The translations under genes were made by a program, and so were the position numbers. Shown here one piece after another: positions 1 through 35,289 of a DNA stretch of 35,289 bases (the stretch's first letter is position 1; each line of letters begins with the position of its first letter). The DNA is taken from contig JAJTXU010000021.1 in NCBI GenBank assembly GCA_021462845.1, positions 1-35,289 on the forward strand, given 5' to 3'. The DNA comes from Anaerolineales bacterium (GTDB taxonomy: Bacteria > Chloroflexota > Anaerolineae > Anaerolineales > Villigracilaceae). The notes beneath the pieces are model-generated. The model saw only the letters and a list, made by a program, of their open reading frames with translations, did not search any database and was not told the origin of the DNA.

Positions 1-1
1 C

Positions 2-184
2 ATTTATGTCGCTTCCGCGCTGAACAACCTGAAAGGCGAGACGCTTCGCAGTCTCGCATTACAGTTCAGTAATAAATCCACAACGCTCTTGAAATAGCTC
101 TACGAAGCGGACGAACAAGATCGTCTGACTTTTTATTTCGACACGGGAAGTTGCACTTATCTTATTGCCTTTCGCTTGCGGTAA
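2..184 (+). pseudogene. 3' end of an unrecognised gene interrupted by an in-frame TAG
   Basis: Reading from base 2, one frame stays coding-like to a TAA at 182-184 and contains a single TAG at 95-97. The segment before it ends ...STTLLK and the segment after it begins LYEADEQDRLTFYF. Both halves look like protein, with balanced composition and an acidic helix followed by an alternating beta-like stretch, so the TAG probably replaced a sense codon such as CAG, AAG or GAG. I do not recognise the family. The gene starts outside the window. Options are a nonsense mutation, a base-call error, or a true C-terminus with chance downstream coding. Confidence 0.45.
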
Positions 185-222
185 CTTAGATCACATCAAA
201 CTGCCTACGCGAAGATCAACGC

Positions 223-251
223 TTGACAAATCAATTTTTCAGTCGTATATT
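223..251 (+). promoter_or_regulatory. sigma70-type promoter of the GbsR/MarR-like regulator
   Basis: TTGACA at 223-228 and TATATT at 246-251 are separated by exactly 17 bases, an almost perfect housekeeping promoter. The predicted transcription start falls at about 258, inside the palindrome at 253-272. The TTG that would extend the downstream reading frame to 223 is the first base triplet of this -35 box, so it is not a start codon. Confidence 0.8.
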
Positions 252-252
252 T

Positions 253-272
253 CGTTTAGTAATCACTAAACG
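253..272 (+). promoter_or_regulatory. palindromic operator overlapping the start of transcription
   Basis: CGTTTAGT (253-260) and ACTAAACG (265-272) form a perfect 8-bp inverted repeat with a 4-base AATC centre. It begins one base after the -10 box and ends 19 bases before the regulator's ATG. A dyad of this size and place is what a dimeric winged-helix regulator would use for autorepression (inference). Confidence 0.7.
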
Positions 273-291
273 TACAAAACGAGATAATCTC

Positions 292-816
292 ATGCCGCAA
301 TCGCTGACTAGAATCAAAAAAGATTTCACCGAGGGGCTGAGCCAGATCAGCCGCTTCTGGGGTTTCCCCAAAGGGATGGGCGCGATCTTCGCCGCGCTCT
401 ACCTCTCCCCCGCTCCCCTATCGTTGGACGAGATCGTTGCCGAGACCGGGTTGACCAAAGGCGCGATCAGCACGGAGATCCGCGCGCTGGCGCGTATGGG
501 GCTGGTCCACCGTTCGACCAAACTCGGCGACCGCAAAGACTACTACGAAGCGGAGACCGATTTCTATGCGGCGATCAAGTCCATTCTCAAAGAAAGACAA
601 AACAGCGAATTTGATCGCGCCGTCGGTTCGGTGAAAGCCGCGCTCGCCGCCATGGACGAGAACTGGGTGGACAATGACGAATGGAAGTTCGCCTACAAAC
701 GCGTACAGGCATTGCAAGAATTTTTCGACGCGATTGACAGCCTCTCGAAAGCCGTCATCAAACTAGAAAGTCTGGGCTTATCAAACGTTGCGAAGGTGTT
801 GAACGTATTGAAATAA
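292..816 (+). CDS. GbsR/MarR family winged-helix transcriptional regulator
   Basis: This is a 174-residue DNA-binding regulator. Residues ~10-45 (FWGFPKGMGAIFAALYLSP) and ~50-85 (LSLDEIVAETGLTKGAISTEIRALARMGLV) carry the GbsR-type winged helix, with ATGLTKGAISTEIRAL as the recognition helix, followed by a wing (STKLGDRKDYYEAE) and a long C-terminal dimerisation helix region. GbsR relatives repress transport or stress genes. The start at ATG 292 is chosen because upstream in-frame codons lie in the promoter and operator. No strong Shine-Dalgarno is visible. The NAD(P)-binding protein gene begins 16 bases after its stop, so the two are probably co-transcribed and perhaps jointly autoregulated. 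Confidence 0.85.
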   Translation: MPQSLTRIKKDFTEGLSQISRFWGFPKGMGAIFAALYLSPAPLSLDEIVAETGLTKGAISTEIRALARMGLVHRSTKLGDRKDYYEAETDFYAAIKSILKERQNSEFDRAVGSVKAALAAMDENWVDNDEWKFAYKRVQALQEFFDAIDSLSKAVIKLESLGLSNVAKVLNVLK

Positions 817-832
817 TCGCAAAGGAGCAACT

Positions 833-1738
833 ATGAAAATCGCAGTTACAGGCGCATTCAGTTACACGGGCAAATACATCACAAAGCGACTCTTGGAGCG
901 CGGCGAGGAGGTCGTCACGCTGACCAACCATCCAAACCGCCCTAACTCGTTCAATGGACAGGTGAAAACCTTTCCGCTGGATTTCGAAGAGGCGAGCATG
1001 ACCAAATCTCTGCAAGGCGCGGATGTTTTGGTGAATACATATTGGGTTCGATTCGATAAGGGAGAAAACACCCAGCCACGCGCGGTTGAGAATACGCGGA
1101 AGCTGGTCAATGCCGCGAAAACCGCAGGCGTAAAACGGATCGTCCACATCAGCATCGCGAACCCATCCGCCGATTCGCACTTGCCTTATTATTGGGGCAA
1201 GGCGGCGAACGAAAAAGCGGTGATTGACACCGGCTTGCCATACGCGATCATCCGCCCCACTGTGCTGGTCGGCGGCGGGGAAGATATCCTCATCAATAAC
1301 ATCGCTTTTCTTTTGCGGCGACTGCCTGTCATGCTTATCCCCGGTGACGGCTCGTATGGGATACAGCCGGTGCATGTGGAAGATGTGGCGGACCTCGCCG
1401 TGGAAGGCGTGTACAGCAAAGACAGTTACATCACGGACGCGGTTGGGCCCGAGAGCTACACGTTCAAAGAATTAGTCAAACTCGTGGGTGAAACGATCGG
1501 CGCAAAGCGGCTCGTCGTTTCCGCGCCGCCGCGGCTGGCATTGCTTGCCTCGCAATTCTTGAGTCTGTTTCTCAACGACGTGTTGCTCACGCCCGAAGAA
1601 GTGGATGGTTTGATGGGAAACCTGCTCGTTTCTCATGAGCCAGCGCGGGGCAAGATCAAGTTTTCAGATTGGCTGGAAGACAACAAGAATGCGCTTGGGA
1701 AAAAATACGCCTCAGAGATCGCGAAACATTATCGATAA
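833..1738 (+). CDS. NAD(P)-binding SDR/NmrA-like epimerase-family protein
   Basis: A 301-residue Rossmann-fold protein of the atypical short-chain dehydrogenase (NmrA/NDUFA9-like) group. The N-terminus has the dinucleotide motif GAFSYTGKYI (residues 6-15). Residues 105-130 (RIVHISIANP...LPYYWGKAANEKAV) resemble the active-site strand and YxxxK helix, with YWGKAANEK in the Y-x-x-K place, and a second motif LPYAIIRPTVLVGG follows. The substrate cannot be told from sequence; quinone-, sugar- or redox-sensing roles are all possible. A good Shine-Dalgarno (AAAGGAG) precedes the ATG. It follows the GbsR-like gene closely and is the obvious candidate target of that regulator. A strong terminator begins just after its stop. 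Confidence 0.8.
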   Translation: MKIAVTGAFSYTGKYITKRLLERGEEVVTLTNHPNRPNSFNGQVKTFPLDFEEASMTKSLQGADVLVNTYWVRFDKGENTQPRAVENTRKLVNAAKTAGVKRIVHISIANPSADSHLPYYWGKAANEKAVIDTGLPYAIIRPTVLVGGGEDILINNIAFLLRRLPVMLIPGDGSYGIQPVHVEDVADLAVEGVYSKDSYITDAVGPESYTFKELVKLVGETIGAKRLVVSAPPRLALLASQFLSLFLNDVLLTPEEVDGLMGNLLVSHEPARGKIKFSDWLEDNKNALGKKYASEIAKHYR

Positions 1739-1740
1739 AA

Positions 1741-1780
1741 AAAGGGACTGTCATCTTGAAGATGACAGTCCCTTTTTGGC
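1741..1780. terminator. bidirectional rho-independent terminator
   Basis: AAAGGGACTGTCATC (1741-1755) pairs perfectly with GATGACAGTCCCTTT (1761-1775) across a TTGAA loop. A-runs precede it and T-runs follow it. It lies between two convergent genes and would stop transcription from both. Confidence 0.9.
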
Positions 1781-1781
1781 T

Positions 1782-2399
1782 TCAATCTATCCTCACCATA
1801 CCGCCGCACTTGGGGTTATCCATGCAACCGTAGTAACGCTTGCCTTTGTCGGGTCCGGTGCGATGCATACGTAACACCATCATCCGCCCGCACGCGGGAC
1901 AATGAGGAACCGAATCAACTCTCCCCGTCGCGCGAAGCGGTCTCGTCTGCTTCACTTTGAGAATCGCAAGTTGGAATAATTCCGCCAAGTCCTCTTCCAA
2001 ATAATTTTCGCTCGACATCACATGCACGAGCGGAAGCCCCGCGCTGAGGAAAAGTTCTTCGAGAAAGCGATCGGCTTCGCGCGTTTCCGATTTGCCGACG
2101 GGCTTCACGATCTCAATTCCAAAAACAGGCTGAAGGGTCTTTGGATCGCACAGCAGAAAATCCACATGCTTGCGAAAAATTTTGTTGAAGAAATGGACAT
2201 TCTCGTTGGGACGCACGATATAAAAAATATCGTTGAGCGCAACTTTGGGGCAGACCACGTAATGCCTGCCCGCCATGTTTTGCAAAGCGCGGAACAACGC
2301 CAACTCAGGCGCGGACATGAACCGCTCGCGCAGGCGATACGGCAGGCGCTCGTCTTGCACTTTGACCTGAACAGAATCCCGCGTTGACATGATGCTCAT
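1782..2399 (-). CDS. DUF2726 nuclease-like protein with C-terminal zinc ribbon
   Basis: A 205-residue protein. The central part (PKVALNDIF...KHVDFLLCDPKTLQPVFGIEI) matches DUF2726, a domain related to restriction-endonuclease-like folds: the D of KHVDFLLCD and the E of FGIEI sit where the D-(x)n-ExK nuclease residues would be. The C-terminus (CPACGRMM...YYGCMDNPKC) is a topoisomerase-I-type four-cysteine zinc ribbon, so nucleic-acid binding is likely. The start is placed at ATG 2399 because it overlaps the TAA of the phosphatase gene as TAATG, a classic coupled start. The longer frame to 2501 would overlap that gene by 100 bases. Function is unknown; DNA repair or processing is a guess. Confidence 0.8.
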   Translation of the reverse strand: MSIMSTRDSVQVKVQDERLPYRLRERFMSAPELALFRALQNMAGRHYVVCPKVALNDIFYIVRPNENVHFFNKIFRKHVDFLLCDPKTLQPVFGIEIVKPVGKSETREADRFLEELFLSAGLPLVHVMSSENYLEEDLAELFQLAILKVKQTRPLRATGRVDSVPHCPACGRMMVLRMHRTGPDKGKRYYGCMDNPKCGGMVRID

Positions 2400-3166
2400 T
2401 ATACACGTAACATTTTCAGGACTTTGGATTTGAGCGCGGCATTGACGGCGAGTCCTTCCCCGTGAGTGTGACCTTCTTTGCCGTTCCATGAGCCGAACCA
2501 CCCACCCGCTTCACGCAGGATGGGCGACATGGGCGCCACATCCCAAATTTTGATACTCGGGTCGAGCATGATCTCGGCGCGACCCGTGGCGACCATGTGA
2601 TACCCGTACGCATCGGACCAACCGCGCCCGTAGAAACATTCTTTGTGCAAGTTCTCGAACACATCGAGTCTTTTCTTCGTGCGGAAGCCCGACCAACTCG
2701 TGTATGTGAACACCGCTTCTTTTAGGTTTTTCACTTCGGAAACATGCGCGCGTTTTCCGTTCCACCATGCGCCGAGTCCGTCTGCCGCGTAGAGGATTTC
2801 ATCCAGCGCGGGGAAACATACAACGCCGACGCGCGACACGCCTTCAATTTCCAACGCGATCAACACGGAGTAGAACGGCACGCCCTTCATAAAGGATTTC
2901 GTTCCGTCAATTGGGTCAACAATCCAGCGGAAGGGATTCTTCGCCCCTGCTTTTTCTCCATATTCCTCACCCACAATCGCGTGACTCGGATACGCCTTCT
3001 CGATCTCGCCGCGGATGAATTGCTCGGTGGCGCGATCCGCCGCAGTGACGGGCGACTCGTCATTTTTCAGATCGTGTTGAATCCCTTTGTTGTAGTAACT
3101 GAGGGTGATTCGCCCGGCGCGATAGGCAAGTTGGCGGGCGAAGTTGAGGTAGGAATCAAGTTTCAT
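2399..3166 (-). CDS. inositol-monophosphatase-family phosphatase, HisN-like
   Basis: A 255-residue Mg2+-dependent phosphatase of the IMPase/FIG superfamily. Metal-binding motifs are visible in order: GEEYGEK (~68-74, first Glu), WIVDPIDGTKSFMKG (~82-96, the DPIDGT motif) and IKIWDVAPMSPILREAGG (~207-224, WDxAP). Closest by eye to histidinol-phosphatases of the HisN type, though inositol-1-phosphate or related substrates cannot be excluded. Length is normal for the family. It begins 3 bases after the PIN-like gene's stop and is coupled to the DUF2726 gene by TAATG. The start has only a weak Shine-Dalgarno. A second, truncated copy of its 5' end lies at 5030-5119. Confidence 0.88.
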   Translation of the reverse strand: MKLDSYLNFARQLAYRAGRITLSYYNKGIQHDLKNDESPVTAADRATEQFIRGEIEKAYPSHAIVGEEYGEKAGAKNPFRWIVDPIDGTKSFMKGVPFYSVLIALEIEGVSRVGVVCFPALDEILYAADGLGAWWNGKRAHVSEVKNLKEAVFTYTSWSGFRTKKRLDVFENLHKECFYGRGWSDAYGYHMVATGRAEIMLDPSIKIWDVAPMSPILREAGGWFGSWNGKEGHTHGEGLAVNAALKSKVLKMLRV

Positions 3167-3169
3167 TTT

Positions 3170-3562
3170 TTATGGGATGTAAACCCGCCCGATGCCGAGA
3201 TAATTTTCTATATTCAAAATGATTTCGACCAGCCGTTCAGCGCATTGCTCGCGGAAAGCGCGCTCTTCCATGCGGCTGACCATGCTAATGGTAACAACAG
3301 GCAATGAGGACGGAGTGTTCTCATTTCGAATAGTTTGCTCCAGCGAATCTTCCCCTTCGCTATTTCGATTCCCGGTGAGAAGAATGAGTTGTTTCTCCTG
3401 CGCAAACATCCACACAGAACGGTCGTTGCTGTTAATCGGAAGCCCCACATCACTAAAAGTAAGCATGGGGATATCCAGCAGTTTGAGCCAACCTTCGCTG
3501 CCCATAGTCGCCCACAGCAAAATTCCCTGTTTCTTCAGGTGATGGTCGAGAAGAACTTTCAC
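3170..3562 (-). CDS. PIN-like (DUF5615-type) predicted toxin
   Basis: A 130-residue protein that begins MKVLLDHHLKKQG, an acidic N-terminal strand typical of PIN-like nucleases, and later has FSDVGLPINSNDRSVWMFAQEKQLILLTGNR. That fits the DUF5615/Mut7-C-like pattern D...(A)..L(L)T.(D/N)R. The final Asp expected in many members appears here as Asn in TGNR, so catalytic activity is uncertain. The ATG overlaps the stop of the DUF433-type gene by 4 bases (ATGA), the usual antitoxin-then-toxin arrangement. The pairing of DUF433 and DUF5615 proteins is a recurrent TA-like module; the RNase role is inferred. Confidence 0.6.
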   Translation of the reverse strand: MKVLLDHHLKKQGILLWATMGSEGWLKLLDIPMLTFSDVGLPINSNDRSVWMFAQEKQLILLTGNRNSEGEDSLEQTIRNENTPSSLPVVTISMVSRMEERAFREQCAERLVEIILNIENYLGIGRVYIP

Positions 3563-4053
3563 GATTTGCGATCCGTGTGATATTGCTCCCGCAACTCGTG
3601 TAACTTCGCGCGGACGACATCACGTTGGACGTATATCCTTCCTAACTGTTCCTGATTTTTCTCGTCCCAGTATTTTCGATTTTCCTCGGCAGATTTCAAA
3701 GCAGACTGATATTCCTTCTCTACGTCCGCTTTGTGCAAGTGGATGTAGTCGAGAACGTCGAGCATCTCCTCGTCGGTAAGCTCATACAGATCGCGCACAT
3801 TCTTCAGGGAGTTTCCTTCCCTGATCTCATCCATGATGGCAAACAAAGTGAGGCGTGAACCCTTGATGGTCAAACCTCCTGCCGCTCGGACGACAGTCTG
3901 GTTTTCACGCGGCACAGGTCCATCTGCCTCCAACAGGGCGTTGACCAGTTTCTGCGAACGCAGAATCGCCAGTTCGGCTTGCATGGCTCGGAGGCTCTCT
4001 TCCAATTGGGAGATTCGCTCGCCGATTTGCATTTGGGTTGGGTTTTTCTTCAT
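3559..4053 (-). CDS. DUF433-domain antitoxin-like protein with coiled coils
   Basis: About 164 residues. An N-terminal heptad-rich coiled coil (QIGERISQLEESLRAMQAELAILRSQ) is followed by a DUF433 (VapB45-like winged-helix) segment, GGLTIKGSRLTLFAIMD...LYELTDEEMLDVLDYI, and a second charged helix (YQSALKSAEENRKYWDEK). DUF433 proteins are DNA-binding antitoxin candidates. ATG 4053 is preferred because GAGAG lies ~8-12 bases upstream; ATG 4080 would add nine residues without a ribosome site. It overlaps the downstream PIN-like gene by ATGA. The coiled-coil extension is longer than in typical DUF433 antitoxins and may mediate oligomerisation. Confidence 0.65.
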   Translation of the reverse strand: MKKNPTQMQIGERISQLEESLRAMQAELAILRSQKLVNALLEADGPVPRENQTVVRAAGGLTIKGSRLTLFAIMDEIREGNSLKNVRDLYELTDEEMLDVLDYIHLHKADVEKEYQSALKSAEENRKYWDEKNQEQLGRIYVQRDVVRAKLHELREQYHTDRKS

Positions 4054-4218
4054 GGAACACTCTCGCTTTTCATTCCCCATTTTATCAGAACGGTATCAAA
4101 AAATATTGGCACCGCGGTGCGGCAGGCAAATTATGCGGCGAAATTGTTCCTCTAAAGCCGATTTCTTTTTTTGGCACGGCGCGCTCCACGCAAGAAATTT
4201 TAATCGTTCGGGCAAAAA

Positions 4219-4240
4219 GCGACTGAAGTCGCCACTACGA
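4219..4240 (+). repeat. short palindromic element, head plus CACTACGA tail
   Basis: GCGACT-GA-AGTCGC (4219-4232) followed by CACTACGA. It belongs to a family of similar elements at 13577-13627, 26955-26977, 27009-27033 and 27059-27080. The 4081-4263 interval around it holds no gene. Confidence 0.6.
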
Positions 4241-4263
4241 TGCCTGCCATGAAATTTTGATTT

Positions 4264-5025
4264 TCATTCCGACATTTTCAGCCAGCCGAAAATCATCCAT
4301 GGGGAGACGGCGAAGATTCCAGCCAACGCGGCGCCGCCCAATCCGCCGGACAACGCGCCCAAAATACTTCCCAGCGCGGTTATGCAAAAAAGGATAACCG
4401 TCAACTTATCGAATTGCGGATCGGAGCGGTCTGCCAAAAGCGGCTTGCCAAGCCAGAGGAAGACCATGAATGCCACAAAGGTCGTGAGCCACCAACCGAA
4501 GAAATTCTGCAAGGGGATGCCGAAATACGGTCCATTGACATCCCAGACCCAGTGACCGATCTTCACCATGACCGGGTCCATGACCACATCCCAGGCCGTC
4601 ATCACGATCGCTCCCGCCGCCGCCACCCAAACGGGACGGGCGTTCGCCTTACCGGGGACGATCCAATCCGCAATGACGAAGGACGGATACATCATCATGA
4701 ACCACGCGATCGGGATGATCAGCGGCACCAGACCTAGAAACAGGCGTCCCAACTTGTCAGTGTAGTGATAGGGACCATAGATCAAACCCGTGAGCACGCC
4801 CACACTCTCAAACGCGAGACTAACCACAAATGCGGAACCTAACAGCCAAAGCGCGCGAGACCATTTGAAGCGAGCGCCCGCGTGGAATAAGGCGATCAAA
4901 AAACCCAACAGCGTTGACAAGGGGTAAAGATAAAAGGGAAATTTTTGCCCGGCATTCGCCAGGTATTGAAGCCCTACTGTCAACAAGGCGTAGACCGCCA
5001 GCAGTATCGGAAGCGTTTTTCGCAT
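4264..5025 (-). CDS. CruF-like carotenoid-biosynthesis membrane protein (DUF422)
   Basis: A 253-residue integral membrane protein with about seven hydrophobic segments. It matches the DUF422/carotenoid biosynthesis family (bisanhydrobacterioruberin or gamma-carotene 1',2'-hydratase, CruF): conserved pieces include GLIYGPYHYTDKLG, VPLIIPIAWFMMMYPS and MTAWDVVMDPVMVK...WVWDVNGPYFGIPLQNFFGWW. CruF hydrates the end of linear carotenoids in the cytoplasmic membrane. No other carotenoid genes are near. The AAAGGA that likely serves as Shine-Dalgarno, 10 bases before the ATG, is formed by the last codons of the hisN-like remnant immediately upstream. The family match is by recognition of these motifs, and the exact substrate is not predictable. 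Confidence 0.78.
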   Translation of the reverse strand: MRKTLPILLAVYALLTVGLQYLANAGQKFPFYLYPLSTLLGFLIALFHAGARFKWSRALWLLGSAFVVSLAFESVGVLTGLIYGPYHYTDKLGRLFLGLVPLIIPIAWFMMMYPSFVIADWIVPGKANARPVWVAAAGAIVMTAWDVVMDPVMVKIGHWVWDVNGPYFGIPLQNFFGWWLTTFVAFMVFLWLGKPLLADRSDPQFDKLTVILFCITALGSILGALSGGLGGAALAGIFAVSPWMIFGWLKMSE

Positions 5026-5029
5026 TGTT

Positions 5030-5119
5030 TCAGATTCCTTTGTTGTAGTAACTGGACGTGATCCGCCCGGCGCGGCAGGCAGGTTGACGGGCGAAGTTGA
5101 GATAGGGTTGGATGTTCAT
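5030..5119 (-). pseudogene. truncated 5' copy of the HisN-like phosphatase gene
   Basis: ATG at 5119 opens a 29-codon frame ending in TGA at 5030-5032. Of its 29 residues, 22 match the first 29 of the intact phosphatase at 2399-3166 (shared blocks YLNFARQ, RAGRIT, SYYNKGI); by hand count about 70 of 87 bases agree. Similarity stops exactly at the TGA. Like the intact gene it starts a few bases after the stop of a PIN-type toxin gene. It is now a scar, although it may still act as a short translated leader for the CruF-like gene that starts 4 bases later. Confidence 0.85.
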
Positions 5120-5120
5120 T

Positions 5121-5507
5121 TCACCACACGCGTTTGACACCGTAGGCATCAAACGCGGGGTCGGCGCTGACGAAGGTCATACTTTCGATCTTGGATTGAA
5201 CTACGAGCAGGCGATCAAACGGGTCGCGGTGGTGAAATGGCAAAGTCGTTACAGCGGCTGTATGTTCCAGCGAAATACTTAATAGTCCGATCCCGTTCAA
5301 CACGAGATGGTGAGAAATGAAAGTTTCGTATTCCTGATTCAAAGATAATTTTCCCACACTGATCTTGATAGCAATCTCCCACAGGCTCGCCGCGCTAAGA
5401 AATGGCTGTGATTCGTCCGATTCAATTAAAACCCGCGCCGGTTGACTCAAGCGCGGATTGTCGTCAACAAACCACAGAAAGGCATGGGTATCAAGCAGAA
5501 TGTTCAT
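5121..5507 (-). CDS. VapC-type PIN-domain toxin
   Basis: A 128-residue PIN-domain ribonuclease. All four acidic positions are visible: D6 in LLDTHAFLW, E43-like in SAASLWEIAIK, D93-like in HHRDPFDRLLV and D115-like in FVSADPAFDAYG. This matches the VapC subgroup containing the sequence HRDPFDRLL. The toxin would cleave RNA, usually tRNA or rRNA, when freed from its antitoxin. Its ATG overlaps the antitoxin gene stop by 4 bases. The stop is one base before the start of the HisN-like remnant. Confidence 0.9.
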   Translation of the reverse strand: MNILLDTHAFLWFVDDNPRLSQPARVLIESDESQPFLSAASLWEIAIKISVGKLSLNQEYETFISHHLVLNGIGLLSISLEHTAAVTTLPFHHRDPFDRLLVVQSKIESMTFVSADPAFDAYGVKRVW

Positions 5508-5734
5508 GGCATGTACGCGGCGAAGTCATCAAGAGGCTCATCGAAATCTTCCGCCATTTTGATCATGCCTTTCGCGCTTCCCGCCTTGCGCGGGTGGAAC
5601 ATCTGCTTGAGCGGAGTTAATTGCACTAACGCCTTGCCATCGCGTTCGATGAAAACGGGCTCGCCGCGCAACGCCGCATCAATTAGATCCCAAAGTTTCT
5701 TAGGCAAATCGCTTTGCTTGATCTGGTGAATCAT
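5504..5734 (-). CDS. VapB/Phd-like (DUF2281-type) antitoxin
   Basis: A 76-residue partner of the VapC-like toxin. The N-terminus (KLWDLIDAALRGEPVFIERDGKALVQLTPL) is Phd/YefM-like, and the C-terminus (GSAKGMIKMAEDFDEPLDDFAAYM) is the acidic toxin-binding tail commonly seen as DUF2281. Such antitoxins bind their own promoter through the N-terminal domain. ATGA overlap with the toxin gene. The ATG at 5734 follows a purine-rich GGAAAGAAGG Shine-Dalgarno stretch. Confidence 0.88.
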   Translation of the reverse strand: MIHQIKQSDLPKKLWDLIDAALRGEPVFIERDGKALVQLTPLKQMFHPRKAGSAKGMIKMAEDFDEPLDDFAAYMP

Positions 5735-5791
5735 AGTTGCCTTCTTTCCTTCTCTGCAAGTATAGCATAGACCTGTAGCGATGATTCTTTA

Positions 5792-5875
5792 TCACAATAG
5801 GTTATCAAGCAGCATCAATTCCTCCTCCGCCGCCATCACCTCCCCATCCAACCACGCGGCGCGGAGGATGTTATT
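5792..5875 (-). pseudogene. 3'-end remnant of a second CCA-adding-enzyme gene
   Basis: On the minus strand, from just after a TAA at 5876-5878 to a TGA at 5792-5794, a short frame reads ILRAAWLDGEV...EEE...LL. This is the C-terminal signature of the intact CCA enzyme at 7931-9181 (HLRAAWLDGEVGTEEEE). Over the 30 bases 5837-5866 versus 7985-8014 only one base differs. No other part of the gene is present. It lies between the NAD-kinase-like gene and the VapBC-like pair. Confidence 0.82.
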
Positions 5876-5880
5876 TTAGA

Positions 5881-6816
5881 TCACGATACTACGAGATGCG
5901 TCTTCTTTTTTGCCAGCGAGATCGTTGCTATCGCTCCCGAATTGAACGGCAAGAAATCCGTTTCAACGCCGTCGCTAAAAATAACGCCACCCTCCGCCAT
6001 CTCGGATTCGACCACCAGCGGAGATTGCGGAGTCACCAATCCGCTGACGATCTCTGCGCCCGACGTCTTGCTGATGAACGGCTCGCGGACCACAAAGATC
6101 AACTGATCCGCCTCCCATTTTATGCGGATACTAGGCAACTCCATATCATCTTCGCTTTTTGAAAAGACCTCGTACATTCCGTTCGCCATGTTGAACACAC
6201 TGCTCAACCAGCCTGTCGAACCTGCGCCTGTCGAAACAATGATGCCGCTGGAAGAATGATGCTCTTCCTGCTCCTGTGTTCTGATCTTGTATCGCGCCGA
6301 AACATGTGTCTTCGCGCCAATAAATAGATCGTTGAAAGCAAGAAGCGACTGCCCGTCGTTCAACGCCGCCTCCGCCATACTGATCTGGCGAACTTTGAGT
6401 TGCCCAGCCATCACCTTTTGCACAGCAGGGATCGCCGTCTGCACAGTGAAAGGCAGGAGGATTCCGTCAATATGATCGGGATCGGGGTTAACTGCCACGA
6501 TGGGTTGACCATCGAGATACTTGGCTGTGTTTACAACCAGTCCGTCAATGCCAATGGTCACCACCACGTCTTCGGGCGCAAAGAGAAAGTTGGGTAGAAA
6601 GCCCCGTTCAATTTCCTGCATCTTCCCGAGTCTTTGCAATGCGGAGCGCAGTTTGGTCAGCGAGTTCAGGTAGGCGGCGTGTTCGCGTTCATAAAGCGAA
6701 AAATCTCCGCCGCTATGTTCGATGTAGAATTTCGCCTGCCCAATCGTGTTGAACCGCTCGACCAATCCTTCCAACCGCGTCTTGCGAGTGACGAGGACGA
6801 TCTTCTCGTAATCCAC
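5881..6816 (-). CDS. divergent NAD(+)/NADH kinase-family protein
   Basis: A 311-residue protein with the fold signatures of ATP-NAD kinases. VVVTIGIDGLVVNTAKYLDGQPIVAVNPDP aligns with the GGDG(T) loop, keeping the catalytic-type Asp but reading G-I-D-G-L. FNDLFIGAKTHVSARYKI aligns with the NE/D motif, and SSGIIVSTGAGSTGW with the S-T-x-(T)GSTA motif. The classical NADK reaction (NAD to NADP) is possible, but these changes leave room for another diphosphate substrate. It begins 9 bases after the stop of the SPFH gene and so shares its transcript. Confidence 0.72.
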   Translation of the reverse strand: MDYEKIVLVTRKTRLEGLVERFNTIGQAKFYIEHSGGDFSLYEREHAAYLNSLTKLRSALQRLGKMQEIERGFLPNFLFAPEDVVVTIGIDGLVVNTAKYLDGQPIVAVNPDPDHIDGILLPFTVQTAIPAVQKVMAGQLKVRQISMAEAALNDGQSLLAFNDLFIGAKTHVSARYKIRTQEQEEHHSSSGIIVSTGAGSTGWLSSVFNMANGMYEVFSKSEDDMELPSIRIKWEADQLIFVVREPFISKTSGAEIVSGLVTPQSPLVVESEMAEGGVIFSDGVETDFLPFNSGAIATISLAKKKTHLVVS

Positions 6817-6825
6817 ACCTCACCT

Positions 6826-7851
6826 CTACTTTTGTGGTTTATCCTTCATTAGTAATTCAAACAACTCAGGAGAGATGTTGAGGTTGCCAATCTTGCCGGC
6901 GTTCTGCGCGAGTTCTTTGAGAGCCAAGCTCACCATCAACCTCGGATCGGTGTTTTGCACAGCCAGCGCTTGCAACGCCGCCGCGTCAAGATTCTTCAAA
7001 GGCTTCAGCGACGCTTCAATGGAATAGGCTTGAACGTCCGCTTCGGATTTGGCATTTTCAATTTGAGCGGCAACCAGTTGCTTGCGATCGGTTTCCAGAG
7101 TAATTTGACCGTCTAATTTCGCCTTGCGGACTTGTTGCTCTTTCGCTTCGACCGCCAAATCAGCCTCGACCTTCGTCTCGCGGATTTGACGCTTCTTCTC
7201 TTCTACCGCGATTTCGGTATTCAATTCATTCTCTTTGATCTTGCGCTCTTGCTCGACCGCCGAATTACGCCGGTCATAGATAGCCTGATCGGCGTGGCGA
7301 AGCAATGCCTCGCGCGCTTCCGCTTCCAACGCCCGCGCCATCTCAGGGACGGGTCGAATGGCTTGGATCGCCAGCCCCAGCACCTCTACGCCCAGCGCGG
7401 ACAACTCGTTCACCTGACTCAACTTGGACATCACCACAGTCGCTATTTCATCGGTGGAATGAATCGCGTCTTTCAACGGGAGTTTCTGCACCTCGGCGCG
7501 GACCAGCACCTGCAACAGGTTGATCAGGCGCTGGGGCAATTTTTGCGGATCATCGGAGATGTAAGCAATCTGCGCCCCTCCGCTTACCGTGTAATTGAGC
7601 AGGGACGCCAGCCGTTGCGGGTCTTGCGCACGGTACGTTAATTGTCCTTGAACCGTGATGGCTTGAAAATCCGCGCTGATCTCGTTGAAGATGAACGGCA
7701 CGTCGGCGCTACCAATCGGCACGACAACGATCGAGGATGAGGGCCTGAAATAAAAGAACGCCAAGCCTGTCCCCGACCTGCGAAGCTTTCCTCCTCGATA
7801 GTGCATGATGAACTGCGACGGCGTGGCTTTAATGTATTGAAAACCGAACAT
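6826..7851 (-). CDS. SPFH/Band-7 domain protein
   Basis: A 341-residue SPFH protein. Residues ~1-170 form the band-7 domain (QYIKATPSQFIMHYRGGK..., SLLNYTVSG...LSALGVEVLGLAIQAIRP). Residues ~175-265 are a long charged alpha-helix rich in E, K, R and A (EVEKKRQIRETKVEADLAVEAKEQQVRKAKL-like), typical of flotillin-type oligomers. No N-terminal hydrophobic anchor is obvious, so it may be cytosolic or peripheral. SPFH proteins build ring scaffolds at membranes. AGGAGG four bases upstream fixes the ATG. It is first in a two-gene unit with the NAD-kinase-like gene. Confidence 0.85.
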   Translation of the reverse strand: MFGFQYIKATPSQFIMHYRGGKLRRSGTGLAFFYFRPSSSIVVVPIGSADVPFIFNEISADFQAITVQGQLTYRAQDPQRLASLLNYTVSGGAQIAYISDDPQKLPQRLINLLQVLVRAEVQKLPLKDAIHSTDEIATVVMSKLSQVNELSALGVEVLGLAIQAIRPVPEMARALEAEAREALLRHADQAIYDRRNSAVEQERKIKENELNTEIAVEEKKRQIRETKVEADLAVEAKEQQVRKAKLDGQITLETDRKQLVAAQIENAKSEADVQAYSIEASLKPLKNLDAAALQALAVQNTDPRLMVSLALKELAQNAGKIGNLNISPELFELLMKDKPQK

Positions 7852-7930
7852 GGGTTCCTCCTAGAGATGGATTGATAAGTTTGCCAATCAACAATCTTCA
7901 TTTATTTTACGAGAATTAACAAAATATGTT

Positions 7931-9181
7931 TCACCGATCTGTTACAAGCGTTGCAAGCAATTGTCTTTCTTCCTCTTCCGTCCCCACCTCTCCATCCAAC
8001 CACGCGGCGCGGAGGTGACGGAGGATTTCGCCATAGCGCGGACCGGGTGCGAGTCCGCGGGCTTTGAGGTCGTCGCCGGTGGTGAGGGGTTTGACGTGTT
8101 GCCATTTTGAGAGATATTCACTCAGCGCGTTTTCCTTGCTCACGAGATACACGGCATAGACCGAGAGAGAGGGCAACTCGTCAAGGTGAAATGTCCATTG
8201 GCTGGGTTTCCAATTCTTGCAGGAAGGTAACTCTTGTTTCAGCGCAGAGGCAAAAACAGCCGCATTGGTAAGCAAAACAGGAAAGGCAAGCCGTTCGGCA
8301 ACATCCTCGATTTCCGACACGGATGAATTCATAAGCCACAAAACCCAGCAGAGCGTTTGTTGGAATGAAAGCATATCGGGAACCGCAAATTCACCAAAGG
8401 CTGGAGATGGATCATCCAATAGAGGTAACTCGTAACTCGTAATTCGTAACCGAATTGATTTGAGCACATCCAACTCAGCAAGTTGCTTGAGCATCGTTGA
8501 AGGGTTTGGTTCCTCGAAGATCAAGTCAAACTCATGGCGGAGGCGTTCGCCGCTCAACGTGGATAAAACTTTGCGCGAGCCGTCGTTGACCAGTTTCAGC
8601 GATTCAGGATCAATTGTGAAGCCGTATCGCTCGGCATAGCGGAGGGCGCGGAAGATGCGCGTGGGGTCGTCGAGAAAAGATTTGGGATGCAGAACGCGAA
8701 TCAATTTCTTCTCGAGGTCGGATTGTCCGCACAGGGGATCGTACAGTTCGCCGAAGTGTTCACCGTCCACACGGATTGCCATGGCGTTGATGGTGAAGTC
8801 GCGGCGGCGGAGGTCGTCGTCGAGGGTGGATTTGGTCACGGTGGGAAGTGAGCCGGGCGCAGAGTAGATTTCGCGGCGGGTGGAAATAAGATCGAGAATT
8901 TGAGAATTAGAGGATTGGGGAGTCCACGTGGCGGTGAAGAATTTTTCGTGTGTGGTCAGTTCGCCGCCGTGTTTTTTGACGAGGGCGCGGACGAGCTTGA
9001 TCGCGTCGCCTTCGAGGGTGAGATCAAGGTCGAGGATGGGGCGAGCCAGCATCAAGTCGCGGACGGAACCGCCGACGAGGTAGATGGGGAATCCCAGCGC
9101 GGAGGATTCGTCCGCGATGCGGTGAATTAAGTCCAGGAGCGCGGAATCCAATGAATTTTTGAGGAGGTCGGCGAGATTCAC
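7931..9181 (-). CDS. cca: CCA tRNA nucleotidyltransferase / poly(A) polymerase family
   Basis: A 416-residue class II nucleotidyltransferase. YLVGGSVRDLMLARPILDLDLTLEGDA carries the GGxVRD motif and the DxD metal-binding pair. RRDFTINAMAIRVDG and DDPTRIFRALRYAERYGF are the downstream NTase and RNA-binding neck motifs. The C-terminal third is the helical tRNA-binding region. It adds or repairs the 3' CCA of tRNA. GTG 9181 is chosen: TACAAT lies 6 bases upstream, implying a leaderless message, and a longer start at 9247 would run into the divergent promoter. A remnant of a second copy lies at 5792-5875. Confidence 0.9.
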   Translation of the reverse strand: MNLADLLKNSLDSALLDLIHRIADESSALGFPIYLVGGSVRDLMLARPILDLDLTLEGDAIKLVRALVKKHGGELTTHEKFFTATWTPQSSNSQILDLISTRREIYSAPGSLPTVTKSTLDDDLRRRDFTINAMAIRVDGEHFGELYDPLCGQSDLEKKLIRVLHPKSFLDDPTRIFRALRYAERYGFTIDPESLKLVNDGSRKVLSTLSGERLRHEFDLIFEEPNPSTMLKQLAELDVLKSIRLRITSYELPLLDDPSPAFGEFAVPDMLSFQQTLCWVLWLMNSSVSEIEDVAERLAFPVLLTNAAVFASALKQELPSCKNWKPSQWTFHLDELPSLSVYAVYLVSKENALSEYLSKWQHVKPLTTGDDLKARGLAPGPRYGEILRHLRAAWLDGEVGTEEEERQLLATLVTDR

Positions 9182-9187
9182 GTTCGT

Positions 9188-9193
9188 ATTGTA
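9188..9193 (-). promoter_or_regulatory. -10 box (TACAAT) for the cca gene
   Basis: TACAAT on the minus strand ends six bases before the GTG at 9181, so transcription would start at or next to the start codon, as for a leaderless mRNA. A TTGGCG sits about 16 bases upstream as a plausible -35. Confidence 0.45.
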
Positions 9194-9233
9194 GCAGAGA
9201 AAATCGTCCCGCCAAATCTGCGGGGTAATCGTG

Positions 9234-9239
9234 TATAAT
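9234..9239 (+). promoter_or_regulatory. -10 box (TATAAT) for the leader peptide / LOG transcript
   Basis: A perfect TATAAT whose predicted start of transcription coincides with the ATG at 9246. No convincing -35 is visible at 16-18 bases spacing, so it may depend on activation or on a different sigma preference. Confidence 0.5.
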
Positions 9240-9245
9240 CGCGGC

Positions 9246-9302
9246 ATGTTATTGAACCCGTTGCCGCGACCCGTGATGTGTAAAACCGCCTCGTCTGGAT
9301 AA
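9246..9302 (+). CDS. putative proline-rich leader peptide
   Basis: ATG at 9246, seven bases after TATAAT, opens an 18-codon frame MLLNPLPRPVMCKTASSG ending in TAA at 9300-9302. Three of its codons are proline. The last codons (9282-9298) are one arm of a long RNA stem that is incompatible with the terminator just downstream, the geometry of translation-controlled attenuation. Without a ribosome site upstream it would be translated as a leaderless message. It might be a chance frame; the overlap with alternative stems is what supports it. Confidence 0.4.
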   Translation: MLLNPLPRPVMCKTASSG

Positions 9303-9358
9303 GGTTCAGTTCAACGTGTCTCGTGAACGGCTCCCAGATGTGGCGAGCCGTTTTTATT
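9282..9358 (+). promoter_or_regulatory. candidate attenuator: antiterminator versus terminator stems
   Basis: Terminator: AACGGCTC (9326-9333) pairs perfectly with GAGCCGTT (9345-9352), followed by TTTTTATTTTT. Alternative stem: 9287-9298 pairs with 9334-9345 (12 positions, one mismatch and one G-U), extended by AAAAC (9282-9286) with GTTTT (9350-9354). The alternative stem uses the terminator loop and part of its right arm. A middle hairpin GTTC(A)ACG/CGTGAAC lies at 9309-9328. It matches no riboswitch class I can recall. It sits 47 bases before the LOG-family gene. Confidence 0.55.
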
Positions 9359-9373
9359 TTTACCTCACCCCTG

Positions 9374-9393
9374 CCCTCTCCTAAAGGAGAGGG
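9374..9393 (+). repeat. REP-like hairpin supplying a ribosome-binding site
   Basis: CCCTCTCC-TAAA-GGAGAGGG, preceded by CCTCACCCCTG. The right arm lies just before the LOG gene start. A second copy of the same design is at 29507-29529. Confidence 0.65.
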
Positions 9394-9404
9394 GGAAAGT
9401 GGAA

Positions 9405-9947
9405 ATGAACATTTCTGTTTTTGGCGGCGCACAGCCGCGACCTGACTCTCCTGAATATGAAGAAGCCCGTTTGCTGGGCGGACTTCTCGCGCAGCGCGGG
9501 CATACCGTGTTGACCGGCGGCTACATCGGCGTGATGGAAGCCGTTTCACGCGGCGCGTCTGAAGCGGGCGGACATGTGATCGGCGTGACGTGCGAGGATA
9601 TCGAAGCGTGGCGCACGGTGACGGCGAACGCTTGGGTGAAAGAGGAAAGACGAAGGAAAACTTTGCTCGAGCGGATGCAAGCCATCATCGAGGACTGTGA
9701 CGCGGCAATCGCCATGCCCGGCGGACTCGGCACGCTGGCGGAAATTTCCGTCATGTGGAATTTGATGGCGGTGGAGTCTCTGCCCCGGAGGCCGTTGATA
9801 CTGGTCGGGGCAGGGTGGAAATCTACACTCGACCAGTTTTTTGCATCGTTCGAGTCGTATATGCCCTTCCATCAACGCGATGATCTGATGTTCGCGGAGG
9901 ATGTGAAAGAGGCTGTTGTTAGTTTAGATAGTTTGTTAGTTGGATAG
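9405..9947 (+). CDS. LOG-family protein (TIGR00725 type)
   Basis: About 180 residues with the Rossmann-like LOG fold: NISVFGGAQPRPDSPEY at the N-terminus, LTGGYIGVMEAVSRGASEAGGHVIGVT (phosphate-binding turn) and MPGGLGTLAEISVMWNL, which is the PGGxGTxxE active-site motif. LOG relatives cleave nucleoside 5'-monophosphates to base and ribose 5-phosphate; the TIGR00725 branch has no firmly assigned substrate. The start is ATG 9405, with GTG 9399 possible. The purine-rich arm of the upstream hairpin serves as ribosome site. The last ten codons and the stop lie in the first two units of a 16-bp tandem repeat, so the C-terminus was shaped by that repeat. Confidence 0.8.
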   Translation: MNISVFGGAQPRPDSPEYEEARLLGGLLAQRGHTVLTGGYIGVMEAVSRGASEAGGHVIGVTCEDIEAWRTVTANAWVKEERRRKTLLERMQAIIEDCDAAIAMPGGLGTLAEISVMWNLMAVESLPRRPLILVGAGWKSTLDQFFASFESYMPFHQRDDLMFAEDVKEAVVSLDSLLVG

Positions 9948-10011
9948 TTTGTTAGTTGGATAGTTCGGTAGTTGGATAGTTTGTTAGTTGGATAGTTCGG
10001 TAGTCGAGTAG
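9916..10011 (+). repeat. tandem array of six 16-bp units
   Basis: Six units at 9916, 9932, 9948, 9964, 9980 and 9996, of the form TTTGTTAGTTGGATAG or TTCGGTAGTTGGATAG. The LOG stop codon is the last three bases of unit 2. Unit 6 (TTCGGTAGTCGAGTAG) grades into the palindromic element at 10003. A degenerate relative occurs at about 27746-27770. Confidence 0.85.
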
Positions 10012-10054
10012 TCCTGAGCGAAGCGGTAGCGGAGACGAAGGACGTATCGAGACC
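10003..10054 (+). repeat. palindromic element, copy A (GTCGAGTAGT...CGAGACC)
   Basis: GTCGAGTAGT at the left, a CCT...AGG-type stem in the middle and ACGTATCGAGACC at the right. Shares both ends with copies at 10104-10140 (inverted) and 17655-17697. Confidence 0.75.
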
Positions 10055-10103
10055 ACCACGCCGTAAACAAACTTTTGTTACAAAAATACTTTTGAAAACC
10101 TGC

Positions 10104-10140
10104 GGTCTCGGCACGTGGCGCCTTGCGCCACTACTCGACC
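10104..10140 (-). repeat. palindromic element, copy B
   Basis: In inverse orientation it reads GGTCGAGTAGT, then GGCGC-AAG-GCGCC, then ACGTGCCGAGACC. The ends match copies A and C while the stem sequence is different but still perfectly self-complementary. Confidence 0.75.
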
Positions 10141-10167
10141 GCCGAGGTAAACATAAAAGAGGACAAA

Positions 10168-11607
10168 ATGGCTGAAGACAAATTACCCACCCGCGCGGAA
10201 GACTTTTCGGAATGGTACAACCAACTCGTTATAAAGTCTGATCTCGCGGATTATTCTCCCGTGCGCGGATGTATGGTCGTCAAACCCTACGGCTGGGCGT
10301 TGTGGGAGAACATCACCTCGTGGCTGGATGGCGAATTCAAAAAGACGGGTCACGTCAACGCGGCGTTCCCCACGTTGATCCCGCTGTCGTTCTTTGAAAA
10401 AGAAAAAGAACACGTGGAAGGATTCTCCCCTCAACTCGCGGTCGTCACGCACGGTGGCGGCGAAGAACTCGAAGAGAAACTTGTCGTGCGTCCCACGTCC
10501 GAGACCATCATCGGATATATGTATTCGAAATGGGTCAAGTCGTGGCGCGACTTGCCAATTCTGATCGTGCAATGGGGTTCGGTGATGCGTTGGGAAATTC
10601 GCACAAAACTTTTCCTGCGCACGGCTGAGTTTTACTGGCACGAGGGTCACACCGCGCACGCGGACTCAAACGAAGCCCTCGAGGAAATGTATCGCATCCT
10701 CGACATCTACGAAAAATTCTGTCTCGAGGAAGCCGCGATCCCCGTGTTCAAAGGTCCCAAGAGCGAGTCGGAACGATTCCCCGGCGCGCAGATCACTACC
10801 TCCATCGAAGCGATGATGTGGGACAAACGCGCGTTGCAATCGGGCACGTCGCATTACTTCGGCACGAACTTCGCCAAGGCGTTCGACATCAAATTCCTCG
10901 ACAAGAACAACGAACTCCAATTCGCCGAAACAACTTCGTGGGCGATCTCGAGCCGCATCATTGGCGCGATGATCATGGTGCATGGCGACGATCAGGGTCT
11001 CGTCCTGCCTCCCCGCCTCGCGCCCATTCAGGCGGTCGTCGTTCCCATTTTCAAGAACGATGACGAAAAAGCAAAAGTGATGGAGACCGCCGACCGCGTC
11101 TTCGCCGAACTCAAAGCCTCGGGCATCCGCGTGAAGATGGATGACCGCGACAACGTCAGCAGTGGATTCAAGTTCAACGATTGGGAGATGCGCGGCATCC
11201 CCGTCCGCGTGGAGATCGGGCCCAAAGATGTGGAAAAGGGATCGGTTGCATTAGCCCGCCGTGACAAGCCCGGCAGGGAAGGCAAGACCTTCGTCTCGCA
11301 ATCCGGTCTTTCTTCGACGGTCAGCCTGCTTCTCAGTGAGATACAGTCTTCACTCCTCAAGCGGGCTACCGAGTACCGCGACGCCAACATCCACGAGCCA
11401 AAGGATTATGAAGACCTCAAACGCATCGTCGCCGACGGATGGGCATTCGCCTACTGGTGCGAGTCGCTGGAGTGTGAAGCGAAGGTAAAAGAAGAAGCCA
11501 AAGCAACCACGCGCAACATCCCCATGAACCAACCCGCTCAAGAAGGGACGTGCATCGTCTGCGGCAAACCTTCGAAGAGAAAAGTGTATTTTGCGAGAGC
11601 GTATTAA
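10168..11607 (+). CDS. proS: prolyl-tRNA synthetase, archaeal/eukaryote type (ProS type 3)
   Basis: A 479-residue class II synthetase that charges tRNA-Pro. Motif 2 is VRPTSETIIGYMYSKWVKSWRDLP with QWGSVMRWEIRTKLFLRTAEFYWHEGHTAH, and motif 3 lies in the C-terminal part of the catalytic core (EMRGIPVRVEIGPKD begins the anticodon-binding domain). The C-terminal zinc-binding-like domain (YWCESLECEAK...CIVCGKPSKRKVYFARAY) and lack of the bacterial editing insertion define type 3. ATG 10168 follows AGAGGA; the frame upstream to 10123 crosses repeat copy B and is not used. The proline-rich leader peptide ~0.9 kb upstream makes a shared transcript with the LOG gene worth testing. Confidence 0.95.
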   Translation: MAEDKLPTRAEDFSEWYNQLVIKSDLADYSPVRGCMVVKPYGWALWENITSWLDGEFKKTGHVNAAFPTLIPLSFFEKEKEHVEGFSPQLAVVTHGGGEELEEKLVVRPTSETIIGYMYSKWVKSWRDLPILIVQWGSVMRWEIRTKLFLRTAEFYWHEGHTAHADSNEALEEMYRILDIYEKFCLEEAAIPVFKGPKSESERFPGAQITTSIEAMMWDKRALQSGTSHYFGTNFAKAFDIKFLDKNNELQFAETTSWAISSRIIGAMIMVHGDDQGLVLPPRLAPIQAVVVPIFKNDDEKAKVMETADRVFAELKASGIRVKMDDRDNVSSGFKFNDWEMRGIPVRVEIGPKDVEKGSVALARRDKPGREGKTFVSQSGLSSTVSLLLSEIQSSLLKRATEYRDANIHEPKDYEDLKRIVADGWAFAYWCESLECEAKVKEEAKATTRNIPMNQPAQEGTCIVCGKPSKRKVYFARAY

Positions 11608-11620
11608 ACCCAGTGAAAAA

Positions 11621-11681
11621 GTAATCAGTGAGCAGTGATCAGTGTAAAAGCGCTGATCACTGCTCACTGTCCACTGATTAC
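11621..11681. repeat. long imperfect inverted repeat after proS
   Basis: GTAATCAGTGAGCAGTGATC... (11621-11644) is mirrored by CTGATCACTGCTCACTG...CACTGATTAC (11653-11681), with one 5-base insertion in the right arm and a TAAAAGCG centre. It contains repeated CAGTGATCAGTG words. No T-run follows, so termination is uncertain. Confidence 0.7.
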
Positions 11682-11688
11682 TGATCTC

Positions 11689-12489
11689 ATGCCCGCCATA
11701 GACCTCGCCCGCCTCAAAAAACAAACCGCGCAACTGGCTGACCTGTTCGACCAGCCGTCCGATTTTTTGCGCGAACTCAAAGAACTGCTCGATTTCTACG
11801 TCAACCGCACACTGCGGAGTCAGGGCGTGGCGCCATCGTCAGTCCTGCCGACGTATCGAACTCCCTCCGTTGTCCTTCGTCAAATTGAAACCGAATTAAG
11901 TTCTGTTGCCGAGAAGAATCCAATTCAGGCGTTGGAACTCGCCGACGCGCTGTGGGATGAAGGCTGGCTCGAAACGCGCCTGCTCGCCGCATTTTTGCTG
12001 GGACGCATCCCGCCGCAAGAAGAACGCCTGCTCGCCCGCCTCACCGCATGGACTCAAGCCATCCGCGACCCGTCGGTGCGAGCCGCCTTACTGACGACCA
12101 GCCTCACCCGTCTACGAAAAGAAACGCCGAGTCTGTTTCTGGTGTTGGTCAAAGAGTGGCTGTATCCTACGCGCCAGCGCATGTGGTCGAACGGATTGCA
12201 GGCGCTTGTGCCGCTTATCGCTTCGCCAGATTTCGACAATCTGCCGCCCATTTTTGAGATCGTGGAGCCAGTCTTCAAAGCCTCCCCCGCCGCGTTACAA
12301 TTCGACTTGCAGGAACTCCTGATTGCGCTCCACAATACATCGCCCGACGAATCACTACACTTCATCCAACAGATATTGAAAGAAACCAAGAGTCCACTGC
12401 CAGCCATTGCCCTGCGAAGAATGTCGCCGGACCTTCCGCTTGATTTACAATTACAGATCCGCGAAATGTTGCGCAACACAAAAAACTAG
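11689..12489 (+). CDS. HEAT-repeat protein resembling DNA alkylation repair AlkD
   Basis: About 266 residues, almost entirely helical, with repeated amphipathic helix pairs (ALELADALWDEGWLETRLLAAFLLGRIPP, ARLTAWTQAIRDPSVRAALLTTSLTRL, SLHFIQQILKETKSPLPAIALRRM). The pattern ELADALW..GWLETRLLAAFLLG is like the AlkD-type HEAT repeats of DNA glycosylases, but I cannot locate the AlkD catalytic Trp/Asp set with confidence. It could also be a generic HEAT scaffold. ATG 11689 follows the long inverted repeat without a clear ribosome site. The membrane-protein gene starts 21 bases after it. Confidence 0.5.
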   Translation: MPAIDLARLKKQTAQLADLFDQPSDFLRELKELLDFYVNRTLRSQGVAPSSVLPTYRTPSVVLRQIETELSSVAEKNPIQALELADALWDEGWLETRLLAAFLLGRIPPQEERLLARLTAWTQAIRDPSVRAALLTTSLTRLRKETPSLFLVLVKEWLYPTRQRMWSNGLQALVPLIASPDFDNLPPIFEIVEPVFKASPAALQFDLQELLIALHNTSPDESLHFIQQILKETKSPLPAIALRRMSPDLPLDLQLQIREMLRNTKN

Positions 12490-12510
12490 AAGGCGACGAA
12501 AGGAGAAGCC

Positions 12511-13008
12511 ATGTTGGTTTTACGGGGCGTGATCGGCGCGATCATTTTATTTCTCGGCCGCGAACTTAACTTTCTTTTCGCCGCAGGCATGGCGGCGCTT
12601 GTTGCGCTGCGTCTCACACCAAAACTCCCTGCAACCCTCCCCAACTGGTCAGATTACGCTTTCATGGCTGGGGTTGCGATTCTTGCGGCTTGGGTGGTGA
12701 TCTCCAATGAAAAGGTTGGATATTACGTTTCAGGTTTTTTTGCAGGTGGGTACGTGCTCATGGAATGGTTCGAGCCGGGCATATTGACATTTCCTATTCT
12801 GCCGTTCTTCGTGGGGTCGGTCATCGGCGCGGTTATCATTGGCGTCTTTACCGAATGGGCGCTGATCGTCATCTCCAGCCTGATCGGCGCGATCTACGTC
12901 ACCACTCTCTTCCGTCTCAGCCAAACCGCCGAAACCCTCGTTGCGGGAGGTTTGTTCGTGATCGGCGCGATCATACAAGTCATCCTCATGCGCATGCAAA
13001 AAGAATGA
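12511..13008 (+). CDS. small polytopic membrane protein of unknown function
   Basis: A 165-residue hydrophobic protein with about five to six transmembrane segments (for example IGAIILFLGRELNFLFAAGMAALVAL, YAFMAGVAILAAWVVI, FFVGSVIGAVIIGVFTEWALIVISSLIGAIYV, GGLFVIGAIIQVILM). No catalytic motif is visible. A good Shine-Dalgarno (AAAGGAG) precedes the ATG. Its TGA overlaps an ATG of the next gene (ATGA), so it is coupled to the alpha/beta hydrolase. Function not recognised. Confidence 0.75.
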   Translation: MLVLRGVIGAIILFLGRELNFLFAAGMAALVALRLTPKLPATLPNWSDYAFMAGVAILAAWVVISNEKVGYYVSGFFAGGYVLMEWFEPGILTFPILPFFVGSVIGAVIIGVFTEWALIVISSLIGAIYVTTLFRLSQTAETLVAGGLFVIGAIIQVILMRMQKE

Positions 13009-13043
13009 CCCGCAACCTTCGCAAGGTTCTTTGCAAAACAAAA

Positions 13044-13577
13044 ATGGATACTTCCAAACTTATCTACCTGCACGGCTCCGAAAGCGACAGCAACAGCGGC
13101 AAAGCGCGCCAGTTCCGCGAGTGGTTTCCCGCTATGCTCACGCCCGATTTCAAAGGCTCATTCGAAGAACGGATGATTCAACTTGAACCAATCCTTCAAA
13201 CGTCCCGCAGGTTGTCAGATGAAACTGAAGCAGATTCTTCAAACCTGCAGGACGTTCCACTCTGGGCGATCATCGGCTCTTCATTCGGCGGATTGATGGG
13301 GACAGTGTACACCTGCAAGAATCCGACTCGCGTGCGGAAGTTGATCCTGCTCGCTCCCGCCCTCCTGCGCGAGCCTTTCGGTTCCTTCTTGGACGTTCAG
13401 CCTGCATCAGTTCCCGTCACCGTGATCCACGGGACGCGGGACGACGTGGTTCCGCTCGAAGCCGCGCGCGAAGTGGCGCAGACGTTGTTCACGAACCTCA
13501 ACTACATCGTCGTGGACGACGACCATCGCCTGCACAAAACTTTGCATGAGTTGGATTGGAAGAAAATTTTAGAATAG
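13044..13577 (+). CDS. alpha/beta hydrolase (YqiA-like esterase)
   Basis: About 177 residues. LIYLHGSESDSNSGKARQFREWF is the oxyanion-hole strand of YqiA/RBBP9-like hydrolases; IIGSSFGGLMG is the nucleophile elbow (GxSxGG, catalytic Ser); VTVIHGTRDDVVPLEAA supplies the Asp; and VDDDHRLHKT the His. ATG 13005, overlapping the preceding stop as ATGA, is an alternative start adding 13 residues, but those codons come from a small hairpin (AACCTTCGCAAGGTT) and MDTSKLIYLHG is the usual beginning. Residues ~52-71 are encoded by a palindromic repeat inserted in frame (13199-13256) between the first helix and the nucleophile strand. Confidence 0.82.
   Translation: MDTSKLIYLHGSESDSNSGKARQFREWFPAMLTPDFKGSFEERMIQLEPILQTSRRLSDETEADSSNLQDVPLWAIIGSSFGGLMGTVYTCKNPTRVRKLILLAPALLREPFGSFLDVQPASVPVTVIHGTRDDVVPLEAAREVAQTLFTNLNYIVVDDDHRLHKTLHELDWKKILE
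13199..13256. repeat. palindromic repeat inserted in frame in the hydrolase gene
   Basis: AACGTCCCGCAGGTT (13199-13213) and AACCTGCAGGACGTT (13242-13256) are inverted copies matching at 14 of 15 positions around a 28-base centre. It adds a polar peptide (TSRRLSDETEADSSNLQDV) without breaking the frame. Confidence 0.7.
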
Positions 13578-13627
13578 GAATGCGGACTTAAGTCCGCCAC
13601 GAAAAAGCGGACTGAAGTCCGCATTCC
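13577..13627. repeat. double palindrome (nested inverted repeat)
   Basis: The 21-base arms at 13577-13597 and 13607-13627 are inverted copies of each other (20 of 21), and each contains its own 16-base palindrome: GCGGACTTAAGTCCGC and GCGGACTGAAGTCCGC. The first is followed by a CACGAAAA tail like the elements near 27 kb. The first base is the last base of the hydrolase stop codon. Confidence 0.8.
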
Positions 13628-13637
13628 GGGAGTCTGC

Positions 13638-14921
13638 GTGAATCAACAAATCTACTGGCACACCACAGTCAACATGCCCGGCGAAGAACACGCCGCAACT
13701 CTGCTTCCCTCCAAAGTGGATGTGGCGGTCATCGGCGGAGGGTTCACGGGATTGAGCGCGGCGCGGACGCTGGCGAAGAGCAACATAAATGTTGCCTTAC
13801 TCGAGGCGGAGACCATCGGCTGGGGCGCGAGTTCACGCAACGGCGGAATGACTCTTACCGGGCTGAAACCTTCGATGCAAAGCGTGACTAAAAAATATGG
13901 GCGCGATCTGGCGAAGCAATTATTTCAAGTTTCGATAGACTCGGTGAACACAGTGGAACAGGTGGTGAATGAAGAAAAAATTGATTGCGACTTCCAACGT
14001 TACGGTCATTTGTATGTAGCGAGCAAAGCGCATCACTTCGACTCCTTTTATAATGAAGTTGATTTCATGGCGAGGGAGTTCAATCACAACGTTCGAGTTA
14101 TTGAACCGAATCAACTGCAAGATGAGATCGGGTCGAAAAAATATTTTGGCGGCATCGTGGACGAGGCGAGCGGAGGGCTGAACCCGGCGCAATACGTGGC
14201 AGGGCTGGCTCGCGCGGCAGAGAAGGCTGGGGCGTCGCTCCATGCCCGCGCGGGCGTCACCAGCCTCACTCGTCGAGGGACGCGGTTCTTCATCCAAACA
14301 AAAAGAGGAAATATCGAAGCGGAAAAAGTTTTGGTCGGCACATCGGGCTACACGGGGAGCGTCACGAAAAAACTTCAACGAAAAATTATCCCGATAGGGT
14401 CGTTCATCATCGCGTCGGAAAAATTATCCGACGCGCTTGCAAACGAACTCAGCCCAAAGAATCGCATGATCTTTGATTCAATGCACTACCTGAATTATTT
14501 TCGGCTGTGGGACAACCGCATGATCTTCGGCGGACGCGCGGCGTTCTTCCCCGAAAACAACAATACGATCGCTCGAAGCGCGGAGATTTTGCGGCGTGAA
14601 ATGATCCGCGTGTATCCCCAGTTGAAAGATGTGAAAATTGATTACGTATGGGGCGGCACGCTCGATTTCGCGTTCGACATGATGACGCATGTGGGCGAAA
14701 TTGATGGTGTATATTATTCGCTCGGTTACGCAGGTCATGGCGTGGCAATGGCTTCGCATTTGGGAAAGACTGTTGCGGAAGCGATGCTGAACGGAAATAT
14801 CAGGGAGCATCCGTTCGCGCAATTCGATTTCCCCGGCGCGCCGCTGGGACTCTACAACGGCTTTCCATGGTTTTTGCCGTTTGCCGGCGCATGGCATAAG
14901 ATTTTGGATTGGTTGGAATAA
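13638..14921 (+). CDS. FAD-dependent oxidoreductase (DAO family, PuuB-like)
   Basis: A 427-residue flavoprotein. VDVAVIGGGFTGLSAARTLAKSNINVALLEAE (residues ~29-60) is the GxGxxG dinucleotide fold, followed by IGWGASSRNGGMTLTG, the ASxRNxG motif of gamma-glutamylputrescine oxidase and glycine/sarcosine-oxidase relatives. The end has YSLGYAGHGVAMASHLGKTVAEAML, the second FAD contact. It probably oxidises an amine or N-methyl amino acid, making an aldehyde, ammonia and H2O2. GTG 13638 is the start, with GGGAG six bases upstream. A PruA/ALDH-type enzyme at 27.8 kb could handle related aldehydes, but the genes are not linked. Confidence 0.87.
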   Translation: MNQQIYWHTTVNMPGEEHAATLLPSKVDVAVIGGGFTGLSAARTLAKSNINVALLEAETIGWGASSRNGGMTLTGLKPSMQSVTKKYGRDLAKQLFQVSIDSVNTVEQVVNEEKIDCDFQRYGHLYVASKAHHFDSFYNEVDFMAREFNHNVRVIEPNQLQDEIGSKKYFGGIVDEASGGLNPAQYVAGLARAAEKAGASLHARAGVTSLTRRGTRFFIQTKRGNIEAEKVLVGTSGYTGSVTKKLQRKIIPIGSFIIASEKLSDALANELSPKNRMIFDSMHYLNYFRLWDNRMIFGGRAAFFPENNNTIARSAEILRREMIRVYPQLKDVKIDYVWGGTLDFAFDMMTHVGEIDGVYYSLGYAGHGVAMASHLGKTVAEAMLNGNIREHPFAQFDFPGAPLGLYNGFPWFLPFAGAWHKILDWLE

Positions 14922-15004
14922 AGTCGGGATTATAATGACGGGGAGATTCGACTGAAAGGATATGCTGAAATCGCATCATGGTTTTTGCAAAGTTCATTAG
15001 CAAG

Positions 15005-15020
15005 GTCTTGATTTCAAGAC
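15005..15020. repeat. short palindrome GTCTTGA-TT-TCAAGAC
   Basis: A perfect 7-bp inverted repeat followed by AAGG, in the 227-base interval before the stress-protein gene. No gene is seen in 14922-15148. Confidence 0.5.
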
Positions 15021-15026
15021 AAGGCT

Positions 15027-15112
15027 TTAACGCGAATTACGCTGATTGGCGAATCACGCGAATACTTTATAAAAAATTCGCATAATTCGCTCATTCGTGG
15101 CATTAGCGTTTA
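15027..15112. repeat. ~37-bp imperfect inverted repeat (MITE-like)
   Basis: Arms 15027-15063 and 15076-15112 share AACGC-AAT-...-GCGAAT-A-GCGAAT in inverse orientation, about 70 percent by eye, around an ACTTTATAAAAA centre. It contains no coding capacity and may be a degenerate non-autonomous element. Confidence 0.5.
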
Positions 15113-15148
15113 GAAACGCCCTGTCTTTGCAAAAGCTCTTGGAATCGC

Positions 15149-15586
15149 ATGTACAGTAGAATTCTTGTCCCGCTCGATGGCTCGCCGTTCGCTGAAGCGA
15201 TACTGCCTCACGTGAAGGTCCTTGCCCGCGCGATGGGAAGCGAATTGATCTTGCTGTATGTGATCCCAACCGCAACGCTCGAATTCGCACCCCCGCCGCG
15301 CCCGCTTGGAAAGGACCCCATGCCGGAACAAAAACAGCGGAAAAAACTTGCAAGATATTTGAAAGATATGTGCGCGACATTGGAAGCCGAGAACATGAAG
15401 GCGAACTATTTGTTGAGTCAGGGAGGCGTGGCTGAAACGATCATCGAGGTCGCCGAGCTGATGGAAACAGATCTGATCGCCATGACCACACGGGGACGAT
15501 CGGGTACGCAAATGTTATTGTTGGGCAGTCTCACCTATCACGTTGTGCGCCACTCGCCTTTGCCAACACTGTTGATTCGCGCATAA
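15149..15586 (+). CDS. universal stress protein (UspA family)
   Basis: A 145-residue single-domain Usp. The N-terminal strand RILVPLDGSPFAEAIL carries the conserved Asp of the nucleotide-binding site, and the C-terminal TTRGRSGTQMLLLGSLTYHVVRHSPLPTLLI is the Gx2Gx9G(S/T) ATP-binding signature, so it is of the ATP-binding type. Such proteins respond to starvation, redox or energy stress. It is preceded by a 227-base repeat-rich interval and followed 79 bases later by acetyl-CoA synthetase. Confidence 0.93.
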   Translation: MYSRILVPLDGSPFAEAILPHVKVLARAMGSELILLYVIPTATLEFAPPPRPLGKDPMPEQKQRKKLARYLKDMCATLEAENMKANYLLSQGGVAETIIEVAELMETDLIAMTTRGRSGTQMLLLGSLTYHVVRHSPLPTLLIRA

Positions 15587-15665
15587 CCTCTGCCGGGCGA
15601 TCGGTCCGTTTTGCGCCCGGCGGAGAATGATACAATCACATTCATCTCAACCTGAGGAGAGAACC

Positions 15666-17621
<1,956 letters not shown>

Positions 17622-17654
17622 AAGAGCAGAGAATTAGAGGATTGGAGAATTGAT

Positions 17655-17697
17655 GGTCGAGTAGTCCCGCACGCTCTTCGCGGGACGCATCGAGACC
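17655..17697 (+). repeat. palindromic element, copy C
   Basis: GGTCGAGTAGT, then CCCGC...GCGGG stem with ACGCTCTT-type loop, then ACGCATCGAGACC. Same ends as copies A and B, different but self-complementary stem. Confidence 0.78.
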
Positions 17698-17719
17698 AGA
17701 GATTAGAGATTGGAGATTG

Positions 17720-17756
17720 AACAGGCTGAGGAGAAAGTTCTCAGCCTGTTTTATTT
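17720..17756 (+). terminator. rho-independent terminator after acs
   Basis: AACAGGCTGAG (17720-17730) pairs perfectly with CTCAGCCTGTT (17740-17750) across a 9-base loop and is followed by TTATTT. Confidence 0.85.
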
Positions 17757-17788
17757 CGATGTGATGTAAAATAAAGGCGAGGTATAAC

Positions 17789-18013
17789 ATGCTTGGAAAT
17801 AAAGTATCTGACCTGACGATTGACGAATTGCGTTCCATCATCCGGGAAACCGTTCGGCAAACTCTGGCTGATTTATTGTCTGACCCTGATGAAGGGCTGG
17901 AGTTGCAGGACGAAATCGAAGAGACTCTGCTACACTCGATTGAGGCAATTCGCGGAGGCGAACCGACTTTCGATGCGAGCGAGGTCGCGGAGAAACCAGG
18001 GTTGAATTGGTAA
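17789..18013 (+). CDS. small acidic antitoxin-like protein, no partner seen
   Basis: A 74-residue acidic, helical protein (LTIDELRSIIRETVRQTLADLLSDPDEGLELQDEIEETLLHSIEAIRGGE). It resembles the small antitoxins that normally precede a RelE/ParE-type toxin gene. No toxin follows: 18014-18095 holds only a hairpin, and the next gene is on the other strand. GGCGAGG precedes the ATG. It may be an orphan left after loss of the toxin. Confidence 0.5.
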   Translation: MLGNKVSDLTIDELRSIIRETVRQTLADLLSDPDEGLELQDEIEETLLHSIEAIRGGEPTFDASEVAEKPGLNW

Positions 18014-18045
18014 CGCAATTTGTAATAGATGGAAATAGAGATCGC

Positions 18046-18086
18046 CCCGCGATGATCCTTCGACTTCGATCAGTAGAAATCGCGGG
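18046..18086. terminator. hairpin between convergent genes
   Basis: CCCGCGAT (18046-18053) pairs with ATCGCGGG (18079-18086). A smaller GATC...GATC stem lies in the loop. It is followed by ATAATCTTGTT rather than a T-run, so it may be a weak bidirectional terminator. Confidence 0.45.
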
Positions 18087-18095
18087 ATAATCTTG

Positions 18096-18587
18096 TTACT
18101 CTCCCGCCTCGGAGAGAATGGTTTTTGCCAAATCTTCACCGATGTAAAAACCTGCATTGTTCTGCAACAAATCCAAAGCCTCTTTGAGCGAACCGACATC
18201 ACCCTCATGTTTTGCCCGGACCAAAACCCCAAGTACGCCAATCGGCGCGAGCCTCATCGCCTTTGCGATAAGCCTTCCATCGCGTTCATCCATTAGGATG
18301 GTTTCGACTCCCAGTTCGAGGGCAAGCGCGATCGCTTCGGCTTCACCGTCATCTAACTCTCGGCGCAATGCGCGCGTCATCTGGTCGTTTTGTAATTCCA
18401 CCATGCGCAACCAACCCTCCTCAAGCGCCTGACGAATTTCAACCGTGCCGGGATAATCTGCATCAACCTTTAGTTCTTCGAGAACGGCAGGAGGAAGAAC
18501 AACATCGCCAAACTGCCGGCGCAGTAAGTCCAAATGACCGATCACCGCCAGATTCAGAATCGGCGATGTGTCACTGACGACCAGCAT
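18096..18587 (-). CDS. DUF3368 PIN-type toxin
   Basis: A 163-residue protein of the DUF3368 family, a PIN-fold group paired with UPF0175 antitoxins. VVSDTSPILNLAVIGHLDLL carries the first Asp; LPPAVLEEL the Glu; LDDGEAEAIALALELG the DxGExxAIxLA signature; and ILMDERDGR the final acidic pair. Predicted RNase. Its start lies inside the antitoxin gene (17-base overlap), so the two are translationally coupled. The C-terminus (GDVGSLKEALDLLQNNAGFYIGEDLAKTIL) is typical for the family. Confidence 0.88.
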   Translation of the reverse strand: MLVVSDTSPILNLAVIGHLDLLRRQFGDVVLPPAVLEELKVDADYPGTVEIRQALEEGWLRMVELQNDQMTRALRRELDDGEAEAIALALELGVETILMDERDGRLIAKAMRLAPIGVLGVLVRAKHEGDVGSLKEALDLLQNNAGFYIGEDLAKTILSEAGE

Positions 18588-18825
18588 ATTTCAGATCATC
18601 CTTGAGTTCTTCTTCCGTGTAATGACGCGGTATCTTGCGCTTGCCGAGCAACATGCCAAAGTCATATTTGCTTAAGCCGCTTAATTGGCGCGATTTGCCG
18701 AAGGACAAAATACCCTGGGCGTACAGCGTAACCGCCAGTTCAACCAACACGCGGCTTTCCTGCTCGCCCACCGGCAGGCGCATGGCTTGCGCAACGGCAT
18801 CGGGGATTTCCAAATGGATAGTCAT
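18571..18825 (-). CDS. UPF0175-family antitoxin
   Basis: An 84-residue UPF0175 protein: helix-turn-helix-like LAVTLYAQGILSFGKSRQLSGLSKYDFGMLLGKRKIPRHYTEEEL, which matches the family core (A...GILS.GKAAEL.G.S...F...L..R.IP..Y). It neutralises the DUF3368 toxin and probably represses the operon. AGGAG lies six bases before the ATG, and TATAAT at 18848-18843 is the likely -10. This promoter overlaps the stop of the reverse-transcriptase relic. Confidence 0.88.
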   Translation of the reverse strand: MTIHLEIPDAVAQAMRLPVGEQESRVLVELAVTLYAQGILSFGKSRQLSGLSKYDFGMLLGKRKIPRHYTEEELKDDLKYAGRQ

Positions 18826-18843
18826 GGGGCGCTCCTAAAACGA

Positions 18844-18963
18844 TTATAAACGCATTTTATAGGGAGTTCCGCGTCGAATCAGAGAAAATCTTTTGCCGCG
18901 TGAGGCGTTGCTATAAGCCAGCCAAAGGTTTTCCCAAGTGGTTAATTGATTTTGCAAGTTCAT
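18844..18963 (-). pseudogene. 5' relic of a DGR-type reverse transcriptase gene
   Basis: ATG at 18963 opens a 39-codon frame beginning MNLQNQLTTWENLWLAYSNA and continuing SRGKR. This is the characteristic start of diversity-generating-retroelement reverse transcriptases, for example the Bordetella phage enzyme, whose opening I recall as NLIDQITTWENLWDAY...GKR. After GKR (about base 18889) the resemblance ends and the frame stops at 18844 next to the TA promoter. The polymerase core (YxDD box) is absent from the window. It lies 48 bases downstream of, and on the same strand as, the KAP/FGE-like gene, the usual place for a DGR reverse transcriptase. The call rests on remembered family sequences. 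Confidence 0.72.
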
Positions 18964-19010
18964 TTTTTAATTTTTTGAATCAGATTATCAGATTACAGAT
19001 TGTTCAGATT

Positions 19011-21296
19011 TCAGATGTGTGATGGGGAAGACACGCAAACACGAAAACCGAGGCCGTTGAGACGGTCGTCGGGATCGGTGTAGTTGCGATACGCACAGCG
19101 CGCGAAGTTTCGACCGTTGTAGAACGAGCCGCCGCGCAGGACGCGACTGATTCCCTTTTGCGGACCTTTCGGATTCAGCACGGGCGTGTCGGAGATACGA
19201 CCCTTATATTCCGAATCGCTGAACCAGTCGTTGCACCATTCCCACACATTGCCAACCATGTCGGCACATCCATACGGCGAGTCGCCTCCCAATGTGGAAT
19301 ATGCGCCGACGGGTGTTGTGCCTCCTTTCCTGCCATCGGCGGAATTACATTTGTTCGGGTCGAATTCATTTCCCCAGGGCCATTCATTGCCATACGCGCC
19401 CCGCGCGGCTTTCTCCCATTCCGCTTCGGTGGGCAGATGCAAGGACAAATCGCCCAGATCGCTCTTGAAGGTTTCGTTGAACCACTTGCAATATTCCATG
19501 GCGTCATTCCACGATACCTGCACGACAGGATGATCCGCCTTATCCTCCCATTTTTCTTTCGGGTCGGTAGGATGCGCCCAATTGACTCCTTTCACAAATT
19601 TTGATTGTTTGGGAGTCCAACCTCCTAGCTTGTCGGCAGTCGTTTCGTATTTTGTGTCTTTGATGAACTCTGAAAACTGGCGATTGGTCAAAATGAATTT
19701 CGCCATCCAGTAATCGTAAGAAAGATCAACGGTATGCTGAGGTTTTTCTCGATCCTGCGCCAGTTCGTTGTCATCCTTGCTTCCCATCACAAACCTGCCT
19801 TTTGGCACGCGCGCGAAGCGAATTCCGCCGATCTCCATCTCGTTACGCTCGCCACGCGGCGCAATCTTTTCACTGCGCAGAACAGCGGTTTCTTCTTCAA
19901 CAACCACTTCGGCAATGTCAGATACTGAAACTTTCTTTGGTTCTTCTACAGCAGATTTTACAGGTTCGGGCTTTGGCGGCGGAGCGGTCATGTAGATCAT
20001 CGAATCCAATGCCTCAGGCGTGAAATCGCCACTGAAACTCACTTGCTTCAAAACCTTTCTCAAACGGCGCGAGTCATCGTCTTCATAATCGGCAAATGAA
20101 CCACGTGCCGCGTCTTTCTCCTCTTGTGTTCCATTTTGCCATTTCAAGGCATCGAGAACAAAATTATGCCGAATTGACTTGTCGTCGAGTTTCGTCACCT
20201 GCGCAACGAACTTGGCTGGCGCGGCTCGCATGAGGGCTTGCCAACATATAAAATCGTCGCGGTTCACATCTTTGGCTTGATCTGAATTGACCGCCATGAA
20301 CCATTGCAAATTCAGATCGTTGATCACGTTCTTCACGCGGCGCGGGTTTACCTCGGCGGCGGCAACGAGAGCGCCCCAGCGTTTGAGCATGGCTTCGTCC
20401 ACTTTCGTTTTATCCTGCGTTTTCAAATACGCTTCCATCGCTTTTTCCACGATGGGCGGCAGATCGAAGCGCAGTTGAATGATCTTTTCGAGGTAATCCT
20501 TTGCGCCTTCGCCGATGATGCCTTCGTTCTTGTAATGCGTCTCGACGGCGGCGCGCACAATGCGCGTGTCCGCGCCGAGGACGAACACGCATCCGCTTTT
20601 ATCGAGGAACAACTTGATGGCTTCGAGGGTCTGAACGGTCTTGGCTGGCAGACAGCGGTCGAGATCGTCAATGAAAACAACGAGCGTTCCGTTGTCCGTC
20701 CAACTTTTTAGCAGAGCCTCGAACGCCTCGTTGAAATAATCGAAGAAGGCGGTATGCTGTTTGATCGGTGAAATTTCTTGATATTTGTTCGGGTCGAGTT
20801 TCAACTTGAAGTTCGCGCCCAGTCCGCCAAAACTGACCTCGAAGGCGTTGAACAACATGGCGATCACATCGTAGGACGGCTGGTTGGGGTCGCCGAACCA
20901 CGCCTTGATCTTGTTGATAAACCCATCCTTTTGCATCGCTTGAAGAATCACACGCACGAGCGCGACAAGCAGTTCATCCTCGTCGTTGTACTTCCACGCG
21001 TCGAACCACACGGTCTTGCACTGCCGAAATATATTTTCCTCGTCTTCGGCAAAACGATGTTTCCCCTTGTCATCCAACGGGTTGTCCAGCATATCCTTCA
21101 CGCGCAACAGCAGGGATGTCTTCCCCGAGCCCCACGCGCCGTTGATGCCGATGGCAAGCGGCGTTTCGGTGTTCGGGCTGGCGATCAGGCGCGCGAACGT
21201 GGCGGCGAAATCGTCGAAGTGAAAGTCCGCCCGCTTCGAACCAGTCAGCGGGGCATCGTGCAAAACTTCGGGAGTCTGGTATTTTCGTTTTGGCAT
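19011..21296 (-). CDS. KAP-family NTPase fused to FGE/C-type-lectin-like domain; probable former DGR target
   Basis: A 761-residue fusion. Residues ~20-430 are a KAP P-loop NTPase: Walker A GAWGSGKTS (~52-60) and Walker B LVVFIDDLDRCLP (~207-219), with RVKNVINDLNLQWFM in the helical lid region. After a linker (~440-500, PPPKPEPVKSAVEEPKKV) residues ~503-757 form a formylglycine-generating-enzyme-like (SUMF1) domain: FVMGSKDDNELAQDREKPQHTV, HPVVQVSWNDAMEYCKWFNE, LPTEAEWEKAARG, GNVWEWCNDW and RVLRGGSFYNG...GFRVC. The two Cys that catalyse formylglycine formation are missing from the segment after RGGS, so ligand binding rather than sulfatase modification is likely. The C-terminus matches DGR variable proteins of the FGE type. 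KAP proteins are often membrane-linked; here no transmembrane insert is evident. Confidence 0.88.
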   Translation of the reverse strand: MPKRKYQTPEVLHDAPLTGSKRADFHFDDFAATFARLIASPNTETPLAIGINGAWGSGKTSLLLRVKDMLDNPLDDKGKHRFAEDEENIFRQCKTVWFDAWKYNDEDELLVALVRVILQAMQKDGFINKIKAWFGDPNQPSYDVIAMLFNAFEVSFGGLGANFKLKLDPNKYQEISPIKQHTAFFDYFNEAFEALLKSWTDNGTLVVFIDDLDRCLPAKTVQTLEAIKLFLDKSGCVFVLGADTRIVRAAVETHYKNEGIIGEGAKDYLEKIIQLRFDLPPIVEKAMEAYLKTQDKTKVDEAMLKRWGALVAAAEVNPRRVKNVINDLNLQWFMAVNSDQAKDVNRDDFICWQALMRAAPAKFVAQVTKLDDKSIRHNFVLDALKWQNGTQEEKDAARGSFADYEDDDSRRLRKVLKQVSFSGDFTPEALDSMIYMTAPPPKPEPVKSAVEEPKKVSVSDIAEVVVEEETAVLRSEKIAPRGERNEMEIGGIRFARVPKGRFVMGSKDDNELAQDREKPQHTVDLSYDYWMAKFILTNRQFSEFIKDTKYETTADKLGGWTPKQSKFVKGVNWAHPTDPKEKWEDKADHPVVQVSWNDAMEYCKWFNETFKSDLGDLSLHLPTEAEWEKAARGAYGNEWPWGNEFDPNKCNSADGRKGGTTPVGAYSTLGGDSPYGCADMVGNVWEWCNDWFSDSEYKGRISDTPVLNPKGPQKGISRVLRGGSFYNGRNFARCAYRNYTDPDDRLNGLGFRVCVSSPSHI
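19044..19127 (-). other. variable-region-like segment at the end of the FGE-like domain
   Basis: Residues ~724-751, from SFYNGRN to RLNGLGF. Over half of its codons have the form NNC (TTC, TAC, AAC, GAC, CTC, GGC), as expected if adenine-mutagenesis acted on AAC codons of a template. It is followed by an invariant-looking GFRVC and lies ~80 bases before the reverse-transcriptase relic. No template repeat was found by eye in the window. Confidence 0.5.
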
Positions 21297-21314
21297 GGCA
21301 TCCCTCGCGTGTCT

Positions 21315-21347
21315 AGGTGACAGTCACTTGGCAAGTGACTGTCACCT
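21315..21347. repeat. 33-bp perfect palindrome
   Basis: AGGTGACAGTCACTTG, one G, then CAAGTGACTGTCACCT. It lies 18 bases upstream of the KAP/FGE gene start, in the region where its promoter should be, and ahead of the divergent DUF1684 gene. It shares TGACAGTC words with the terminator at 1741. Operator or repeat, undecided. Confidence 0.7.
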
Positions 21348-21400
21348 GCCTTGGTCCATTGTATAACAAAATTGCAAATGCGCACCGGACTGCCCCGAAG

Positions 21401-21406
21401 TATAAT
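21401..21406 (+). promoter_or_regulatory. -10 box (TATAAT) for the DUF1684 gene
   Basis: A perfect TATAAT seven bases before the ATG at 21414, implying a leaderless message. No good -35 at standard spacing. Confidence 0.5.
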
Positions 21407-21413
21407 TTCCCGC

Positions 21414-22232
21414 ATGGCAGATAAAACCTATGAAAACGAAATCCTCAAATGGCGGGCGGAAAAATACAACGCGCTGACCGGCGAAAACAGTTGGGTGGCA
21501 TTGGCTGGCTTATACGAACTGAAACAAGGCAGGAATCTGGTTGGCTCGACTTCAATGAGCGAGGTGGTTCTCCCTGAACATGCCCCAACCTACCTCGGTG
21601 TGGTGGAAGTTTCAAGTAAAATCATCCGCTTTCAGCCTGCCAACGGAATCCATGTAAAGGTAAACGGACGCGCAGTGCAAAAGGCGGTACTCCAGCCAGC
21701 TCAAGACCCAAAGCCCAGTTTCATCACATGGAATAACCTTCGCATGGTAGTGCACCAGCACGGGGAAAAATATTCCATGCGCATCTGGGATAATGACCGC
21801 GAGGAACGCTTCAAACTTCCGCCATTAAAGTGGTTTCCCATCGAAAAGAAATTCCGTTTCAACGCCGCGTATACCCCTTACCCCCAGCCGAAAGCCTCCC
21901 CGCAGGATAACTCGCTGGGCGATGTCGTTGAAGATCAACTGCACGGGTTCGTATCGTTCCGCTTCGAGGGGAAAACCTACAAACTCGACGTCACCGAAAC
22001 AACCACGAAGAAACTGTTCGTCAAATTCCGCGACGGCACAAGCAGTAAAGAGTCCTATCCGCCAAGCCGTTACCTGTACACTGATGCGCCGAAAAACGAG
22101 AAATTAATTTTAGATTTCAATTACGCCTATAGCCCGCCGTGCGCGTTCACGCCGTATGCTACCTGCGTATTCGCCTCGCCACAAAATACGCTCCCCTTCC
22201 GCGTGGAAGCGGGCGAGATCTATCGCGGCTAA
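21414..22232 (+). CDS. DUF1684 domain protein
   Basis: About 272 residues. It matches DUF1684: WRAEKYNALTGENSWVALAGLYELKQGRNLVGS at the N-terminus, KWFPIEKKFRFNAAYTPYP, and the C-terminal signature RYLYTDAP...LILDFNYAYSPPCAFTPYATCVFASPQNTLPFRVEAGE with NYAYNPPCAFT-like residues. The domain is common in bacteria, is mostly beta-stranded and has no established reaction. No signal peptide, so it is cytoplasmic. ATG 21414 is selected on the -10 box and on homologous N-termini; the frame to 21351 adds residues with no ribosome site. Confidence 0.85.
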   Translation: MADKTYENEILKWRAEKYNALTGENSWVALAGLYELKQGRNLVGSTSMSEVVLPEHAPTYLGVVEVSSKIIRFQPANGIHVKVNGRAVQKAVLQPAQDPKPSFITWNNLRMVVHQHGEKYSMRIWDNDREERFKLPPLKWFPIEKKFRFNAAYTPYPQPKASPQDNSLGDVVEDQLHGFVSFRFEGKTYKLDVTETTTKKLFVKFRDGTSSKESYPPSRYLYTDAPKNEKLILDFNYAYSPPCAFTPYATCVFASPQNTLPFRVEAGEIYRG

Positions 22233-22251
22233 TCCTCTACAGTGAGTGCAA

Positions 22252-22277
22252 AAAACCGACCTTGCGAGGTCGGTTTT
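22252..22277. terminator. bidirectional terminator between DUF1684 and ecfT genes
   Basis: AAAACCGACCT (22252-22262), loop TGCG, AGGTCGGTTTT (22267-22277). A and T runs on both sides serve the two convergent transcripts. Confidence 0.88.
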
Positions 22278-22289
22278 CATTTTCCAGGG

Positions 22290-23168
22290 TTATCCCAAAA
22301 TAAATTTCGTGAAAAAGTCCGGGACGAAGAACCCGCCAATTCCAAACCCCCACTTCAAAATGCAACAAGCCAGAAAGATCGCCACGCCCAGCCCGATCAT
22401 GAAATAATCGCGGGGAGCGTAGTGCAATTCTTTGAGCCATGTGCGGGGAGCCGTGTTGAAAGCACGCAGGTCCATGGCGTCGATCACTTCCTCGCCGGTC
22501 ACCGTCGACTGCATGGTGACGGGTATGATCAATGGAGCAAGCTTGCGGATTTTCTCGATCACCCCGCCTTTGAGTTTTTCCACTTCATAGCCCCGCGCGC
22601 GCTGGGCATCCACTGTAATAGTGAGATCATGCGAAAATGTGGGCAGGAAGCGGAGAGCCAAATCCATGGTGAAAGACACTTTGTCCGAAACTCCCATGCG
22701 CTTGAAGGCAGTTCCATAAATATTCGGGTCCAAGGTATACGGGAGCGCCATAGCGGGCAAAGCCATGGCGAGAATTCGAAGCACCTGCGTCATGGCAAAC
22801 CATAATTTCGAAATGGTGATCGTGATCCCCCAATCGGTGCCCGGAATTAGCGCCTGAAAAATGATCGGCGAAGTCGGGTCAAGTGCCGCGGAAGGACCGC
22901 CGCGCCCCGAGAGCAAACCATTCAATCCAATAATAAAGAATACCAGAATGAAGACAAAGAAAAGGGTCCGCCGTATATCCTTCCACTCGATCCGAGCCAA
23001 CAAGAACTGGGTCAGTGAGAACAGAAAGAGCGGGACCATAAAGCGGTAATCCCAAATTTCCGGTATTGTCAACGCAAAGATGGTGCACAGAAGAACGATA
23101 AACCGAGTGCGGGGATCCAGGCGCTGGATGAATGTATCGCGCGGGCGGTACTTCCACGTTACGAGCAT
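22290..23168 (-). CDS. ECF transporter T component (EcfT)
   Basis: About 292 residues, the membrane-embedded scaffold of an energy-coupling-factor transporter. Around five to six transmembrane helices are seen (FIVLLCTIFALTI, FMVPLFLFSLTQFLLA, TLFFVFILVFFIIGLNGLL, DYFMIGLGVAIFLACCILKWGF). The cytoplasmic coupling helices contain the A-R-A/G motif seen here as DAQRARGYEVEK, with a second less clear motif near DAMDLRAFN, which contact the ATPases. ATG 23168 is preferred to 23204 because the upstream gene ends at 23173 and GAGG precedes it; MLVTWKYRPRD is a natural start. Last gene of the operon. Confidence 0.88.
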   Translation of the reverse strand: MLVTWKYRPRDTFIQRLDPRTRFIVLLCTIFALTIPEIWDYRFMVPLFLFSLTQFLLARIEWKDIRRTLFFVFILVFFIIGLNGLLSGRGGPSAALDPTSPIIFQALIPGTDWGITITISKLWFAMTQVLRILAMALPAMALPYTLDPNIYGTAFKRMGVSDKVSFTMDLALRFLPTFSHDLTITVDAQRARGYEVEKLKGGVIEKIRKLAPLIIPVTMQSTVTGEEVIDAMDLRAFNTAPRTWLKELHYAPRDYFMIGLGVAIFLACCILKWGFGIGGFFVPDFFTKFILG

Positions 23169-23172
23169 TTTG

Positions 23173-23721
23173 TTATCTGCCTCTGCGGGCGGCCATCCCA
23201 GCAAATGCGATCATCAGGATCGGCAACAGGATGGCGACATTGACGGTGTTGCTAATCAAGGTTGGCACGAAATAACCGGTGATGGCTGTGGCAAGATCGA
23301 TTCCGCTGGTAAACATTTCGGTAAGCGACGCGAACAACATACCGACAATAATGCCCAGCACGCCCCAACCGACAGCCTTAATGATCTGGCTCTGGGCTTT
23401 AAAATCAGTGATGGCGGCTGAGATCAACCCCGGGACCATGCCCATCAAGCCGTTTCCGAGGCTCCAGTTCCAGTAAAAGCCATACCCCGAAGCCTGGTCG
23501 CCGATCGTATTACCAATAAAGCCCGCCAGTAAACCAACGATCGGACCGTACGCCACGCCGAAAAAGATCAGCACAGCAACCGCCGGTCGAAATGAGATAT
23601 TTCCAGCGGCGGGAATGGCGAGGAAATTCGTAAACCACGAGAGCGCGCCATAGAGCGCCGCGCCGATGGCGCCGTACACCACTTGTCTGGTTCCAAACTC
23701 CCACGTTGAATTGTTGTTCAT
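23173..23721 (-). CDS. ECF transporter substrate-binding S component
   Basis: A 182-residue hydrophobic protein with about six helices. Key parts are ISFRPAVAVLIFFGVAYGPIVGLLAGFIGNTIGD (S-component core with the small-residue surface used to dock EcfT) and WNWSLGNGLMGMVPGLISA. Substrate cannot be assigned from sequence. AAGGAGAG before the ATG. It shares an operon with EcfA, EcfT and a SAM hydrolase, which hints at a ligand related to SAM, methionine or adenosine (inference). Confidence 0.85.
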   Translation of the reverse strand: MNNNSTWEFGTRQVVYGAIGAALYGALSWFTNFLAIPAAGNISFRPAVAVLIFFGVAYGPIVGLLAGFIGNTIGDQASGYGFYWNWSLGNGLMGMVPGLISAAITDFKAQSQIIKAVGWGVLGIIVGMLFASLTEMFTSGIDLATAITGYFVPTLISNTVNVAILLPILMIAFAGMAARRGR

Positions 23722-23807
23722 TTCTTTCTCTCCTTTTGATTAATTTGGATAACGGACTGACCCGCTCATATTAACCCAACAAATGGGCAAACGTTGCAGG
23801 GAACGCC

Positions 23808-25448
23808 TCACGCATACGCGGCGAGCGCCTCGGCAGTGAGAAACTGTTTGGTTTTGGAAAACAGGCTCAGGTTCATGCGCAGAAGCGATGTGGGTCGTAC
23901 GCGATAGCGCGTCAACAGGTCAAAATCTTTCAACACCTCTTCAGGTTTTCCATCAGCAACAATATGTTTATCGCCGAACAACAGCACGCGGTTGGCATAC
24001 GTCACAGCGAGATCGAGATCGTGCGTAATGAACAACGTCGCCGCGAAATTTTCCGCCACCAGAGATTTCTTCTCATGCGCGGGTTTGCACATCGTATCCA
24101 TGAAATGCGTGTAATTCGAATAGTCCTGCCCGGCGGTGGGCTCATCCATGATCATAATCTTCGACTGCATCGCCAGCACCGCCGCAATCGTCGTACGCTT
24201 TTGCTGACCAAACGAGAGACCCAAAGGCGGATACTCCTCAAACCCTTTCAAATTCATCGTGGCAATACTTTCAGAAACCAAGCGCGGTATCGCCAGGCTA
24301 TCCATCTCCAAATTTTTCGGACCAAACTCCAACTCCTCGCGCACGGTCGGCGCAAACAACATGTGAGTGGGGCTTTGAAACACAAACCCGAGCGAGTGGG
24401 CGATCTGCGCCACGCTCATGCTTTTCGTATCGTTGCCCTCCACGAGCACGCGCCCGCCCGTCGGCTTGAGCAACCCGATGGCATGTTTCACCAGCGTTGA
24501 TTTACCCGCGCCGTTCGGACCCAACACCGCGATCAAGTCTCCGCGATCGATCTGTAGATTGACATCTTGCAAAATCAAAGGCGACTCGTCGTTGTAGCGG
24601 AAATCCACGTTCTCGAACACGACGAGCGGCTCGCCTCGTTTCTCCTGTGCGGCTGGTTCAACCCTAGGAGACATTTTCCCCGCCTGACGAACCCGCTTCA
24701 CCACCCACTCCGCCGGGAGTTTCACCTCGCGATGGTTGATCGCGGTTGGCAAACTGTCGATGGAGCCGAGGTACTTCACCTGCCCCCCTTCCATGTACAA
24801 CAACCGGTCGGGTTTTGCAAAAATGGCATCCTCTACGCGATGTTCGATCAACACAACCGTTTTTCCCTCGTCTGCCAGGCTTCGAAAAACTTCGAGGGCT
24901 TCGTGAGCAGACGCAGGGTCGAGAGAAGCGAGCGGCTCATCCAGCATCAGAATGGACGGGTTCATCGCCAGCAACCCTGCCAGCGCTACTTTCTGTTTTT
25001 CCCCGCCGGAAAGATTGAACGTTTCGCGCTCGAGCAGGTGTTCGATCTTCAGCCGCTTCACCGCCGCATCCACACGGGATAGAATTTCCTCGCGCGGCAA
25101 GCCCAGGTTTTCAGGTCCGAATGCAACCTCATTGAACACGTTGCTTGCCACGATCTGGCGTTCGGGATCTTGCAATAAAGTGCCCACTGTTTGCGCCACA
25201 TCGGCGATCTGCATCTCGGAAACATCTTTGCCATGCAAAAGCACTTTGCCGGCGCGCTCCCCCTTATACGAGCGCGGAATCAAGCCATTGATGCAACGCG
25301 CCAGCGTGGTCTTGCCGCACCCGCTGGACCCGGCAATCAACAGCATCTCACCGGGCTTCAGATCGAATGATATTTTTTCGATTGCCTTTTCCGGGCGGGT
25401 CCGATATTGAAAGGATAAAGTTTCGATCACTAACGGAGATTGACTCAT
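23808..25448 (-). CDS. ECF transporter ATPase, two ABC domains fused
   Basis: A 546-residue tandem ATPase combining EcfA1 and EcfA2. First domain: Walker A GSSGCGKTT (~38-46), signature LSGGEKQKVALAGL, Walker B ILMLDEPLASLD. Second domain (from ~residue 273): Walker A GPNGAGKST, signature LSFGQQKRTTIAA (F replaces the usual G), Walker B IMIMDEPTAGQD. It drives uptake through EcfT and the S component. Its ATG overlaps the SAM-hydrolase stop by 4 bases; the S-component gene follows after 86 bases. Confidence 0.93.
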   Translation of the reverse strand: MSQSPLVIETLSFQYRTRPEKAIEKISFDLKPGEMLLIAGSSGCGKTTLARCINGLIPRSYKGERAGKVLLHGKDVSEMQIADVAQTVGTLLQDPERQIVASNVFNEVAFGPENLGLPREEILSRVDAAVKRLKIEHLLERETFNLSGGEKQKVALAGLLAMNPSILMLDEPLASLDPASAHEALEVFRSLADEGKTVVLIEHRVEDAIFAKPDRLLYMEGGQVKYLGSIDSLPTAINHREVKLPAEWVVKRVRQAGKMSPRVEPAAQEKRGEPLVVFENVDFRYNDESPLILQDVNLQIDRGDLIAVLGPNGAGKSTLVKHAIGLLKPTGGRVLVEGNDTKSMSVAQIAHSLGFVFQSPTHMLFAPTVREELEFGPKNLEMDSLAIPRLVSESIATMNLKGFEEYPPLGLSFGQQKRTTIAAVLAMQSKIMIMDEPTAGQDYSNYTHFMDTMCKPAHEKKSLVAENFAATLFITHDLDLAVTYANRVLLFGDKHIVADGKPEEVLKDFDLLTRYRVRPTSLLRMNLSLFSKTKQFLTAEALAAYA

Positions 25449-26254
25449 TGCGCCACCTTAAATGTCACCAAAATTTCATCGCCAAGTTTTACGCCGAGAG
25501 CGTGTTCCGCGCTCCCATTGACCACAGAAATATCCAGGGCGCCCATGCTTCCCATCAAGGCGATTAGCTCTCCTGCGGGTCTCTCGCCAAACGTATTGAC
25601 CATGCCTTTGATCTCCACGCCCAACAGTTTGACCGTGATGGACTCTTTATGTTCCAGCGCGGTATCCAAATGTTCGACGCGAATGTTCGACGAGATATTG
25701 CCGAAATGGTCGATGTAAATAACCTCGCCTCGCCAGCCAGTTTCTGTGCGAAAGGGTTTCGGCAAATCAACGCGCACCGGGTCGTTGAACGGCGTTCCCA
25801 AATCCCCAATCGGCACTCCATTTGCCAGGTGCGCGGCGATGGGAGAGAAAATATCGCGCCCATGGAATACGAAACTAATGACCGGCAACCAATACCGGAT
25901 CCGATTCAACTCCACGAATTGAGTTTTCCAGCCGGACAGTTCCGCCCGATCCAGCAAGCCGGAGATCGTTCCGTTATCGGGCCCCACATAATACCAATCC
26001 CCGATCCGCGCCGCCATGGGTCGCCGTTTTGTGCCAACGCCGGGATCCACCATAACCGCATGGATCGATCCCTTCGGGAAGTATGGAACGGATTGCTCAA
26101 AGATATACGCGGCTTCGCGGATATTTTGAGCCTGAATCATATGACTCAGGTCAGAGATCTGCGCCGTTGGGCAAATCCCCCAGATTACGCCTTTCATCAC
26201 TCCCACCGTGCCATCCTTGATTCCAAAATCGGTCATCAGGCTGATAACTGTCAA
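25445..26254 (-). CDS. SAM hydrolase (S-adenosylmethionine hydroxide adenosyltransferase, DUF62)
   Basis: About 269 residues. The N-terminus TVISLMTDFGIKDGTVGVMKGVIWGI carries the TDFGxxDxYVG-type signature, with Asp contacts to SAM; later SIHAVMVDPGVGTKRRPM and WYYVGPDNGTISGLL match the DPGVG and PDNG motifs, and VIYIDHFGNISSNI the D-x-FGN motif. Members of this family convert SAM and water to adenosine and methionine. TTG 26254 is chosen: GAGGAGAG lies just before it and homologues begin here; TTG 26281 sits in the -10 box. First gene of the ECF operon, coupled to the ATPase gene by ATGA. Confidence 0.85.
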   Translation of the reverse strand: MTVISLMTDFGIKDGTVGVMKGVIWGICPTAQISDLSHMIQAQNIREAAYIFEQSVPYFPKGSIHAVMVDPGVGTKRRPMAARIGDWYYVGPDNGTISGLLDRAELSGWKTQFVELNRIRYWLPVISFVFHGRDIFSPIAAHLANGVPIGDLGTPFNDPVRVDLPKPFRTETGWRGEVIYIDHFGNISSNIRVEHLDTALEHKESITVKLLGVEIKGMVNTFGERPAGELIALMGSMGALDISVVNGSAEHALGVKLGDEILVTFKVAQ

Positions 26255-26280
26255 CGCGCTCTCCTCGGAGATTTTCACCA

Positions 26281-26286
26281 ATTATA
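26281..26286 (-). promoter_or_regulatory. -10 box (TATAAT) of the SAM-hydrolase/ECF operon
   Basis: TATAAT on the minus strand, about 27 bases before the TTG start at 26254. No convincing -35 seen. Confidence 0.5.
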
Positions 26287-26358
26287 AAACATTACAGAGA
26301 CCGAAGCGCCTTGATTTTGCCGGGTACGTTCTCGCACCCCAGATTATGAGCAATGTTG

Positions 26359-26364
26359 TATACT
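26359..26364 (+). promoter_or_regulatory. -10-like box (TATACT) upstream of the ferritin leader
   Basis: TATACT preceded directly by TG, 21 bases before the small leader ATG at 26385. No good -35, so confidence is low. Confidence 0.35.
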
Positions 26365-26384
26365 TTGTTTGTAGGTTCTTGCTC

Positions 26385-26444
26385 ATGGACACCAATGAGA
26401 AAATTCTCGAGCAACTGATCTCAAATAGGAGAAAAAAATGTTAA
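26385..26444 (+). CDS. short upstream ORF overlapping the ferritin start
   Basis: ATG 26385 opens MDTNEKILEQLISNRRKKC, 19 residues, with TAA at 26442-26444, seven bases into the ferritin gene in another frame. The ferritin Shine-Dalgarno (TAGGAGA) lies within its last codons. If translated, it would couple or compete with ferritin initiation. May be chance. Confidence 0.35.
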   Translation: MDTNEKILEQLISNRRKKC

Positions 26445-26932
26445 TCAGCCCTGAATTAGCAAAGGCAATAAATGCCCAGATCGGCAACGAGTTCGGCGCG
26501 AGTATGCAATACCTCAGTATCGCGGGTCATTTCCACGCGCAAAAGCTGACCCTGTTGGCAAAACTATTTTTCGAACAGGCGGAGGAGGAGAAAACGCACG
26601 CGATGAAGTTCGTGCATTACATCCTCGACACGCAAGCGGAACTTCAAATCCCCGCGATTGCCGCGCCGAAACCGAAATTTACATCCGCAGAAGAAGCGGT
26701 GAAAGCGGCTCTTGCCTGGGAGCAGGAAGTGACCGAACAGATCAAAGCCCTCATGGATCTGGCGGTCTCGCAAAACGATTACCTCGCACAGAATTTCCTG
26801 CAATGGTTCATAGACGAGCAACTCGAGGAAATCAATAAGATGGACCAACTGCTCAGCGTGATCCAGCGCGCGGGCGAGAAGAACCTGCTCATGGTGGAGG
26901 CGTATCTAATTCATAGCGAGAAGGCAGGATAG
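26438..26932 (+). CDS. ferritin (FtnA-like)
   Basis: A 164-residue non-haem ferritin. The four-helix bundle is clear: NEFGASMQYLSIAGHF (helix A, ferroxidase Glu), FFEQAEEEKTHAMKFVHYI (helix B, ExxH with Glu and His), EEAVKAALAWEQEVTEQIKALMDLA (helix C) and QWFIDEQLEEINKMDQLL (helix D). It oxidises Fe2+ and stores it in a 24-subunit shell. Strong Shine-Dalgarno AGGAGA. Downstream lies a cluster of palindromic repeats and a terminator. Confidence 0.93.
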   Translation: MLISPELAKAINAQIGNEFGASMQYLSIAGHFHAQKLTLLAKLFFEQAEEEKTHAMKFVHYILDTQAELQIPAIAAPKPKFTSAEEAVKAALAWEQEVTEQIKALMDLAVSQNDYLAQNFLQWFIDEQLEEINKMDQLLSVIQRAGEKNLLMVEAYLIHSEKAG

Positions 26933-26954
26933 GAAAGTCTTTTTCAAGGCAAGG

Positions 26955-26977
26955 GCGACATAAATGTCGCGGCACGA
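26955..26977 (+). repeat. short palindromic element with GGCACGA tail
   Basis: GCGACAT-AA-ATGTCGC (26955-26970) followed by GGCACGA. Member of the head-plus-tail family. Confidence 0.65.
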
Positions 26978-26982
26978 AAAAA

Positions 26983-27012
26983 AACAGGCGGAAAAATTCC
27001 GCCTGTTTTTTC
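26983..27012. terminator. bidirectional terminator after ferritin
   Basis: AACAGGCGGAA (26983-26993) and TTCCGCCTGTT (26997-27007) with an AAA loop, flanked by runs of A and T. Confidence 0.9.
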
Positions 27013-27033
27013 GTACCGCAAAGTTCACTTTGC
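27009..27033 (-). repeat. short palindromic element, minus orientation
   Basis: Read on the minus strand: GCAAAGT-GA-ACTTTGC (27033-27018) then GGTACGAAA. Same design as the element at 26955 but with a different stem. Confidence 0.6.
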
Positions 27034-27058
27034 ATTTGTGTGTTGCAAAAATGTGAAT

Positions 27059-27080
27059 CGCAAGATAAATCTTGCGGCAC
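27059..27080 (+). repeat. short palindromic element with GCACA tail
   Basis: CGCAAGAT-AA-ATCTTGCG (27059-27076) then GCAC. Third member within 130 bases. Confidence 0.6.
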
Positions 27081-27094
27081 ATCTAATTTTGCGC

Positions 27095-27625
27095 TCACTG
27101 CACATACTGCGCAAACACAGATTCAAAATCCGCATCGCTGGTGAAGCCCACCCACTTTTTCAAAACGTTGCCATCGGGGTCGAGGAAGTAAACTTCAGGT
27201 TGGTAATAAAAGCCCAACGTTTGTTGAAAGTCGCGCGTGTTGGGGTCGTCGGCGTCAAGATACGTAAACTTGATCTTGCCGAAATATTTCGCTTCGAGCC
27301 CATGAACCATGGGCGCCATGGCGCGGCAGACACTTCAGGTAAAGCGGAAAAATTCAACGAACTGATATTGCCCGGAGGCGAGACTGACCGTGGAGGGATC
27401 TGTCGCTTCGAGGTTGGGTCCGCGCGAGGTGGCGACGGGGAGAGGCGGTTCGGTCGCGACGGGAGGCTGGGTCGCCGCTCCTTCAACCGACTCGACGGGC
27501 GGCGTGAGAGTCGCGCTGGGCAATTCGATGACGGGCGGCGCGGACGCAGGTTGAGTCGCTTGAGGGGCGCACGAAACGATGAGAAGGAGAAGCAGGCTGA
27601 ACGTCGGAACGAGGCGGGTTTTCAT
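27095..27625 (-). CDS. thioredoxin-like lipoprotein, probable selenoprotein (UGA = Sec97)
   Basis: One frame of 177 codons with a single TGA at 27335-27337. Residues 1-20 are a lipoprotein signal (MKTRLVPTFSLLLLLIVSC, lipobox IVSC), then a Pro/Thr-rich linker to ~residue 75. The thioredoxin fold follows: YQFVEFFRFT-(U97)-SVCRAMAPMVHGLEAKYFG, then TYLDADDPNTRDF, YYQPEVYFLDPDGNVLKKWVGF. TGA occupies exactly the first Cys of the CxxC site, giving UxxC, and the frame after it is intact. A SECIS-like hairpin lies at 27298-27314. It would act outside the membrane on disulfides or peroxides. The alternative, a Cys-to-stop nonsense mutation, also needs only one base change. Confidence 0.72.
27298..27314 (-). 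promoter_or_regulatory. candidate bacterial SECIS hairpin
   Basis: On the minus strand GCCCAUG-GUU-CAUGGGC: a perfect 7-bp stem with a three-base loop whose first base is G. Twenty-seven bases separate the UGA from the loop, within the spacing expected for bacterial SECIS elements, which lie in the coding region just after the UGA. A competing CCATGG/CCATGG hairpin is also possible nearby. Confidence 0.5.
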
Positions 27626-27831
27626 CTTCCAATCCTTTCTTGAAATCTTGATACGTTATATCAAAAAATCCTTACACAAAGGTTACAAACGGCATCTTTG
27701 ACGGGCTTTGCTTCCTACGCTATACTTCGCCCAGTTCAACGTTTTTTAGTTGGGTAGTTCGATAGTATCCTGGCTTTCACAACTGCCTAACTGCGAACTG
27801 TCAAACTATCAACACTACTTATGGAGGAAGT

Positions 27832-29487
27832 ATGGCTGGTTTCAAACTTACCTACGGCACGATGTTCAATCCGCCTGAGGCGCTGCATGAGGGATTCGAT
27901 AAAGCGGTTGCGAAGTTAAAACAAAATCTCGGCAAAGAATATGGAATGTTCATTGACGGCAAAGACGTGTTCTCGGACGAAAAGTTCGAGGATCACTCGC
28001 CCGTCAACACCAGTTGGACGCTGGCGCGGATGCAAAAAGGCAACGCGCTTCACGCGCGGATGGCGATCGAAGCGGCGCGGAAGGCTTTCCCCGCCTGGAG
28101 TCATACGCCGTGGCAGAAGCGCGTGGCGTTGGTGCGCAAAGCGGCGGCGTTGATCGAGAAGCGCATCTTCGAACTCGGCGCGGCGATGGCTCTCGAAGTC
28201 GGCAAGAACCGCATGGAGTCGCTCGGCGACGTACAAGAAACCGCCGACCTGATGTATTGGCCCGCGCAAATGATGGAGGAGAATAAAGGCTTCATCAAAC
28301 CGATGGGCAAAGATCCGCTCACGGGGTTCGATTCAACGAATGTCTCTGTGCTTCGTCCGTATGGCGTGTGGCTGGTGATCTCGCCGTTCAACTTCCCCTT
28401 CGCACTGACCGGCGGACCGACCGGCACAGCGCTTGTGGCGGGAAACACGGTGGTCATCAAGCCGGCGTCTGACACCGCATGGATCGTGCGGTTGTATGTA
28501 GAATGCTTGCGTGATGCGGGTATTCCGAACGGCGTGGTCAACTTCGTAACCGGTCCCGGCTCCACAGTTGGGCAGGCGCTGGTAGACAGCCCCGACGTGG
28601 ACGGCGCGACCTTCACCGGCTCGTTCGACGTGGGCATGAAGCTGTACCGCGATTTTGCGAACCGCAATTACGTCCGCCCGATCGTGCTGGAACTCGGCGG
28701 AAAGAATCCCGCCATCGTTTCGCGCAACGCGAATCTCGAAGATGCGGCGACAGGCATCTATCGCTCGGCATTCGGCTTGCAGGGACAAAAATGTTCGGCG
28801 GCTTCGCGTATCTTTGTGGAAGAGCCTGTGTACGATGAACTGATCGCCAAACTAAAATCAAAAGTGGACTCGCTCGTGATCGGCGACCCAACCGAACGCG
28901 CCACCTACATCGGACCGGTGGTCAACCAAAATTCGTACAGTGAGTTCAAGAATTACACCGAGGAGATCAACCAGGCGGGCGGGCGATTCCTCACCGGCGG
29001 AAACGTGAAGTCCGGCGGCATGTACGATCACGGCTACTACTGCGAGCCGACCCTCGTCACCAATTTGCCGTACGAGCATCGCTTGTGGAAGCATGAAATG
29101 TTCCTGCCCATCGCCACAGTCGGCAAAGTGAAAAATCTCGATGAAGCGATGACCATCGCCAACGATGTGAATTACGGTCTCACGGCCGGGTTTTACGGCT
29201 CGCCAAAAGAGACCTCGTGGTTCTTCGACAACATCCGCGCTGGCGTCACGTACGCGAATCGTCCGCAAGGCGCCACGACCGGCGCGTGGCCCGGCTTCCA
29301 ACCCTTCGGCGGCTGGAAAGGCTCCGGCTCAAGCGGCAAGAACGGCGGCGGATACTATTACGCACAGTTGTACATGCACGAGCAGATTCAAACGCTGGTG
29401 AAGCCTGCGGCAGCCAAGAAGGCAAAAGCGACTGTCAAGAAGAAACTTGCAAAGAAAAAGATCGCGAAGAAGAAATCGCGCAAGTAG
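27832..29487 (+). CDS. pruA: 1-pyrroline-5-carboxylate dehydrogenase-like ALDH with lysine-rich tail
   Basis: A 551-residue aldehyde dehydrogenase. VISPFNFPFALTGGPTGTALVAGNTVVIKPA is the cofactor-binding stretch typical of P5C dehydrogenases, LELGGKNPAIV contains the general base region, GLQGQKCSAASRIFVEE carries the catalytic Cys, and FQPFGGWKGSGSSGKNGGGYYY is the C-terminal substrate loop. It would oxidise glutamate semialdehyde to glutamate with NAD+. The last ~28 residues (AAAKKAKATVKKKLAKKKIAKKKSRK) are an added histone-H1-like tail. TGGAGGAAGT before the ATG gives a strong ribosome site. The 205-base region upstream holds a degenerate copy of the 16-bp repeat unit and its inverse. Confidence 0.9.
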   Translation: MAGFKLTYGTMFNPPEALHEGFDKAVAKLKQNLGKEYGMFIDGKDVFSDEKFEDHSPVNTSWTLARMQKGNALHARMAIEAARKAFPAWSHTPWQKRVALVRKAAALIEKRIFELGAAMALEVGKNRMESLGDVQETADLMYWPAQMMEENKGFIKPMGKDPLTGFDSTNVSVLRPYGVWLVISPFNFPFALTGGPTGTALVAGNTVVIKPASDTAWIVRLYVECLRDAGIPNGVVNFVTGPGSTVGQALVDSPDVDGATFTGSFDVGMKLYRDFANRNYVRPIVLELGGKNPAIVSRNANLEDAATGIYRSAFGLQGQKCSAASRIFVEEPVYDELIAKLKSKVDSLVIGDPTERATYIGPVVNQNSYSEFKNYTEEINQAGGRFLTGGNVKSGGMYDHGYYCEPTLVTNLPYEHRLWKHEMFLPIATVGKVKNLDEAMTIANDVNYGLTAGFYGSPKETSWFFDNIRAGVTYANRPQGATTGAWPGFQPFGGWKGSGSSGKNGGGYYYAQLYMHEQIQTLVKPAAAKKAKATVKKKLAKKKIAKKKSRK

Positions 29488-29506
29488 ACATCGCCCTCAC
29501 CCCTAA

Positions 29507-29529
29507 CCCCTCTCCCGCTGGGAGAGGGG
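29507..29529 (+). repeat. REP-like hairpin supplying a ribosome-binding site (second copy)
   Basis: CCCCTCTCCC-GCT-GGGAGAGGGG preceded by CCTCACCCCTAA, same design as 9374-9393. Its right arm lies six bases before the methyltransferase ATG. Confidence 0.7.
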
Positions 29530-29535
29530 AATCTT

Positions 29536-30294
29536 ATGCCTTGGAACCCCGAGCAATATCACAAATTTCAATCCGAGCGCGCGACGCCGTTTTACGATCT
29601 GCTCGCGCTCGTGGATGCGCGCCCCAACCTCAAAGCGGTTGATCTGGGATGCGGCACAGGCGAGCTGACGAGTCAACTGGCAGAGCGGCTCCCCAATTCC
29701 GATGTGACCGGGTTGGACTCATCGCCGGAGATGTTGACAAAAGCCGCTTCGTTCTCACGGGGAGGCTTGGTCTTCCAGGCGGGAGATTTGTCCGCCCTCT
29801 CCGGCGACTGGGACCTGATCTTCAGCAACGCCGCCCTGCAATGGAGCGGGAATCACGCCGCGTTGATTCCACAGTTATTTGCGCGGCTCAACCCCGGCGG
29901 ACAGTTCGCCGTTCAAATACCGTCGAACCACAATCACATCTCGCATCAAATCTATCGCGAAACCGCCGAAGAAGAAAAATTCAAATCCGTTTTACGCGGG
30001 TTTCAGCGCATCGCCCCGGTGTTGAACATCGACCAATATGCGCAACTATTATTTATGTGCGGCGCAGAGAATATCATCGTTTTCGAAAAAATCTACGCTC
30101 ACGTGATGCAAGATTCAGACGCCGTTGTGGAATGGATCTCCGGCACCGCGCTCGTTCCCTACTTCGAGCGGTTGGGCGCGCTCCAAGGAGAATTTGTAGA
30201 CTCGATCCGCGAGAAGATGCGCGCGGCGATGCCGGGCACTCCGGTGTTCTATCCATTTCGCAGAATTCTATTTTCTGCGAGGAAGCCAGCATAG
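29536..30294 (+). CDS. SAM-dependent methyltransferase, trans-aconitate 2-methyltransferase-like
   Basis: A 252-residue class I methyltransferase. WNPEQYHKFQSERATPFYDLLALV is the N-terminal signature of Tam; AVDLGCGTGELTSQLAERLPNSDVTGLDSSPEML contains motif I (LGCGTG) and the Asp that holds the SAM ribose; DLIFSNAALQWSGNH is motif IV-like (SNAALQW). Tam methylates trans-aconitate to suppress its inhibition of aconitase; related methyltransferases differ in substrate. The ribosome site is the GGGAGAGGGG arm of the repeat just upstream. The next gene begins 2 bases after its stop. Confidence 0.82.
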   Translation: MPWNPEQYHKFQSERATPFYDLLALVDARPNLKAVDLGCGTGELTSQLAERLPNSDVTGLDSSPEMLTKAASFSRGGLVFQAGDLSALSGDWDLIFSNAALQWSGNHAALIPQLFARLNPGGQFAVQIPSNHNHISHQIYRETAEEEKFKSVLRGFQRIAPVLNIDQYAQLLFMCGAENIIVFEKIYAHVMQDSDAVVEWISGTALVPYFERLGALQGEFVDSIREKMRAAMPGTPVFYPFRRILFSARKPA

Positions 30295-30296
30295 AG

Positions 30297-30551
30297 ATGG
30301 GCGAACCCGAGAATTACAACCGTAAGGAACTGATCAGCCGTATCGGCACGTTTTTCCTCATGATCGCGGTGGGTATGCTGGTCTACTTCATCCTGTCCGA
30401 CAGCGTCGGCATGCCGCGCTTCGATCTGTTTTGCCTGGGCATCCTCGTTGCGGGACTCGGGTTTTTCTTCCGTTCACAACTCAAGCGGCCATCCCCTTCC
30501 AGTGGGCGATTCGGATGGATGAAACGCTTTTTGAAAGGCAAAGAGGAATGA
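30297..30551 (+). CDS. small membrane protein
   Basis: An 84-residue protein with two transmembrane helices (IGTFFLMIAVGMLVYFILS and LFCLGILVAGLGFFFR) and a basic C-terminus (RFGWMKRFLKGKEE). Function not recognised. It starts 2 bases after the methyltransferase stop and overlaps the CoA-transferase start as ATGA, so it is part of a tightly packed operon. Confidence 0.75.
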   Translation: MGEPENYNRKELISRIGTFFLMIAVGMLVYFILSDSVGMPRFDLFCLGILVAGLGFFFRSQLKRPSPSSGRFGWMKRFLKGKEE

Positions 30552-31450
30552 CAAAACTCATATCGCTCTCCGAAGCGATCTCGAAATTTGTAAGCGACGG
30601 CGACACGGTGTACGCGGCGGGATTCACGCACCTCATCCCGTTTGCCGCGGGGCATGAGATCATTCGGCAGGGAAAAAAGAATCTCACCCTCGCCCGCGCC
30701 ACTCCAGACTTGATCTACGACCAAATGGTCGCGGCGGAATGCGCCAAGAAGGTCATCTTTTCGTACATGGGAAACCCCGGCGTCGGGTCCCTTCGCATCG
30801 TGCGCTCGGCTATCGAACAGGGAAAACTCGAATGGGAGGAATATTCGCACTTCGGGATGATCACGCGCTTGCAGGCTGGCGCGTCGGGTCTGCCCTTTTT
30901 GCCGATGAATCAAACCGGCGCGGCTGACCTTGAAAAAGTCAATCCGAACATCAAGCGGATTCCCGATCCGTTCGGCGGCAAGGATGTGATCGTCGTCCCC
31001 GCGCTCAACCCCGACGTGGCGATTGTCCACGTTCAGCGGGCAGACGCGAAGGGCAATGCGCATCTGTGGGGAATCATCGGCGAGCAGAAAGAAGCCGCCT
31101 TCGCCGCGAAGAAAGTCATCGTCACCGCCGAGGAGATCGTGGACGAATCGGTTATCCGTTCCGACCCGAACCGCACGATGATCTCGGAGATCGTCGTCAG
31201 CGCAGTGTGTCATGTCCCGTTTGCGTGCCATCCCAGTTACGCGCAGGGATATTACGACCGCGACAATGAGTTTTATCTCGCATGGGATAAGGTCAGCGAG
31301 TCCGCAGATGCGACGAAACAATATTTGGATGAATGGGTGTTCGGCGTGAAAGATCGAAATGAATATTGGCAAAAACTTGGAACAGAGACTCACAAGAGAT
31401 TGGAAGTCCCAGACCTGATGAGTGCGCCGATCAATTATGGAAGATATTAG
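30548..31450 (+). CDS. CoA-transferase subunit A (GctA-like)
   Basis: A 300-residue family I CoA-transferase alpha subunit: LSEAISKFVSDGDTVYAAGFTHLIPFAAGHEII (the G-(x)n-N/G CoA-binding pattern, here GFTHLIP), FSYMGNPGVGSLRIVRSAIEQGKLEWEEYSHFGMITRLQAGASGLPFLPM and NPDVAIVHVQRADAKGNAHLWG. Closest in outline to glutaconate CoA-transferase GctA. Start ATG 30548 overlaps the membrane-protein stop. Its partner, subunit B, is at 31524. They transfer CoA between acyl donors and acids; the exact acid is unknown. Confidence 0.86.
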   Translation: MTKLISLSEAISKFVSDGDTVYAAGFTHLIPFAAGHEIIRQGKKNLTLARATPDLIYDQMVAAECAKKVIFSYMGNPGVGSLRIVRSAIEQGKLEWEEYSHFGMITRLQAGASGLPFLPMNQTGAADLEKVNPNIKRIPDPFGGKDVIVVPALNPDVAIVHVQRADAKGNAHLWGIIGEQKEAAFAAKKVIVTAEEIVDESVIRSDPNRTMISEIVVSAVCHVPFACHPSYAQGYYDRDNEFYLAWDKVSESADATKQYLDEWVFGVKDRNEYWQKLGTETHKRLEVPDLMSAPINYGRY

Positions 31451-31472
31451 GTAAGCAAGCAAACTTTTTGTA

Positions 31473-31508
31473 ATGTCATTCTCCCGATGTCCTTCGGGAG
31501 GGTGACAT
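31473..31508 (+). repeat. intercistronic hairpin between CoA-transferase subunits
   Basis: ATGTCA-TT-CTCCCGA (31473-31487) pairs with TCGGGAG-GG-TGACAT (31494-31508) through two U-G wobbles. It may stabilise the upstream mRNA or be a mobile palindrome. No T-run follows. Confidence 0.65.
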
Positions 31509-31523
31509 GTCAGAGATAAACAC

Positions 31524-32300
31524 ATGAGCGAAATAAAATATTCATCTGCTGAATTAATGATCATCAACGCCGCGCGGCTGTTGCGCGATGGCGATGTTGT
31601 GTTCGTGGGAGTCGGTCAACCGAATCTCGCGTGTAATCTTGCGAAGAGAACGCACGCGCCAAACCTCGTGATGATCTACGAAGCGGGCGTGATCGGCGCG
31701 GAGCCTGCGCGATTGCCACTTTCGATCGGCGATCCGACATTGGTCAGCGGCGCGTTGTCCGTTGTGAGCATGTACGATATTTTCACAAATTATCTCCAAC
31801 GCGGCAACGTGGACGTCGGCTTTATGGGCGGCGCGCAAATTGACAAGTACGGCAACATCAACGCAACCGTCATCGGCGGATACGAAAAACCAAAAGTGCG
31901 TTTGCCCGGCTCCGGCGGCTCGCAAGAGATCGCGGCGTGGGCGAACCGCTGTTACATCATGACCCCGCATCAAAAGCGGCGCTTCCCTGAAAAAGTTGAA
32001 TTCATGACCTCGGCTGGATTCATCGGCGGGCGCGGCGACCGCGAACAGGCTGGCTTGCGCGGCGGCGGGATGCTCGCCGTCGTCACCGACATCGGCATCA
32101 TGGAGCCGGATGAATCGGGCGAGATGATCCTCGCGCAATTGCACCCAGGCAAAACGGCGGAGGAAGCGCGGACGAACACCGGCTGGGATTTGAAATCCGC
32201 TTCACACGTCGGGACGACTGCCCCGGTCACCGAGGCGGAACTCCGCATCCTACGCGACGAACTCGACCCAACGGGAATCTATCTCAAAGGAGCATCGTGA
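31524..32300 (+). CDS. CoA-transferase subunit B (GctB-like)
   Basis: A 258-residue beta subunit. GDVVFVGVGQPNLACNLAKRTHAPNLVMIYEAGVIG holds the likely catalytic glutamate (E53, in IYEAG) that forms the enzyme-CoA thioester; GFMGGAQIDKYGNINATVIGGY and SPHGG-like GSGGSQEIAAW are further family motifs. It pairs with the A subunit 73 bases upstream. No clear Shine-Dalgarno besides AGAGATAA; translation may rely on coupling. 32301-32540 after it holds no recognisable gene. Confidence 0.86.
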   Translation: MSEIKYSSAELMIINAARLLRDGDVVFVGVGQPNLACNLAKRTHAPNLVMIYEAGVIGAEPARLPLSIGDPTLVSGALSVVSMYDIFTNYLQRGNVDVGFMGGAQIDKYGNINATVIGGYEKPKVRLPGSGGSQEIAAWANRCYIMTPHQKRRFPEKVEFMTSAGFIGGRGDREQAGLRGGGMLAVVTDIGIMEPDESGEMILAQLHPGKTAEEARTNTGWDLKSASHVGTTAPVTEAELRILRDELDPTGIYLKGAS

Positions 32301-32540
32301 TGTTTTGGTCATGATCCAAGGCGGATACTCGACAGTAGTACCATTGTCTCAATTCATTGGGGGAATCATCGCGAAGGTTAAGAAGCGTTCATGATTGTAT
32401 GTTATAAGGCTTCTGATATTTCTGGAACAAGATTTGCTTTGCGGTCGTTTGAACAGCAGAAGCGTAGGACACATTCTCTAATGCGCCCGTTAGCAAGATG
32501 AAAGAATTTCATCCGACCGAGTAGAATCAATAGGAGAACT

Positions 32541-33356
32541 ATGAATCAAAAGAACATAACGCGCATCGCCATTTTCTTCGCCCTGATCCTCACGGCGTGC
32601 GCCGCGCCAACAGGCGAGCCGACAATTGCACCGACTGCGGGTCCCGATCTCGCATTGACCGTCACCGCACAAGCGCAGGCGCTTCAAGCGTTGACGCAAA
32701 CCGCGCTCGCCCCCACGTCCACACCGGAGCCGACCTTCACCTCCGCGCCGGTATTCACGGCGACGCCGTCAAAAGTTGTTGTCATGGCTAGCACGGATAT
32801 AAATTGCCGTTCGGGTCCCGGCGAGGCATACGAGATCGTCGGCGCATTGAAGGCGGGCTTGCAAGCGGAAGTTATCGGCAAGAACTCATCCGCCAATTAC
32901 TGGATCATCAAGAACCCCAACAAGCCGGCGGAGACTTGCTGGCTTTGGGGAGAATTCGCAACCGTGATTGGCGACGCATCCAGCGTGCAAGAGGTCGAGG
33001 CTCCGCCCACCGCCATCCCCCCCGTAGCAACCGGACTCGTGATTGACCGTGTCGTTGTGCGTTTCGACGCATCCTCCGGCGGTTTGATCGCTTATCTGGA
33101 CGTTTATTACTACGATGCGGAAGGCGATGCAAATTTGGTTGATTTTCAACTGATAAGCACCTCAGTACAGGTAACAGGCAACATCAAAGATGTTGCGATC
33201 ACCCCGTCTACCAAACAGAAAAATGGAAGTGTCGTCACCGGGCAATGGGCGTGCGGTTCAAAACAATACGACGTGGCGATCGGCGTGGTCATTCACGACC
33301 AGGCTGGTCACGCCAGCAATGTCGTTGGGGTTAATTTTTCGTGCAATAAGAATTAG
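32541..33356 (+). CDS. lipoprotein with SH3b domain
   Basis: A 271-residue exported protein. Lipobox LTAC at residues ~17-20 follows a positively charged N-terminus and hydrophobic core. A Thr/Pro-rich linker (~20-80) leads to an SH3b domain (~85-145: ASTDINCRSGPGEAYEIVGALKAGLQAEVIGKNSSANYWIIK...CWLWGEFATV), which usually binds peptidoglycan or peptides. A second beta-rich module (~165-271) of unknown fold ends with two Cys (WACGSKQ, FSCNKN) likely to form a disulfide. AGGAG six bases before the ATG. Common in Chloroflexota. Confidence 0.85.
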   Translation: MNQKNITRIAIFFALILTACAAPTGEPTIAPTAGPDLALTVTAQAQALQALTQTALAPTSTPEPTFTSAPVFTATPSKVVVMASTDINCRSGPGEAYEIVGALKAGLQAEVIGKNSSANYWIIKNPNKPAETCWLWGEFATVIGDASSVQEVEAPPTAIPPVATGLVIDRVVVRFDASSGGLIAYLDVYYYDAEGDANLVDFQLISTSVQVTGNIKDVAITPSTKQKNGSVVTGQWACGSKQYDVAIGVVIHDQAGHASNVVGVNFSCNKN

Positions 33357-33387
33357 AGACGCGACACGTATCGGGCAATAAACAAGA

Positions 33388-33421
33388 AAAGCCTCGCGGA
33401 CTCTTCAATCCGCGAGGCTTT
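33388..33421. terminator. rho-independent terminator, copy 1
   Basis: AAAGCCTCGCGGA (33388-33400), loop CTCTTCAA, TCCGCGAGGCTTT (33409-33421). Bidirectional between the lipoprotein and the TA pair. Copy 2 at 34138-34172 has the same stem. Confidence 0.9.
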
Positions 33422-33439
33422 ATGACGGCAATTAGATCT

Positions 33440-33832
33440 CTACCAAATTGCTTCCACCAACCCAGATATAGTAATAACCTCGTCAAAGGTAATAAGAGCC
33501 GCATGATGTTGAATCGCGCTTGCCACGATCATGCGGTCGTGCATTTCAGGAATCGCGGTCAGTGCGCGCAAGGCTAATGCGGATTGAAGATCGAAATCAA
33601 CGAACTCAATGTTTGGGCTGCCCTTGATTCTGACAAGGATTTCATCCACATCCGCTTCAACAGGTTTGTTCTCAATTGTGAAGATCAATTCTGCCAAGAC
33701 AATTACAGGGATTAACAGCCGTGACTGGCCGTTTGCAATCTCCTCGAAAGCCTGACGCGCACGATCTCCCAGTTTGCGCGGTTTTGTAAATGCCCAAAGC
33801 AGACTGTGGGTATCTGTCATATAAGTAGCCAT
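33440..33832 (-). CDS. VapC-type PIN-domain toxin
   Basis: A 130-residue PIN ribonuclease: YMTDTHSLLWAFTKP (first Asp), LLIPVIVLAELIFTIENK (Glu), IPEMHDRMIVASAIQHHAALITFDEVI (third and fourth acidic residues, in MHDRMIVASA and TFDE). This set matches the VapC subgroup paired with AF2212-like antitoxins. The gene begins 13 bases after the antitoxin stop. Predicted to cleave RNA when free. Confidence 0.9.
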   Translation of the reverse strand: MATYMTDTHSLLWAFTKPRKLGDRARQAFEEIANGQSRLLIPVIVLAELIFTIENKPVEADVDEILVRIKGSPNIEFVDFDLQSALALRALTAIPEMHDRMIVASAIQHHAALITFDEVITISGLVEAIW

Positions 33833-33845
33833 TGCATACCCCGGG

Positions 33846-34106
33846 CTACTTCATGATCTTTGAAAGTTTCTTTACCTTCAAGTTCGACCGCTTTCGCGTT
33901 CGAGCGAGCGCTTTTTCCAAGTCGCGATGTTCGTTTTCGGGTAAGCGCTCCCAAATGCCAATTAACGAGGCAAAAGGTGTTTTCTGTTTTGGCGCTCGAG
34001 CAGTCTCCACCCGAATCTCGACCACGCTATGCTCAGGCAAATCCAGTTTTTTTCGCGGCTTCAACACGCCTTTCTCATACACGGCTTGAACGGTAATTGT
34101 CTCCAT
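33846..34106 (-). CDS. AF2212-like (DUF104) antitoxin
   Basis: An 86-residue protein beginning METITVQAVYEKGVLKPRKKLDLPEHSVVEIRVE, the DUF104/AF2212 signature of VapB-like antitoxins, followed by a basic helical tail. Its N-terminal beta domain pairs to bind DNA and its tail binds the toxin. The tail is unusually rich in lysine and arginine for an antitoxin. No strong Shine-Dalgarno; GAGGCACTC precedes the ATG. Confidence 0.85.
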   Translation of the reverse strand: METITVQAVYEKGVLKPRKKLDLPEHSVVEIRVETARAPKQKTPFASLIGIWERLPENEHRDLEKALARTRKRSNLKVKKLSKIMK

Positions 34107-34137
34107 GAGTGCCTCCGCGTCAATTATACGCCAAACA

Positions 34138-34172
34138 AAAGCCTCGCGGACCCTTCGGCATCCGCGAGGCTT
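34138..34172. terminator. rho-independent terminator, copy 2
   Basis: AAAGCCTCGCGGA (34138-34150), loop CCCTTCGGCA, TCCGCGAGGCTT (34161-34172). The stem matches copy 1 and the loop differs. It ends the adenosylhomocysteinase transcript. Confidence 0.88.
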
Positions 34173-34226
34173 AATACCCTATCGGGTACGCTGTCGTAAA
34201 TCCAAAATCGTCAATCGCAAATCGAA

Positions 34227-35289
34227 CTACGTTCCCTCTTCCCACGAGTTGAGATAGTGCTGCTGTTCGGCGGTGAGATTATCAATCTTCACGCCCATCG
34301 CTTCGAGTTTGAGGCGGGCGATCTCGTGATCGATCTCAGCGGGGACGGAGTAGACTTTCTTCTCCAACTTATCCGCATTCTTCGCCATGAATTCGGCGGA
34401 TAAAGCCTGGTTGGCAAAAGACATGTCCATGACGGAGGCAGGATGCCCTTCGGCGGAAGCGAGGTTGATGAGTCGTCCTTCGCCGAGGATGTTGATCTTG
34501 CGTCCGTCTTTCGTTGTGTATTGATCCACGAACGGGCGGACGAGGCTGGGCTTGCCAACGGACATCTTCTCCAGCGCGGGGATGTTAATCTCCACATTGA
34601 AGTGACCGGAGTTGGCGACGATCGCGCCGTCTTTCATCGCCTTGAAGTGATGTTCGTCAATCACATTGAGATCGCCCGTGACGGTGCAGAAGAAGTCGCC
34701 GAGTTTGGCGGCGTCGTTCATCGGCATGACCTGATAGCCGTCCATCACCGCTTCGAGCGCCTTCATCGGGTCCACTTCGGTGACGACGACCTGCGCGCCC
34801 ATGCCGCGCGCGCGGGACGCGAGACCGCGTCCGCACCAGCCGTAGCCTGCCACAACGAAAACTTTGCCCGCGAGCAAAACGTTCGTCGCGCGGATAATAC
34901 CGTCAATGGTGGATTGACCCGTGCCATAACGATTGTCGAAGAAGTGTTTGGTCATCGCATCGTTCACGGCAATGACGGGGAACTTCAACACATTATCTTT
35001 TTCCATCGCCTTCAAACGGATCACGCCCGTGGTCGTCTCTTCGGTGCCGCCGATCACGCCCTTCAACATTTCCTTGCGCTCATCGTCGGAAAGTCCCTTT
35101 GCCCATGACGCGAGAGACGCCTCAAGTTTCTCGAAGCGTCCCATCTCGATGAAGAACAATGATGAAACGAGGTCGGCGCCGTCATCCATGGTCATGTGCG
35201 GTTTGTGTTCGAGCGCGGCGCGGATGTGCTTGAAGTATGTGACCTTGTCCTCGCCCTTGATCGCGTAGGTGGGAATCTCGAACTGGTTC
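34227..35289 (-). CDS. ahcY: adenosylhomocysteinase, 5' end outside the window
   Basis: The 353 C-terminal residues, starting [15 protein letters not shown]. It hydrolyses S-adenosylhomocysteine to adenosine and homocysteine using bound NAD+. Motifs: DDGADLVS near the start, [13 protein letters not shown] (substrate site), [25 protein letters not shown] (NAD-binding GxGxxG), [18 protein letters not shown]-like [17 protein letters not shown] (conserved) and the C-terminus [16 protein letters not shown]. The shorter C-terminus lacking the K-P-x-x-Y-R-Y end is typical of archaeal/Thermotoga/Chloroflexota enzymes. It begins beyond base 35289. Confidence 0.94.

Follow-up and report, generated by a model that had tools for sequence, protein, structure and literature searches.

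A conserved in-frame UGA and a covarying SECIS-like hairpin point to a selenocysteine-containing thioredoxin lipoprotein in Anaerolineae

Thioredoxins carrying selenocysteine (Sec) in a UxxC motif (Trx, PF00085) are listed as experimentally verified in a table of PMC13188914, with WP_010956703.1 as an example, and seven Trx selenoproteins are counted in a table of PMC1794560. The table of PMC13188914 also holds other thiol oxidoreductases with an active-site Sec, namely DsbG-like, DsbA-like, TlpA-like and thiol:disulfide interchange selenoproteins, together with the thioredoxin-like UxxC proteins SaoT (NF040730) and the HUIPC-motif selenoprotein (NF047660). In the parts of the table covered, a Prx-like family is one of the few with the motif UxxU, and the PF00085 thioredoxin has UxxC. 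For the Chloroflexi, three selenoproteins are counted in the table of PMC1794560, and Sec formate dehydrogenases are described in PMC5736913 and PMC4959059; the latter adds Sec translation factors and records a Sec elongation factor in A. thermophila UNI-1, where no dehydrogenase carries a Sec annotation. Among the titles and abstract openings listed from a mostly open-access collection, none concerned a family of thioredoxin lipoproteins with Sec, and the strings chloroflex, lipoprotein and anaerolin have 0 occurrences in the main text of PMC13188914, PMC12013277 and PMC9312934.

The gene analysed here lies in a 35,289-nucleotide stretch of an Anaerolineales draft genome; this whole stretch is referred to as the window. 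An earlier note, made from the letters of the window, had read two adjacent frames at 27095-27625 as one gene broken only by a TGA at codon 97. We confirm this, the frame being open on both sides of that codon. The interval also stood; the strand was absent from the note, and the gene is in fact on the minus strand. Its parts are as follows.

27095..27625, minus strand: complete gene, ATG at 27625 and terminal TGA at 27097-27095; 176 residues with one internal UGA, orthologues aligning over 1-176
27569..27625, minus strand: signal peptide and lipobox L-I-V-S-C (residues 15-19), from sequence; Cys19 is the predicted lipid-anchored residue
27389..27568, minus strand: linker rich in Ala, Pro and Thr from the anchor to the thioredoxin domain, from sequence; pLDDT 66-80 per block over residues 21-70
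27098..27388, minus strand: thioredoxin domain, residues about 80-176 (PF00085, AlphaFold, Foldseek)
27335..27337, minus strand: UGA codon 97, predicted selenocysteine and first residue of U-x-x-C; of the 55 readable genomes, 51 have TGA here and four TGT/TGC
27326..27328, minus strand: Cys100, resolving residue of U97-S-V-C100; invariant column in 62 aligned rows

With TGA read as U, the minus strand translates as MKTRLVPTFSLLLLLIVSC...FVEFFRFT-U-SVCRAMAPMVHGLE..., in which the internal TGA at codon 97 stands in the context F-V-E-F-F-R-F-T-U-S-V-C-R-A-M-A-P and the terminal TGA is codon 177; the plus-strand translation of 27095-27625 is unrelated to the thioredoxin product. The lipobox consensus is [LVI][ASTVI][GAS]C, and L-I-V-S-C at residues 15-19, judged on the motif, agrees with that of a bacterial lipoprotein. 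Cys19 is conserved in at least 90% of the 62 aligned rows; signal peptidase II would cleave the precursor at this site, and Cys19 would be lipidated.

The domain behind the linker is a thioredoxin by sequence and by predicted structure. With C put in place of U, PF00085 is the sole Pfam family to pass its gathering cut-off (28.3 bits against 23.5). The thioredoxin equivalog TIGR01068 reached 29.8 bits against a cut-off of 96.8, so we describe the protein as one that would work like a thioredoxin and do not file it as TrxA. The AlphaFold model has a mean pLDDT of 85.7 and a pTM of 0.64, with 93-98 per block in the thioredoxin domain. Each of the 50 PDB matches listed by Foldseek is a thioredoxin, by itself, in a fusion or as part of a complex. 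A sequence profile search of the PDB gave 248 matches; among the 60 listed, thioredoxins and protein disulfide isomerases predominate. The hallmarks of the thioredoxin fold are a redox motif that starts a long helix and a conserved proline; both are present, as helix 98-113 follows U97 and P143 is invariant.

Among the described families, the protein is closest to the Sec thioredoxin of PF00085, with which it shares the thioredoxin family and a predicted Sec in the first position of U-x-x-C (PMC13188914, PMC1794560). It has a long linker behind a lipoprotein signal, features by which it may differ from WP_010956703.1, and it lies far below the TIGR01068 cut-off. The DsbG-like, DsbA-like, TlpA-like and thiol:disulfide interchange selenoproteins are likewise thiol oxidoreductases with an active-site Sec; however, they are assigned to other models in the table of PMC13188914, whereas the window protein passes PF00085 only. 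SaoT and the HUIPC-motif selenoprotein resemble it as thioredoxin-like UxxC proteins, but NF040730 and NF047660 are absent from its nine NCBIfam matches (E up to 1). The protein can thus be classed, from its sequence, as a UxxC thioredoxin of known chemistry in a membrane-anchored subfamily. The earlier note had called selenocysteine in an exported thioredoxin-fold lipoprotein unusual; this holds in part, since UxxC Sec thioredoxins are already listed as verified in PMC13188914, whereas an exported lipoprotein of this type, and the fact that it is conserved, appear, against the titles, abstract openings and tables covered, to be new.

The internal TGA is a shared character of the family. A protein search of 101 genomes, the window's own included, gave matches in 77 at E 0.001, and taking matches down to 2.1e-21 as family members left 56 of the 101. 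At codon 97, 51 of these 56 genomes have TGA, four have TGT/TGC (G086, G093, G068 and G081) and one is frameshifted (G074). All 34 named GTDB loci have TGA at this codon, and the closest named relatives are Anaerolineales MAGs with up to 81% identity; the two collections overlap, their 91 extracted places reducing to 77 distinct stretches. The four close Cys homologues run uninterrupted. With either TGA or Cys at this codon, all 55 readable genomes agree with the proposal that the UGA takes the place of the first Cys of a thioredoxin C-x-x-C. Beyond the site, the frame is conserved, and P143, G152 and G160 are invariant among the 62 aligned rows; the domain downstream of the UGA is better conserved than the linker upstream. 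The single frameshifted copy, in G074 (L107), has the TGA and breaks frame before the hairpin described below. As SelA of G074 is likewise in two adjoining pieces, the break may reflect assembly indels or decay. A tandem pair of family copies, each with TGA and hairpin, was observed in G065 (L088:1353-1940 and 1947-2402).

Downstream of the UGA, the hairpin (GCCCAUG-GUU-CAUGGGC) was found just as the earlier note had described it.

27298..27314, minus strand: predicted bacterial SECIS hairpin of 7 bp, GUU loop at 27307-27305, 27 nt from UGA to loop (covariation, recoding test, bSECIS rules)

The bSECIS rules given in PMC13188914 are a loop of 3-9 nt, a stem of 4-16 bp, a G in loop position 1 or 2 and a distance of 16-37 nt from the UGA. 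Checked against these geometric rules, the window hairpin fits in loop (3 nt), stem (7 bp), G (first in the loop) and spacing (27 nt).

The hairpin is maintained by compensatory change. In an alignment of 71 distinct orthologues, made without L107, the four Cys copies and a copy containing an N run, 95.8% of the cells of the 7-bp stem are paired, a value that 0 of 500 shuffles reached. Both partners have changed in 17 cells (12 from A-U to G-C, and 3 and 2 from C-G to U-A at two different pairs); neither this count nor the covariation score was reached by any of 500 shuffles. Two of the five covariation measures were matched by shuffles, namely the number of pairs with both-side changes (23/500) and further pair types (149/500). 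Control structures obtained by sliding the stem pair 13-49% of cells; the slide by -1 also has 17 double-change cells, all in one pair, and its covariation score is 0.111, the unshifted structure scoring 0.139. The seventh stem pair is broken in 17 sequences, and RNAalifold recovers the five core pairs unaided.

These five core pairs all form in 71 of 72 TGA orthologues, a set that now contains the N-run copy, and in 17 of 18 other TGA homologues, compared with 2 of 15 Cys homologues; the exceptions are the Cys homologues L146 and L149, which form all five, and the TGA homologue L109, which forms one. The four close Cys copies retain three of the five apiece. The loop G-U (columns 31-32) is present in 72/72 TGA orthologues. 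When the same proteins were recoded synonymously, all five core pairs arose in 1400 of 14200 draws, the sequences being related and the draws hence not independent. Conservation of the TGA together with the hairpin, seen in 71 distinct stretches, is beyond chance. Folded alone, the 60 nt from the UGA gave a z of -0.63, with 46/200 shuffles at least as good; the signal lies in the conserved, covarying upper stem. Codon entropy, as a fraction of background, was 0.49 in the five hairpin codons versus 0.73 in 23 others (p 0.04), a marginal difference, and low entropy is also seen in conserved codons off the stem (R at -3, T at -1 and T at +2).

The host genome has the machinery to use such a signal. 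The search for it that the earlier note had called for recovered SelA (456 bits, cut-off 22.8), SelB (363 bits, cut-off 242), SelD (351 bits, cut-off 125) and tRNA-Sec (64.5 bits, cut-off 47), the last with anticodon tca by ARAGORN. Neither of the refuting outcomes that the earlier note had named for such checks, a genome lacking the Sec machinery or homologues frameshifted after the site, was observed, apart from the single G074 copy. A formate dehydrogenase alpha subunit of this genome also has one TGA, with GGUCU at the top of the hairpin behind it. Its SelD (L018, forward frame 1) has an in-frame UGA of its own, in the context T-C-A-G-U-A-S-K.

Across the collection, SelA is present in 49 of the 51 TGA genomes, in one of the four Cys genomes and in 34 of the 45 genomes without the gene; in this tally G074 was set aside, three weak matches were scored as absent and G038 was counted among the TGA genomes with SelA on a piece at a contig end that scores below the cut-off. 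In the two TGA genomes without SelA (G029 and G066), SelB passes its cut-off and tRNA-Sec scores 73 and 72 bits. No SelB passes the cut-off in the three Cys genomes that lack SelA, and their best tRNA-Sec matches (43.8-48.4 bits, two of them just above 47) are about at the level of second-best matches elsewhere. As these three share one genus, the correlation between SelA and the residue at codon 97 amounts to about one event. The fourth, G086, has Cys at the site and 3/5 core pairs in the hairpin, yet it has SelA, SelB and tRNA-Sec; possession of the machinery thus does not force the use of Sec.

Gene, fold, the UGA at the catalytic position, the covarying SECIS-like hairpin, the Sec machinery and their conservation were each computed here. 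The conserved UGA, the covarying hairpin and the Sec machinery together point to a real selenoprotein, an extracytoplasmic, membrane-anchored thioredoxin into which Sec would be inserted at UGA 97 by means of the hairpin, and we put the probability of this reading at roughly 95%.

Three other readings were weighed. The UGA might be a true stop that ends a functional lipoprotein of 96 residues, with occasional leaky readthrough, as UGA also serves as the terminal stop of the gene; we consider this very improbable because the domain downstream of the UGA is better conserved than the linker upstream, the hairpin follows the SECIS rules, the four close Cys homologues run through the site and SelA accompanies the TGA in 49/51 genomes. 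Alternatively, the UGA might be decoded as cysteine or tryptophan, by a Cys-charged tRNA-Sec-like molecule or through a change of code. Cys-inserting tRNA-Sec-like tRNAs do exist in nature, but the genome has a complete Sec pathway, SelA and SelD included, and the hairpin matches the SECIS rules, so that this decoding seems to us highly improbable as well. Genome-wide reassignment of UGA can be rejected, as UGA is the ordinary stop of this same gene. A pseudogene, made by a nonsense mutation or a sequencing error at the catalytic Cys codon, has in its favour that TGT/TGC is one step from TGA and that the assembly is a draft of 362 contigs, but it is rejected, in keeping with the earlier note's judgement that a random nonsense mutation was the less likely explanation, and is hardly credible: the identical TGA recurs across 51 genomes from many genera and at the 34 named loci of the overlapping collection, the frame and residues past it are kept (P143, G152 and G160), and the hairpin covaries.

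For the selenoprotein, we infer Sec incorporation, lipidation, the direction of electron flow, a partner and a substrate along the following lines. SelB and Sec-tRNA-Sec would bind the hairpin after codon 97 and place selenocysteine at the UGA. The chain would then be exported and lipidated at Cys19, and the flexible linker would tether the domain to the outside of the membrane. There, U97 and C100 would cycle between selenol/thiol and selenenylsulfide and, on exported proteins, would reduce oxidised thiols or similar groups, the likely substrates being exported thiol proteins or oxidised residues. Electrons could come from the cytoplasm through a membrane protein of the CcdA/DsbD type. This is plausible, as the window genome has one DsbD_TM match; however, all 14 genomes tried have a match (13 over the cut-off), six of them without the gene, and the choice of electron donor is therefore a guess.

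The history of the subfamily can be read in part from its distribution. Among 400 sampled genomes of the phylum, with at most eight candidates scored per genome, 258 have a match at E 1e-10. Eighteen matches in this sample fall below 1e-40; each of them has one TGA and comes from the class of the window, and the next best stands at 8.4e-25; among the matches listed, the weaker ones mostly have no internal stop. No match was found in 72,556 plasmid records, and hence there is no sign of a plasmid origin. A quick tree was made of 102 rows, 89 with Sec and 13 with Cys (Sec column masked, midpoint root); its columns are few and its branches long. In it, the four close Cys copies are nested among 73 Sec rows in a group with an SH-aLRT of 97, and the state changes six times overall, two of these changes being forced by well-supported branches. 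Within the subfamily, Sec is thus probably ancestral and Cys secondary. The family may be viewed as a natural experiment on the upkeep and loss of a SECIS element, in which TGA copies compensate and close Cys copies are each down two core pairs.

Wider relatives extend this picture. The window's own genome has a second Sec thioredoxin-like frame (L113:2612-3055, plus strand) with a lipobox-like start and the motif S-G-T-U-M-E-C-R, downstream of a SulP-like transporter frame; both identities were assigned by eye. Further relatives (L115-L118) have Q-S-P-Y-U-x-x-C-T. Of 20 matching places in 17 of the 101 genomes searched, eight are thioredoxin-like copies with U-x-x-U (L154-L158 and L171-L173), in five genomes (G012, G026, G098, G094 and G069). 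All eight have two in-frame TGA codons followed by the same five core pairs, and may possibly be double-Sec active sites; the two that were read from their start look like lipoproteins. The Prx-like thiol:disulfide oxidoreductase (UxxC or UxxU) of PMC13188914 shares the double-Sec motif with them, but it is listed as PF00578, whereas two of the U-x-x-U relatives came up instead with the profile of the window's thioredoxin family. Close to the U-x-x-U thioredoxins, further frames, with U-L-P-U and without this hairpin, were seen in L172 (near 725, plus strand) and L173 (near 744 of the reverse complement); at a guess by eye, these may be Prx-like selenoproteins.

We would lay even odds on a broader proposal, that the Anaerolineae have, on the outside of the membrane, a thiol-redox system that is based on selenium and so far undescribed. 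It would consist of Sec thioredoxin lipoproteins (the UxxC protein of the window, the second UxxC protein of the same genome and the U-x-x-U proteins), with one hairpin serving two UGAs 9 nt apart to give a diselenide site, and with ancestral Sec later replaced by Cys as the hairpin decayed. The U-x-x-U relatives bear on whether one SECIS can serve two adjoining UGAs. In addition, the family is a candidate explanation for Anaerolineae that have Sec factors but no known Sec enzymes. The host lineage is little cultured. Wherever the internal UGA is annotated as a stop, the gene is cut in half, and a conserved redox enzyme is then easily missed.

The neighbourhood of the gene is partly conserved, its divergent neighbour being the following.

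27832..29487, plus strand: aldehyde dehydrogenase family gene (Pfam Aldedh, 440.5 bits)

An aldehyde dehydrogenase lies inside the 5-kb flank at 30 of the 34 named loci, more than 2 kb off in L052 and L059; the conserved place of this neighbour supports orthology and gives no functional clue. The ferritin-like gene at 26438-26932 is near the gene in 3/34 named loci. Elsewhere in the window, a minus-strand frame of 761 residues at 19011-21296 joins a KAP P-loop NTPase domain to a sulfatase-modifying-factor (FGE) domain.
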